Shown: piece after piece, positions 1 to 49,646 of the stretch | Layout: the number at the start of each line of letters is the position of its first letter | Position numbering within the stretch: position 1 is the first letter of the stretch | Assembly: GCF_000282215.1 (NCBI RefSeq) | Contig: NZ_AKJS01000013.1 | Location: forward strand, 1-49,646 | DNA: 49,646 nucleotides | Source: Pseudomonas sp. GM21 | GTDB lineage: Bacteria > Pseudomonadota > Gammaproteobacteria > Pseudomonadales > Pseudomonadaceae | Direction of reading: 5' to 3' | Notes under the pieces: generated by a model | What the model was told of the DNA's origin: nothing | What the model saw: only the letters and a program-made list of their open reading frames with translations | The model's database searches: none | Made by a program: the position numbers and the translations under genes

Positions 1-2
1 CG

Positions 3-2603
3 TTAGGCTTGAACGACCGGAATGTTGGCGTTCGCTGCAGCTTCACGGAACTCGGCGATCTGGTCGAAGGACAGGTAGCGGTAGACATCGGCCGCCATGC
101 TGTCGATCTTGTCCGCGTATTCCATGTACTCCTCGACGGTCGGCAGGCGACCCAGGATGGAAGCAACAGACGCCAGCTCGGCCGAGGCCAGGTAGACGTT
201 CGCGCCGTCACCCAGACGGTTCGGGAAGTTACGGGTCGACGTCGACACTACGGTCGAGTTCGGTTCTACACGTGCCTGGTTACCCATGCACAGCGAGCAG
301 CCCGGCATTTCCATGCGTGCGCCGGCTTTGCCGTAGATGCCGTAGTAGCCTTCTTCGGTCAGCTGGTGAGCGTCCATCTTGGTCGGCGGCGACAGCCACA
401 GACGGGTTGGCAGCTGACCTTTGACCTGATCCAGCAACTTGCCGGCAGCGCGGAAGTGACCGATGTTGGTCATGCACGAACCGATGAACACTTCGTCGAT
501 TTTCTCGCCAGCAACGCTGGACAGCAGACGGGCGTCGTCCGGATCGTTTGGCGCGCAGAGCACAGGCTCTTTGATGTCGGCCAGGTCGATTTCGATGATT
601 TCAGCGTATTCGGCGTCAGCATCGGCAACCATCAACTCAGGGTTGGCGATCCAGGCTTCCATCGCTTGAGCACGACGTTCCAGAGTGCGCGCATCGCCGT
701 AGCCTTCGCCGATCATCCAGCGCAGCAGGGTGATGTTGGAGCTCAGGTACTCGGTGATCGATTCTTTCGACAGCTTGATGGTGCAACCGGCAGCCGAACG
801 TTCAGCCGAGGCGTCGGACAGCTCGAAAGCCTGTTCGATGCTCAGGTTGTCCAGGCCTTCGATTTCCAGGATGCGGCCGGAGAAGGCGTTCTTCTTGCCT
901 TTCTTTTCAACGGTCAACAGGCCAGCCTGAATCGCGAAGTAAGGAATGGCGTGAACCAGGTCACGCAGGGTGACGCCCGGTTGCATTTTGCCTTTGAAGC
1001 GCACCAGGATCGATTCCGGCATGTCCAGCGGCATAACGCCGGTGGCTGCAGCAAACGCAACCAGACCGGAACCGGCCGGGAACGAAATGCCCATCGGGAA
1101 ACGGGTGTGCGAGTCACCACCGGTACCGACGGTGTCCGGCAGCAGCATGCGGTTCAGCCAGCTGTGGATGATGCCGTCGCCCGGACGCAGGGAAACGCCG
1201 CCGCGGGTCATGATGAAGTCTGGCAGGGTGTGGTGGGTGGTCACGTCGATCGGCTTGGGGTAAGCCGCGGTGTGGCAGAAGGACTGCATCACCAGATCAG
1301 CGGAGAAGCCCAGGCACGCCAGGTCTTTCAGTTCGTCACGGGTCATCGGACCGGTGGTGTCCTGGGAACCGACGGTGGTCATCTTCGGTTCGCAGTAGGT
1401 GCCTGGACGCACACCGGCTACGCCGCACGCCTTGCCGACCATTTTCTGCGCCAGGGTGAAACCCTTGGTGCTTTCGATCGGGGCATCCGGTTTCTTGAAC
1501 AGGTCGAACGCTGGCAGACCCAGTTCGGCGCGAGCCTTGTCGGTCAGGCCACGGCCAATGATCAGCGGGATACGACCGCCGGCACGGACTTCGTCCAACA
1601 GCACAGGGGTCTTCATTTCGAAGGTGGTGATGACTTCGTCGGTACCGTGCTTGCAGACTTTGCCAGCGTGTGGGTACAGGTCGATCACGTCGCCCATGTG
1701 CATGTTGGTGACGTCGAATTCGATTGGCAGTGCGCCGGCATCTTCCATGGTGTTGTAGAAGATCGGAGCAATCTTGTTGCCGAAGCAGAAACCGCCAGCA
1801 CGCTTGTTCGGCACGTAAGGCACGTCATCGCCGAAGAACCACAGCACCGAGTTGGTGGCGGATTTACGCGAAGAACCGGTACCGACCACGTCACCGACGT
1901 AAGCGATCGGGAAGCCTTGGCCGCGCATTTCTTCGATCTGCTTCATCGGACCGGTGACGCCCTGGACGTCAGGCACGATGCCGTCGCGAGCCATTTTCAG
2001 CATGGCCAGGGCGTGCAGCGGGATGTCCGGGCGGGACCAGGCGTCCGGAGCAGGGGACAGGTCGTCGGTGTTGGTTTCGCCGGTGACCTTGAACACGCGC
2101 AGGCTGATCTTGTCGGCCAGCACAGGGCGGTTTTTGAACCACTCGCCGTCGGCCCAGGATTGCAGCACGCCTTTGGCGTGAACGTTAGCGTTCCAGGCGC
2201 GTTCAGCGACGTCGTGGAAAGCGTCGAACATCAGCAGGGTGTGCTTGAGTTCTTCGGCCGCGACCGGGGCCAGTTCAGCGTCGTCCAGCAGGTTGACCAG
2301 CGTGACGATGTTGTAGCCGCCCTGCATGGTGCCAAGCAGTTCAACTGCGCGCTTCTTGTCGATCAGAGGGGAATCGGCTTCGCCTTTGGCGAGGGCGGAG
2401 AGGAAGCCGGCCTTTACATAGGCCGCTTCGTCCACACCTGGCGGAACGCGATGGGTGATCAGGTCAACGAGGAGCGCTTCTTCTCCAACCGGAGGATTTT
2501 TCAGCAGCTCGACCAGGCCAGCCGTTTGTTCGGCATTAAGCGCCAAGGGTGGAAGCCCTTGCTCGGCACGTGCTTGTAATTGTTGTACGTAGGTCTCGAG
2601 CAC
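3..2603 (-). CDS. acnB: Aconitate hydratase B (bifunctional aconitase/2-methylisocitrate dehydratase)
   Basis: TCA-cycle aconitase of the AcnB type, interconverting citrate and isocitrate in the cytoplasm; family members also hydrate 2-methylaconitate. The product is 866 aa, the usual AcnB length, with the N-terminal HEAT-like domain and swivelling domain placed before the catalytic domains. The 4Fe-4S ligands lie in [10 protein letters not shown] and [10 protein letters not shown] near the C-terminus. I chose the GTG start (MLETYVQQL) because AGGAG sits just upstream; the frame stays open further upstream but has no family similarity there. It is transcribed alone, away from a 412-base spacer with palindromes and an inverted repeat. 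Identification is very secure. Confidence 0.97.
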
Positions 2604-2684
2604 TGGGCTTCTCCTGTCATACCGCGTGTTGTTGAGTGAACGAAGAAGGTGCAAAGCAGCCGGGTATTGGTTCACTGAATAAAG

Positions 2685-2747
2685 GTAGGAACAGTCGTTC
2701 GGCAATCGAGGGTGACCACCCAAAACCACCGGATCAACTGTTCCTAC
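2685..2747 (-). promoter_or_regulatory. 11-bp inverted repeat in the acnB leader
   Basis: GTAGGAACAGT at 2685-2695 is repeated in reverse complement as ACTGTTCCTAC at 2737-2747, with 41 bases between. It lies 82-144 bases upstream of the acnB GTG, so it would be in the 5' untranslated leader if transcription starts further upstream. It could form a long-loop RNA hairpin or be a binding site; no function is known to me. Confidence 0.35.
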
Positions 2748-2824
2748 AAAAGGTGTTCTGTCTCGAAGCCGGAAGGCACAGATCGGTGTCTGTCCCCATC
2801 GGAGATGTTCGCCAATGACACTCA

Positions 2825-2981
2825 TTGTCGACACTATTTCGTGATCGAGCCGAAATATAATGATTTATTGGAGGGTAATCAACAGGATTGTCGACACATT
2901 TTGAGTATCACCCACAGTGTGGCGCCGCTAATGGCGGTTGAAAGGGCTGGAAATTTGATTGATCGCACAAGGTGTCGACAA
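2825..2981. promoter_or_regulatory. Three TGTCGACA palindromes upstream of acnB
   Basis: The 8-bp palindrome TGTCGACA occurs at 2826-2833, 2889-2896 and 2973-2980, in the wider contexts TTGTCGACAC, TTGTCGACAC and GTGTCGACAA. Centre spacings are 63 and 84 bp, close to 6 and 8 helical turns. TTGT-N2-ACAA half-site geometry is typical of GntR-family operators. The binding protein is unknown; this is a candidate operator array for acnB, or for a gene read the other way. Confidence 0.4.
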
Positions 2982-3015
2982 TGTGAGGACGCCTGTTGCA
3001 GGCGTCCCAGAGCCC

Positions 3016-3681
3016 TCAGCCGATCGGCTCGACCGTACAGCTCATCTCCCCAGCGCCTGGTTTCTGGAAAAACACCCCGTTTACGCTTTGTCGGAAGCTG
3101 TAGTTCCCTTTGTAATCCTTGCCGATGTAGCGGGTTTCCAAATCACTGGGCATCTGGTTCAAGGTAATCGAGGCGTTTGCCCATTTCAGGTAAACGACAC
3201 CTGGTTGCGTGTTAAAGAAAGTGGCGGCAATCGGCCCGTTGAGTCCGCTACAACGTAACGTCAGGGGGCCATCGGTCAGTCTGTCGGGATCCTTGGTTCT
3301 CACAATGGCCGAGCCTTGGCGTAGCTGGTGCGCACGCTCGGCATAACTTCGGACCGTGCAGGCCTTGGGCTCCGGCGCGGTGCCACACTGGTTGCGGGCA
3401 GCGATCCAGAACTGCTGGTCGATCATGACTTTTTCGGGAGGGGGTACGGAACGTTCATCCGTGAGCGCCAGGCGATAAAGACGCATCAGTTCAATATCCA
3501 TCTGCGCCAGTTGCGGGTCGTGGCAGATGAGATTTTCTACGCGTGCCTTGGCGCTGGCGCAGTCGAAGCTGGTCTTGTAGGTTCGTGAAGGCTTGGATTT
3601 CTTGGCAGCATTGGCACAAGGAATTGTCGCCACGCATACGCTGACGAGAAGGCAGGTGAAAAGGGCCGTGACCGTTTTCAT
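3016..3681 (-). CDS. Secreted DUF1311 (LprI-like) protein with MliC-like C-terminal domain
   Basis: Predicted periplasmic protein of 221 aa. Residues 1 to about 26 form a signal peptide ending near ANA. The next part is a DUF1311/LprI-type domain with paired cysteines (SFDCASAK, NLICHDPQLAQMD, ARNQCG, PKACTV). The last 80 residues, from LTLRCSGLNG, resemble the MliC family of C-type lysozyme inhibitors (YLKWANASI, ETRYIGKDY, final MSCTVEP). I start at MKTVTALF because the signal peptide begins there and GGTGA lies upstream. Lysozyme inhibition is an inference from the family; the domain assignment is fairly secure. Confidence 0.8.
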   Translation of the reverse strand: MKTVTALFTCLLVSVCVATIPCANAAKKSKPSRTYKTSFDCASAKARVENLICHDPQLAQMDIELMRLYRLALTDERSVPPPEKVMIDQQFWIAARNQCGTAPEPKACTVRSYAERAHQLRQGSAIVRTKDPDRLTDGPLTLRCSGLNGPIAATFFNTQPGVVYLKWANASITLNQMPSDLETRYIGKDYKGNYSFRQSVNGVFFQKPGAGEMSCTVEPIG

Positions 3682-3980
3682 GTTGATGTCACCCGGATCA
3701 TTTACTGAACAGGACTTTAGGATCAAGTGGTCACCGTATTGTTCCTCCAATAGCAAAGCTTTTGGCGCGGATGACATTTAAATATCAGACTTAATATAGT
3801 CGCAGCTGAGCCATGGCGGTAGCGGCGCCGGCAAACGACGTTTTGTTGCAGCAACTGCGCAACAGACTCGCGATGAACGGCCGCCTGGATTATTGCCGCA
3901 TGGAGCCATCAGCACCCCTTGCGTTCCGGGCAACCGTCAATCACCGCCCCGACTTCCAACCCCGGACACAGCTGTGGTTC

Positions 3981-4325
3981 CTATTCCTGGCGAAATCGTT
4001 GGGCTCGCTCGACGCTGTGGTTCATCTGTGCAGCCGCGTGGACGGTCAAGGGGTGCTGGGTAAAACCGGGTCGGGGAGTAATGTAATCGGCCATTTCCCG
4101 GGCAATGGCGAGCTGACGTTCCGAGCCTTCGGCCAGCAGCGCGATGACCAGGTTTTCCAGGGCAATGACCCGGACACGCAAGTGAACCAGTTCGGCGTTG
4201 GTCAGCGCGGGCGGGGCGGTAAACGCATCTTCATCGATCGATGTGGCTGCGGCTTGATCGTCCCATGTCGACAACGGTGGATGGTTTGGTGTCTCAGTGT
4301 TCGGGAAAGGATTTTTATTGAGCAT
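3981..4325 (-). CDS. Conserved hypothetical protein, 114 aa
   Basis: I do not recognise a named family. The first 45 residues are polar and look disordered (many N, P, T, D). They are followed by a predicted helical segment around NAELVHLRVRVIALENLV, rich in leucine and valine, that could be a short coiled coil. No signal peptide is evident. The start is MLNKN, with TTGGAG upstream. It is divergent from the DUF3079 gene at 4475. A longer open frame on the other strand covers the same bases but lacks a ribosome site and a coherent protein pattern, so I prefer this one. Confidence 0.6.
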   Translation of the reverse strand: MLNKNPFPNTETPNHPPLSTWDDQAAATSIDEDAFTAPPALTNAELVHLRVRVIALENLVIALLAEGSERQLAIAREMADYITPRPGFTQHPLTVHAAAQMNHSVERAQRFRQE

Positions 4326-4474
4326 GTACGTGGTCTCCAAGGCTGTTCTGCGGTTAGAAGCTTAGTCCCTGGATCGCGATGGGGGGAGAGCAGCCGCTTG
4401 TTGATATCGATCAAGGAGGGCGCTGCGCATAAGCTGTAGGGTGGAAAAACGCCTCTCACTCATCGGAGACCGGC

Positions 4475-4702
4475 ATGGCCAAGAACTTCCCCGTCAACCC
4501 CAAACACCCCGAACGGATCTGCTGGGGGTGCGACCGATATTGTCCGGCCAAGTCGTTGGCTTGCGGCAACGGCTCTGAACGTACGATGCATCCGGCCGAA
4601 CTGTTTGGAGAGGATTGGTGCGTGCCTGGCGACTGGGGCATAGAGATGTCGCCACCGCAGCTTCCAGCCGCTCATTCGCTTAAGCCGCTGAAAAACGGAT
4701 AG
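4475..4702 (+). CDS. DUF3079 domain-containing small Cys-rich protein
   Basis: 75-residue protein with the hallmark of DUF3079: KHPERICWGCDRYCPAKS, then LACGNGSERT and HPAELFGEDW. Four cysteines (CWGC, YCP, ACG) suggest a bound metal, although no function is established for the family. GGAG lies seven bases before the ATG. After HPAELFGEDW the protein has a variable tail of about 27 residues. It is a single gene between the divergent 114-aa protein and the RidA fusion. Confidence 0.85.
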   Translation: MAKNFPVNPKHPERICWGCDRYCPAKSLACGNGSERTMHPAELFGEDWCVPGDWGIEMSPPQLPAAHSLKPLKNG

Positions 4703-4961
4703 AAGTCGGCGTTTTCAGACCAGGATTCACTGAGTTCAACTCGCGAGAAAAGCTGATCGGGAGCGATTGTGCAATGGCGTAGTACGCAGAGACCACTACA
4801 CTAGCACCTGCTCCATGAAGTACCCCGGGCACTTACTATCCAACCCCTGCGTGGACTTGATGTCCGTCGCCCGGATAAACGGTGGCAACTGTCGATAGCG
4901 AAGTGGAATACGTGTTTGCCACGCAACCAGCGAAATCGCAGTAAAAGAAGGGAGTGTTATT

Positions 4962-6233
4962 ATGAGTGGCTATAACGCAGTATTGGCAAGAAATACAGAA
5001 AGTGCTCCAAAAAGCATAGGCCCGTATTCACAAACTGTAGCGTTCTCTCATTATAATAATCTTTCAGCTCAATTACCGATTGATCCAGAAACTGGCAAAT
5101 TGGTAACTGGCGGGGTGCAGGAGCAGGCTGGGCAGTGCTTCAAAAATATCAAGGCCATTGTTGAAAGCATCGACCATGTTATGAATGATGTGGTCAGGGT
5201 TACTGTATTTCTTAAAAACATCTCAGACGTTGAAGCTGTGAGTGAAGTGTATACAGCTTTCTTTCCTGACTATGTCCCTACATTAACGACAGTCGCCGTT
5301 GCCGCTTTGCCTATGGGTGCTTTGGTGCAAATTGAAGCGTTGGTTTCAAATGGCGAGGGCACAATCCCGAATGCACCGCAGGCAGGCGATCTTGTAAAAG
5401 TGGTAAAAAACACGGAAAACGCACCCGTTAGCCCTCTGTCTGCGCAAGCCGTAGCTTTTTCTCATTACAACAACCTTTCCGCGCAATTACCTATCGATCC
5501 AGTAACTGGAAAATTGGTAGCGGGTGGTGCAAAAGAGCAAGCCAAACAGTGCTTGAGAAATATCAAGGCAATTCTGGAAAGCATCGACGTTCCTTTTGAC
5601 GATATCGTCAAAATAAATATCTTTCTAAAAAACCTATCGGATATTGAAGCTGTAAACGAAGTTTATACAACATTTTTTCCGGACTCGGCGATAGCCCGGG
5701 CCGCAGCCTATATTCCTGCACGGACAGTCATTTCAGTGTCGGCTCTACCGATGGATGCTTTGGTACAAATCGAAGCTGTTGTGTCGCACGGAGATGGCAC
5801 GCCGCCGCAAGCTGTCGAAGACAGGCATGGACTCATCATAAAAGCGAACAATACGGAAAATGCGCCAACAGGCTTTCTATCTACACACACTGTCGCTTTT
5901 TCTCATTACAACCATATCTCGGCCCAATTGCCTTTAGATTCAAAGACGGGGGAGGTGGTAGCGGGCGGTGTAAAAGAGCAGGCTGGACAGTGCTTGAAAA
6001 ACATCAAGGCCATTGTCGAAAGTATCGACCACGTTTTGGAGGATGTGGTTAAGGTCAATATTTTTCTTAAGAATATCGAGGACATTGGTGTTGTGGATGA
6101 GGTGTACACGACCTTCTTTTCCGGTGGTGTTCCTGCACGAAGGACAGTGGGTGTATCAGAGTTGCCTAAAAGTGCTTTAATTCAAATAGAAGCAGTTGTA
6201 GCCAACGCCGAGGGCACGCCTCCAGCATCATGA
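4962..6233 (+). CDS. Triple RidA-domain fusion protein
   Basis: 423 aa made of three tandem RidA/YjgF/UK114 domains (about 1-135, 145-283 and 292-423). RidA proteins hydrolyse reactive enamine/imine intermediates released by PLP enzymes and normally work as trimers of one-domain chains near 130 aa. Each copy keeps VAFSHYN.(I/L)SAQLP and the closing (V/I)QIEA strand. The RidA catalytic arginine is present in domain 2 (R254 in PART) and domain 3 (R393 in PARR) but is leucine (L108 in PTLT) in domain 1. Only domain 1 keeps a canonical GPYSQ. GGGAG precedes the ATG. Codon use is clearly more AT-rich than in neighbours, suggesting acquisition by transfer. Confidence 0.88.
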   Translation: MSGYNAVLARNTESAPKSIGPYSQTVAFSHYNNLSAQLPIDPETGKLVTGGVQEQAGQCFKNIKAIVESIDHVMNDVVRVTVFLKNISDVEAVSEVYTAFFPDYVPTLTTVAVAALPMGALVQIEALVSNGEGTIPNAPQAGDLVKVVKNTENAPVSPLSAQAVAFSHYNNLSAQLPIDPVTGKLVAGGAKEQAKQCLRNIKAILESIDVPFDDIVKINIFLKNLSDIEAVNEVYTTFFPDSAIARAAAYIPARTVISVSALPMDALVQIEAVVSHGDGTPPQAVEDRHGLIIKANNTENAPTGFLSTHTVAFSHYNHISAQLPLDSKTGEVVAGGVKEQAGQCLKNIKAIVESIDHVLEDVVKVNIFLKNIEDIGVVDEVYTTFFSGGVPARRTVGVSELPKSALIQIEAVVANAEGTPPAS

Positions 6234-6320
6234 TAGAGGTTCTTGTCAATGCAGAAGTAGTGGCGGTTTCTGCTAATACTTATGGTGAGTGCGAAAGTTC
6301 ATAGATAACGTAAATAAAAA

Positions 6321-6357
6321 AGGGAAGTCTGGAATGGTATCCAGCTTCCTTTTTTTA
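6321..6357. terminator. Bidirectional intrinsic terminator after the RidA fusion
   Basis: A GGAAG-CTGG / CCAG-CTTCC stem (roughly 6323-6334 with 6341-6349) is followed by a T run at 6350-6356 and preceded by an A run at 6315-6321. It can end transcription of the RidA fusion and also of the convergent membrane gene that stops at 6404. Confidence 0.8.
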
Positions 6358-6403
6358 TAATCGATACAGCAACAGCGTTATATCTTTTCTGAGTGGGGAT
6401 GTA

Positions 6404-7576
6404 TCAGAAATATTTGAGCCAGCCGATATCGCGACGACGCGCCTTCAATGTGGCGAACCAGCGCACGGGTAAATATAGCGCCCAAGCCAAGAGTGCCGCC
6501 GTCAGCCACACAGCCCAAACGCTGTCGAAACCGAAGTAATTGCCTTGATTCAAACCGAACAGCGCCATGCTCACCAGATACAGCACTTTCAGTACGTATA
6601 GATGGAGCAAGTAGAAGAACATCGGCGCCGCACCAAATACCGCCAACGTGTTGATCCACTTGCGTTGCTGAGCCCGTTCAAAGCCAAGAAGCAGCAACAG
6701 GCCTACCCCTAACGTCAGTGAGAGGAACAATAGGGAAGGCGGGTATTTGGTAATGTTGAAGAAACTCATGAGGGTTTGTGTTGTGCTGCCATAGGCCACC
6801 CAATGAGCCTCGCCATAACCATTAACCAGACGCAGCGCGACGAAACTGACTAACGCGCCGGCCCCTGCCAGGAACAGATATCGCTGACGCGTGGTGACGG
6901 ACGCAGAGGGGGAGAACCAGGTGCCGATGCAGAAACCCAGGGCAATCACGCCGATCCATGGCAGCACAGGATAAGAGCTGCGAAGGCGCAAGCCGTCTGA
7001 GAATTCGATCCAGCCGCGATCATGCAGAATGGCCCAGGGCACGTGCATCGCTGAATCAACCGGAAAGTGCAGTGAATCGAGCAGGTTGTGCCCGGCGATG
7101 ATGCCCAGGCTCAGAACAAACAGGATTGGCCGAGGGAGCCAGACCAGTATGGCGAGGGAAATCATGCTGACGCCAATGGCCCAGATGACCTGCATGTAAA
7201 TCACACTGGGCGGGAACTGAAATGTCCAGGCAAAATTCACCAAGGTGAACTCCAGCAGTACCAGGAATAGACCTCGCTTGAACAGGAAGGCCGCCACATC
7301 GCTTTTGCCTTGGTGCTTTTCGCCGTACAAACAGGCGGACAATCCAGTCAGCAGTACGAACACTGGCGCACATAAATGGGCGAGCGTCCGGCTGAAAAAT
7401 ACTGCGGGTTCGGTGGTGTCGATGGCCATCGGGTCGACAACCTGGCGGTGCAGCAGGAACGTTTCGCGCACGTGATCCAGTAGCATGAAAATGATCACTA
7501 ATCCCCGAAGGGCGTCTATGGATAGCAGGCGTTTATTTGCGCTCGGGGTGGGGGCGATATGAGTAAAGTTCGTCAT
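6404..7576 (-). CDS. DUF1624 / heparan-alpha-glucosaminide N-acetyltransferase-like membrane protein
   Basis: 390-residue inner-membrane protein with about ten hydrophobic segments. The N-terminus carries the family signature LLSIDALRGLVIIFMLLDHVRE, with the conserved D-A-L-R-G and L-D-H. Family members are thought to transfer acyl groups across the membrane to sugars, but bacterial substrates are largely unknown. I chose MTNFTHIAPT as start because the preceding residues are not family-like; the ribosome site is weak. It is a single gene, convergent with the RidA fusion. Confidence 0.82.
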   Translation of the reverse strand: MTNFTHIAPTPSANKRLLSIDALRGLVIIFMLLDHVRETFLLHRQVVDPMAIDTTEPAVFFSRTLAHLCAPVFVLLTGLSACLYGEKHQGKSDVAAFLFKRGLFLVLLEFTLVNFAWTFQFPPSVIYMQVIWAIGVSMISLAILVWLPRPILFVLSLGIIAGHNLLDSLHFPVDSAMHVPWAILHDRGWIEFSDGLRLRSSYPVLPWIGVIALGFCIGTWFSPSASVTTRQRYLFLAGAGALVSFVALRLVNGYGEAHWVAYGSTTQTLMSFFNITKYPPSLLFLSLTLGVGLLLLLGFERAQQRKWINTLAVFGAAPMFFYLLHLYVLKVLYLVSMALFGLNQGNYFGFDSVWAVWLTAALLAWALYLPVRWFATLKARRRDIGWLKYF

Positions 7577-7907
7577 CGAAAGCCGCAGGCAGGAGTGGAT
7601 ATAGCTGTCATTACATCGACAGATCAGCAATCGATATAACATATCGCCACATTCTGACCGTAATGCTTTCCGGCAGGCCCCTCGGCGACTCGGTGTCAAA
7701 AGCGAGTGGACATGCCGAACTCAGCAAAGTCGCCCACGTCAGACTGGCAAACAGCTGTCGGTCCGAACACAGAGCCCGTTGGCTATTTAAACAACGGCGT
7801 CCTAGAACTTTTTCCTATTTATCGGTCTATGTGGATAGGCACATCCACTCGGTAAACGCAGTCGGATGGCCACACGTCAAATTGTCAATCAGAGGTTGTC
7901 TTCGCTC
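7577..7907. other. Spacer between divergent genes, no gene seen
   Basis: This 331-base spacer must hold the promoters of the membrane acyltransferase-like gene (leftward) and the Arg-rich secreted protein (rightward). I see no convincing protein, RNA gene or strong inverted repeat in it. Confidence 0.4.
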
Positions 7908-8306
7908 ATGAAATTCCATGATCCACGGATGGTGCTGTTCGGCCTGTTCGCGTTCGCGGCAGTGGGCTCGGCATCAGCAACACAGATGAAGACCTCAACC
8001 CCTGTTTTCGTAACTGAAGTCGCAACCGTTAAGGCTCCTGTCGAGGTTCCCGCAAACCCATGGCCGACCTTGGCCAGTAAGGGCGGCATCCAGTCAGGGC
8101 CGCTGCTCGCCCATGACGACCGATATTGGCATGACGACCGCTGGCACGATCGCAGGGACGATTGGCGCCGAGACAACTGGCGCAGAGATCAATGGCGTAG
8201 AGAGCAAGCTCGCCGTGAAGCCGAGCGCCATCGTGACTGGGATCGTCACAATGATAGGGCCATGCGGCACCGTTACGAGGACGACCGCCGCTACTATCGT
8301 CGCTAG
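7908..8306 (+). CDS. Secreted Arg/Asp/His-rich protein, 132 aa
   Basis: Starts with a signal peptide (MVLFGLFAFAAVGSASA within the first 25 residues), so export to the periplasm is likely. After a Pro/Val-rich linker, the C-terminal half is a low-complexity run of R, D, W and H (HDDRWHDRRDDWRRDNWRRD), very highly charged. Such proteins are common in Pseudomonas and have no assigned role; binding of nucleic acid, polyanions or metal is conceivable but unproven. I start at MKFHDPRM so the signal peptide lies at the N-terminus; AGAGG is 12 bases upstream. Confidence 0.7.
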   Translation: MKFHDPRMVLFGLFAFAAVGSASATQMKTSTPVFVTEVATVKAPVEVPANPWPTLASKGGIQSGPLLAHDDRYWHDDRWHDRRDDWRRDNWRRDQWRREQARREAERHRDWDRHNDRAMRHRYEDDRRYYRR

Positions 8307-8538
8307 TGCGAAGCCAATGGGGTAAATGCGCCTGCAACAAGGGCGCTTGTCCTCGCCCGACTCACGACTCAGTACGAAACCGCACCACCACTTCCTCCAC
8401 CAGCGAATAAGCCGATCCGGGTGGTTCGGCCGCTGTTGAAGCCGTTGGCACCGCTTACGACGCGGGCACTTCGGCATAGCCGTGCGGTGGATCGTCGGCA
8501 AGAATAGGTCGACCCACCGTCTCGGCTCGTTTCGTGTT

Positions 8539-9876
8539 TCAGGCTGCAGCGCTCACGCCCGCGCCTTTTCCCTGCGACGGAATGTCATGCAGGGAGATCC
8601 TTGAAGTCTCCGGCAATGCCAGTCCACCCGCCAGCGCGAGTAAAGCCACCGCGATGAGATAGAACGCCGGCGACAAGTTGCTACCGGTGGTACTGATCAG
8701 CCACGTCGCCACCAGCGGTGCGGTGCCGCCGAAAAGGGTATACGCCATGTTGTAGGTGATAGCCGATGCGGTGTATCGGGTACGGGTCGGGAACGTTTCC
8801 GAGAGCAAGGCCGCCGTAACCACACCGCACAACACCGCGCCAATCGCCAGGAGCATAACCCCGGCGATGGAGGCGGCGAACGAGCCGGAGCTGGCCATCA
8901 GGAACGATGGATACACGGCCACAATCAACAGAGCGCAAGCGGTCATCACCGTTTTTCGACGCCCGACCCAATCCGAATACAGCCCCGCCAGTGGGCAGAT
9001 CGCCGCAGCGAACAGCAAGGCAATCAGTGACACCAGCAACGCAGTGGCGCGGCTCAGGCCCCCCGCGACTTGCAGGTAAGTAGCGAAGTAGGTGGTGAAC
9101 ATATAAAACGATAGCGCGGTGAGCGACACAAAAGCGCCGAGGCAGCAGATTGCGGCACCATGGTTGCGCAAGGTTTCCTTAAGCGGGGAATGGGCCACTG
9201 CATGTTCTTGAGTCACCGCCTGGAACGCCGGTGTCTCATCGAGCTTCCAGCGCAAGTAAAGACCTACCAGGCCCAGCGGCGCGGCAATCAGGAACGGCAA
9301 ACGCCAGCCCCAGCTACCCATCGCTTCGACCGATAATGACGCCTCAAGCGCGTAAGCCACCACGGCTGCCGCAGCGAAGGCGGAAAATGTCGACACCGGA
9401 ATGAAGCTGCCATACCAGGCGCGTTTATCGTGCGGCGCATGCTCCATCAAATAGGCACAGGCACCTGCGTATTCTCCCCCGGCGGAAAAGCCCTGGGCGC
9501 AACGGATCAGGGAAAGCAGAATCGGCGCCAAGACCCCGATCGTGGCATAAGTGGGTAGCAGACCGATCAAGGTCGTCGCACCGGCCATCAGCAGAATTGT
9601 CATCGCAAGGGTTCGCTTGCGGCCGATCCTGTCGCCCAGCATGCCGAAGAAAATCCCGCCAAGGGGCCGAAACGCAAACGCCACGGCGAATACCGCAAAG
9701 GTTTTCAGCAGGGCGACACTGGCATCGCCACTTGGGAAAAATTGCTGGGCGATGGTCGTGGCCAAAAAGCCATAGACGGCAAAATCGAACCACTCGACGA
9801 AGTTACCGATGCCGGCGGCCACAATCACTTTTCGGAGCGTTCCTGGGCTGACTTGTTCTGTCGTTGCGCTCGTCAT
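8539..9876 (-). CDS. MFS transporter, metabolite:H+ symporter (MHS) family
   Basis: 445-aa permease of the MHS branch of the major facilitator superfamily, whose members take up organic acids or zwitterions such as ketoglutarate, shikimate and proline/betaine. The start region has GNFVEWFDFAVYGFLA, typical of MHS proteins. The loop 2-3 motif is GMLGDRIGRKRTLA and loop 4-5 has RCAQGFSAGGEYAGA. Twelve hydrophobic segments fit the family. The ATG (MTSATTEQV) has GAGG upstream. No catabolic gene adjoins it directly, so the substrate is unknown; the enolase-superfamily dehydratase 1.5 kb away is a possible partner. Confidence 0.9.
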   Translation of the reverse strand: MTSATTEQVSPGTLRKVIVAAGIGNFVEWFDFAVYGFLATTIAQQFFPSGDASVALLKTFAVFAVAFAFRPLGGIFFGMLGDRIGRKRTLAMTILLMAGATTLIGLLPTYATIGVLAPILLSLIRCAQGFSAGGEYAGACAYLMEHAPHDKRAWYGSFIPVSTFSAFAAAAVVAYALEASLSVEAMGSWGWRLPFLIAAPLGLVGLYLRWKLDETPAFQAVTQEHAVAHSPLKETLRNHGAAICCLGAFVSLTALSFYMFTTYFATYLQVAGGLSRATALLVSLIALLFAAAICPLAGLYSDWVGRRKTVMTACALLIVAVYPSFLMASSGSFAASIAGVMLLAIGAVLCGVVTAALLSETFPTRTRYTASAITYNMAYTLFGGTAPLVATWLISTTGSNLSPAFYLIAVALLALAGGLALPETSRISLHDIPSQGKGAGVSAAA

Positions 9877-10100
9877 GCTGGACCTCGATAGTTCGTTAGT
9901 AAGCTTTCGATTATCGGGGCAGGCACCACGGCGGTTTGCTTCAAAAGTGTCATCCACATAGTCAGGACCGACTTCATGCGCTTGAATCAGGCATTACTCG
10001 CGCCTTCGCGAGGTGGACTGGCAAACAAGGTCCTGCGCTGAGGCGCGCATGGCAACGCATTGGTTGTCAAAACGCTCTAGTTCGCAGCTTTGGCTGATCT

Positions 10101-10164
10101 CTGTCGTAAAACTGTCATGTTACGGTCATAGAATTGACACGAGTTCTTACACTTCACCTAAGAT
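10101..10164 (+). promoter_or_regulatory. Pho box and promoter upstream of the ParA-like gene
   Basis: Direct repeats with strict 11-bp period: CTGTCGT (10101-10107), CTGTCAT (10112-10118), CGGTCAT (10123-10129) and a weaker TTGACAC (10134-10140), separated by 4-bp spacers AAAA, GTTA and AGAA. The first 18 bases differ at one position from the classic PhoB box CTGTCATAAAACTGTCAT. TTGACA at 10134 and TAAGAT at 10159 (19-bp spacer) could be the -35 and -10. The orientation points to the ParA gene 35 bases downstream. PhoB control is inferred from this match. Confidence 0.65.
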
Positions 10165-10198
10165 GGCCTCTGGCCTTTTTCACGGATGAGCAAGCCCC

Positions 10199-10972
10199 AT
10201 GCGTCGTGTCGTATTCAATCAGAAAGGTGGCGTTGGAAAATCCAGCATTGCCTGCAACCTTGCCGCTGTGAGCGCAGCCGAAGGCTACCGAACACTGCTG
10301 GTAGATCTCGACCCCCAGGCAAATTCGACTCACTACCTCACTGGCTTGATCAACGAGCGCATTCCAGCGGGCATCGCCGATTTTTTCAAACAGACATTGT
10401 CTGGCGGCTTCGAAGGCAGAAAGAGTCGCGTGCATATCACCGAGACCCGTTACGACAACCTCCATCTGGTGGCTGCCAGCCCTGAACTGTCAGAGCTCCA
10501 GTCAAAACTGGAGAGCAAGTACAAGATCAATAAGCTGCGCAAGTTACTGGTCGAGCTTTCCGAGGACTATGAGCGCATCTACATCGATACACCTCCGTCA
10601 CTGAATTTTTACACCTTCAGCGCGCTGGTGGCGGCAGACAGGTTGCTGATTCCGTTCGACTGCGACAGTTTTTCTCGTCAGGCGCTGTATCACGTCATCG
10701 CGCAGGTAGAAGATCTACGTTGTGATCACAATGAATCACTGACAGTGGAAGGCGTGGTGGTTAACCAGTTCACTGGACACACTGGCTTGCACCAAAGTCT
10801 TGTGGATGAGTTGCTGGCAGAAGGTTTGCCTGTGCTGCCGGTATACCTGAGCAGCTCCGTCAAGATGCGCGAATCTCACGAGGTGTCAGTCCCCCTCATT
10901 CATTTGGCTCCTCGTCATAAGCTTTCGCTGGAATTTGTCGGTTTGCTCGATGCCCTGGAACGGGCTGCTTAG
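10199..10972 (+). CDS. Orphan ParA-family ATPase
   Basis: 257-aa deviant-Walker ATPase. The Walker A motif KGGVGKSS is at residues 9-16 with the signature lysine, followed by [11 protein letters not shown] and Walker [11 protein letters not shown]. There is no N-terminal helix-turn-helix, so it belongs with the small ParA/Soj-type proteins that position DNA or protein cargo by dynamic nucleoid binding. No ParB gene or centromere-like repeat lies next to it, so it is not an obvious plasmid or chromosome partition locus. Its promoter region carries a strong PhoB-type direct repeat, which suggests induction by phosphate limitation. The cargo is unknown. Confidence 0.88.
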
Positions 10973-11079
10973 TTCACAGATGGCGGCCCCTCCGGTTGCG
11001 CCTGAAGTTCGTGCCGCTGAAACAATGACGAAACATTCCAGACCTATGATTCGCTTCACCGAAACCTAAGGGGGTGGAG

Positions 11080-11295
11080 ATGAATAGGCCATCAAGAAGC
11101 ATGCGCAAACTGCTTGACTCCGTCGCATCGAATAATGAGGTAGCGGCACTCGATGTGATGCGCGCAGCAGAGCAGCTCAAGGACGAAGTGCTTCGTCAAC
11201 GGTTGCTCAACATGATTCACCAGCTCAACCAGGACGCCAATGACTTGCGAATGGCGCGCGACAATATTCAGGGCGGCGCCATAAAGCTCGCGTAA
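11080..11295 (+). CDS. Small helical hypothetical protein, 71 aa
   Basis: Not a family I recognise. The product is soluble, almost wholly helical and charged (MRAAEQLKDEVLRQRLLNMI, then HQLNQDANDLRMARDNI), with no signal peptide or cysteine. AGGGGG lies five bases before the ATG at 11080; a GTG two codons earlier is a less likely start. It follows the ParA gene by about 100 bases on the same strand and could be co-transcribed, which would make it a candidate partner of ParA, but nothing in the sequence proves this. Confidence 0.65.
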   Translation: MNRPSRSMRKLLDSVASNNEVAALDVMRAAEQLKDEVLRQRLLNMIHQLNQDANDLRMARDNIQGGAIKLA

Positions 11296-11328
11296 GTAGT
11301 TGGCATCCTCATATTTTTTATCGGCGCT

Positions 11329-11362
11329 GAAAAACCAGTGCCTGGTCCTGACCGCCAGGCAC
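11329..11362 (-). terminator. Intrinsic terminator of the dehydratase gene
   Basis: GTGCCTGG (11338-11345) pairs with CCAGGCAC (11355-11362). Read on the minus strand, the stem is followed by TGG and a run of five Ts (complement of 11330-11334). It sits just past the stop of the dehydratase at 11372 and between convergent genes. Confidence 0.7.
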
Positions 11363-11371
11363 CGGACACCC

Positions 11372-12646
11372 TCAAAAGCGCGGTTTGATGGTTTTCCATT
11401 CAGGCTTGTAACGCTGCATCTGCTTCACATCATCGCGCTGGCGAATGCCACACGTCAGGTATTGGTCATGCAGCTTGCCCAATTGATCGTGATCCAGCTC
11501 CAGGCCCAATCCGGGCGCTCGGGTAATTTTCACGCAACCATCGACGATGGGCAGCTTGCCGCCCTTGATCACCTCTTCATCCGGCTCCTGCCAAGGGTAA
11601 TGGGTGTCGCAGGCGTAATCGAGATTGGGCACCGAGGCGGCGACATGGGCCATGGCCATCAGGCTGATACCCAAATGCGAGTTGGAATGCATGGACACGC
11701 CTACACCAAAGGTCTGGCACATTTTCGCCAGCGCCTGAGTGTCGCGCAGACCGCCCCAATAGTGGTGATCAGCGAGGACAATCTGCACGCTGTTCAAGGC
11801 CACACTGCGGCGAAACTCATCGAAATCAGTGACCACCATATTGGTCGCCAAAGGCAGACCCGTGCGTTTGTGCAGTTCGGACATCCCCTCAAGGCCCGGC
11901 GTCGGGTCTTCATAATATTGCAGGTCGTCGCCCAGCAGTTCGGCCATGCGAATCGAGGTTTCCATGGACCAGTTAGCGTTCGGATCGATCCGTAGCGGGT
12001 AACCCGGGAAGGCCTTTTTCAGCGCCTTGATGCACGCCACCTCATGCTCCGGCTCCAGCGCGCCAGCCTTGAGCTTGATGCTCTTGAAACCATAGGTCTC
12101 GATCATGCGCCGAGCCTGGGCGACGATCTGCTTTTCGTTCAGCGCTTCACCCCAGCTGTCGGGTTTGTATGGCGAATCGATATGCTGGGCGTACTTGAAG
12201 AACAGATAGGCGCTGAACGGAATCTCGTCACGAATCGCACCGCCCAGCAAATCCACCAACGGCACGTTCAGCGAGTGTGCCTGTAAATCCAGGAACGCCA
12301 CTTCGAACGCCGAATACGCATTGCTCACCGCTTTGCTGGCGTGAGAGCCGGGCGCCAGTTCTGCGCCGGCGATGTTTGCCGGTTTGTTCGACGCCACGGT
12401 GGCCTGCACGATGGCGCGCAGCTGATTGAGATTGAACGGGTCGAGGCCGATCAGCTTGGTTTGCAATTGCTGCTGGATCGCCAGCGCCGGAGCGTCGCCG
12501 TAACTCTCACCCAGGCCAATGTAGCCATTGTCGCTCTCGATCTCGATGATCGAGCGCAGCGCGAACGGTTCGTGGATACCACTGGCATTGAGCAGTGGCG
12601 GATCACGGAAAGCGATGGGGGTAACGGTGACTCGTTTGATTTTCAA
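11372..12646 (-). CDS. Glucarate-dehydratase-like enolase superfamily enzyme
   Basis: 424-aa acid-sugar dehydratase of the mandelate-racemase/glucarate-dehydratase type. Such enzymes abstract a proton alpha to a carboxylate and eliminate water, giving a 2-keto-3-deoxy acid. Visible active-site residues are the K191-L-K193 base pair, metal ligands D221, E246 and N269, D293 in ADHHYWGG, and H320 in SMHSNSH, matching the GlucD pattern. The start is TTG, seven bases after GGGAG. It is transcribed divergently from a LysR gene that probably controls it. The exact substrate (glucarate, galactarate or another aldarate) cannot be read from the sequence. Confidence 0.85.
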   Translation of the reverse strand: MKIKRVTVTPIAFRDPPLLNASGIHEPFALRSIIEIESDNGYIGLGESYGDAPALAIQQQLQTKLIGLDPFNLNQLRAIVQATVASNKPANIAGAELAPGSHASKAVSNAYSAFEVAFLDLQAHSLNVPLVDLLGGAIRDEIPFSAYLFFKYAQHIDSPYKPDSWGEALNEKQIVAQARRMIETYGFKSIKLKAGALEPEHEVACIKALKKAFPGYPLRIDPNANWSMETSIRMAELLGDDLQYYEDPTPGLEGMSELHKRTGLPLATNMVVTDFDEFRRSVALNSVQIVLADHHYWGGLRDTQALAKMCQTFGVGVSMHSNSHLGISLMAMAHVAASVPNLDYACDTHYPWQEPDEEVIKGGKLPIVDGCVKITRAPGLGLELDHDQLGKLHDQYLTCGIRQRDDVKQMQRYKPEWKTIKPRF

Positions 12647-12758
12647 GAGGCTGCTCCCTTTGAAAGGCTTGTTGATTTTTAGGACGAGCCGATCATGGAG
12701 GTGGCAATTGATCCCGTCTAATCTAAACTGGCATTCGATTGATACCCGGATTAGATCA

Positions 12759-13661
12759 ATGTTCGAACTGACTCAACTGCGCTGCTTCACCACGGTGGCC
12801 ACCGAACTCAACTTTCGTCGCGCCGCCGAACGCCTGAACATGACGCAACCGCCTCTCAGCCGACAAATCCAACTGTTGGAGCACCACCTGGGTGTCGAGC
12901 TGTTCACCCGCACCACCCGCAGCGTGACCCTCACTGCTGCCGGGCGGGCGTTCTTCATCGAAGCGCAGAACCTGCTGGAGCGCGCCCAGCAAGCCGCCGT
13001 CACTGCCCGGCGATTTGCCGAAGGCGACATCGGCTCGGTCAACATCAGTTTCGTTGGCAGCGCGGTGTACGAGTTTCTGCCCAAGGTCATTGCTGAAGCG
13101 AGGCTCAAACAGCCCCATGTCAAAATCGATCTGTCGGAGATGAACACCTACCAACAGCACGAAGCCCTTCGCGCCCGGCGGATCGATCTGGGCATCGTCC
13201 GCGCGCCCTTGCTGGAACCGGGCTACGCCACTGAGTGCCTGGTGCGCGAACCATTTGTATTGGCTATCCCCAGTCGCCACCCGCTGGCCAGTACCGAAAC
13301 CGTGTCCGTCAAAGACCTCGAAGCGCAACCGTTCCTGATGTACTCCCACGCCGCCTATCCGCCGTTCAACGAACTACTGACCGGTATGCTGCGTTCAGCC
13401 CGGGTCGCTCCCGAGTACGTGCAATGGCTCGGTTCGTCACTGACGATTCTGGCGCTGGTCAACGCTGGAATGGGCCTGGCTCTGGTCCCTCGCTGCGCCA
13501 CCAGTGTGGTGTTCAAAAACGTGGTGTTTCGGGATATCGATCTGGGGGAGGGCGTACAGAGTGAGCTGCATTTGATCTGGCGCGATAATAATGACAATCC
13601 GGCGTTTGCAATGTTGCTGGAGGGGATTCGCAAAGCTGTGAGGGAGGGATGGGGGGTGTGA
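12759..13661 (+). CDS. LysR-family regulator, divergent to the dehydratase
   Basis: 300 aa. The N-terminal winged helix (about 1-60) has MFELTQLRCFTTVATELNFRRAAERLNMTQPPLSRQIQLLE with the usual LysR recognition helix. The rest is the two-lobed inducer-binding domain (SFVGSAVYEFLP, ARRIDLGIVR, GMGLALVPRC). I start at the ATG at 12759, where LysR alignment begins, although the frame is open for 77 codons upstream inside the dehydratase gene. The 112-base shared spacer suggests control of the aldarate dehydratase, with its substrate as inducer; this is inferred from arrangement. Confidence 0.88.
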   Translation: MFELTQLRCFTTVATELNFRRAAERLNMTQPPLSRQIQLLEHHLGVELFTRTTRSVTLTAAGRAFFIEAQNLLERAQQAAVTARRFAEGDIGSVNISFVGSAVYEFLPKVIAEARLKQPHVKIDLSEMNTYQQHEALRARRIDLGIVRAPLLEPGYATECLVREPFVLAIPSRHPLASTETVSVKDLEAQPFLMYSHAAYPPFNELLTGMLRSARVAPEYVQWLGSSLTILALVNAGMGLALVPRCATSVVFKNVVFRDIDLGEGVQSELHLIWRDNNDNPAFAMLLEGIRKAVREGWGV

Positions 13662-13756
13662 ATGGGTGGGCGGGAGATGGGTCTTGGCTGTCCGGCCGAG
13701 CGTCTCGACACTGTCCTTTTGCAGCTTTTTTGAGGGGAGGGCTGGTCAGCGCAGCG

Positions 13757-14197
13757 CTAGCTACAAGTGAGACTGACGGCCTTTGCGGCACGTTCGAGCT
13801 GCTGTTTGACATCGACGGGGATGCGCTGCTTCTTCAATCGTTGTTCAAGGAATGCTTGATCGCCGCGAGTGTCCACCTCTGCCTCAACAGCGGCATCCTC
13901 CGCTTCTATGGCGGCAGAGTGACTCGCCATGACCGAATCAATATCCTCCGCGCTAGTCGCACCTTCAAGCGCGCGGATCAGTTTCGCCACTTCCTCTTCT
14001 TCAGCGCTCGCGTAGGCCTCCACGGTCATTCCGGCCGCCAGCGCACGCGCTCGAATTTCCACCCCTTTCAAGGTGTGCCTGGCTTCACTGCACGAAACGT
14101 CTTGACTCTGCTTTGCCACAGCTCTCCATTGGACTAGTCCAACGGTCAACGTACCGATTATTGCCAGGGTGATAGCACCGCTCAGGATCCGCTTCAT
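13757..14197 (-). CDS. Hypothetical exported or membrane-anchored protein
   Basis: 146 aa with an N-terminal hydrophobic segment (LSGAITLAIIGTLTVGLVQW) that acts as signal or anchor, followed by an acidic, helical, alanine-rich body (VEAYASAEEEEVAKLIRALE). Two cysteines (VSCSEA near residue 36 and the final LTCS) could pair in the periplasm. I recognise no family. ATG at 14197 and GTG two codons upstream are both possible starts. It stands alone between the LysR gene and a long non-coding stretch. Confidence 0.6.
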   Translation of the reverse strand: MKRILSGAITLAIIGTLTVGLVQWRAVAKQSQDVSCSEARHTLKGVEIRARALAAGMTVEAYASAEEEEVAKLIRALEGATSAEDIDSVMASHSAAIEAEDAAVEAEVDTRGDQAFLEQRLKKQRIPVDVKQQLERAAKAVSLTCS

Positions 14198-14748
14198 GGC
14201 CACTCTTGGTTCCTATGAAGTGAGGTTTCGATTGGGTCGCTTTATCTCTTCTCGAATTAATTGAATCGTAGCATTTGCATCCGTTTACGGGCTGTCGATC
14301 TCCTGTCTCAGACCGTGCGACCTGGAAACCGGATGACTGACTGCATAACCCGGAACAAATGAACCGGGTTCTTTTATCGTAGTGCACATCCAGGCATGAA
14401 CGCGCGCGGTTTCAAAAAAGCATCTCACAAAGGCTCCCGAGCGTCCTAGAATCTCTGGTTCTACCGGCCTTTGAAATGCTTTTTAGCCCGCAAAAGATGC
14501 CGCGCTGAGCCTTCAATCCACTTGAGGGCATGCAACACTCCCGCCCGTCACCCCCCTGACACCCTAGCCGGTCGAACTGGCACTAACCCGTGCCCCCGTT
14601 GTCAGTAAATGGCGCCTGTAGCGACAAGGACCGTCTCGGACAGCGGCAAGTCAGGCTACGTTTGGTGTTTTCTCCAATGCCTCAGGGCAAAAAAGACTCG
14701 CGATGGATTGCTACCTGGACTGACTATTCCTTTTGCGGGCGACATTTT
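14198..14748. other. 551-base non-coding stretch before the type I secretion operon
   Basis: No credible protein gene. It contains an intrinsic terminator (listed separately) whose upstream transcript has no coding frame, so a small RNA from about 14250 to 14375 is possible. It also contains an imperfect inverted repeat: AAAAAAGCAT and CAAAGG at 14414-14433 against CCTTTG and ATGCTTTTT at 14468-14484. The promoter of the downstream secretion genes should be in the right half. Confidence 0.4.
14347..14375 (+). terminator. Intrinsic terminator with no coding gene before it
   Basis: AACCCGG (14347-14353) pairs with CCGGGTT (14364-14370) around a 10-base loop, followed by CTTTTAT. On the plus strand no protein gene ends before it, so it may close a small RNA transcript. 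Confidence 0.5.
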
Positions 14749-16470
14749 ATGGGTTTGCTTCTCGATCCGCGTCATGACATTGATGCCGCTTTATTAAGCT
14801 ATCGCCGGGTGTTCTGGTCGCTGGCGCTGTTCAGTGGGGTGATCAACCTGCTTGTGCTGGTGCCGTCGCTCTACATGATGCAGGTATACGACCGGGTGCT
14901 GACCAGCCGCAACGAAACCACCTTGTACATGCTCACGCTGATCGCCTTGGGACTGTTCATGTTCAGCGGCCTGATTGAGTGGGCACGCGGCGAGGTAATG
15001 ATTCGCATGAGCGCGGGGCTGGACGATGCCTTGGGCGAGCGGATTTTCGACGCAGCCTTCGCTCGCAGCCTGCGCGAGCACAACGCAAACCCGGCGCAGG
15101 TGCTCACCGATCTGGCGACATTGCGGCAATTGATCACCGGCCAAGGCTTGATCGCTTTGCTCGATGCGCCGTGGTTGCCCATCTTCCTGCTGGTGGCGTT
15201 CATCATTCACCCCTGGTTCGGCCTGCTGACGCTGGTCCTGGCCCTGGTGCTGATTGGCCTGGCGCTGTGGGGCGAATTGGCGACTCGCACGCGCTTGGGC
15301 GAAGCCAATCGTCTGGGCGTGCAGTCGTCGACCTATGTAAATAGTACGTTACACAATGCCGAGGTTATCCAGGCGCTGGGCATGCTCGGACCGTTGCGCC
15401 AGCGCTGGAGCCTGCTGCAACAACGCATCATCGCCGCTCAGGCCCATGCCAGCGATCGTAGCGCGCGTATCACTTCGACGACCCGCTTCGTGCGCATCTC
15501 CGGACAGTCTCTGGCCTTGGGGCTGGGGGCGTTGCTGGTGCTGGAAGGCCAATTGTCGGCGGGCATGATGATTGCGATGTCGCTACTGCTGGGGCGTGCG
15601 CTGGCGCCCGTGGAAATCGCCATTGGTTCGTGGAAGCAATTCAACTCCGGCCGCCAGAGCTACCAGCGCTTGAGCCAACTGCTGGCCCAACATCCGCGCG
15701 AGCGCCTGCGCATGCCTTTGCCAGCCCCCACCGGCGCGGTACGCCTGGAGCAGTTATATGTCGGCCCGCCTGGCGCCTCGCAACCTACCTTGCGCGGTAT
15801 CAATTTCAGCCTGGCCAAAGGGGATGTGCTCGCCGTCGTTGGCGCCAGTGCCAGTGGTAAATCAACGCTGGCCAGAGCGCTGGTCGGGGTATGGCCGGCC
15901 ATGGGCGGGTCGGTGCGTCTGGACAACGCCGAGATCAGTCAATGGTCCCACGACGCCTTGGGCCCGCACCTTGGATACCTGCCCCAAGACATCGAGCTGT
16001 TCGACGGCAGTGTGGCCGACAACATTGCCCGCTTCGGTGAACAGCACGCGGACAAGATCATCGCCGCCGGGCGCCATGCCGGCATTCACGAGATGATCCT
16101 GAATTTCCCCAAGGGTTACGACACGCCACTGGGCCCCGGCGGGCTTGGCTTGTCCGGTGGACAAAAACAACGCCTCGGCCTGGCTCGCGCGCTCTATGGG
16201 TGCCCGTCGCTGATTGTGCTCGATGAGCCCAATTCCAACCTCGATGAAGCCGGAGAACTGGCGCTGGTGCAGGCCATCAGTGCACTCAAGATTGCTGGCA
16301 GCACCGTGGTGCTGATTACCCACCGGCCTAATGTGCTGGCGGTGGTCGATCACATCCTGGTGCTCAAGGACGGCACTCAACAAGCATTCGGTCCACGGGA
16401 TCGGGTGCTCAACGCATTAATGCCAGGGCCTAAACCGGCCGTGGTGAGGGAGGCTGGCGGAAATGCGTGA
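14749..16470 (+). CDS. Type I secretion ABC transporter (PrtD-like permease/ATPase)
   Basis: 573-aa half-transporter that energises export of an RTX protein through a type I channel. Residues 20-300 form the membrane domain (VFWSLALFSGVINLLVLVPS, then LYMMQVYDRVLTSRNE as in PrtD/AprD). The ATPase domain has Walker A GASASGKST (365-373), signature LSGGQ (468-472), Walker B LIVLDEP and H-loop H525. I start at MGLLLDPRHD, the family start; the ribosome site is weak and upstream codons are not conserved. It overlaps the HlyD-type adaptor by 8 bases. The likely cargo is the RTX epimerase encoded convergently downstream. Confidence 0.92.
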   Translation: MGLLLDPRHDIDAALLSYRRVFWSLALFSGVINLLVLVPSLYMMQVYDRVLTSRNETTLYMLTLIALGLFMFSGLIEWARGEVMIRMSAGLDDALGERIFDAAFARSLREHNANPAQVLTDLATLRQLITGQGLIALLDAPWLPIFLLVAFIIHPWFGLLTLVLALVLIGLALWGELATRTRLGEANRLGVQSSTYVNSTLHNAEVIQALGMLGPLRQRWSLLQQRIIAAQAHASDRSARITSTTRFVRISGQSLALGLGALLVLEGQLSAGMMIAMSLLLGRALAPVEIAIGSWKQFNSGRQSYQRLSQLLAQHPRERLRMPLPAPTGAVRLEQLYVGPPGASQPTLRGINFSLAKGDVLAVVGASASGKSTLARALVGVWPAMGGSVRLDNAEISQWSHDALGPHLGYLPQDIELFDGSVADNIARFGEQHADKIIAAGRHAGIHEMILNFPKGYDTPLGPGGLGLSGGQKQRLGLARALYGCPSLIVLDEPNSNLDEAGELALVQAISALKIAGSTVVLITHRPNVLAVVDHILVLKDGTQQAFGPRDRVLNALMPGPKPAVVREAGGNA

Positions 16471-17833
16471 TTTGACCCCAGGAACACAAATGTACAGCGA
16501 GCAGGGCCTGAGCGTACGCGGCGCCACAGCGCTGCCCACTGCCAGTACGGACGCCGGGGGAGCGGCTCGCTATGGCGTGGGTTTTCTTGTCCTGACGCTG
16601 GGCGGCTTCCTGCTCTGGGCCTGCCTGGCACCGCTCGACCAGGGTGTCGTGGGCAGCGGCACCGTGGTGGTAGCAGGCGAACGCAAGGCCGTGCAGTCGT
16701 TGGTCGGTGGGGTGGTGGAGAAGCTGCTGGTCAGCGATGGCGACCGCGTCACCCAGGGACAGTTGCTGGTGCAACTCAATACGGTGCAGGCGCAGTCGCA
16801 ACGGGACGTGATCCTGGGCAAGTTGCTCAATGATCGCAGCGTCGAGGCGCGGTTGATTGCCGAGCGCCTGGGCAAAGGCGAGATCCAATGGCCCGCGCAA
16901 TTGCTGGAACGCGTCGACGAGCCACGGGTCAAGGCCGCCATGGACTTGCAGAGCCAGTTGTTTCTGACCCGCCGCGCAGAACTGGGCAGCCGCTTGCAGA
17001 TCATCGAGCACGAAGTCGAGGCATTGCAGCAGCAATTGCTGGGCTACGAAGGTCTCAAGCGCAACTACGACTCGCAGATGAACTTTCAGCAGCAGGAACT
17101 GAAAGGCCTGCGTGATTTGGCCAGTGAAGGCTACATTCCTCGGAACAAACTTTTAGAGGCCGAGCGCAACGCCGCCCAATTGGCCGGGCAGATTGCCTCC
17201 GGGGTGGGCGATGTCGGCAGGACCCGCCAGGCGATCAACGAGAGCCGGCTCAAGGCCTTGCAGGCGCAGCAGGAATTTCGCCGCGATGCCGAAACCCAGC
17301 TCAGCGAGGTCTCTGCCGAGGCGGCCGGTTATGCTGATCAGATCAATGCCTTGCAGTTTGAAGTCGACAACGGAGCGATCCGTGCGCCGGTGTCCGGGCA
17401 GGTCATGGACGTGAGCGTTCATACGGTCGGGGGCGTTACGCAGGCCGGCCAAACCCTGATGCAGGTGGTGCCGCTGGATGCGCCGATGGCGATCACCGCG
17501 CGTTTCGAGCCGCTGATGGCCGATAAGTTGCGCCCGGGGCTGCCGGTGCATGTGCATTTTACGGCGCTGCAACGGGTGGACACGCCGACCGTCACCGGCA
17601 CGGTGGCCACGGTGTCGGCGGACCAGTTGATCGATGAACAGACACACCAGCCGTACTTTTCCGCCAAGGTAGACATTCCCGCCGACACCGTCGCCTCGCT
17701 GCAGGCCGCCGGCCTGCTGGTGCGCCCCGGCATGCTCGCCGATGTCACGGTGGTGACGGGGGAACGTACGTTGATGAATTACCTGATGAAGCCGTTGCGT
17801 GAACGCTTGCTGGTGGCGTTCAAAGAGGAGTGA
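16463..17833 (+). CDS. Type I secretion membrane fusion (HlyD/PrtE-like) adaptor
   Basis: 456-aa periplasmic adaptor linking the inner-membrane ABC transporter to an outer-membrane TolC-like channel. One membrane helix lies near residues 35-55 (GVGFLVLTLGGFLLWACLAP). A lipoyl/biotinyl-like half follows (VVEKLLVSDGDRVTQGQLLV), then long coiled-coil helices (about 95-285, EHEVEALQQQL), the second lipoyl half (GAIRAPVSGQVMDVSVHTVGG) and the C-terminal beta domain. GGCGGA precedes the ATG; a later ATG (MYSEQ) is possible. No TolC/PrtF gene follows, so the outer-membrane part must come from elsewhere. Confidence 0.92.
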   Translation: MRDLTPGTQMYSEQGLSVRGATALPTASTDAGGAARYGVGFLVLTLGGFLLWACLAPLDQGVVGSGTVVVAGERKAVQSLVGGVVEKLLVSDGDRVTQGQLLVQLNTVQAQSQRDVILGKLLNDRSVEARLIAERLGKGEIQWPAQLLERVDEPRVKAAMDLQSQLFLTRRAELGSRLQIIEHEVEALQQQLLGYEGLKRNYDSQMNFQQQELKGLRDLASEGYIPRNKLLEAERNAAQLAGQIASGVGDVGRTRQAINESRLKALQAQQEFRRDAETQLSEVSAEAAGYADQINALQFEVDNGAIRAPVSGQVMDVSVHTVGGVTQAGQTLMQVVPLDAPMAITARFEPLMADKLRPGLPVHVHFTALQRVDTPTVTGTVATVSADQLIDEQTHQPYFSAKVDIPADTVASLQAAGLLVRPGMLADVTVVTGERTLMNYLMKPLRERLLVAFKEE

Positions 17834-17837
17834 GCAG

Positions 17838-17901
17838 AGCGAGCTTGCTCGCGAAGGCGCTGGATCAGCGTAGGCTAATCCACCGCTATCGCGAGCAAGT
17901 G
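17838..17901. repeat. REP-type inverted pair between convergent genes
   Basis: CTTGCTCGCGA at 17844-17854 and TCGCGAGCAAG at 17889-17899 are exact reverse complements. This is the Pseudomonas REP core arranged head to head (REPIN-like). It lies between the adaptor stop and the epimerase stop, where it can fold into a hairpin that protects or terminates both convergent messages. Confidence 0.75.
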
Positions 17902-17905
17902 CAAC

Positions 17906-20900
17906 TCAGGCTGTAAAGTCGCTGGCGTGCAGCTCCTTGACACCCACCAGCTCGAACTGGAACTCAGGGGTGGCGTCGGCGTTGACACTGCCTTCGAGGA
18001 TGCCATCGGCAAAGCGAATTTGGCCGGTGGCGTTGGTGGGGTTGAAGGCGTTGCTGCCAATGAACGTAAAGGCGTCGACGGTGGCAGTCAGCGGGTTGGC
18101 GTCCAGGCCGGTCAGATCCAGTTGATCAAGCTCTGTGGTCTTGAAACCGCTGATCACATCGCGCAAAGCCCCGATGCCCATGTCCGACAAGGCACTAAAC
18201 ACGTAAGTATCCGCACCCGTGCCGCCGGTGAGGCTGTCGGTGCCTGCACCGCCGATCAGTCGATCATCGCCTGAACCACCCACTAGCGAATCGTTACCCG
18301 CACCACCGTCCAGAACGTTCCCTGAGCTGTTGCCCGACAGCGTGTCGGCGTAAGCGCTTCCCGTCACGTTCTCGAAGAATTTCAGGGTGTCGAGTCCGGA
18401 ACCCACGGTGTTTTGTTGTGCGGATGTCGAGAGGGTTACGGTAACCCCCGCCAACGCGCGCTCATAGGACACGGTGTCCTTACCCTCGCGGCCGTCCAGC
18501 ACATTGTTGCCGGCACCGGCAAACAGCGTGTTGTCCAACGCATTCCCCGTGCCATTGGCGGCGCCAGCGCTATCGATATACAAATTCTCGACGTTGCTGG
18601 CGAGGGAATAGGCCGCCAGGCTGCTGTGCACGCTGTCGATCCCTCCAGGCACCCCATTGCTGTTGGTCTCGATCACGGTGTCGTCGGCATTGTCGACATA
18701 GTAGGTGTCGTCGCCATCGCCACCGCTCATGCTGTCGGCCCCTGCGGCACCATCGATCACGTTATCGGCGTCATTACCGGTGATGAAGTTGCGCCGCTCA
18801 TTGCCGGTGCCATCGATCTCCGACACACCAGTGAGCACCAGGTTTTCGAGATTGGCGCCCAACGTCCAACTGACAGATGCCTGCACAGTGTCGATCTGCG
18901 CGGTCGAAGTGTTGGTTTCCACCACGCTGTCGAACGCGTTATCGACCACGTAGATGTCGTTGCCATCGCCCCCGGTCATGGTGTCGGCGCCCAGGTCGCC
19001 ATCCAGTGTGTCGTTGCCCGAGCTGCCCACCAGGGTATCCGCTTGATCGGTGCCGGAAATCATCCCGCCCTGATTCTGAGCGTTGTCGAAAATGTCCTGC
19101 ACGCTGTTGTTGTCGTTGGGATTTCCCTGGAAGCCAAGGTCGGTGGCGATGTAGTCGGCCAGGCGCTGGCCGACGATTTCTGCCGATTCTTCGTGCAGGT
19201 GCCAGACGTCATCCGGATACACTAACGGATCGACTTCATAGCGCAAGGGCAGGTCGTTGTAGTCCACCGCCAGTTTGACGTCGGCGCGTTCGGCGGCCAT
19301 GGCTTCCTGGGCGGCGCGGACATAGCCGACTCCTTCGACGATGGAGGCAATCTTTTCTTCCGAATAACCACGGGCACGCGCCGCATCCTGCTCGTAGTGA
19401 CCGGTTTCCATCATGTACACGCTGAAGTTGCCGAACTGGGCATGCAGGTAATCAAACACCTTCAAGGTTGCGGCCTTGTAAGCCGCTGCGGCCCCTGCCT
19501 TGTCGGTGGCGCGGCCGATCTCCTGGGCGGCTTCCTCGCCCTGGCCCCAAATGATGCCCATGGTGACGTTATCGACGGCTTTGAGTTCGGTGAGCTGGTC
19601 TTGCAGCAACGCCACGGCGCGCAACAACGCAGGCCCGGGTTGATTGGTGTCGGTCAGCCACCAGCACAATTTGAGTTCCTCGGGGCTCAGGGTCGACAGG
19701 CCGTTGACAGTGCTTCCACCCACGGCGATGTCTATGCCGTTGCCGTCGGCATCAGTGAACTGGCTGCGTACGTCATAGGGGGTGTAGCGGTCCAGGTCGT
19801 TGACCAGCATCGAGGTGCCGGACTGATCGTCGTCCTCCGTCATGCGCAGCAGGCGCGCATTGGATTGGCCGAGTGTGGGCAGGTAGAGGATGTCTTGCTG
19901 GGCTCGTTCGCCGAACACGAAATCACTGGCGGTCAGGGTGTTGAGGTAGTTGCCGTTGAGGGCAATTTCGAAGCGATTGCCATCGGCGTCGGCCTCGGCG
20001 GATTTGATGTAGGTCTTGTCGCCGGCCGCATTGAGGGTCATGTACAACGTACCGTTGCTGCCATCGCCGAGGCCGAGGATGCCAAGGCCCGAAACATCGA
20101 TCTTGTCGACGCCCACGGTGAAGTCATAAATCGTGTCGGTGGCCGTGACGCCGCCGGTGTCGTAGTCCCGATAGCTGTCTTGTACGTTGGTGTAGCGGAA
20201 GGTGTCGGCACCGTCGCCGCCGTACAGCGAATCGCGTCCGGCGCCGCCGTCGACGATGTCAGCGCCGGTGCCGGCCTTGATGGTGTCGTTGCCACCGAGG
20301 CCGAGAATCAGGTCTGCGGCTGCCGTGCCGGTGAGGCTTTCAGCGTTGGTGGTGCCGGTGATGGTGTTGGCGGGCGCATCGGCCACCACCAGGGCGAAGC
20401 TGTCGCTCACCGACGCACCTGAAGGATCGGTGGCCTTGACCAGTACGTTGTAATTGCCAGACGCCGTGCTGGTCGGCGTGCCGCTGAACGTCAGGCTGGT
20501 GGTGTTGAACTTCAGCCAGGCGGGCAGGGCGCTGCCGTCGGCAAGGGTCGCTGTGTAGGCCAGCACATCCTGATTGGCGTCGGTGAAGCTGTCGTGGGTC
20601 ACGGTGTACTGGAATGGCGTGCTTTCGGTGGCGTTTTGGTCGAGGAGGGGGATGGTCACCACCGGCGCGATATTGCTGGGGGTGTTCTGGTCGGCGAAGA
20701 CAAAATGACTCGCCGTCAGGCTGTTTAACAAGTTACCGGCCAGCGACACTTCGAAGCGGTTGCCGTTGGCGTCGACAGTGAGATCCTTGAGGTAGGTGCG
20801 GTTGGTAGACGCGCTGTAGGTCACTTGCAGCGTGCCGTTCAGGCCGTTGCCCAAGGCCGTGTAGCCGAGCGTCGAGACATCGATCTTGTCGGCGGTTACG

Positions 20901-23521
20901 TCGAAATCGAGGATCTGGTCACTGGCACTGGTGGTACCCGTGCGGTAGCTGTCGAGCTTTGAGGTGTAGCGGAATACATCGGCACCCGCGCCTCCGGTGA
21001 GTTTGTCGACGCCAGTACCGCCGACCAGGATGTCGTTGCCGGCGCCGCCATTAAGGGTGTCGTTACCACTGCCACCGAGCAGTTGTTCGTTGGCAGCGGT
21101 GCCCGTCAGCGTGTCGTTGTTCGGCGTGCCATTGATCACCGTGGGTGCGCCGGGTACGTCCTGTACGGCCAGGGTAAAACTGTCGCTGACGGTGGCATTG
21201 CTGCCATCGGACGCGGTGACCTGTATGGAATAGGTCCCCGATGCCGTGTCGCTTGGCGTGCCGCTGAACGTACGGGTGGCGGCATCGAAGGTCAGCCAGG
21301 CGGGCAGGGCGCTGCCATTGGCGAGTTTGGCGGTGTAGCTGAGGCTGTCGTTGTCCGGATCAGAAAAACTGGTGGCTGGCACCACATAGCTGAACGGGGT
21401 GTTTTCGGTGGCGTTCTGATCCAGCAGCGGCGTGGCCACCACCGGTGCCTGGTTGGTCGGTGACGACGTGGCGAAGACGAAGTTGGCGCTGGTCAGCTTG
21501 TCGAGGTAGTTGCCGTCCAGTGCCACTTCGAAGCGATTGCCATTGGCGTCGGCGGTCAGGGATTTGATGTAGGTCTTGGTGCCGGCACTGTTGAGTGCCA
21601 GGTACACGGTGTTGTTTTTGCCGTCCCCCAGGCCGGTGAAACCCATGGCCGAGAGGTCGACCTTGTCGGCGGTGATATCAAAGTCGGTGATCAGGTCGCC
21701 AAGGTTGGCACCGCCGGTGTTGTAGTTTCGGTAACTGTCCAGGCGATTGGAGAACACAAAGGAATCCGCCCCGGTGCCACCTGTGAGGGTGTCCATGCCG
21801 GCGCCACCGTCGAGCTTGTCGTCGCCCGCACCACCATTGAGGCTGTCGTTGCCCGCCAGGCCGAGCAGAGTATCTGCCGAATCACTGCCCAACAGCGAGT
21901 CGCTGGCGCTGGTGCCGGTGACCACCCGATTGAATATGAAGTTGCTGGCGGTCAGGGTGCTGGCCAGGTTGCCCGAGAGAATCAACTCGAAGCGATTGCC
22001 ACTGGCGTCGGCATCGTAGTCCTTGATGTAGGTGCGGTCGTTGCTGGTGTTGTAGCTGACCTGCAGGGTGCCGCCACGGCCATTGCCCAGGCCGGTGAAG
22101 CCGAGGCCGGCAAGGTCGATCTTGTCCTGGGTGACGTCGAAGTCAGTGATGGTGTCATCGAAGCTTGAAGTTGCGTTGCGGTAGCTGTCCGATTGAGCGG
22201 CGAATCGGAACGTATCGGCGCCGGTACCGCCGGTGAGTTTGTCGATGCCTGCACCGCCCACCAGAATGTCGCCACCGGCGCCACCATTGATCGTATCGTT
22301 ACCGGCGCCGCCAAAGAAAATCTCGCTGGCCGTACTGCCCAGCAGGGTGTCATTGCCAGCTGTGCCTTGCACGGTGGTCATCGGCACCGTGGCGCTGACG
22401 TAGCTGCCGTCGCCATAGACCAGCGTGGCGCCATTGCTGGTGTGGCTGATGGTGTTGCCGATGATGGCGTTACGATCGGTGCCGTCTTCATTGCGCTCTG
22501 CAACACCGTAGGTCGACAGGTTGCTGCCGCTGATGATGTTGCCCTGGATCGTGTTGTCGCTGCCGTTGAAGTACTGGCCGGACACGCCCAGGGTGTCGTC
22601 GTAGGACTGAATGATGATTTCCGGTACGGGGCTGCCCAGGGAATTGTTATTGAGCGTGTTGTCGATGACCTCGACGTGGTTGCTGCCGTAGATGCGGATC
22701 CCGGCGCTGTTGTTGTCGTGGATATCGACGCCGCTGACCGTCACGTCGCTGGACAGCTTGATCAGCACCCCTTCGGCGCCGTTGCCATACACCGCGCCAC
22801 CGGTGATGGTGATGTTGCTGGGGGAGGGGATGTTCTCGCTGCCGCGCTGCACCACGATGCCCGTACTGCCGTTGTTGTAGGCCACGTTGTTGGTGAGGGT
22901 GAAGTCGTGGGTGCTGGTGACGACGTTGAAACCGTGGCGGTCATTGTCGTAGGCGACGTTGTTTTCGAAGGTACTGTCGCTGAGGAAGTCAGCAACAAAA
23001 CCGTCCAGGCCATTGCCGTGGGACACGCTGTTCTTGATGACCATGTTGACGGTTTGCTCATGGGGGTCGAAACCGTACCCGGAGCAATCCTTGATCTCGA
23101 CGCTGTCGAGGGTGACGTTGGAGTCGTAGCCTTCTACGCCGGGAATGTAGCCATTGAACCATCCGTCGACCTTGCCGGTGGTGTTGTCGCGGTTACCGTC
23201 GATGGTGAGGTTGCTGACGCCAAAGTCGTGGGTTTCCTCGCCATAGGCCGAGCGGATGACACCTGTGATTTTGGTGTCGGTGCCGTCAGCTACCTTGACA
23301 GTGGTTTCGCCCATGCCGTCGCCGTACAGGTAGACGTTGCTCTTGAGCATCAGGCAACCGTCGGAGGGTTCCTCACCTCCCGTAACGATATAAGTTCCGG
23401 TGGGCATATACACCTGCCCCCCGCCTGCGGCAGCCGCTGCATCAATCGCACTTTGTATCGCTGCCGTGTCGTCTGTGATGCCATCTCCTTTGGCGCCAAA
23501 ATTCTGTACGTTGAAAATCAT
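17906..23521 (-). CDS. psmE: Secreted RTX mannuronan C-5 epimerase / O-acetylhydrolase (PsmE type)
   Basis: 1,871-aa alginate-modifying enzyme that turns mannuronate into guluronate in the polymer and probably removes acetyl groups. The order is: A-module beta-helix 1-380, with AlgE-type catalytic Y149, D152 and H154 (in YGFDPHE) and D178; R-modules about 385-530, 531-683, 795-942 and 1052-1204 with GGxGxD calcium repeats; cadherin/Ig-like domains about 690-788 and 950-1048; an SGNH acetylhydrolase about 1208-1462 with GQSN (S1220), WGQGE and DVWH (D1438, H1441); RTX repeats 1488-1776; and a C-terminal type I secretion region. The same epimerase plus acetylhydrolase combination is known from P. 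syringae PsmE. The ATG (MIFNVQNFGAKGDG) has GGAG seven bases upstream and no Sec signal, as expected for type I export by the convergent transporter. Confidence 0.93.
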   Translation of the reverse strand: MIFNVQNFGAKGDGITDDTAAIQSAIDAAAAAGGGQVYMPTGTYIVTGGEEPSDGCLMLKSNVYLYGDGMGETTVKVADGTDTKITGVIRSAYGEETHDFGVSNLTIDGNRDNTTGKVDGWFNGYIPGVEGYDSNVTLDSVEIKDCSGYGFDPHEQTVNMVIKNSVSHGNGLDGFVADFLSDSTFENNVAYDNDRHGFNVVTSTHDFTLTNNVAYNNGSTGIVVQRGSENIPSPSNITITGGAVYGNGAEGVLIKLSSDVTVSGVDIHDNNSAGIRIYGSNHVEVIDNTLNNNSLGSPVPEIIIQSYDDTLGVSGQYFNGSDNTIQGNIISGSNLSTYGVAERNEDGTDRNAIIGNTISHTSNGATLVYGDGSYVSATVPMTTVQGTAGNDTLLGSTASEIFFGGAGNDTINGGAGGDILVGGAGIDKLTGGTGADTFRFAAQSDSYRNATSSFDDTITDFDVTQDKIDLAGLGFTGLGNGRGGTLQVSYNTSNDRTYIKDYDADASGNRFELILSGNLASTLTASNFIFNRVVTGTSASDSLLGSDSADTLLGLAGNDSLNGGAGDDKLDGGAGMDTLTGGTGADSFVFSNRLDSYRNYNTGGANLGDLITDFDITADKVDLSAMGFTGLGDGKNNTVYLALNSAGTKTYIKSLTADANGNRFEVALDGNYLDKLTSANFVFATSSPTNQAPVVATPLLDQNATENTPFSYVVPATSFSDPDNDSLSYTAKLANGSALPAWLTFDAATRTFSGTPSDTASGTYSIQVTASDGSNATVSDSFTLAVQDVPGAPTVINGTPNNDTLTGTAANEQLLGGSGNDTLNGGAGNDILVGGTGVDKLTGGAGADVFRYTSKLDSYRTGTTSASDQILDFDVTADKIDVSTLGYTALGNGLNGTLQVTYSASTNRTYLKDLTVDANGNRFEVSLAGNLLNSLTASHFVFADQNTPSNIAPVVTIPLLDQNATESTPFQYTVTHDSFTDANQDVLAYTATLADGSALPAWLKFNTTSLTFSGTPTSTASGNYNVLVKATDPSGASVSDSFALVVADAPANTITGTTNAESLTGTAAADLILGLGGNDTIKAGTGADIVDGGAGRDSLYGGDGADTFRYTNVQDSYRDYDTGGVTATDTIYDFTVGVDKIDVSGLGILGLGDGSNGTLYMTLNAAGDKTYIKSAEADADGNRFEIALNGNYLNTLTASDFVFGERAQQDILYLPTLGQSNARLLRMTEDDDQSGTSMLVNDLDRYTPYDVRSQFTDADGNGIDIAVGGSTVNGLSTLSPEELKLCWWLTDTNQPGPALLRAVALLQDQLTELKAVDNVTMGIIWGQGEEAAQEIGRATDKAGAAAAYKAATLKVFDYLHAQFGNFSVYMMETGHYEQDAARARGYSEEKIASIVEGVGYVRAAQEAMAAERADVKLAVDYNDLPLRYEVDPLVYPDDVWHLHEESAEIVGQRLADYIATDLGFQGNPNDNNSVQDIFDNAQNQGGMISGTDQADTLVGSSGNDTLDGDLGADTMTGGDGNDIYVVDNAFDSVVETNTSTAQIDTVQASVSWTLGANLENLVLTGVSEIDGTGNERRNFITGNDADNVIDGAAGADSMSGGDGDDTYYVDNADDTVIETNSNGVPGGIDSVHSSLAAYSLASNVENLYIDSAGAANGTGNALDNTLFAGAGNNVLDGREGKDTVSYERALAGVTVTLSTSAQQNTVGSGLDTLKFFENVTGSAYADTLSGNSSGNVLDGGAGNDSLVGGSGDDRLIGGAGTDSLTGGTGADTYVFSALSDMGIGALRDVISGFKTTELDQLDLTGLDANPLTATVDAFTFIGSNAFNPTNATGQIRFADGILEGSVNADATPEFQFELVGVKELHASDFTA

Positions 23522-23802
23522 AAACTTACTCCGTGTCAGACTAAAACCTCGGTAGGTGCCAATATTCCATCGACGACCACGTGTTATGACCCAGCGGAGC
23601 GTAAAAGTTGTGACAGAAAACAAACTAACTGATCAGCGGTTGTGAAGAATTGCGCATAAGTGACGCTCTGTTGACGCTTCTTGGGTGGCGAGCCAGACCT
23701 TTCGCGCAGTGCTACGTCAAATACGCCGCCTATCGAAAGTAGGGGCGAGTGCTAGGCTCAGATCAACTTGATCTTGACTCTAACGAAATGGAGATTCACG
23801 AC

Positions 23803-25437
23803 ATGCCTGCCAAGCCAAAGCCCCGCAAGGCCAAGCCAAGCGTCTTGAATGAGCTTGATACGCTCAATGGTAAAGTTGATTTTGCCGACGGCGGACAGCT
23901 TGAGCGGCTTGAGCAACTGGTGAAGCAACTTCGACAGGCGCGCATAAGCGAAGAAGAACGATATTCGGATGACGTCGTCGTTGTGCGTCTGTCTGATGAA
24001 GTATCAGCAGATAGTCCTGAAGTTCAGTCAGCTTCGGTTTTAGGACTCGGCAACACTTCCACGGCCTTCGCTAAAGGAGGGAAGAGGGCGGCGCCCAAGA
24101 TGGATTTGATACATCAGTTCCGTGGCTCGATGGCCGTTAAAGCGAACAGGTCAGCTCTAATGGCGGTGCGTAGCAACTCACCCGGGCTGAAAGTCACTCC
24201 CGCAACATGGCTCTACCCACAGTACATCCGACCGATGGGAGATGAGCTGGATGCGTTCGCGATACAAGTGAGCGAAGGGATGAGGGCCAAACGCTTCGAA
24301 GTACAGCTGACCGACGCAGAAGACAAGCCGGTGGCAAAGGTCAAAGTGCGCGCACTGCTGGACTGGAATGGAGCCCATGCCAGCGTCGAGTCTGACAGTC
24401 AGGGCATTGCTCTTTTTTCAATCCCTCTTTCCTACCCCAAAATCGAACTCCTCATTGTCGAGCCTGAGCACACCTATTGGTCAGTGTTCGTTTCCGGTTT
24501 CGAGCGCGTCGCAGCGCCAAAGCGGGTGAGTATTGAGCTGAAGGCATTGACTCCCTATGGCTTTGGCTTGATCAACCATTACGCACCCTATGAAGAAAAC
24601 GCTGGCGAGAACGTCAGCGTCGGTGTCATCGATTGTGGTGTGGGGCCTCACGACGCGTTGGAATTGGCCGGAGGGGCGTGCCTGGTGCCGGGTGAAAACG
24701 CGGCGGACTACCTTGATAACGGCCTTGGCCACGGCACTCATGTCGCCGGAACCATCGCTGCAAAGAAACTGCCTGGAACAGAGGTGTATGGCGTCGCTCC
24801 GGCGTGTCGGCTGTTCGCTTACCGAGTGTGCCCGAAGACTGGAAATCGTGGACGAGCCAGGTCTATTGAAATAGCTGCCGCCATTGAGAGGGCGATCGCC
24901 GATGGGTGCGATGTGGTGAATATCAGCATGGGGAGTCTTGAGCCCATGCCTGAAGTTCCCGGCATTCTGGAACAGGCGCGTAACGCGGGCATGGTTGTAT
25001 TTGCCGCGACGGGAAACGACGGCGAACCGTCGATTCGCTACCCGGCCCGCTACGCCCATAGTCTGGCGGTAGGAGCATTGGGACGAGACGGAACATTTCC
25101 ACTCGATAGCCCTGATGTGAACCATGAAAGCCCAGTCAGGAAAGGGAATGAATTTGTTGCCGTGTTCTCCAACTATGGAAGGGAAACCGATTTCATCGGA
25201 GTAGGGGTGGCGGTGATCTCGACTTACCCGAAGGGGCTCTATGCTAATATGTCAGGGACCTCAATGGCGACGCCATTCACCAGCGGCATGGCGGCTCGCC
25301 TGCTGTCGAAGCACCCTGAGATCCTTGCCATGGCACGCGGGCCAGAGCGTGCAGACGCGATCATCAAGATGCTGTTCGAATCGACACGGAAGGTCGGCTG
25401 GAGCAATGACTACGAAGGTTTCGGAGTACTGAAATGA
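23803..25437 (+). CDS. S8 family serine peptidase (subtilase) without signal peptide
   Basis: 544-aa subtilase. The catalytic triad is D277 (GVIDCGV), H310 (GHGTHVAGT) and S487 (GTSMATP), with oxyanion N405 (ATGND), so it should be active. The first 250 residues are not an I9 propeptide: a basic Lys/Pro start, a charged helix (QLERLEQLVKQLRQARISEE) and then a beta-rich CNA/Ig-like segment (about 160-235). No Sec signal is visible, so it is either cytoplasmic or exported unconventionally. GGAG lies nine bases before ATG 23803; ATG 23788 is an alternative. The stop overlaps the next gene (ATGA), which looks like a detached propeptide/inhibitor. Confidence 0.9.
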   Translation: MPAKPKPRKAKPSVLNELDTLNGKVDFADGGQLERLEQLVKQLRQARISEEERYSDDVVVVRLSDEVSADSPEVQSASVLGLGNTSTAFAKGGKRAAPKMDLIHQFRGSMAVKANRSALMAVRSNSPGLKVTPATWLYPQYIRPMGDELDAFAIQVSEGMRAKRFEVQLTDAEDKPVAKVKVRALLDWNGAHASVESDSQGIALFSIPLSYPKIELLIVEPEHTYWSVFVSGFERVAAPKRVSIELKALTPYGFGLINHYAPYEENAGENVSVGVIDCGVGPHDALELAGGACLVPGENAADYLDNGLGHGTHVAGTIAAKKLPGTEVYGVAPACRLFAYRVCPKTGNRGRARSIEIAAAIERAIADGCDVVNISMGSLEPMPEVPGILEQARNAGMVVFAATGNDGEPSIRYPARYAHSLAVGALGRDGTFPLDSPDVNHESPVRKGNEFVAVFSNYGRETDFIGVGVAVISTYPKGLYANMSGTSMATPFTSGMAARLLSKHPEILAMARGPERADAIIKMLFESTRKVGWSNDYEGFGVLK

Positions 25438-25691
25438 CTAGCGTGGTTTTGACTTACAAAGGCCCGTCTTCAGAGAGAAAGGAAGCAGAATTGCGCCTGC
25501 GGCAGAAGCTCGATTGCACAGACTTTGTCTGCAGGGCGACTGATCTGTTCGAGGCTCAGGTCGATGAACGGCAGCTGTCGATTATCGCTGGAGAATCTCA
25601 ATGGCAAGTGACTTTCCCGTCCTACGCCGAGATTCGTAAACCGGGCACAAACTGGAACAAACTTCGCGATAAAACGCTTGAAATGAAATGA
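25434..25691 (+). CDS. Small protein coupled to the subtilase, possible stand-alone I9-type propeptide/inhibitor
   Basis: 85 aa, translationally coupled to the subtilase by a 4-base ATGA overlap. By eye its layout is strand (VVLTYKG), helix (KEAELRLRQKL), strand and second helix (LFEAQVDERQLSIIAG), then strand (QWQVTFPSY). The segment FEAQVDERQL with a later V-x-x-x-PSY resembles the F.A.v.e.q...L.....V..VEPD pattern of the subtilisin propeptide (Inhibitor I9) family, which folds and inhibits the protease. That the protease lacks such a domain itself supports the idea. This is an inference from pattern, not a confirmed match; the gene itself is well supported. Confidence 0.8.
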   Translation: MTSVVLTYKGPSSERKEAELRLRQKLDCTDFVCRATDLFEAQVDERQLSIIAGESQWQVTFPSYAEIRKPGTNWNKLRDKTLEMK

Positions 25692-25796
25692 CAGCCCGAG
25701 CGTTGCCGCTGCTTGAAGTTTTGGCGGCGGGTTCATCGGCATTGCAGCTTCCCTGCTGCCCTTTGACCATGAAGGTGACGTCTGAAGCAGCGAAGG

Positions 25797-25871
25797 CTAT
25801 ACGATTCCGACAAACGAAAGGATAACCAGGACAATCACGACTGCTCCGACGATGTAGATGATATTGTTCAT
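25797..25871 (-). CDS. 24-residue membrane microprotein
   Basis: A 25-codon frame encodes MNNIIYIVGAVVIVLVILSF followed by VGIV, which is a single hydrophobic helix with a short polar N-terminus. GGTGGG lies a few bases before the ATG. Very similar tiny hydrophobic proteins are widespread in Pseudomonas, so I think it is real. Its role is unknown; a stress-related membrane peptide is only a guess from the neighbouring stress-type genes. Confidence 0.6.
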   Translation of the reverse strand: MNNIIYIVGAVVIVLVILSFVGIV

Positions 25872-25971
25872 AAACCCACCTTTCCAGTTCCAGAGGATTG
25901 ATACGCTAAGTATCTAATACAACGGACACCTCCGATTCCGGTTCCGTTCCGCGAATCAAAATACACGCGGC

Positions 25972-26529
25972 TCATCCTCCGCTGACTTTCCAGTGTTTGA
26001 CATCGTCTGCAAACATCATTTGTTTCATCTCATGGGCAATGCCATAGGCCAGAGACTCATGCGCGGCGATGACTTTTTCTTCGGCTGAAAGGCAATGAAA
26101 AATATCGAGCTTGGTCTCTGCGTCAGCCGTTTCAAGCGTGAATATCTGCACGTAACGCGCGAGGTCGTTGTCGAGGCTCGACAGGTATTCACGCAGGCGC
26201 TGATGGTCGACTGATTTTTGGCTGAAGTACCAATTCATCGGGTGAATCAGGAAGCGTGAGTGGGGCGAGGTGATACGGCGGTTTGCCGCCAAAAACATAA
26301 TGATGCCCATTGATTCGATGTTGCCCGCATTGATTGCGCATAGCGGTACCGGCAATGATTTCAGGAACGTGTAGAGCGTGAAGCCAAAGTTAGTACTCCC
26401 TCCGCTTGTAGAAAGATTGAGGAGCAAGGAGGTGGCACCTTGTTCGATGGCTTCGAGGCAACAGTCCCGGAAGCGCTCAGTCGTCCCTTGATCGATCTGG
26501 CAATGAAAATGCACGATGTGTTCAGTCAT
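25972..26529 (-). CDS. Orphan ClpP/SDH-like serine protease
   Basis: 185-aa member of the ClpP/crotonase-like fold. The ClpP nucleophile motif ASMG appears as IESMG (S73) and the histidine motif as FLIHPMN (H96). LLLNLSTSGGSTNFGFTLY matches the ClpP L..NSPGG....G..IYD region, and LSAEE...AHESLAYGI matches its C-terminal helix. The third catalytic residue is uncertain. ClpP works as a 14-mer with ClpX or ClpA; here no ATPase gene is adjacent. AGGA is nine bases before ATG 26529. It may act on specific substrates under stress or without an unfoldase; that is inference. Confidence 0.8.
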   Translation of the reverse strand: MTEHIVHFHCQIDQGTTERFRDCCLEAIEQGATSLLLNLSTSGGSTNFGFTLYTFLKSLPVPLCAINAGNIESMGIIMFLAANRRITSPHSRFLIHPMNWYFSQKSVDHQRLREYLSSLDNDLARYVQIFTLETADAETKLDIFHCLSAEEKVIAAHESLAYGIAHEMKQMMFADDVKHWKVSGG

Positions 26530-26719
26530 CGATTGACGTCCTGAGTGTGATGCATGGAGGACTTCCACGATTTATCAAGTCTAGTAAACATCGATCATTT
26601 CATCTGGGCTCTGACGTCAGTTGCCCCCTCCATAACGCCAACGCCGTCCATCGAATTAGCGCATATTCAATGGAACCAAAGCCCCGAATCCGCTCGTCGC
26701 GAGTCCAATATTTCCGTTC

Positions 26720-26747
26720 AAACTTTCTGTTTCGTGCGTCCTCCGAA
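26720..26747 (+). promoter_or_regulatory. Possible AlgU/RpoE-type promoter of the KGG stress protein
   Basis: AAACTT at 26720-26725 and TCCGAA at 26742-26747, with a 16-base spacer, resemble the extracytoplasmic-stress consensus GAACTT-N16-TCTGA at all but two positions. It lies 47 bases before the ATG of the KGG-repeat protein. This is a suggestion only. Confidence 0.35.
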
Positions 26748-26793
26748 TTAAACGAGCTCCATGCTCGAACTAACGATGTTGAGGTGAACGAAA

Positions 26794-27225
26794 ATGGCCA
26801 ATACAGGAAACAAAAATCCAGGCAATTTTTCTAACGACCCAGACAAGTCTTCTCAAGCCGGCAAGAAAGGTGGAGAAGCTTCTCGCGAAAATTTTGCCAA
26901 CGATCCGCAACGGGCGTCTGAAGCAGGCCAAAAAGGTGGTCAGGCTTCTGGCGGACAACAATCGCGCGATAGCGATCGCATGTCCGGAGGCGGCCAGGGC
27001 ACGAATCGCGGAGGTGAATTTGCCGACGATAAAGACAATATGACCAAACCAGGCCAAAAAGGCGGCCAGGCATCAGGCGGACAGCAATCCAACAAGGCTG
27101 ATCAGTCGTCCAGCGGTTGGCAAGGAAGCGGAGGCGGTTCCGATATGGCCGATGACCGCGATCAATCATCTGATACGAATCGCAAGGATGGTGGGATGAG
27201 CGGCGGTGGAGGACGCAAATCCTGA
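26794..27225 (+). CDS. KGG-repeat general stress protein (Con-10/YciG type)
   Basis: 143 aa, hydrophilic, almost free of hydrophobic residues and predicted to be disordered. It has repeated KGG motifs of the stress-induced protein family: SSQAGKKGGEASRENFANDP, then ASEAGQKGGQASGGQQS and PGQKGGQASGGQQS. Family members are induced in stationary phase or by osmotic or desiccation stress and behave like hydrophilins. The C-terminus is Gly/Ser/Asp-rich. GAGGTGAAC precedes the ATG, and an intrinsic terminator follows 15 bases after the stop, so it is a single-gene unit. Confidence 0.88.
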   Translation: MANTGNKNPGNFSNDPDKSSQAGKKGGEASRENFANDPQRASEAGQKGGQASGGQQSRDSDRMSGGGQGTNRGGEFADDKDNMTKPGQKGGQASGGQQSNKADQSSSGWQGSGGGSDMADDRDQSSDTNRKDGGMSGGGGRKS

Positions 27226-27240
27226 GGTCGTCTGACCCAT

Positions 27241-27270
27241 CAAGCCCCGAGTTTTTCGGGGCTTGATTTC
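27241..27270 (+). terminator. Intrinsic terminator of the KGG stress gene
   Basis: CAAGCCCCGA (27241-27250) pairs with TCGGGGCTTG (27256-27265), a perfect 10-bp stem with a short T-containing loop and ATTTC after it. It can also serve the convergent SDR pseudogene. Confidence 0.85.
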
Positions 27271-27340
27271 GATACTGCGCCCGGGCTCCTGCACCAAACT
27301 GGATTGAGTCATGAGCAGCGCTTACAAATGCGTCGCACGC

Positions 27341-27731
27341 CTATTTCGGCGCCAGATCGCCATACCAATAGGCCGCCGTGACGCCGCCATCCATGAGAAA
27401 GTCGCTGCCGGTAATGAAGGTGCCTTCGGGGCCCATCAGCAACGCGCCCACTGCACCCACTTCGTCGGGCGTGCCACCTCGACCGGCCGCGCTCAGCTCG
27501 ATCATGCGCCGATAACCCTCACCCCGTGGGCCGTTCAACTCGTCTCGAGCCAGCGGCGTAAAGATGATGCCCGGGCTGATGGTATTGACCCGCGCACCGC
27601 GTTTGCCCCAGCGCACAGCCTCTGCCATGACCCGCAACGAATTGCCCCGTTTGGATATCTGGTAAGCGTGCAATGGCCTGGCCTATTGAACCGGCTCCGA
27701 TGACGACAATGACTTTCGCAAGTTTTTTCAT
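27341..27731 (-). pseudogene. Short-chain dehydrogenase/reductase with internal deletion
   Basis: The N-terminal 22 codons (MKKLAKVIVVIGAGSIGQAI, the Rossmann GxxxGxG region) are joined out of frame to a C-terminal SDR half that starts LHAYQISKRGN, keeps the catalytic Y-x-x-x-K and ends in DFLMDGGVTAAYWYGDLAPK. An intact homologue has about 140 residues between these parts (cofactor binding, NAG and catalytic Ser). The junction lies in TTGCACGC (complement of 27666-27673), shared by the end of IGQAIAR and the start of LHAYQ, so a deletion between short repeats is likely. The C-terminal frame could be read from TTG but would not give an active enzyme. Confidence 0.85.
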
Positions 27732-28169
27732 AAGTTATCCGTTGTGAGGCTTGATTGGATTCACAGGGATCCATCGGCTAATGCGGCGACCGAAGTTGGC
27801 CACGATGAAACCTGAGGATCACCAGGGTCCATAGCGATTGGCAGTCTGAGATCATTCATTGATTGAAGTCCCAAATAAGCGGCAGCGGTTAAGTTTCCGG
27901 CGGCATTGCAGTGCGGATCTTTGCTGTCCGCTAGGCAACGCAACAGCCAGTACTCTTCAAATAGAGAGATCACCATGATTGCAGAAAGTTTTTGCAATAT
28001 TCGCTCATACAGTCATGTGCTCTGCTCATGAGTAGAAGGGCTTGGCGGTTTGACTGGCGTCCAGCCGTGTCTTCGCGCCAGGAAGACGCGAGATGAGTTA
28101 TTGCAAGATGTATTACAGGTGCACATGCCTAAAAACGAGCAACGGTCGAACGGCTGAGTATTCCGAATA
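27732..28169. other. Spacer with no convincing gene
   Basis: 438 bases between the SDR pseudogene and the terminator of the carboxylate transporter. One minus-strand frame (27761-27997, 78 codons) has no ribosome site and no family pattern, so I do not call it. No RNA gene or strong repeat is apparent. Confidence 0.35.
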
Positions 28170-28170
28170 A

Positions 28171-28206
28171 AACAAAAATGGCGCTCACCGCAAGGGGAGC
28201 GCCACT
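28171..28206 (-). terminator. Intrinsic terminator of the 2-hydroxycarboxylate transporter gene
   Basis: TGGCGCTC (28179-28186) pairs with GAGCGCCA (28197-28204). On the minus strand the stem is followed by TTTTTGTTT, a good U-tract, 44 bases past the transporter stop. Confidence 0.85.
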
Positions 28207-28249
28207 TTGATTGATCAAAGATTTATGTATCGGTTTTATGCACTCGCTA

Positions 28250-29596
28250 TCAAGCAAAAATACGCAACAGAATGGTCGCCAGGATAACTGTCGAAGCACC
28301 GCCGATGCGCGTAGAGATCTGTGCGAATGGCATCAGCGACATACGATTGGACGCTGACAGAATCGCTACATCGCCAGTGCCTCCAAGGCCGCTGTGGCAG
28401 CAGGTCACGATGGCCGATTCGATGGGGTACATTTTCATCAGATTGCCGATGAAAAAACCTGCGACGGTCATCGAGACCACGACCGACACGCAGACCAGAA
28501 CGTAACCGAAAGAAAAGACTTTTACGACGCTGTCCAGTGGGACATACAGCATGCCCAGGCCGATCATGACTGGCCAGATGAAGGCGGCGGAAACCAGTTT
28601 GTAGAAACTGTTTGCACCTTTTTCCAGTTTTTCGGGCAGAACACGGGCGTATTTAAAGAGTACGGCAGCAAGAATCATCATGACGGGGCCGGGGATTCCC
28701 ACGACTTTCTCAAGCAGACCGCCCAGGACAAAGAAGGCGCAGATGATCAAAACGCCTGCCCCCATCAGTCTGAAATCGAAAACCGAGCTGCTCTCTTCCT
28801 TGACCTGGAATTTGTCATTTTCGTCTTTGGCACGAATCAATGACCCCTCGCCATTGAGGTGCGGGCGTTTGAGCGCCAGACGAGCCAGATAGCCAGCGCA
28901 GATAATCGCAGCAATGTTGCCGACCACAGCGGCGGGCGCCAATTGAGCAACGTAGATGTCCGGCGTGCCACCGAGGATCGCTGAGTAGGCCAGCGACAGT
29001 GGCAGGATCCCTTCACCAATCCCCCCGCCAATGATCGGAACAATGATGAAAAAGAAGGTGTGGTAGAAGCTGTAGCCGACGAGCTTGCCTACAAGCAGCC
29101 CACTGCCCACCGCGGCCAGGGTACCGACGAGCAAGGGGATGAACATGCGGATCATGCCCTGAACGAGAATAAAGCGACTCATCCCGAGAATGCTGCCGAC
29201 GACCAGGCTGGCAATGACGAAATACAGGAAGTTGGCTTCCTTCATCAGCATTTTGGTTGCGTCAATCGTGGCGGCCCCGAAGAAGCCGTAGAACACCAGC
29301 ACCGACGGCAACATCAAGCACAGAATGGCGCCTCCACCTATTTCCTTCAGTAGCGGCAGACGCGAACCCAATTGACCGAAAAACACGCCCATCGTCATGA
29401 TGACGGCAAGTCCACCGATCATGTTTTTGGGCAGGAACCCCCAGTGCGCCGAGAGAAAGACGATCAAGGCGATGCCGAGAAATATCGGCAGAGGGATAAC
29501 ACCGATTTCGTAGGCGCATAGGCTACGCAGCCGTTGCAGAATACCGACATCACGGGTGCTATCGACTTTCAGGGGCTGCTCATATGAATTGTTCAT
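28250..29596 (-). CDS. 2-hydroxycarboxylate transporter (CitS/CimH/MleP family)
   Basis: 448-aa inner-membrane secondary transporter of the 2HCT family, which moves citrate, malate or lactate with Na+ or H+ or in exchange. It shows the two GGxG re-entrant loop motifs, GGGIGEGILPLS and GLGGTGDVAILSA, and the C-terminal SNRMSLMPFAQISTRIGG with the substrate-binding arginine. GAGG lies upstream of ATG 29596. It is divergent from a DmlR-like LysR gene (130-base spacer), which probably senses the transported acid. The family is certain; the substrate (malate or a related hydroxy acid) is inferred from neighbours. Confidence 0.93.
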   Translation of the reverse strand: MNNSYEQPLKVDSTRDVGILQRLRSLCAYEIGVIPLPIFLGIALIVFLSAHWGFLPKNMIGGLAVIMTMGVFFGQLGSRLPLLKEIGGGAILCLMLPSVLVFYGFFGAATIDATKMLMKEANFLYFVIASLVVGSILGMSRFILVQGMIRMFIPLLVGTLAAVGSGLLVGKLVGYSFYHTFFFIIVPIIGGGIGEGILPLSLAYSAILGGTPDIYVAQLAPAAVVGNIAAIICAGYLARLALKRPHLNGEGSLIRAKDENDKFQVKEESSSVFDFRLMGAGVLIICAFFVLGGLLEKVVGIPGPVMMILAAVLFKYARVLPEKLEKGANSFYKLVSAAFIWPVMIGLGMLYVPLDSVVKVFSFGYVLVCVSVVVSMTVAGFFIGNLMKMYPIESAIVTCCHSGLGGTGDVAILSASNRMSLMPFAQISTRIGGASTVILATILLRIFA

Positions 29597-29725
29597 GATG
29601 CTATTTTCCTCATGTTGTTTTTATCGAGGATTCAGAAACCACGGTTAACCGGGCTTTGTTTGCCACTCGGTATTGCGATGGTATCCTTCATAAATAGCGT
29701 GATAAACAGCGGAAGTATGCGGTGT

Positions 29726-30643
29726 ATGAACACGAAACGTGACCAATTCCCCTTGCCTGAAGACCTCAAGGTTTTCCTTACTGTCATTCGCAAAAACAGC
29801 TTCGCCAGCGCTGCCGAAGAGCTGGGCTATTCGCCGGCGTATATCAGCAAACGTATATCGGTGCTCGAAACGACGCTTTCGACACGGCTGCTCCATCGCA
29901 CGACAAGGCGTATTGCGTTGACCGATGATGGTGAGCGGGTGAGGGGGTGGGCCGAGAAATTACTGGGGGATTTCGATGATTTTGTCGGTGAAATTTCCGA
30001 GGCCCGGCACCAGCCCATGGGCTCGTTGCATATTTGCAGCAGCTTTGGTTTCGGGCGAAACCATGTTGCGCCGGCAATCTGCAAGCTGTCACAGACTTAT
30101 CCCAAGCTCGATATCCGCCTGGACGTCTTCGATCGCGTTGTCGATATCGTCGGTGAGGGTTTCGACCTGGAGATTCGAGTGGGGGATGATCTTCCTGGTC
30201 AACACTTGGGACGCAAGCTGGTCAGTAATCGCCGGGTGTTGTGCGCGACACCCGCGTATCTGGAACGACGGGGCACGCCACATTCGCTGGATGACTTGAA
30301 ACACCACGATTGCCTGGTGCTGAAAGAACGCAATAACGCCTTCGGCGTGTGGAACCTGACGAAGGACGGGCGGGAGGAGTCCATACATGTCAGCGGCCCG
30401 CTGTCCTCAAACAGTGGCGAGATTGTATTGGAGTGGGCGTTGAGCGGTGGCGGGATCCTGTTGCGCTCGATGTGGGATGTGAAACCCATGTTGGAGCAGG
30501 GCCGACTGGTGCAAGTGCTTGATGAGTACACCCAGAGCGCCAATGTCTGGGCCGTCTATCCAACCCGGTTAAGCGAATCGGCAAAGTTGCGTATCTGCGT
30601 CGAGTTTCTGGAAGAGTACTTGCGTGATCTATCCGTTGGTTGA
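29726..30643 (+). CDS. LysR-family regulator, DmlR-like
   Basis: 305 aa. The N-terminal HTH (LPEDLKVFLTVIRKNSFASA with YSPAYISKRISVLE) and the effector domain (SFGFGRNHVAPAI, FDLEIRVGD, CLVLKERN) resemble E. coli DmlR, the regulator of D-malate use. ATG 29726 has GGAAG ten bases upstream; the frame is open for 38 codons before it, without family similarity. Divergent placement suggests it controls the 2HCT transporter. Role by homology and position. Confidence 0.88.
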   Translation: MNTKRDQFPLPEDLKVFLTVIRKNSFASAAEELGYSPAYISKRISVLETTLSTRLLHRTTRRIALTDDGERVRGWAEKLLGDFDDFVGEISEARHQPMGSLHICSSFGFGRNHVAPAICKLSQTYPKLDIRLDVFDRVVDIVGEGFDLEIRVGDDLPGQHLGRKLVSNRRVLCATPAYLERRGTPHSLDDLKHHDCLVLKERNNAFGVWNLTKDGREESIHVSGPLSSNSGEIVLEWALSGGGILLRSMWDVKPMLEQGRLVQVLDEYTQSANVWAVYPTRLSESAKLRICVEFLEEYLRDLSVG

Positions 30644-30648
30644 CGCCA

Positions 30649-30690
30649 AGGCGGCAGGCTCAAGCGTGTGAACTGCCGCCAGGCATTTTT
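30649..30690 (+). terminator. Intrinsic terminator of the DmlR-like gene
   Basis: GGCGGCAG (30650-30657) pairs with CTGCCGCC (30673-30680), followed by AGGCATTTTT. It starts six bases after the regulator stop and ends at the stop of the convergent hydratase small subunit. Confidence 0.75.
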
Positions 30691-30692
30691 GA

Positions 30693-31301
30693 TCAGCTCA
30701 ACCAGGGATTTTCCGCCAGGTGCCGAGTTTCAAAACTTCGAATTTGCTCGGCACGTTGCAGCGTGGCGCCAATCGCATCCAGTCCCAGAAGCAGGGACTG
30801 CTTGCGCAGCTCGTCGATTTCGAAGGGAATCAGCGTGCCTTCAGCCAATTCAATCGTTTGTTCTGGCAGATTCACGCTGATGCGCGCCGTCACCGGGTTA
30901 CTGATGACGGCTGCAACTTGCTTCAGCTGAGTTTCCGAAAGCTGAATCGCCAACACACCATTGCGCTGGCAGTTGTCGTAGAAAATCCCGGCGAAGCTGG
31001 TGCCGATCAGCGCTCTGATGCCCACTTGCTTTAAACCCCAGACCGCATGCTCGCGACTCGACCCGCACCCAAAGTTCGGGCCTACCACCAAAAACGCAGC
31101 ATCGATCCAGGCGGCCTGGTTAAGGATGAACTCGGGATTGGGCTCGCCTGAGTCAAGAAAACGCAGGTCGAAAAACAGGCCCCGATCCAGTCCCTTGCGA
31201 TCGATCCCCTTGAGGAACTGTTTGGGCATGATGACGTCGGTATCGATGTTGGATGCGAGAAACGGGGCGGCACCGCCACTTACTGTGTCGAAAGGTTGCA
31301 T
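30693..31301 (-). CDS. leuD: LeuD-type hydro-lyase small subunit (3-isopropylmalate dehydratase family)
   Basis: 202-aa swivel-domain subunit of a two-subunit aconitase-family hydratase. It shows the LeuD signatures NIDTDVIMPKQFL, NFGCGSSREHA and SFAGIFYDN. The specificity loop after KQFL reads KGIDRKGLDRGLF, unlike the KVTRTGFGAHLF of E. coli LeuD. It starts 3 bases after the large-subunit stop, a tight operon. No leuB adjoins; the neighbours are carboxylate transport and tartrate genes, so the substrate may be a malate-type acid (for example maleate or citraconate) rather than isopropylmalate. The gene symbol reflects family only. Confidence 0.85.
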   Translation of the reverse strand: MQPFDTVSGGAAPFLASNIDTDVIMPKQFLKGIDRKGLDRGLFFDLRFLDSGEPNPEFILNQAAWIDAAFLVVGPNFGCGSSREHAVWGLKQVGIRALIGTSFAGIFYDNCQRNGVLAIQLSETQLKQVAAVISNPVTARISVNLPEQTIELAEGTLIPFEIDELRKQSLLLGLDAIGATLQRAEQIRSFETRHLAENPWLS

Positions 31302-31304
31302 GCT

Positions 31305-32726
31305 TCAAGCCTCCAAAGCGAAAGAGCGAACGTCTGTCAGGTGGCCGGTGATAGCGGCAGCGGCGACCATGGCCGGGCTCATCAAATGTGTACGCGCGCC
31401 TGCGCCTTGACGACCTTCGAAGTTGCGGTTGGTGCTCGATGCACAGCGATCTCCTGGAGCCAGGACATCGTCATTCATGGCCAAACACATTGAACAACCT
31501 GATTGCCGCCACTCAAAACCGGCATCCAGAAAAATCTGCGCAAGACCTTCGTCTTCAGCCTGGTTACGAACCAGCGTCGAGCCAGGAACAATCATTGCCC
31601 GTACATGCGCAGACACTCGCTTGCCGCGCACGACGCGCGCAACGTCTCGCAAGTCTTCGATCCGTGCATTCGTGCATGAACCAATAAATGCGTGACTGAT
31701 CACCACATCGCTGAGCGGCATGCCCGGCTCCAGGCCCATGTAGTCAAGGGCACGCTGCATGCCTTGGCGTAAAATCAAATCAGGTTGGGCAGCAGGGTCG
31801 GGGACATGACTACCCACCGGTGCTGCCTGATCAGGACTGGTGCCCCAGGTGACCATGGGCTCCAGATCATTAACATTGAGTGCCACTTCCCGATCAAAGA
31901 CAGCGCCTTCATCGCTATACAGTTCTTTCCATTTTTGAACCGCCTGCTTCCACAATTCGCCTTGAGGTGCGCGTGGTTTGACTTGCAGATAGGCCAAGAC
32001 TTTGTCGTCCGGTGCCATGAACGCGCCCCTGGCGCCTGCCTCGACGGCCATGTTGCAGATCGTCATTCTGGCTTCGACACTGAGGTCGGTGATCGCCGGC
32101 CCAGCGAACTCGATTGCATATCCGGTGGCACCCGAAGCGCCGATTTTTTCAATCAGCGCCATGATGATGTCTTTGGACGTGACGCCGGTGCCCAGCAGTC
32201 CCTGTACCGTGACTCGCATGGTCTTCAAACGCTTATAAACCAGGGTTTGCGAGGCCAGCAGGTGCTCGATTTCAGACGTGCCGATGCCGAATCCGAACGC
32301 ACCCAACGCACCATAGGTCGTGGTATGGCTATCACCTGCAGCGACGACCATGCCCGGCAAAATGAAACCTTGCTCGGGCGCTACCACATGTTCGATGCCC
32401 TGACGTTTGTCGAGTACATCAAACAATTCGATTCCGAAGTCGCGGCAGTTTTCTTCGAAGTACGAGACCTGTTGTGCGCCACCCGCATCAGGCATGGTTG
32501 CGATACGAACCGGCGCAGTCGGATTCACATGATCGACCACCGCCAGCGTAGCGCTCGGGCGCCAGACTTTACGACCTGCTTCGCGCAAACCGCTGAACGC
32601 CTGGGGGCTGGTGTATTCGTTGGCGACTTGGCGATCAATGTAAAGAAGCACATGGCCTTGATCATCAAGCGGGCAAACCGTGTGGCTATCGATGTGCTTC
32701 TGGTAGAGCGTTCGAGGGCTGTTCAT
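31305..32726 (-). CDS. leuC: LeuC-type hydro-lyase large subunit (aconitase family, 4Fe-4S)
   Basis: 473 aa, normal LeuC length. The iron-sulphur ligands are in IGSCTNAR and GCSMCLAMN, and GDSHTTTYGALGAFGFGIGTSE is the conserved catalytic region. Near the N-terminus the family motif usually read DHNxPT is DHVNPT here. The weak ribosome site GAGAAAG lies ahead of the ATG. It forms an operon with the small subunit. Canonical leucine-pathway leuCD normally lies near leuB; the dicarboxylate setting suggests a paralogue with a different hydroxy-acid substrate. Family certain, substrate open. Confidence 0.88.
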   Translation of the reverse strand: MNSPRTLYQKHIDSHTVCPLDDQGHVLLYIDRQVANEYTSPQAFSGLREAGRKVWRPSATLAVVDHVNPTAPVRIATMPDAGGAQQVSYFEENCRDFGIELFDVLDKRQGIEHVVAPEQGFILPGMVVAAGDSHTTTYGALGAFGFGIGTSEIEHLLASQTLVYKRLKTMRVTVQGLLGTGVTSKDIIMALIEKIGASGATGYAIEFAGPAITDLSVEARMTICNMAVEAGARGAFMAPDDKVLAYLQVKPRAPQGELWKQAVQKWKELYSDEGAVFDREVALNVNDLEPMVTWGTSPDQAAPVGSHVPDPAAQPDLILRQGMQRALDYMGLEPGMPLSDVVISHAFIGSCTNARIEDLRDVARVVRGKRVSAHVRAMIVPGSTLVRNQAEDEGLAQIFLDAGFEWRQSGCSMCLAMNDDVLAPGDRCASSTNRNFEGRQGAGARTHLMSPAMVAAAAITGHLTDVRSFALEA

Positions 32727-32875
32727 GGCTGGGTTCTTTCTCTGTCTTGTTCGTGATCACGGGTTCAACATGCCTACAGCATATTGATCCCTCATCGCGC
32801 ATCAAGACCATGAAAGTGAACGCGTTAAACACGAAGTGTGAGCAATCGGAATAGAACTGTAGCGCCCAATAAGCT

Positions 32876-33625
32876 TCAAGCTTTGAAAATCATCAACGCA
32901 GCGCAGAGCACTAGAAACAAGCAAAACCCTGTGCGAAGTGATTTTTCGGGTAAAGCGTGAGCGAGCCTGACACCCCAACTGACACTCAGTAGTCCACCTA
33001 GCGCCATTGGGATGCCAATGTGCCAATCGACATGCTCATGTAAGGCATAAGTCATCAGGGTAACCCCCGTACTGGGGACGGCCAGGGCCAGGGATAAACC
33101 CTGCGCGACCACCTGTGTAGCACCAAAGACGGTGGATAAAACGGGGGTGGCGAGCACTGATGCTCCTAAGCCAAAAAAGCCACCCAGAATGCCGGAGCCC
33201 GACCCCAGAACCATCAGCCATGGCCAAGGATGGCGTAGCTCAGCGCTGGGCGGCGGCTTACGAAGATACATCTGCAAATAGGTGTATGCGGCCAGCACCA
33301 GCATGAAGATGGCAAAGGCTGTCCGCATGGCATCAGGATCCAGGCCCACGGCAATAAGGGAACCCAACCATGCGAAAACCAAACCTGCCGTGGCCAACGG
33401 CGCTGCATGACGCAACAAGATTCGGGTTCGTTGGTGGTAACGCCACATCGCGAGCGTCACGTTGGGGACAACCATGACTAGAGTCGTCCCCTGAGCTATT
33501 TGCTGATCCATCCCGAACATCAATACCAACGCAGGGATAGCGATGAGTCCACCACCAATCCCGAAAATCCCACCCAAGGTACCTATCGCTGCGCCCAGTA
33601 GCAGGTGCATTGCCCATTCGATCAT
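32876..33625 (-). CDS. TauE/SafE family membrane permease
   Basis: 249 aa with about eight hydrophobic helices in two repeats, each with a glycine-rich motif: GTLGGIFGIGGGLIAIPAL in the first and GILGGFFGLGASVLATPVL in the second. Family members export sulfite, sulfoacetate or other organic anions. GAGG precedes ATG 33625. It is on the same strand as the LeuCD pair (150-base gap) and the next LysR, so it may move a carboxylate or sulfonate related to this cluster; the substrate is unknown. Confidence 0.9.
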   Translation of the reverse strand: MIEWAMHLLLGAAIGTLGGIFGIGGGLIAIPALVLMFGMDQQIAQGTTLVMVVPNVTLAMWRYHQRTRILLRHAAPLATAGLVFAWLGSLIAVGLDPDAMRTAFAIFMLVLAAYTYLQMYLRKPPPSAELRHPWPWLMVLGSGSGILGGFFGLGASVLATPVLSTVFGATQVVAQGLSLALAVPSTGVTLMTYALHEHVDWHIGIPMALGGLLSVSWGVRLAHALPEKSLRTGFCLFLVLCAALMIFKA

Positions 33626-33669
33626 TTCGGCCTCTAGTCATTGAATATGGAACTAATCGATCAGCACTC

Positions 33670-34548
33670 TCAGCCGCTTCCCAGCCTGGCCCAGAACTCT
33701 TCCGCAGACGGACTGATTGAAGCCGTTGGCCGCGTCAGGTGAATTTCCAGCGGGATATCCCAGCTTTCGTCCAGCGCTCTGACTAAGCGCCCATCCGTTA
33801 CTTCCTGTTCGGTGAGGCTCTTGGGCAACCACGCCACGCCTTTGCTTTCCAGGGCCATGGACATCAGCACCGCCGCCAGGTGGCTGCTGAAAAGTGGTTT
33901 GAGGTGAAGGTAATCTTCCTTGCCATGCAGTCGGTGAGCGACGATTCGGCCCAATCCGGACTCTTGGGTATACGCCAGGTAGGGCAGCGATGCGGGTGAA
34001 TCGCCAAAGTTGGCCGCAGCGCTTGCCAGTGGAACAAGCACATCCTCGCCGACCTTTTTGCCTATGAACTGATCGGCAGCTAACAGCGGAGGAACATCCG
34101 GGTGACGATGACAAAGCAGAAACTGCACCTGCCCTTGAATAAGCATCTGCTCACAGACCGCCATGCTGTCGGAGTGCAGTCGGACAGCCTCAATGGGGGC
34201 TCCATTTTCTGTGCTTCTTAGCCATCTCGGGAAGAACGTGAACGATAGCGAATGGGTTGCAGCGAATTGCAGAGTCTTGGCAGCCATTCCCGCCACTTCC
34301 TGGGCTTCGCTGCGCATTCGGTACAAGCGCCTGGCAGTCTCCTGGGCACTGGGCAAAATTTGCTTCCCGGCCTCGGTCAACGTCGCTCCTTGTGGCGTGC
34401 GAATGAACAACTCCACGCCCATCCAATTCTCCAGTGACCGGACTCTGCGACTGAATGCCGGCTGAGTCACGTGCCGCGCTTCAGCCGCACGAACAAAGCT
34501 GCCGTACTCCGCAAGCGCTGAAAGGTCTTCGAGCCAAACGAGTTCCAA
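33670..34548 (-). CDS. LysR-family regulator, divergent to D-tartrate dehydratase
   Basis: 292 aa. HTH: LVWLEDLSALAEYGSFVRAA and VTQPAFSRRVRSLENWMGVE; the effector domain follows. I choose TTG at 34548 (MELVWLED) because AGGAGG is eight bases upstream; the TTG two codons earlier would be only two bases from it. It is transcribed away from the D-tartrate dehydratase gene with a 99-base gap, so it is the likely tartrate-responsive regulator. Its stop is 44 bases from the TauE start, so both could be in one message. Confidence 0.85.
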   Translation of the reverse strand: MELVWLEDLSALAEYGSFVRAAEARHVTQPAFSRRVRSLENWMGVELFIRTPQGATLTEAGKQILPSAQETARRLYRMRSEAQEVAGMAAKTLQFAATHSLSFTFFPRWLRSTENGAPIEAVRLHSDSMAVCEQMLIQGQVQFLLCHRHPDVPPLLAADQFIGKKVGEDVLVPLASAAANFGDSPASLPYLAYTQESGLGRIVAHRLHGKEDYLHLKPLFSSHLAAVLMSMALESKGVAWLPKSLTEQEVTDGRLVRALDESWDIPLEIHLTRPTASISPSAEEFWARLGSG

Positions 34549-34647
34549 GGGCAATGCCTCCTGTGCATAGGGCGCGGCATTAATAGCATTGGGCGGGTGT
34601 CATCGCAAAGCATAACGTGGGGCCACCAACAACAAGAGGAACCCGTC

Positions 34648-35817
34648 ATGCGTATCGTCGACATCCGTGAAAAAACCGTTTCTATCGCTTCCCCAATCGC
34701 CAATGCCTACATCGATTTTTCGAAAATGACCTGCTCGGTCGTTGCTGTCGTCACGGATGTGATTCGCGATGGTAAACCTGTTATCGGCTACGGTTTCAAC
34801 TCCAACGGTCGCTATGGTCAAGGCGCGTTGATGCGTGATCGCTTCCTGGCACGGATCACCGAAGCCGACCCGGAATCCCTGCTCGATAAAGAGCACGACA
34901 ACCTGGATCCGTTCGCCATCTGGAAAGCTCTGATGACCAACGAAAAACCAGGTGGTCATGGCGAGCGCTCGGTTGCCGTCGGCACCATCGACATGGCAGT
35001 CTGGGATGCCGTCGCCAAGATCGAAGGCAAGCCGCTGTATCGCCTGCTGGCTGACCGTTATCGCAACGGTGTGGCTGACGACAAAGTCTGGGTCTACGCC
35101 GCCGGCGGTTACTACTACCCGGGCAAAGACGACGCCAAGCTTCAAGACGAGATGCGCAGTTATCTGGATCGCGGGTATGACGTGGTCAAAATGAAAATCG
35201 GCGCTGCGCCACTGGCCGACGATATTCGTCGCATCGAATCGGTACTCAAAGTCGTGGGTGATGGCCGTCGCCTGGCCGTCGATGCCAATGGTCGCTTCGA
35301 TCAACAGACCGCCATTGCCTATGCCGAAGCGCTGAAACCCTACAACCTGTTCTGGTACGAGGAAGCAGGTGATCCGCTCGACTATGCCTTGCAGGCAGAG
35401 CTGGCTAATCATTACGACCTGCCGATGGCCACCGGTGAAAACCTGTTCTCCCATCAAGATGCCCGGAACCTGCTGCGCCACGGTGGCATGCGTTCAGATC
35501 GCGACTTCGTTCAGTTCGACTGTGCGCTGTCCTACGGTCTGGTCGAGTACATGCGCACCCTGAAAGTCATGGAAGAAATGGGCTGGTCGTCACGCCGCGT
35601 TGTTCCGCACGGGGGCCATCAGATGTCCCTGAACATCGCCGCAGGCCTGCACCTGGGCGGTAACGAATCCTATCCGGACGTGTTCCAGCCATTTGGCGGT
35701 TTTGCTGACGGTATTCGTGTGGAGAACAGTTACGTCGGTTTGCCGGATATTCCGGGTGTCGGCTTCGAAGCCAAGTCCGCCTTGTACGCCGTGATGCGCG
35801 AGTTGGGCGAAGGCTGA
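34648..35817 (+). CDS. tarD: D(-)-tartrate dehydratase
   Basis: 389 aa, the same length as characterised D-tartrate dehydratase of the enolase superfamily, which dehydrates D-tartrate to oxaloacetate. It has the diagnostic N-terminus SIASPIANAYIDFSKMTCS and NSNGRYGQG loop. The active-site KxK is K181-M-K183, the metal ligands are D212, E238 and E264, and the histidine is H321 in VVPHGGHQMS. AAGAGGA precedes ATG 34648. It is followed 102 bases later by the dctA-like transporter, probably for uptake of the substrate, and controlled by the divergent LysR. Confidence 0.92.
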   Translation: MRIVDIREKTVSIASPIANAYIDFSKMTCSVVAVVTDVIRDGKPVIGYGFNSNGRYGQGALMRDRFLARITEADPESLLDKEHDNLDPFAIWKALMTNEKPGGHGERSVAVGTIDMAVWDAVAKIEGKPLYRLLADRYRNGVADDKVWVYAAGGYYYPGKDDAKLQDEMRSYLDRGYDVVKMKIGAAPLADDIRRIESVLKVVGDGRRLAVDANGRFDQQTAIAYAEALKPYNLFWYEEAGDPLDYALQAELANHYDLPMATGENLFSHQDARNLLRHGGMRSDRDFVQFDCALSYGLVEYMRTLKVMEEMGWSSRRVVPHGGHQMSLNIAAGLHLGGNESYPDVFQPFGGFADGIRVENSYVGLPDIPGVGFEAKSALYAVMRELGEG

Positions 35818-35919
35818 TAACCCTCGAACGGTGGTCTCTTGCAAGAGGCCGCCGTTATCAGGCGTCACTCACTGACGCCACGCCACACGCCCATCACAAA
35901 AATAAAATGAGGTGCTCCC

Positions 35920-37227
35920 GTGGAAATCTCCAAGTCTCGCTGGTACAGCCAACTGTATGTGCAGGTGCTGATCGGTATCATCATCGGTGCAGCAATCGGT
36001 CACTTTGAACCGCAAATCGGAGCCAAGCTCCAACCGTTTGCAGATGGCTTTATCAAGCTCATCAAAATGCTGTTGGCGCCTATCATTTTCGGTACCGTCG
36101 TCGTTGGTATCGCCAAGATGGGCAGCATCAAGGAAGTCGGACGTATTGGCGTCAAAGCGCTGATCTACTTTGAAATCCTTTCCACCATTGCGCTGGTCAT
36201 CGGCCTTATTGTGGTCAATGTCGTAAAGCCAGGCGTCGGGATGAATATCAACGCCAATACGCTTGATGCCAGTGCTATCGCCAAGTACAGCCAGGCCGCC
36301 AGTGAGCAGGGCGGGACAATCGAATTCTTTCTCAACATAATCCCGAGTACCTTCATTGGCGCATTCTCCAATGGCGTCATGCTTCAGGTCATTCTGCTTT
36401 CGGTCTTGATGGGCGTTGCCCTCGTTCAAATGGGCGAAACCAGCAAACCGCTGATCAATACCATCGACTTGTTTCTGCAAGGGTTGTTCAAGATCGTGGC
36501 AATGGTTATGCGCCTGGCTCCGCTGGGTGCCGGGGCAGGTATGGCGTTCACTATCGGCAAATACGGCATTGGTACCTTGCTGTCACTTGGGCAGTTGCTG
36601 ATTGCACTCTACGTCACCACCTTGATATTCATTGTGATAGTGCTGGGGACCGTTGCTCGATGGTCAGGAATGCCTTTGTTTCAGTTCCTCCGCTACTTCA
36701 AGGACGAGATTCTGATCACGCTTGGAACCTGCTCGACTGAAGCGGTGCTTCCGCGAATGATGGTGAAACTTGAAAAGCTGGGCTGCAGGAAGTCAGTGGT
36801 GGGCATGGTGCTGCCAACCGGATATGCCTTCAATGCGGATGGCACCTGCATTTACCTCACCATGGCGGCGATTTTTATCGCACAGGCAACCAATACGCCA
36901 CTGACGTTTATGGATCAGATGATCCTGTTGGGCGTGTTCCTGTTGACCTCCAAAGGCTCCGCTGGCGTGGCGGGTGCCGGGTTCATAACACTGGCGGCAA
37001 CGCTTACAACCATCCACTCCATTCCGTTGGTAGGCCTTGTATTGCTCTTGGGCATCGACCGGTTCCTGAACGAAGCGCGCGCTGTGACCAACCTGATTGG
37101 CAACGGTATCGGCACCATCGCAATTGCCAAATGGGACAACTCGTTCGATGCAGAAGCCTGTGAACGTGAAATGGCCGCAATGAAAAGCGAAACGGCGGCG
37201 CGTAAAGCGTTAGTCACGCAAAAATAA
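35920..37227 (+). CDS. dctA: C4-dicarboxylate transporter DctA
   Basis: 435-aa dicarboxylate/amino acid:cation symporter (DAACS) of the inner membrane. It has the N-terminal SRWYSQLYVQVLIGIIIGAA, the substrate-binding hairpin TLGTCSTEAVLPRMM (equivalent to the serine-rich hairpin) and VLPTGYAFNADGTCIYLTMA, then LTSKGSAGVAGAGFI, all typical of DctA. GTG start with TGAGG seven bases upstream. Next to tarD, it most likely imports tartrate and/or malate-type acids. An intrinsic terminator follows directly, so tarD-dctA form one unit. Confidence 0.94.
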   Translation: MEISKSRWYSQLYVQVLIGIIIGAAIGHFEPQIGAKLQPFADGFIKLIKMLLAPIIFGTVVVGIAKMGSIKEVGRIGVKALIYFEILSTIALVIGLIVVNVVKPGVGMNINANTLDASAIAKYSQAASEQGGTIEFFLNIIPSTFIGAFSNGVMLQVILLSVLMGVALVQMGETSKPLINTIDLFLQGLFKIVAMVMRLAPLGAGAGMAFTIGKYGIGTLLSLGQLLIALYVTTLIFIVIVLGTVARWSGMPLFQFLRYFKDEILITLGTCSTEAVLPRMMVKLEKLGCRKSVVGMVLPTGYAFNADGTCIYLTMAAIFIAQATNTPLTFMDQMILLGVFLLTSKGSAGVAGAGFITLAATLTTIHSIPLVGLVLLLGIDRFLNEARAVTNLIGNGIGTIAIAKWDNSFDAEACEREMAAMKSETAARKALVTQK

Positions 37228-37240
37228 CCCGCATCGCTTA

Positions 37241-37289
37241 CCGGTCATTGCTCCATAGAGCAGGGCGCAATGACCGGGCGCCTTTTTTG
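37241..37289 (+). terminator. Intrinsic terminator after dctA
   Basis: CCGGTCATTG (37241-37250) pairs exactly with CAATGACCGG (37268-37277), followed by GCGCC and six Ts (37283-37288). Confidence 0.9.
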
Positions 37290-37410
37290 TCCTTTCTGCA
37301 CTTTTGTAAAGCGCCATGCATGACAACGTGCACCAGCTAGAAGCAGAACACGAAGCCTCCATTAGCAAACACGTCTAGCTTTGTTCCCCTTGGCCAAAGC
37401 CTCCACACCG

Positions 37411-37563
37411 ATGAAATCTCTCAACTACCGACTGGCACAAAGGCTGCAAGGTTTGCAGCAGGTCCACCTGGAACGTATTCCACCGGACAGCCCCTCGATC
37501 AACGACGATCGATGGGTCGAACAGGTCATGGATACAGGGCAGGGAAGTCTGCCAACACCGTAA
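37411..37563 (+). CDS. Possible small protein, 50 aa
   Basis: Open frame MKSLNYRLAQRLQGLQQVHL, then a Pro/Asp-rich stretch with INDDRWVEQVMD. No ribosome site is clear before ATG 37411, and a TTG ten codons earlier is possible. Support comes from the strong intrinsic terminator 16 bases after the stop, which shows that some transcript ends here. It could instead be a small RNA. Confidence 0.35.
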   Translation: MKSLNYRLAQRLQGLQQVHLERIPPDSPSINDDRWVEQVMDTGQGSLPTP

Positions 37564-37578
37564 AAGAACAGGCAAAGG

Positions 37579-37612
37579 CGCCTGAAACCGAAGGGTTTCA
37601 GGCGTTTTTTTT
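37579..37612 (+). terminator. Strong intrinsic terminator
   Basis: CGCCTGAAACC (37579-37589) pairs perfectly with GGTTTCAGGCG (37594-37604), a GAAG loop, then eight Ts. Confidence 0.92.
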
Positions 37613-37646
37613 GCTTCTTAAATCGTAATCATCTTCTGAGGTGTGT

Positions 37647-38087
37647 ATGAAAACAGCCGCACAATTGCTGAAACTGAAGGTCATGAAAAACCAGCAGGTA
37701 CATAGCATCGCGCCAGATCAGATGGTACTTGAAGCCCTGAAGATGATGGCTGAAAAGAACGTGGGGGCTCTACCCGTAATAGAGGACGGGCAGGTGGTTG
37801 GCGTGATCAGCGAACGCGACTATGCGCGCAAGGTCGTTCTACAGGGACGCTCTTCGGTCGGTACGCCGGTCAGGGCCATCATGAGCGCACCGGTCGTGAC
37901 GGCTGACAGTCAGCAGAGCATCGAGCGTTGCATGGTGGTCATGACCGACAGTCATCTGCGCCATTTACCGGTAGTGGAAGGCGATCAACTGATTGGCCTC
38001 TTGTCGATTGGTGATTTGGTGAAAGAAGCCATCGTCGAGCAGGCCGACCTGATCCGGCAACTGGAGCACTATATTCGCGGGCATTAA
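37647..38087 (+). CDS. CBS-domain pair protein
   Basis: 146 aa consisting of two CBS motifs (about 10-65 and 75-130), each with the pattern ALPVIEDGQVVGVISERD and HLPVVEGDQLIGLLSIGDLV. Stand-alone CBS pairs bind adenosine nucleotides such as AMP, ATP or SAM and act as energy sensors on partner proteins. GAGG precedes ATG 37647. It is a single gene; the partner is not identifiable here, although the adjacent gene (convergent) is an ADP/ATP-carrier-like permease. Confidence 0.9.
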   Translation: MKTAAQLLKLKVMKNQQVHSIAPDQMVLEALKMMAEKNVGALPVIEDGQVVGVISERDYARKVVLQGRSSVGTPVRAIMSAPVVTADSQQSIERCMVVMTDSHLRHLPVVEGDQLIGLLSIGDLVKEAIVEQADLIRQLEHYIRGH

Positions 38088-38149
38088 AGCGATCAGGGGT
38101 TTTGTACTGTTTTTACTTGTCGTTGAGAGGGGAGTCGCGCCGCATCGGG

Positions 38150-39454
38150 TTACTTGTCGGTATCGGGTGCCCCGATGGCACCGGCAAGTACCCGCTCTCT
38201 TCCAAGATACCAACCTGTCAACGCCCACACGCCCGCGCAGAGCGCGCCCACCACAGCGGCCAACACGGCACCCTGTCCCAGCAGGTCAAGGAAGCTTTTG
38301 GCCCAACCGCTGACAGCATCACCCGCCCGGTAAACTACGGTATCGATGAAGTTCTTCGCCTTGTATTTGGTTTCGGCATCCAGTGGCGCAAACAACATCT
38401 CGCGCCCAGGGCGGACAAAAGCGTACTCCCCAATACGGCGCACGATCATCACGCCAGCGAGCATGGCGAAACTGGGCGCCAAGGCAAGGCCAATGAATCC
38501 TGCGCACACCAGGCCGGGAACCACTACCAGCAAGCTACTCAGGCCAAACCGTTGAGCCAGGCGGCTTGTAATGAACAGCTGCGAGCCCAGTGCGCCGGCC
38601 TGTACGGCGAAGTCAATCATCCCAAACACGCGTACCTGTTCTTCGCGCGTCGGGAAACGTTGCGAGACCAGCCGGGCCTGCTCGAAATACAGGAAGGTGC
38701 TGGTGGTGGCCAACAGCACCACGAACAGGCAGACCATCAGCAGATAAGGCGAGCGCAGCACCTTGGTCAGGCCGCTAAAGGGGTTGCCCGCCACCGGCCG
38801 CTGTGGGTTTTCGCCAGGCGCCGCGCCGGGTCTTCCGGCACCGCCTGATGCCCGCCAGGCCATCAGGTAGCGCTTGAACGCCAACGCGAGCACCAACAGG
38901 AGCGCACTCACCAGTACCAGCCCGGCTTGACCCAGAAAGTTGACCAGCAGCGCACTGGCCGCTGGCCCAAGAAGACCACCAACGCTGGCACCCGCCGCGA
39001 TGAAGGCGAACAGGCGCCGCGCCTGGGCTCTGTCGAACACATCGGCCATCAGGCTCCAGGCGACTGACACCACGAACAGGTTGTAGACCGAAATCCATAC
39101 ATAGAAAGTGCGGGCCAGCCACACGCTGTCAGGGTGCCGAGCGAATGCTGACGCGAAGCCAACGAGATTAAGCACGAAGAAACCGTAGACCCAGTCGACG
39201 AACTGCGCGCGCGGCACTACGGAGTTGAGCCAGCCGAAAAGCGGCACGGCCACCAGCATCAGTACGAACGTCGCTGTGAACAACCATTGAAGATTGTCGA
39301 CGCCGGCCTGGATACCCATCGCATCGCGAATGGGCCGCAACATGAAATAACCACCGAACAGGCACAGGAACAAAGCAAAACCGGCGAATGCAGGGAGCAA
39401 TTCGCCGGGCAGCGCATTGATCGCCCGGGCGGCGCGAGGACTGGAAATGCTCAC
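38150..39454 (-). CDS. NTP/NDP exchange transporter-like (NTT/Npt family) MFS protein
   Basis: 434-aa, 12-helix membrane protein. FGGYFMLRPIRDAMG near the N-terminus and RRIGEYAFVRPGREMLFAPLDAETKYKAKNFIDT are typical of the bacterial homologues of nucleotide transporters (NTT), which in free-living bacteria have no proven nucleotide exchange role. I place the start at the GTG reading MSISSPRAARAI, where the hydrophobic core begins; ATG 39505 (17 codons earlier) is also possible, and neither has a strong ribosome site. Convergent with the CBS protein. Confidence 0.82.
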   Translation of the reverse strand: MSISSPRAARAINALPGELLPAFAGFALFLCLFGGYFMLRPIRDAMGIQAGVDNLQWLFTATFVLMLVAVPLFGWLNSVVPRAQFVDWVYGFFVLNLVGFASAFARHPDSVWLARTFYVWISVYNLFVVSVAWSLMADVFDRAQARRLFAFIAAGASVGGLLGPAASALLVNFLGQAGLVLVSALLLVLALAFKRYLMAWRASGGAGRPGAAPGENPQRPVAGNPFSGLTKVLRSPYLLMVCLFVVLLATTSTFLYFEQARLVSQRFPTREEQVRVFGMIDFAVQAGALGSQLFITSRLAQRFGLSSLLVVVPGLVCAGFIGLALAPSFAMLAGVMIVRRIGEYAFVRPGREMLFAPLDAETKYKAKNFIDTVVYRAGDAVSGWAKSFLDLLGQGAVLAAVVGALCAGVWALTGWYLGRERVLAGAIGAPDTDK

Positions 39455-39598
39455 ACTATTGTTACATCCGTCATTTTTATTTATTCCTGGAGGGTATGGT
39501 TTCACTTTAGTGCACGGTGCCTGGATTGATTACCCATCGAGTAGTGCGCAGGCCTGTGATAAAGATTCAGCAATAGCTTCTAGCGGGACGTTCCGTTG

Positions 39599-39740
39599 AA
39601 AAGGGCGAGTACACCGAAGATCTCTTTTCGATCTCTCAGCATGAAGCGACTGAGAAAGTGATGGGCGTTTTGGATGCCATCAATGGACGATGGGGCAGGG
39701 GACGATGCGATTAGCGAGAGTTTCAGACCGATCCACCGCA
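39599..39740 (+). pseudogene. umuC/rulB 3' fragment (DUF4113 region), frameshifted
   Basis: Translation gives KGEYTEDLFSISQHEATEKV then MGVLDAINGRWGRG, which is the C-terminal DUF4113 tail of UmuC-type error-prone polymerases. A one-base loss in the G run then shifts the frame to an early TAG, and in the shifted frame TMRLARV continues the family pattern. The same region occurs again at 48349-48588, same orientation, clearly diverged. No upstream polymerase sequence remains, so it is only a relic. Confidence 0.75.
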
Positions 39741-39876
39741 GGGAACGGAATGATGCCGGCGCTCCTTCTCACCTCAGCGATTGCAAAGTTCTGGTGGAGC
39801 TCATGGGCGTTTTCGATCAGGGGTTGATGACCGCCTCGGCGTGTTACCGGCAACCTACACCAGCATCACGTAGCGA

Positions 39877-40692
39877 CTATGATGTCGGTACCCCAGGCAC
39901 ATCCATGTTTATTTTGCGCCAAGCGGCTTCAGAAAAGCAGTAAGCCGAAAAGGCAATCAACCCCAAAGCCATTACCATCAGAATCAAACCTCCGGCTGGC
40001 AGGTTCTGGAGAGCATCGAGGGCTTCCTTCATGCCAGGAGGATCCATGGCTTTATAACGGGAGCCGCTGATCGCCAGTAGCAGCGCTATCTCAATAAACA
40101 CCACACCTCGGGCTATGAGTCCAATCCGAGACACCGGGCGTATATAGCGCATCACGTCTTCGTCAGCCTCAAAGTACTTCTCGAACGAAGCCTTCCATCC
40201 CTTGATGATGTGAGCAATACCTACGCCTAGTGGGACGAGCGCCACGAGGTAAACCAACACGTTTGAATGATCCCAAGACAAAAGATGCGCCAGTAAATCC
40301 TTTGTCTCCCCACCTCCGGAACTGCCTGAACTCCTAACTCCGGTGATGAGTAGGCCCAATGCAAAAAACGCAAGAGCGCCATTAACCAAACCTCCCGCCA
40401 ACAAACCTGCACGAATCACCAATCCCTTGAGTTTCGTACCGTGATGATCGACATCGCCAATTGCTTGCAGCACGCGCCACCCGGCAAAGGCTAGCAAACC
40501 AGCCACCACTAGCCCGACCAGGACATATCCGAATGGCTGGCTTAACAACGCCTCAAGGCTTTTGTGACTGTCCTTCGGTTTTGTCGAGTCTTGAGCCGCC
40601 AGGAGAGCGAAGATACCTATGATCAGATACAGAACACCTCGAGCGGCATATCCGCCCCGAGCGAGTACGACAAGGGTGTGTTGCGCGGACAT
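39877..40692 (-). CDS. DUF1206 domain-containing membrane protein
   Basis: 271 aa with six hydrophobic helices arranged as three repeats of about 75 residues, each opening with a R-x-G-x-x-A-R-G-V-x-(Y/F) motif: LARGGYAARGVLYLIIGIFA, then KGLVIRAGLLAGGLVNGALA and SRIGLIARGVVFIEIALL. This three-fold repeat is characteristic of DUF1206. The function is unknown. The start at ATG 40692 has GGAAAT upstream. It lies between the umuC relic and the copper genes. Confidence 0.85.
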   Translation of the reverse strand: MSAQHTLVVLARGGYAARGVLYLIIGIFALLAAQDSTKPKDSHKSLEALLSQPFGYVLVGLVVAGLLAFAGWRVLQAIGDVDHHGTKLKGLVIRAGLLAGGLVNGALAFFALGLLITGVRSSGSSGGGETKDLLAHLLSWDHSNVLVYLVALVPLGVGIAHIIKGWKASFEKYFEADEDVMRYIRPVSRIGLIARGVVFIEIALLLAISGSRYKAMDPPGMKEALDALQNLPAGGLILMVMALGLIAFSAYCFSEAAWRKINMDVPGVPTS

Positions 40693-40892
40693 GGGATTAT
40701 TTCCGAGGAGTTATACAGGAGCAGACCTATCACCTCGGGAGAGGTTCGATATTTGCACCGCGGCCATTTTCTCAGGCCGCTTCATGCGTTTCCACTTCCT
40801 GATGTCTTCCTTGCTACGTCCGCAGCTCACACAAAGATCGCCGCTCAACTGGCAAACCGAAATGCATGGATTTTAGATTTCTTTAGCCATCG

Positions 40893-41264
40893 TCAAAAAC
40901 CTTTGGTCACGCGTGATTGCGCCAGGCGTTTCTGCCAATCGCCACCATGGATGCGTTGGCACTCCTCCTCAGAGTCGAATCGGACGGTGTGATCTGATGG
41001 GCCCCAATCAACGCCTGCCTCGTTTAGCGCGATCGCTGTTAGCTCAAAGATCCGCGCCTTCGCGTTAGCCTGGGCGAGCTTTTTTTCGGCTAGCGTTTCG
41101 AATACCCAGGTCACCTTCAAGGTTTCAGGCAGCGCATTCAAATCTGCTGTGTGGGTAAGCCAGGTAAAGCCTTTGATCTCACCTTTTGCTGTCTCGCATG
41201 CATCGGTAAGCGTTGTAATTAAACGGCGCTCAATCCGTGCAAGTTCACGTTTACCTAAGGGCAT
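40893..41264 (-). CDS. Conserved hypothetical protein, 123 aa
   Basis: Soluble protein without signal peptide. The N-terminal half is helical and basic (MPLGKRELARIERRLITTLT); later parts include LKVTWVFETLAEKKLAQANA and a C-terminus with HTVRFDSEEECQRIHGGDW. I recognise no domain with confidence. AAGGAG lies seven bases before ATG 41264. It follows the copper operon on the same strand, 82 bases after the copD stop, so it may be part of that message. Confidence 0.7.
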   Translation of the reverse strand: MPLGKRELARIERRLITTLTDACETAKGEIKGFTWLTHTADLNALPETLKVTWVFETLAEKKLAQANAKARIFELTAIALNEAGVDWGPSDHTVRFDSEEECQRIHGGDWQKRLAQSRVTKGF

Positions 41265-41346
41265 AGCGGGCTCCTTTGGAGACCAAAAAATGGGAGGCAC
41301 TCTGCACCGAGTGTAGGGAGACAACAAAGGTACTCAATGAGAGCCC

Positions 41347-42297
41347 CTACTCAGCTGACATCTCCATCTCCATCTCCATCTCAGGGCTGAGGGTGCCGAG
41401 CCAGGAAACCAGGCCCATAATGATAACCGCGACCGAGAACTCTAGAATCATGCTGCGGCGTAATGCGTTGATGGCGACGGTGTGAGTACCTGCCTGAATG
41501 GATCGCTCGAGCAGCGGGGTCAGGTGAAAGCGGTTCACCGCCGCAAATACCAGCATCCCCGCAAACAAGAAGACCTTTAAAGACAGCAGGGCCCCGTAAG
41601 TGCTAGTGGTCAACGTCTCGAATGCTGGCCCGACAACCAGCAGATAGTTGATGATTCCGGTGACAGCCAGGGTCGCGACGATAATTGCCCCCGCTGATTC
41701 AAAACCACTCAGCGTTCGAGCCAGCAACCGTATCTGCAGATCGCCAGTGAGGTTATTTGCGCGCAATAAAAGCGCGAATGCGGCGAGCGCGCCCAACCAA
41801 CTGCCGGCACCCAGAAGATGAGCGATATCGCTGGTGAAATGCAGGTAGCGTCGACTGCCTTCATCCATAGCGCCATGTCCTGTCCAGGCCAGCGTCGCCA
41901 AGGCGATGGCCCCGCATAGTGAGACCAGCCAGAGGCTCAATGCCGGTGCCCGACGATTGAGCGGGGCGGCGATGACCACCACTGTCAATGCCGCTATTCG
42001 AACCATCCAGGTCAACCCGACGTCAGTTTCCATCAGCATCATTTGCAGGATGTGGTAATGCAGCTCCATGACGCTGGGCACACCACTCATCGTCTTGGCC
42101 ATGAGCAGCATGGCCGTCATCGATAACAGTATGCCGATAACTGCCGTTCCTACCAGCAACGACCCAAAGTTCAATACGGCACCGTCTGCGCGCTCCTTTC
42201 CTTTGAGGCTATACAGGCCAAACAGGGCCAGCCCGAAGAGCAGCATCAAGTCGATATAGAGCGCAAAGCGAAGGCTGATGTAGATTGAATCATCCAT
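41347..42297 (-). CDS. copD: Copper resistance inner-membrane protein CopD
   Basis: 316-aa membrane protein with about eight helices. With CopC it is thought to bring copper into the cytoplasm or supply cuproenzymes. Typical residues include ELHYHILQMMLMETDVGLTW, GHGAMDEGSRRYLHFTSDIAHLLGAGSWLGAL and SLKVFLFAGMLVFAAVNRFHLTPLL. It starts 3 bases after the CopC stop. The C-terminal tail MEMEMEM is encoded by four exact CATCTC repeats (41359-41382 on the plus strand), a tract liable to slippage that would add or remove Glu-Met pairs. Confidence 0.92.
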   Translation of the reverse strand: MDDSIYISLRFALYIDLMLLFGLALFGLYSLKGKERADGAVLNFGSLLVGTAVIGILLSMTAMLLMAKTMSGVPSVMELHYHILQMMLMETDVGLTWMVRIAALTVVVIAAPLNRRAPALSLWLVSLCGAIALATLAWTGHGAMDEGSRRYLHFTSDIAHLLGAGSWLGALAAFALLLRANNLTGDLQIRLLARTLSGFESAGAIIVATLAVTGIINYLLVVGPAFETLTTSTYGALLSLKVFLFAGMLVFAAVNRFHLTPLLERSIQAGTHTVAINALRRSMILEFSVAVIIMGLVSWLGTLSPEMEMEMEMSAE

Positions 42298-42300
42298 GGG

Positions 42301-42687
42301 TCATTTGACTTTAAAGGTCATGGCGCCTGTGATTGGGTGTGTATCGGAAGATACGGCGCGCCACTCAACCCTGTAGGTGCCGGGTGGAAGCGGTGCTGCC
42401 GGGGTGATGACCATCATTTTCGGATCGGCGCTGCCCGCGACACTGGCTTTGACACCCATGGGGGAGTGCGCTGACATACCCGGCATCTCGGTCATGATCA
42501 GTTTTGCGCCGGAAAACTGGGTGGTGAGATTTTCTGAGAAATTCAATTCGATTTTTGCTGGTGCAGCCACCGCAGTGCCTTCGGCTGGGGTAGAGGACAG
42601 CAATTTTGGATGCGCTTGGGCAACACCACTCAACAACAGACCGGTGCTGAGTGCAGCAACAGTGATGAGGGTTTTCAGAGGTGACAT
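42301..42687 (-). CDS. copC: Periplasmic copper-binding protein CopC
   Basis: 128 aa with a Sec signal peptide ending in SGVAQA. The mature protein begins with HPKLLSSTPAEG, the N-terminal histidine Cu(II) ligand, and has SDTHPITGAMTFKVK at the end carrying the other conserved Asp/His ligands. A Met-rich loop (MTEMPGMSAHSPM) is the Cu(I) site region. It is in the copABCD order and delivers copper to CopD. Confidence 0.95.
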   Translation of the reverse strand: MSPLKTLITVAALSTGLLLSGVAQAHPKLLSSTPAEGTAVAAPAKIELNFSENLTTQFSGAKLIMTEMPGMSAHSPMGVKASVAGSADPKMMVITPAAPLPPGTYRVEWRAVSSDTHPITGAMTFKVK

Positions 42688-42764
42688 GCAAAGCTCCTAA
42701 CGGCCTGAGCCGTGGATCGGGGTTTTTTGTTTGAGTTGCGTTGGGATGCACGTATCTCTCAGTT

Positions 42765-43697
42765 TTAGAACCACATCCGCACACCGGCGACAAAACGTGT
42801 ATCGCTGCGCTCTTCACCTTCTTCAAGGAGGTAATCCGCTGTTTTTCCGTAGGCGTGGTTCCAGGTTACGCCGATGTAAGGAGCGAACTCGGGGCGTATT
42901 TCATAACGCAGTCTCAGGCCAACCTCTGTGTCAGACAGTCCGGAGCCTGTGGCACGTTGTGGATCGTTTTTGCCATAGAGGTTCATTTCAGCAGTGGGCT
43001 GCAGAATCAAACGGTTGGTCAGCAAAATGTCGTATTCGCCCTTTAGCCGCAGCGCGGTCTGGCCTGCCTCGCCCAGGTAGGCGGTGGCTTGCGTTTCGAA
43101 GTTGTAAAGTGTCATGCCTTGCAGCCCAAGTGCAGCCCAGGTCTGGGGTGCGCCAGGTTTGAAGTCTTGTCGCACACCACTGACCACATCCCACCAAGGG
43201 CTGATGGCGTGCCCCCAGAGCGCTTGAAGCTCAGCGCTTTCAGTCACGCCGTTGGTTCGCTCACCTTCGCTGCGTAGCCAAAGACGATCGGTGTCGCCGC
43301 CAATCCAACCGTTCGCTTCCCAACGCAGTGCGCTGCCCTCATTGGCGTCTTGCCATTCGAGTTGATCGATCAGGAAAAACGAGTTGATCGAGCGGTCGTG
43401 CATCTGGTGGCCGGCATGGCTTTCAAACACCGCTGCGCGATCAGCATCAGTGAGCGCCGGGATAGGTGTACGGTTTTGCTGGGGCGCGGCGGGTTTCATT
43501 CCCTGCATTTGGGAGTGATCCATACCCTGCATTTGGGAATGATCCATACCCTGCATTTGGGAATGATCCATGTCCTGCATCTGTTTGCCGTCCATACCTT
43601 GCATCGGCTCGTTCTCCCCATACGCAAGCGGCATGATCCCCATCCCCAGGATGCCCAAGCCGGCGAGTATCGGTTTAGCGGTTCGTTGAAAGTTCAT
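42765..43697 (-). CDS. copB: Outer-membrane copper resistance protein CopB
   Basis: 310 aa with a signal peptide ([19 protein letters not shown]), then a Met/His/Asp-rich metal-binding stretch with three copies of the octapeptide MDHSQMQG (24-base repeats about 43500-43576). A beta-barrel follows ([20 protein letters not shown] ... FVAGVRMWF, ending in the aromatic residue typical of outer-membrane proteins). It starts 9 bases after the copA stop. It probably sequesters or exports copper at the outer membrane. Confidence 0.94.
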
Positions 43698-43706
43698 GTC
43701 TGGCTC

Positions 43707-45482
43707 CTACTCCTGCACACGGACTTCGCGGAACATGCCCATTTCCATGTGATACATCAGGTGGCAGTGGTACGCCCATCGCCCCAGAGCATCGGCAGTC
43801 ACGCGGTAGCTGCGTTTGCTGCCTGGCGGCATGTCAATGGTGTGCTTGCGAACCATGAAATCACCGTTTTCATCCTCCAGGTCACTCCACATGCCATGCA
43901 GATGAATGGGGTGCATCATCATGGTGTCATTGACTAGAACTACTCGGATGCGCTCTCCATATTTGAGATGGAGCGGCTCGGCATCCGCGAATTTGACACC
44001 GTCAAAAGACCAAGAGAACTTTTCCATGTGTCCGGTCAGGTGCAGGGTGATGGTGCGGCTCGGTTCCCGGCCATCGGGATCCGGGAAGGTGCTCTTCAAG
44101 TCTGCATAAGTCAGTACCCGGCGACCGTTGTTTCTCAGTCCCATGCCCGGATCATTGAGTTTCGGCGTGGGGCTCATCGCCTGCATGTCGATAAGTGGGT
44201 TATTCGCTTCCGAGGCCGGGTGCGGCTCCATCGAAACTGTGCCGTTCATGCTGTGCATCGAGTGGCCAGACATGCTTGTCGAGTCTGGCATCTGGCTGTG
44301 ATCCATGCCTTGCATCGAGTCCTGGTCCTTGCCCGTCATATTGCCGTGATCCATGCCAGCCATATCACCCATGCCCATGTCGCTCATCGTGATCAACGGA
44401 CGTGGATCCAAGGGCGGCACAGGGGCCGAAAGCCCTTCATGTACAGCCAGCGTACCTCTTGCAAAACCGGTGCGATCCATCGACTGGGCGAACAAGGTGT
44501 ATGCGTTTCCGGTGGGTTCGACAATTACATCAAAGGTTTCGGCTACGGCAATGCGGAACTCATCGACGCTGACCGGATTCACGTATTGCCCGTCTGCTGC
44601 GACGACGGTCATCTTCAGGCCAGGAATGCGCACATCGAAGTAGCTCATGGCCGAGCCATTGATAAATCTCAGACGCAGCCGTTCGCCAGGCCTGAAAATA
44701 CCTGTCCAGTTGCTGTCGGGAGCCAGCCCATTGAGCAAGTAGGTGTAAGTGGCGCCGCTGACGTCGGCAAGATCCGTGGGATTCATCTTCATTTCAGCCC
44801 ACATTTTTCGATCCGCGACGGTGGAAGACCAACCGTTTTTGCTCACGTCATCAATGAAATCGCCGACAGTGCGCTTGTGCATGTTGTAGTAACTGGATTG
44901 TTTCTTGAGCTTTTTCATGACCCGCTCAGGGTCTTCATCAGTCCAGTCGGAGAGCATCACCACATAGTCCCGGTCGTAGGTGAAGGGTTCGGGGGCTTTT
45001 GCATCGATGACCAGAGGCCCATAAACTCCGACCTGCTCTTGGAAACCGGAATGACTGTGATACCAGTACGTGCCGTTCTGTTTGACCTTGAACGAGTAAA
45101 CGTACATGCCGCCCGGTTCGATGCCGTGAAAACTCAGACCCGGTACACCGTCCATATTCACGGGCAGAATGATGCCGTGCCAATGGATCGAGGTGTCTTC
45201 CTTGAGCCGGTTCCTGACCCGCAACGTCACCGTATCGCCTTCGCGCCAGCGCAGTATCGGACCTGGGAGGCTGCCGTTGATGGTCATGGCGGTGCGGGGC
45301 GTGCCCGTGAAGTTCACCCCCATCTCACCGATGGATAGCTCGAAATCAGTATCGGCAAGCACATTCGGCTGCCCCTGGCTGGTAATGGCCCACACCGGGT
45401 TGCGCCACAGCCCAAAGCCCGCGAGTACCCCACCTGCCGCCAAGGCTTTCACGAAAGTGCGTCTTGATGTTTTGGAATGCAT
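43707..45482 (-). CDS. copA: Multicopper oxidase CopA (periplasmic copper resistance)
   Basis: 591 aa. Twin-arginine signal SRRTFVKALAAGG, so it is exported folded. The copper sites are IHWHGI, WYHSHSGFQ, HPIHLHGMW and HCHLMYHMEMGM, covering type 1, 2 and 3 centres. A Met/His-rich insert (about 370-425; MGMGDMAGMDHGNMTGKD and similar) binds extra copper. It oxidises Cu(I) and is first in the copABCD operon. No copRS two-component genes are present nearby, so regulation must be from elsewhere or by the MerR-type regulator whose site lies upstream. Confidence 0.95.
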   Translation of the reverse strand: MHSKTSRRTFVKALAAGGVLAGFGLWRNPVWAITSQGQPNVLADTDFELSIGEMGVNFTGTPRTAMTINGSLPGPILRWREGDTVTLRVRNRLKEDTSIHWHGIILPVNMDGVPGLSFHGIEPGGMYVYSFKVKQNGTYWYHSHSGFQEQVGVYGPLVIDAKAPEPFTYDRDYVVMLSDWTDEDPERVMKKLKKQSSYYNMHKRTVGDFIDDVSKNGWSSTVADRKMWAEMKMNPTDLADVSGATYTYLLNGLAPDSNWTGIFRPGERLRLRFINGSAMSYFDVRIPGLKMTVVAADGQYVNPVSVDEFRIAVAETFDVIVEPTGNAYTLFAQSMDRTGFARGTLAVHEGLSAPVPPLDPRPLITMSDMGMGDMAGMDHGNMTGKDQDSMQGMDHSQMPDSTSMSGHSMHSMNGTVSMEPHPASEANNPLIDMQAMSPTPKLNDPGMGLRNNGRRVLTYADLKSTFPDPDGREPSRTITLHLTGHMEKFSWSFDGVKFADAEPLHLKYGERIRVVLVNDTMMMHPIHLHGMWSDLEDENGDFMVRKHTIDMPPGSKRSYRVTADALGRWAYHCHLMYHMEMGMFREVRVQE

Positions 45483-45746
45483 GGAGGGGTTTCCAATAAG
45501 TCAGAATCCAGGCAAATGCGGATCCGCTGCCCCAGTGCGGCCAGGGTGCGCTTCAGGAGTGCGGTGCCAGCCGCTATCTAGCGCGCAAGATGCCACATGA
45601 ACGGAAGGCCGGTGATTACATTTCCGTAAGGTTGGCAAAAGGTAGCCCGACTGGTGCTGCGCTTGAGCAGTACCCATTGGCTTGTGATGCTTCGACAGGC
45701 CCTGTCTGGTTGGTCTTCAGGGGTTCTCCAGTTTTAAACAGAGCGC

Positions 45747-46019
45747 TTACTGACAGCAACAACCGCAGCCGTTCCCGCCACAACCTGAGGTTTTCTTCTC
45801 TTTTTGGACGGCATTTGCCGAAGACTGCGCGGGATAGCCAGCTTCTTCCAGGGCTGCAAGCAATACATTGCAGTCCGAATCACCGCCGACCTTCACCCGA
45901 CCCGATTGCAGATCGACGGCCACTTCACTGACTCCATCGAGTGCGTGCAACGCTTCGGTTACATGCTTGACGCAAGAGCCGCAGCTCATGCCCTGTACTT
46001 GCAACTCAACGGATTTCAT
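45747..46019 (-). CDS. HMA-domain metal-binding protein with Cys-rich tail (CopZ-like)
   Basis: 90 aa. Residues 1-66 form an HMA fold with the metal site GMSCGSCVKHV, as in CopZ copper chaperones and MerP. The C-terminus adds a linker and SGCGGNGCGCCCQ, five cysteines in 13 residues, which is not part of a usual CopZ and may hold extra Cu(I). GAGG precedes the ATG. A CueR-type promoter lies 65 bases upstream. It is 264 bases ahead of copA on the same strand and may be co-regulated with it. Confidence 0.88.
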   Translation of the reverse strand: MKSVELQVQGMSCGSCVKHVTEALHALDGVSEVAVDLQSGRVKVGGDSDCNVLLAALEEAGYPAQSSANAVQKEKKTSGCGGNGCGCCCQ

Positions 46020-46083
46020 AGATGATTCCTCACGAAAAATAGTCGTAGAGATACTGATGTATCCGGCTTTTTGTGGCCTTGGT

Positions 46084-46116
46084 TTATCCTCAACCTTGTC
46101 ACGGTAGTAAGGTCAA
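46084..46116 (-). promoter_or_regulatory. CueR/MerR-type copper promoter of the HMA gene
   Basis: On the minus strand: -35 TTGACC (complement of 46111-46116), a dyad ACCTT-N11-AAGGT (46093-46113) in the over-long spacer, and GAGGAT/GGATAA as the -10 near 46084-46091, giving a spacing of 19-21 bases. This closely matches CueR-controlled copA promoters (TTGACCTT...AAGGT). The regulator gene usually lies on the far side; here a transposase remnant begins within a few bases. Confidence 0.7.
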
Positions 46117-46119
46117 GCA

Positions 46120-46830
46120 GGTTCTATGGCCCAAACAATCGCAATGCGGCGCAGGTGCAAAGCGTTGCCGTGGAGCAATACGCCCAAGAGCAACCGACGC
46201 TGGATCTCGTGGCGTTCTTCTCAAGGCCGGTACAGGCTCGGGGTCTGTTCCAGAATCGCTCGGGTGAAGTGGTCAAGCGTTTCCATGTTCAAATCGAGAG
46301 CCGCGAAGAAGGCCAGCAGCTGATCCTCGAACGTTTTCTCTACAGCGATGGCACGCGTCAGCGCCGCGTCGGGACGCTGCAGCCAGCCGGTGCCGGGCGT
46401 TGGCGTGGTCGTGCGGACGACGTAGTGCGGCTGGAAGAGAAAATCGCCAAGCTCAAAACTCAAATGAAGGAGCTTCAAGCGATCGAAATCCAGCTCAATG
46501 AATCGCCGGATAAACAGGTCTCACTGACCGATCCAGACGCCCGTTCCATGATGACGCGCGGCACAGGAATCGTCGGCTACAACGTGCAGACAGCGGTCGA
46601 TACTCAACACCATTTGATCGTTGCGCACGAGGTGACTAACGTCGGTTCCGACCGCGATCAACTCAGCTCGATGGCCAAGCAGGCTCGCGAGGCGATGGCG
46701 TCAGATACGTTGTCGGTGGTGGCTGATCGAGGTTACTTCAAAAGCGAATAAATCCTGGCCTGTCACGATGCAGGCATCACCGCCTATGTGCCCAAGCCGA
46801 TGACCTCTGGAGCCAATGAGGGAGGGTGAG
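46120..46830 (+). pseudogene. IS1182-family transposase remnant
   Basis: The clear part (about 46430-46810) reads RLEEKIAKLKTQMKELQAIE, SLTDPDARSMMTRGTGIVGY, NVQTAVDTQHHLIVAHEVTN, VGSDRDQLS and ADRGYFKSE, typical of the DDE core of IS1182 transposases. A TAA at 46749 interrupts it, and in frame afterwards comes ILACHDAGITAYVPKPMTSG before the sequence breaks off. The part before 46430 is not recognisable and probably frameshifted. No terminal repeats were identified. It abuts the copper promoter. Confidence 0.75.
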
Positions 46831-46836
46831 CACTGT

Positions 46837-46864
46837 CTCTGTGCTCTGTGCTCTGTGCTCTGTG
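46837..46864. repeat. Four perfect copies of the 7-mer CTCTGTG
   Basis: CTCTGTG is repeated exactly four times in tandem right after the broken end of the IS1182-like remnant. No gene is near; it may mark a recombination or replication-slippage scar. Confidence 0.85.
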
Positions 46865-47561
46865 GCTAGCAACCTAAAGCCCGTCGATCATCGGCTGGTG
46901 ATTCTCCGGACTTTTAATGCTACGTAGATACACGTGGCTTGGGAGACCAAACCGATAAATGACCGACTACAACTAAAATTTCTCGAAAGTACGGAAACCG
47001 TTTTTTCAAAAAATTAGTTCTCTAGTTTTCAATTTGTTAATTCGGAGTTCTAGGTGCGGCAATCGAGAATTAATGCGATCGACTGTAACTGACTGAAATT
47101 TCTAGCTGTTTTTGTTTCGGATAGTAATGATGCGACTTTGTATGTTGAAAGTCTCATTTTTACTTCAGAAACATTAGGGGGAAGTGCATTTTTATTTGAC
47201 CTGGATTGCATGAAAGTCGCATTTTGTTTTACAGAACCGCAGTTCGCATTGCTGAAACTAGCTATCGAGTGATTAACGTCTGTCGCTTTCATGAAGGTGT
47301 CAGCGTTTGGTTAATTAATCGAACTTCTATGACGAAGCCCGGTACGTTCGGATAGGCGGTTCGGACGAAGCCGGATAGATGGGGGCGAGTTGAGCATGTA
47401 ATTTCAGCGAGCAAACAGTACATTTAGTACTGCATGCACCTTCAGCGCTTAGCAACAACGCATATAAGGTTCTTCACGGAATCCCGAAACACAGAAACAA
47501 AAACGCCGATTTGGTTGATGATGTTCGTGCGAGCAAACACATCTAACAAACCAGCGTTCTT
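46865..47561. other. AT-rich non-coding stretch between two transposase remnants
   Basis: About 700 bases with no convincing gene. From about 46975 to 47330 the base composition drops to strongly AT-rich, unlike everything around it. The minus-strand frame 47050-47292 (80 codons, S/N/K-rich) has no ribosome site or family match. CAGTAC-ATTTA-GTACTG is a small palindrome at 47415-47431. GGTTCTTCACGGAA at 47469 could be the left end of the ISL3-like element. Confidence 0.45.
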
Positions 47562-48340
47562 ATGCCCGATATTAATACTTTTCTTCCCTTTTTGGAGGGC
47601 TTTCTGTCGTCACGATCAAGCCTGATGGCGACGCCCTTCAGATTGATTTGACACCCCAGGCCACCCGATTTCCATCCTGCGGCGGCTGTCAAAAACCTTG
47701 TTCAACCACGCATTAGTACTGCCAACGAGTCATTCGTGATTTGCCTATTCTCGGCCGTGTGGTGCGCCTCAGCGTGTTGCTTAGACGTGTCGGTTGCCGT
47801 GATTGCGGCAAACGTATGGAGGCCGTCAGCTGGCTGGATCGCTATGCCCGGATGACGCGCCGTCTGGCCGATGCCGTCATTCAAGCTTGCGAGCGCCTTC
47901 CCACGTTACATGTCGCTCAGCTATTTGGTTTGCATTGGGATAGCGTTCGGCTGCTGGAGCGTCGAGCCTTGCAAGTGGCGTTGAGTGTTTTGCCCAAGGC
48001 GCAACCACCACGCCTGGTGATGGACGAGTTCGCGTTATTCAAAGGTCATCGTTACGCCAGCGTTGTCATGGATGCCGATACCCGGCGAGTGCTGTGGATC
48101 GGTGAAGGCCGCAGCCGAGCGGCAGTCAGGCCGTTCTTCGAAGAGCTGGGGTCGCAAGGTTGCGCTCAAATTGAAGCGGTCGCGATGGACATGAACACCG
48201 CGTTTGACCTGGAGGTTCGCCAGCATTGCCCGAACGCACGAGTGATCTACGACCTCTTTCATGTGGTGGCTAAATATGGCCGTGAGGTGATTGATCGAGT
48301 CCGGGTCGACGAAGCTACCCAACTGATGATGTTCGATTGA
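47562..48340 (+). pseudogene. ISL3-family transposase, frameshifted and 3'-truncated
   Basis: MPDINTFLPF opens the frame, a frameshift near 47598 follows, then SVVTIKPDGDALQIDLTPQA and the zinc-finger part CGGCQKPC, a TAG at 47714, and YCQRVIRDLPILGRVVRLSV. The DDE core is intact in the third piece (MDEFALFKGHRYASVVMDAD, AVAMDMNTAFDLEV, VIYDLFHVVAKYGREVIDRV). It ends abruptly at RVDEATQL plus a few unrelated codons, where umuC sequence begins, so about the last quarter is lost. Confidence 0.82.
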
Positions 48341-48372
48341 TGACGTAGGCGGCGGTAGAGGCTGTTGATCGT

Positions 48373-49080
48373 GTGTTCCAACCAGGGTTCAAGTACAGCA
48401 AAGCAGAGGTGCTACTGCTCAGCCTTTGCCAGAAAGGCGAGTACACCGATGACCTGTTTTCCATGTCTCAATCGGTCGCGACTGAGAAAGTCATGGGCGT
48501 GCTGGATTCCATCAATGAGCGATGGGGTAGGGGAACACTGCGCTTGGCGAGCGTGCCGACCGATCCTGATTGGGGGATGCGCCGGGAAATCGTGCTGGGC
48601 ACAGCCATTGAGTTTTCCCAGGAGTTTAATGCCATCGTTTGCCGAAGGCGCGATCTGGACATGCCCATTCCTGCGGCTGACCCAGCATTGCATCGCGAAA
48701 TAAAGCGATCGCTGGACATGCAATTGACTACCCAGCGCGACGAGCCGGCGCAGCGGGTACGCCAGATCGTCAAGATGCTGCTGCCCAGCGGACTGTGTTC
48801 TGTCGATGGGATTGCCCAGCATCTTGGCATGCATCGACGTACCCTTAGCCGACACTTGGCGGTCGAGGGAGAAAGCGTCACAAAGATCATCAATGCTGTG
48901 CGCGCTGAACTCGCCGAAGAGTACTTGGCCAACAGCAAACGCCGATTGTACGAAGTGGCCGAACTCCTCGGCTTTTCCTCAGCCGGTGACTTTTCACGCT
49001 GGTTCCGCAGCCAGTTCGGCAAGACACCCTCGGATTGGGCCGCCGCCTACCGAGAGAGCAAGGCGACACTGCCGCTTTAA
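48373..49080 (+). CDS. In-frame chimera: UmuC C-terminal tail fused to AraC-type regulator C-terminal half
   Basis: 235-codon frame. Residues 1-72 (FKYSKAEVLLLSLCQKGEYT ... PTDPDWGMRRE) are the UmuC DUF4113 tail. From about 75 on (EFNAIVCRRRDLDMPIPAAD, PALHREI) it is the end of an AraC-family ligand domain, and residues 136-228 are the double helix-turn-helix (GIAQHLGMHRRTLSRHLAVE, FSSAGDFSRWFRSQFGKTPS). UmuC similarity continues upstream to about 48349, where a TAG blocks it. Start options are GTG 48373 or ATGs inside the UmuC part. It could be a decayed fusion or a working truncated regulator; the frame is fully open. Confidence 0.7.
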   Translation: MFQPGFKYSKAEVLLLSLCQKGEYTDDLFSMSQSVATEKVMGVLDSINERWGRGTLRLASVPTDPDWGMRREIVLGTAIEFSQEFNAIVCRRRDLDMPIPAADPALHREIKRSLDMQLTTQRDEPAQRVRQIVKMLLPSGLCSVDGIAQHLGMHRRTLSRHLAVEGESVTKIINAVRAELAEEYLANSKRRLYEVAELLGFSSAGDFSRWFRSQFGKTPSDWAAAYRESKATLPL

Positions 49081-49177
49081 TCCGTTGGCCCGCCTTGCCA
49101 TCGCATGATGGAGCGCGCGGCCATTATCGGCGATAAGCCCTATTGATATGTAAATAGTCCAGAGATCGAAGACGCTT

Positions 49178-49262
49178 CTGAGCGGATCCTTTGGGTCGTT
49201 TCCTGTCCGTCGCGAGAGGCAGAAAACGACCCAAAGCGGACTAAGTGAGGTAGTCCGCTCAG
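49178..49262. repeat. Nested palindromic element between convergent genes
   Basis: Stem 1: TTTGGGTCGTTT (49190-49201) with AAACGACCCAAA (49224-49235). Stem 2: GCGGACTA (49236-49243) with TAGTCCGC (49251-49258). An outer pair CTGAGCGGA (49178-49186) with TCCGCTCAG (49254-49262) competes with stem 2. It may terminate both converging transcripts or be a small repeated element. Confidence 0.7.
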
Positions 49263-49275
49263 GCCAGAAACGTTT

Positions 49276-49646
49276 CTATCGCACCGCTACGGCGATGCCC
49301 TCGGCGGTATAAATTACTGCCCTGGCCTCGGCCAATTCAGCTGTCGAACTTGGCCGCAGCGGTTTTGCAGTAACGCGTTTTTTCTCTTTCTCGCGCAATA
49401 CTGGCCAGAACAGTTGCACGGACCAGGATTCCACCTTTACTCCGACCGGCAGTCCATAGGCATCCTGAGGCCGATGGGGATGACCGCTGCTGGTTCCGTG
49501 CAATTTATCCCAGATATTCAGCACGTTGCCATAGTTGGACGAAGCATTGCCGTAACGACCGATGCCGTGATGCACGTGGTGGAAATCTTGAAGGGCGAAC
49601 ATATTTTCCAGACCATTGAGCACCTGTAGTGGTCTAATGAAACCGG
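49276..49646 (-). CDS. Sterol desaturase / fatty acid hydroxylase family protein (C-terminal part)
   Basis: The frame is open to the window edge, so the N-terminal membrane and first His-box region lies outside. Visible are the last His cluster FHHVHHGIGRYGNASSNYGNVLNIWDKLHGT, the di-iron ligand motif of the family, followed by a soluble tail (FWPVLREKEKKRVTAKPLRP ... YTAEGIAVAVR). Members hydroxylate or desaturate lipids using oxygen at the inner membrane. The substrate is unknown. Convergent with the chimeric AraC gene. Confidence 0.85.
   Translation of the reverse strand, partial: GFIRPLQVLNGLENMFALQDFHHVHHGIGRYGNASSNYGNVLNIWDKLHGTSSGHPHRPQDAYGLPVGVKVESWSVQLFWPVLREKEKKRVTAKPLRPSSTAELAEARAVIYTAEGIAVAVR

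What the first reader, a model, noticed from the sequence alone, without database searches (positions are those of the whole stretch)
23803..25691. Subtilase with its propeptide/inhibitor apparently supplied in trans by an overlapping gene
Seen: a 544-aa S8 peptidase with intact D277, H310 and S487, no signal peptide and no visible I9 propeptide, overlapping by ATGA an 85-aa protein with a strand-helix-strand-helix-strand layout and an FEAQVDERQL...V..PSY segment. Known: I9 propeptides fold and inhibit subtilisins and normally sit at their N-terminus. Inference: the protease and its chaperone/inhibitor are encoded as a two-gene module resembling a toxin/antidote pair or a regulated intracellular protease. 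I know of no described bacterial system exactly like this.
Basis: partly seen in the sequence, partly recalled or inferred. Interest (0 to 1): 0.7.

Follow-up and report, generated by a model that had tools for sequence, protein, structure and literature searches.

The report
Subtilase paired with propeptide-like inhibitor gene
A Pseudomonas-like genome carries a protein-cutting enzyme of the subtilisin family overlapped by a tiny gene whose product is predicted to fold like a subtilisin propeptide and would hold the enzyme in check; similar gene pairs occur in three bacterial phyla, so this is likely a self-contained protease-plus-inhibitor module.

Summary
Two real, overlapping genes: an S8 protease (23803-25437, triad D277/H310/S487) and an 85-aa protein (25434-25691). 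So the small protein does not replace a missing propeptide. It is predicted to have the same fold, though that fold fits unrelated proteins equally well. A small gene of this kind lies directly downstream in 14 of 22 family loci examined, across three phyla; 7 lack it, 1 is broken. Its profile resembles the family's own cis domain (hhalign E 9e-5, carried by alphaproteobacterial sequences); the Pseudomonas type matches an I9 profile only weakly (E 0.003), and Pfam I9 matches neither. Best reading: a subtilase zymogen plus a stand-alone I9-like inhibitor in trans, working like Plasmodium SUB1/SUB1-ProM. Binding and inhibition are untested. Nearest bacterial precedent: Aeromonas ASP/ORF2. New variant of a known kind.

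The parts
23790..23793 (+). GGAG, putative ribosome-binding site of the protease gene; supports the ATG at 23803 over the GTG at 23749
   Evidence: read directly from the sequence
23803..25437 (+). S8 subtilase, 544 aa, no visible signal peptide
   Evidence: PF00082 E 5.6e-38
23971..24222 (+). residues 57-140: predicted propeptide-like (I9-like) domain in cis
24280..24546 (+). residues 160-248: Ig/macroglobulin-like domain between the propeptide-like domain and the catalytic domain
   Evidence: strands in the model; sub-threshold Big_1/MG4 matches; Big_1 E 6.2e-7 (29.9 bits, below its cut-off of 34.9) in relative L008
24550..25434 (+). residues 250-544: subtilisin catalytic domain; D277 at 24631-24633, H310 at 24730-24732, S487 at 25261-25263
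25423..25426 (+). GGAG, putative ribosome-binding site of the small gene, inside the protease gene
   Evidence: read directly from the sequence
25434..25691 (+). 85-aa stand-alone I9-like protein, predicted inhibitor of the protease; overlaps its stop codon by ATGA
   Evidence: AlphaFold2 E2-8 H12-25 E31-35 E38-43 H45-52 E57-60, mean pLDDT 79.5

Best explanation
This is a recurrent two-gene pair: a likely cytoplasmic subtilase, predicted to be a zymogen with its own N-terminal propeptide-like domain, and directly downstream a small protein that is predicted to share the propeptide fold and would inhibit the enzyme in trans. Shown: the overlapping genes, the intact triad, purifying selection on the small gene in relatives, and the recurrence of the pair. 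Predicted by AlphaFold2: the cis propeptide-like domain on the catalytic domain, the Ig-like domain behind it, and the propeptide fold of the small protein. Inferred: after the protease cuts off its cis propeptide, the small protein binds the freed active site and keeps the enzyme silent in the cell, as yeast Pbi2 does for protease B (recalled). Translational coupling through ATGA would keep the two in step; loss or degradation of the inhibitor would release the protease.
Against: The fold match does not discriminate: MESD/Boca, ribosomal proteins, UreE and Cas2 tie with propeptides, and Foldseek finds nothing at E 1e-3. No Pfam I9 hit for the small protein or the protease. Against the I9 profile the cis domain is not significant (E 0.16; subgroups 0.48 and 0.11), and the whole and alphaproteobacterial sets of small proteins match only 22 columns in another register (E 0.077, 0.058). 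The cis-trans match rests on the alphaproteobacterial set; the Pseudomonas-type small proteins against the cis domains give E 0.83 and 0.11. Seven of 22 family loci lack the small gene. The idea that each small protein's tail copies the tail of its own protease's propeptide failed on six held-out pairs, P 0.13-0.42. The window's small protein runs 25 residues past the last core strand, unlike propeptides that end in the active site, and lacks the acidic cap residues of subtilisin propeptides (by eye). In one search the profile missed G640, which has the gene, so the absence of orphans is weak evidence. Chance ORFs of similar size also follow some general subtilases, so presence was judged by alignment, partly by eye. 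No complex could be modelled; no inhibition data were found.
Confidence: 0.52

Rival explanations
1. External folding chaperone: the small protein is needed to fold the protease and blocks it only in passing, as ORF2 does for Aeromonas ASP.
For: Same gene order and a small downstream gene; ORF2 is required for active ASP and inhibits it with its C-terminal region (PMC5638518 passages).
Against: The protease is predicted to have a propeptide-like domain in cis, whereas ASP is called propeptide-deficient (title of the paper's reference 17); 7 of 22 family loci do without the gene.
Confidence: 0.2
2. Post-translational toxin-antidote pair: free protease kills or arrests the cell and the small protein is the antidote.
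For: Overlapping pair; the protease family is rare and patchy (6 of 398 genomes in a phylum sample, own genome included; 1 of 248 in the family, the own one); it occurs on plasmids (8 plasmid loci fetched, from a plasmid collection); neighbouring genes vary.
Against: Toxicity untested; solitary proteases of the family exist (L090, L174-L176).
Confidence: 0.25
3. The small protein is a ferredoxin-like adaptor or sensor that recruits substrates or a signal to the protease, not an inhibitor.
For: Its fold is common and ties with many unrelated ferredoxin-like proteins; its C-terminal extension is of low confidence; its I9 profile match is weak.
Against: Profile similarity to the propeptide-like domain of the same protease family.
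Confidence: 0.18
4. Missing propeptide supplied in trans: the protease has none and matures only with the second gene's product.
For: No Pfam I9 domain in the protease and no significant I9 profile match of its N-terminus; adjacent protein predicted to have the propeptide fold.
Against: The model carries a cis propeptide-like domain in the pro-subtilisin position, and relatives with a full N-terminus show a similar strand pattern by eye.
Confidence: 0.1

Closest known systems
Stand-alone I9 inhibitors: yeast protease B inhibitor, Pleurotus POIA1, Arabidopsis SPI-1, Toxoplasma MIC5, Plasmodium SUB1-ProM (PMC6993865, abstract and passages)
   Same: Small separate gene product with the propeptide fold; SUB1-ProM also lies beside subtilase genes, and its target SUB1 has its own propeptide
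   Different: Those listed there are eukaryotic and tested as inhibitors or regulators; here bacterial, overlapping the protease gene, and untested
Aeromonas sobria ASP/ORF2 and its operons in Vibrio, Shewanella, Chromobacterium and Pseudoalteromonas (PMC5638518, passages)
   Same: Bacterial S8 protease with a cognate small protein encoded just downstream
   Different: ASP is secreted and called propeptide-deficient; here the protease has a predicted cis propeptide-like domain and no visible signal peptide. ORF2 was not compared directly; sequence searches of solved structures gave the small protein no convincing match (none, best E 0.22)
Classical subtilisin I9 propeptide (PF05922), e.g. pro-subtilisin E 3whi
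   Same: Predicted fold of both the cis domain and the small protein; position of the cis domain
   Different: No Pfam hit; an Ig-like domain sits between propeptide-like and catalytic domain; a second copy is encoded in trans
'System 3' trypsin-NucA conflict systems (PMC7159879, section 32 and passages)
   Same: In L005 and L006 the pair is followed by a Trypsin_2 + Endonuclease_NS fusion; the paper notes S8 domains in this system
   Different: Seen in 2 of 8 plasmid loci only, not among the window's seven scanned neighbours nor ten neighbours scanned in five other loci; the word 'propeptide' occurs 0 times in that paper's main text

Membership tests
Peptidase family S8 (subtilase) | S8 domain with Asp-His-Ser triad | tested here: met
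   PF00082 E 5.6e-38; D277, H310, S487 invariant
Inhibitor family I9 (small protein) | match to Pfam PF05922 above its cut-off | tested here: not met
   no hit for the window protein or four relatives with the limit at E 10 (HMMER's filters drop most weak matches); so it is not filed as a Pfam I9 member
Inhibitor family I9 (small protein) | beta-alpha-beta-beta-alpha-beta propeptide fold | tested here: met
Inhibitor family I9 (small protein) | sequence-profile relationship to I9 | tested here: inconclusive
   Pseudomonas type E 0.0032 over 62 columns; whole set E 0.077 over 22 columns in another register
Inhibitor family I9 (small protein) | tight inhibition of a subtilase with the C-terminal segment in the active site | not testable with these tools
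ASP/ORF2-type external chaperone | cognate small gene directly downstream of the S8 gene | tested here: met
   ATGA overlap; 14 of 22 loci
ASP/ORF2-type external chaperone | protease without its own propeptide | tested here: not met
   cis propeptide-like domain in the model; predicted, moderate local confidence
Toxin-antitoxin pair | protease toxic alone and neutralised by the small protein | not testable with these tools
   needs expression
System 3 trypsin-NucA conflict system | NucA-type endonuclease and trypsin-like peptidase in the operon | tested here: not met
   absent among the window's seven scanned neighbours; present beside L005 and L006

The most novel reading that the evidence does not exclude
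A bacterial, phylum-crossing 'double-locked' protease module: a cytoplasmic subtilase carrying a propeptide lock in cis and a second propeptide-fold protein from an overlapping gene as a lock in trans, forming a post-translational toxin-antidote pair in which removal of the small protein unleashes the protease on the cell or on an invader. It would be the first bacterial stand-alone I9-like inhibitor known to me with a cognate partner that keeps its own propeptide.
Probability: 0.3. Interest if true: 0.75.

Novelty: new variant of a known kind. Interest (0 to 1): 0.55.

Why it matters
The stand-alone subtilisin propeptides listed in the paper consulted (PMC6993865, passages) are eukaryotic, and the bacterial ASP/ORF2 precedent concerns a protease called propeptide-deficient. 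A bacterial pair with both locks, seen in three phyla (two of them through metagenome-assembled genomes only) and sometimes beside nuclease-protease conflict genes, would give a simple, directly assayable model for how cells keep a broad protease in the cytoplasm and what releases it. The small gene matched no Pfam family above its cut-off and no NCBIfam family, and is easily overlooked.

Tried and rejected
Rejected: 'the protease has no propeptide'. Rejected: tail copying between cis and trans in each locus; significant on all 12 pairs (P 0.0007-0.004), but I had noticed it on four of them (these alone P 0.04); six held-out pairs gave P 0.13-0.42, two further pairs being left out as near-copies. 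Rejected: membership in a listed defence system: PADLOC gave only a general 'subtilase' model and weak IetS matches; NCBIfam's best match, a mycosin, is below its cut-off. Rejected: a conserved wider operon: neighbours differ between loci. Foldseek with the small protein: best E 0.02, a Cas2. One column-shuffle control gave an odd score of 130.4, probably a stale output file; the rerun that deletes the file first gave a maximum of 8.8. Passages of PMC10580911 were read and not used. The alignment was not used.

Full report
What is there. The window lies in a genome of 6.6 Mb in 210 contigs; the named close relatives of both proteins are Pseudomonas strains. At 23803-25437 a 544-aa S8 protease begins at an ATG with GGAG starting 13 bases upstream; its stop overlaps, by ATGA, an 85-aa ORF (25434-25691) that has its own GGAG at 25423-25426. 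Pfam sees only Peptidase_S8 above its cut-off, residues 268-510. D277, H310 and S487 are invariant in two family alignments of 15 rows each. The own genome has one full-length family member; its three other matches are partial.

The pair is conserved. I examined the downstream region of 22 family loci: the window; 8 plasmid loci (L002-L007, L177, L178), fetched from among 254 plasmid records with any match (one, L177, through); 5 of the 80 loci with the same architecture (the other 75 were taken as general subtilases, by printed length where one search listed them, and were not checked one by one); and 8 loci from genome searches at E 1e-60. The small gene is present in 14 (window, L002-L006, L177, L178, L008, L009, L010, L014, L017, L089), absent in 7 (L090-L093, L174-L176) and the locus is broken in 1 (L007). 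For the seven, about 420 bases downstream were read in all frames; upstream only for L090 and L174. Three of the seven (L091-L093) fall outside the 24-row family clade, whose support is 92/82. Five further close relatives have protease and small protein with the same longest-contig length, which suggests linkage but was not checked; two of them (P0012, P0016) count as 'present' in the tree. In the tree the presence label needs three changes: one gain and two losses would do. The protease family is rare: 6 of 398 genomes of the phylum sample and 1 of 248 of the family sample (own genome included), 1 of 249 and 4 of 150 in two orders chosen because they held a hit; the small gene was found in 1 of 298 genus genomes, the own one. 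A profile search with no row from G640's locus hit, as the best of three places in G640, the spot just downstream of that genome's protease (E 0.074), although the stricter run missed it. A profile search of 5.8 billion proteins listed 43 small proteins, 41 of them 72-85 aa, none with a Pfam domain.

Mechanism. Shown: gene order, overlap, intact triad, recurrence of the pair. Predicted: both propeptide-like folds. Inferred: zymogen self-cleavage near residue 140, release of the cis domain, and inhibition of the freed enzyme by the small protein. I prefer an inhibitor or guard over a folding chaperone because the protease keeps its own propeptide-like domain and because 7 of 22 loci manage without the small gene. 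I cannot exclude chaperoning, an antidote role or an adaptor role.

Known relatives. Stand-alone propeptide mimics are described in fungi, plants and apicomplexans (PMC6993865, abstract and passages). In bacteria, Aeromonas ASP needs its downstream ORF2, whose C-terminal region sits at the active site (PMC5638518, passages); ASP is called propeptide-deficient in the title of that paper's reference 17. In two plasmid loci (L005, L006) the pair is followed by a trypsin plus Endonuclease_NS fusion, the core of the proposed 'System 3' conflict system (PMC7159879, section 32 and passages). Other loci have other neighbours, so the pair looks self-contained. My library searches (listings only) showed no report of this pair; most subscription journals are not in that library.

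Verdict. The small protein is plausibly an I9-like partner, but as a second lock in trans, not as a replacement for a missing propeptide. Function untested. On checking, confidence in the best explanation was lowered from 0.55 to 0.52, because the lack of a significant I9 profile match for the cis domain had not been weighed.

Noticed in passing
L005:5632-7734 and L006:5623-7755: Directly after the protease/small-gene pair on an Agrobacterium Ti plasmid and a Rhizobium plasmid lies a Trypsin_2 + Endonuclease_NS fusion of 700-710 aa; in L005 a CHAT-domain protein lies upstream. This resembles the proposed trypsin-NucA 'System 3'.
   Followed up: partly
L007:1-5173: Cupriavidus plasmid locus: an ATP-binding protein and another S8 peptidase gene lie next to a broken copy of this pair (by annotation an AAA/S8 pair of the kind known from anti-phage systems; recalled, not tested).
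   Followed up: no
window:23803-23880; L008:2471-2620; P0019: Some members begin with a lysine/alanine/proline-rich, histone-H1-like tail (by eye) before the propeptide-like domain; role unknown.
   Followed up: no
window:14590-23623: Genes with ABC-transporter and HlyD domains lie next to a 1905-aa protein on the other strand with RTX-like repeats, read by eye as an alginate-epimerase-like secreted protein; probably a type I secretion unit unrelated to the finding.
   Followed up: partly
window:25972-26568: A lone ClpP-like protease gene (PF00574 E 1.2e-11) on the opposite strand just downstream of the pair.
   Followed up: no
L002:5298-5561: The small gene of the Variovorax plasmid is not in the gene table held for that record (a table known to be incomplete) and was found only as an ORF.
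   Followed up: yes
L091, L092, L093: A related set of longer proteases (625-691 aa) with a propeptide-like N-terminus and an Ig-like part (by eye) and a C-terminal extension, but no small gene seen downstream.
   Followed up: partly
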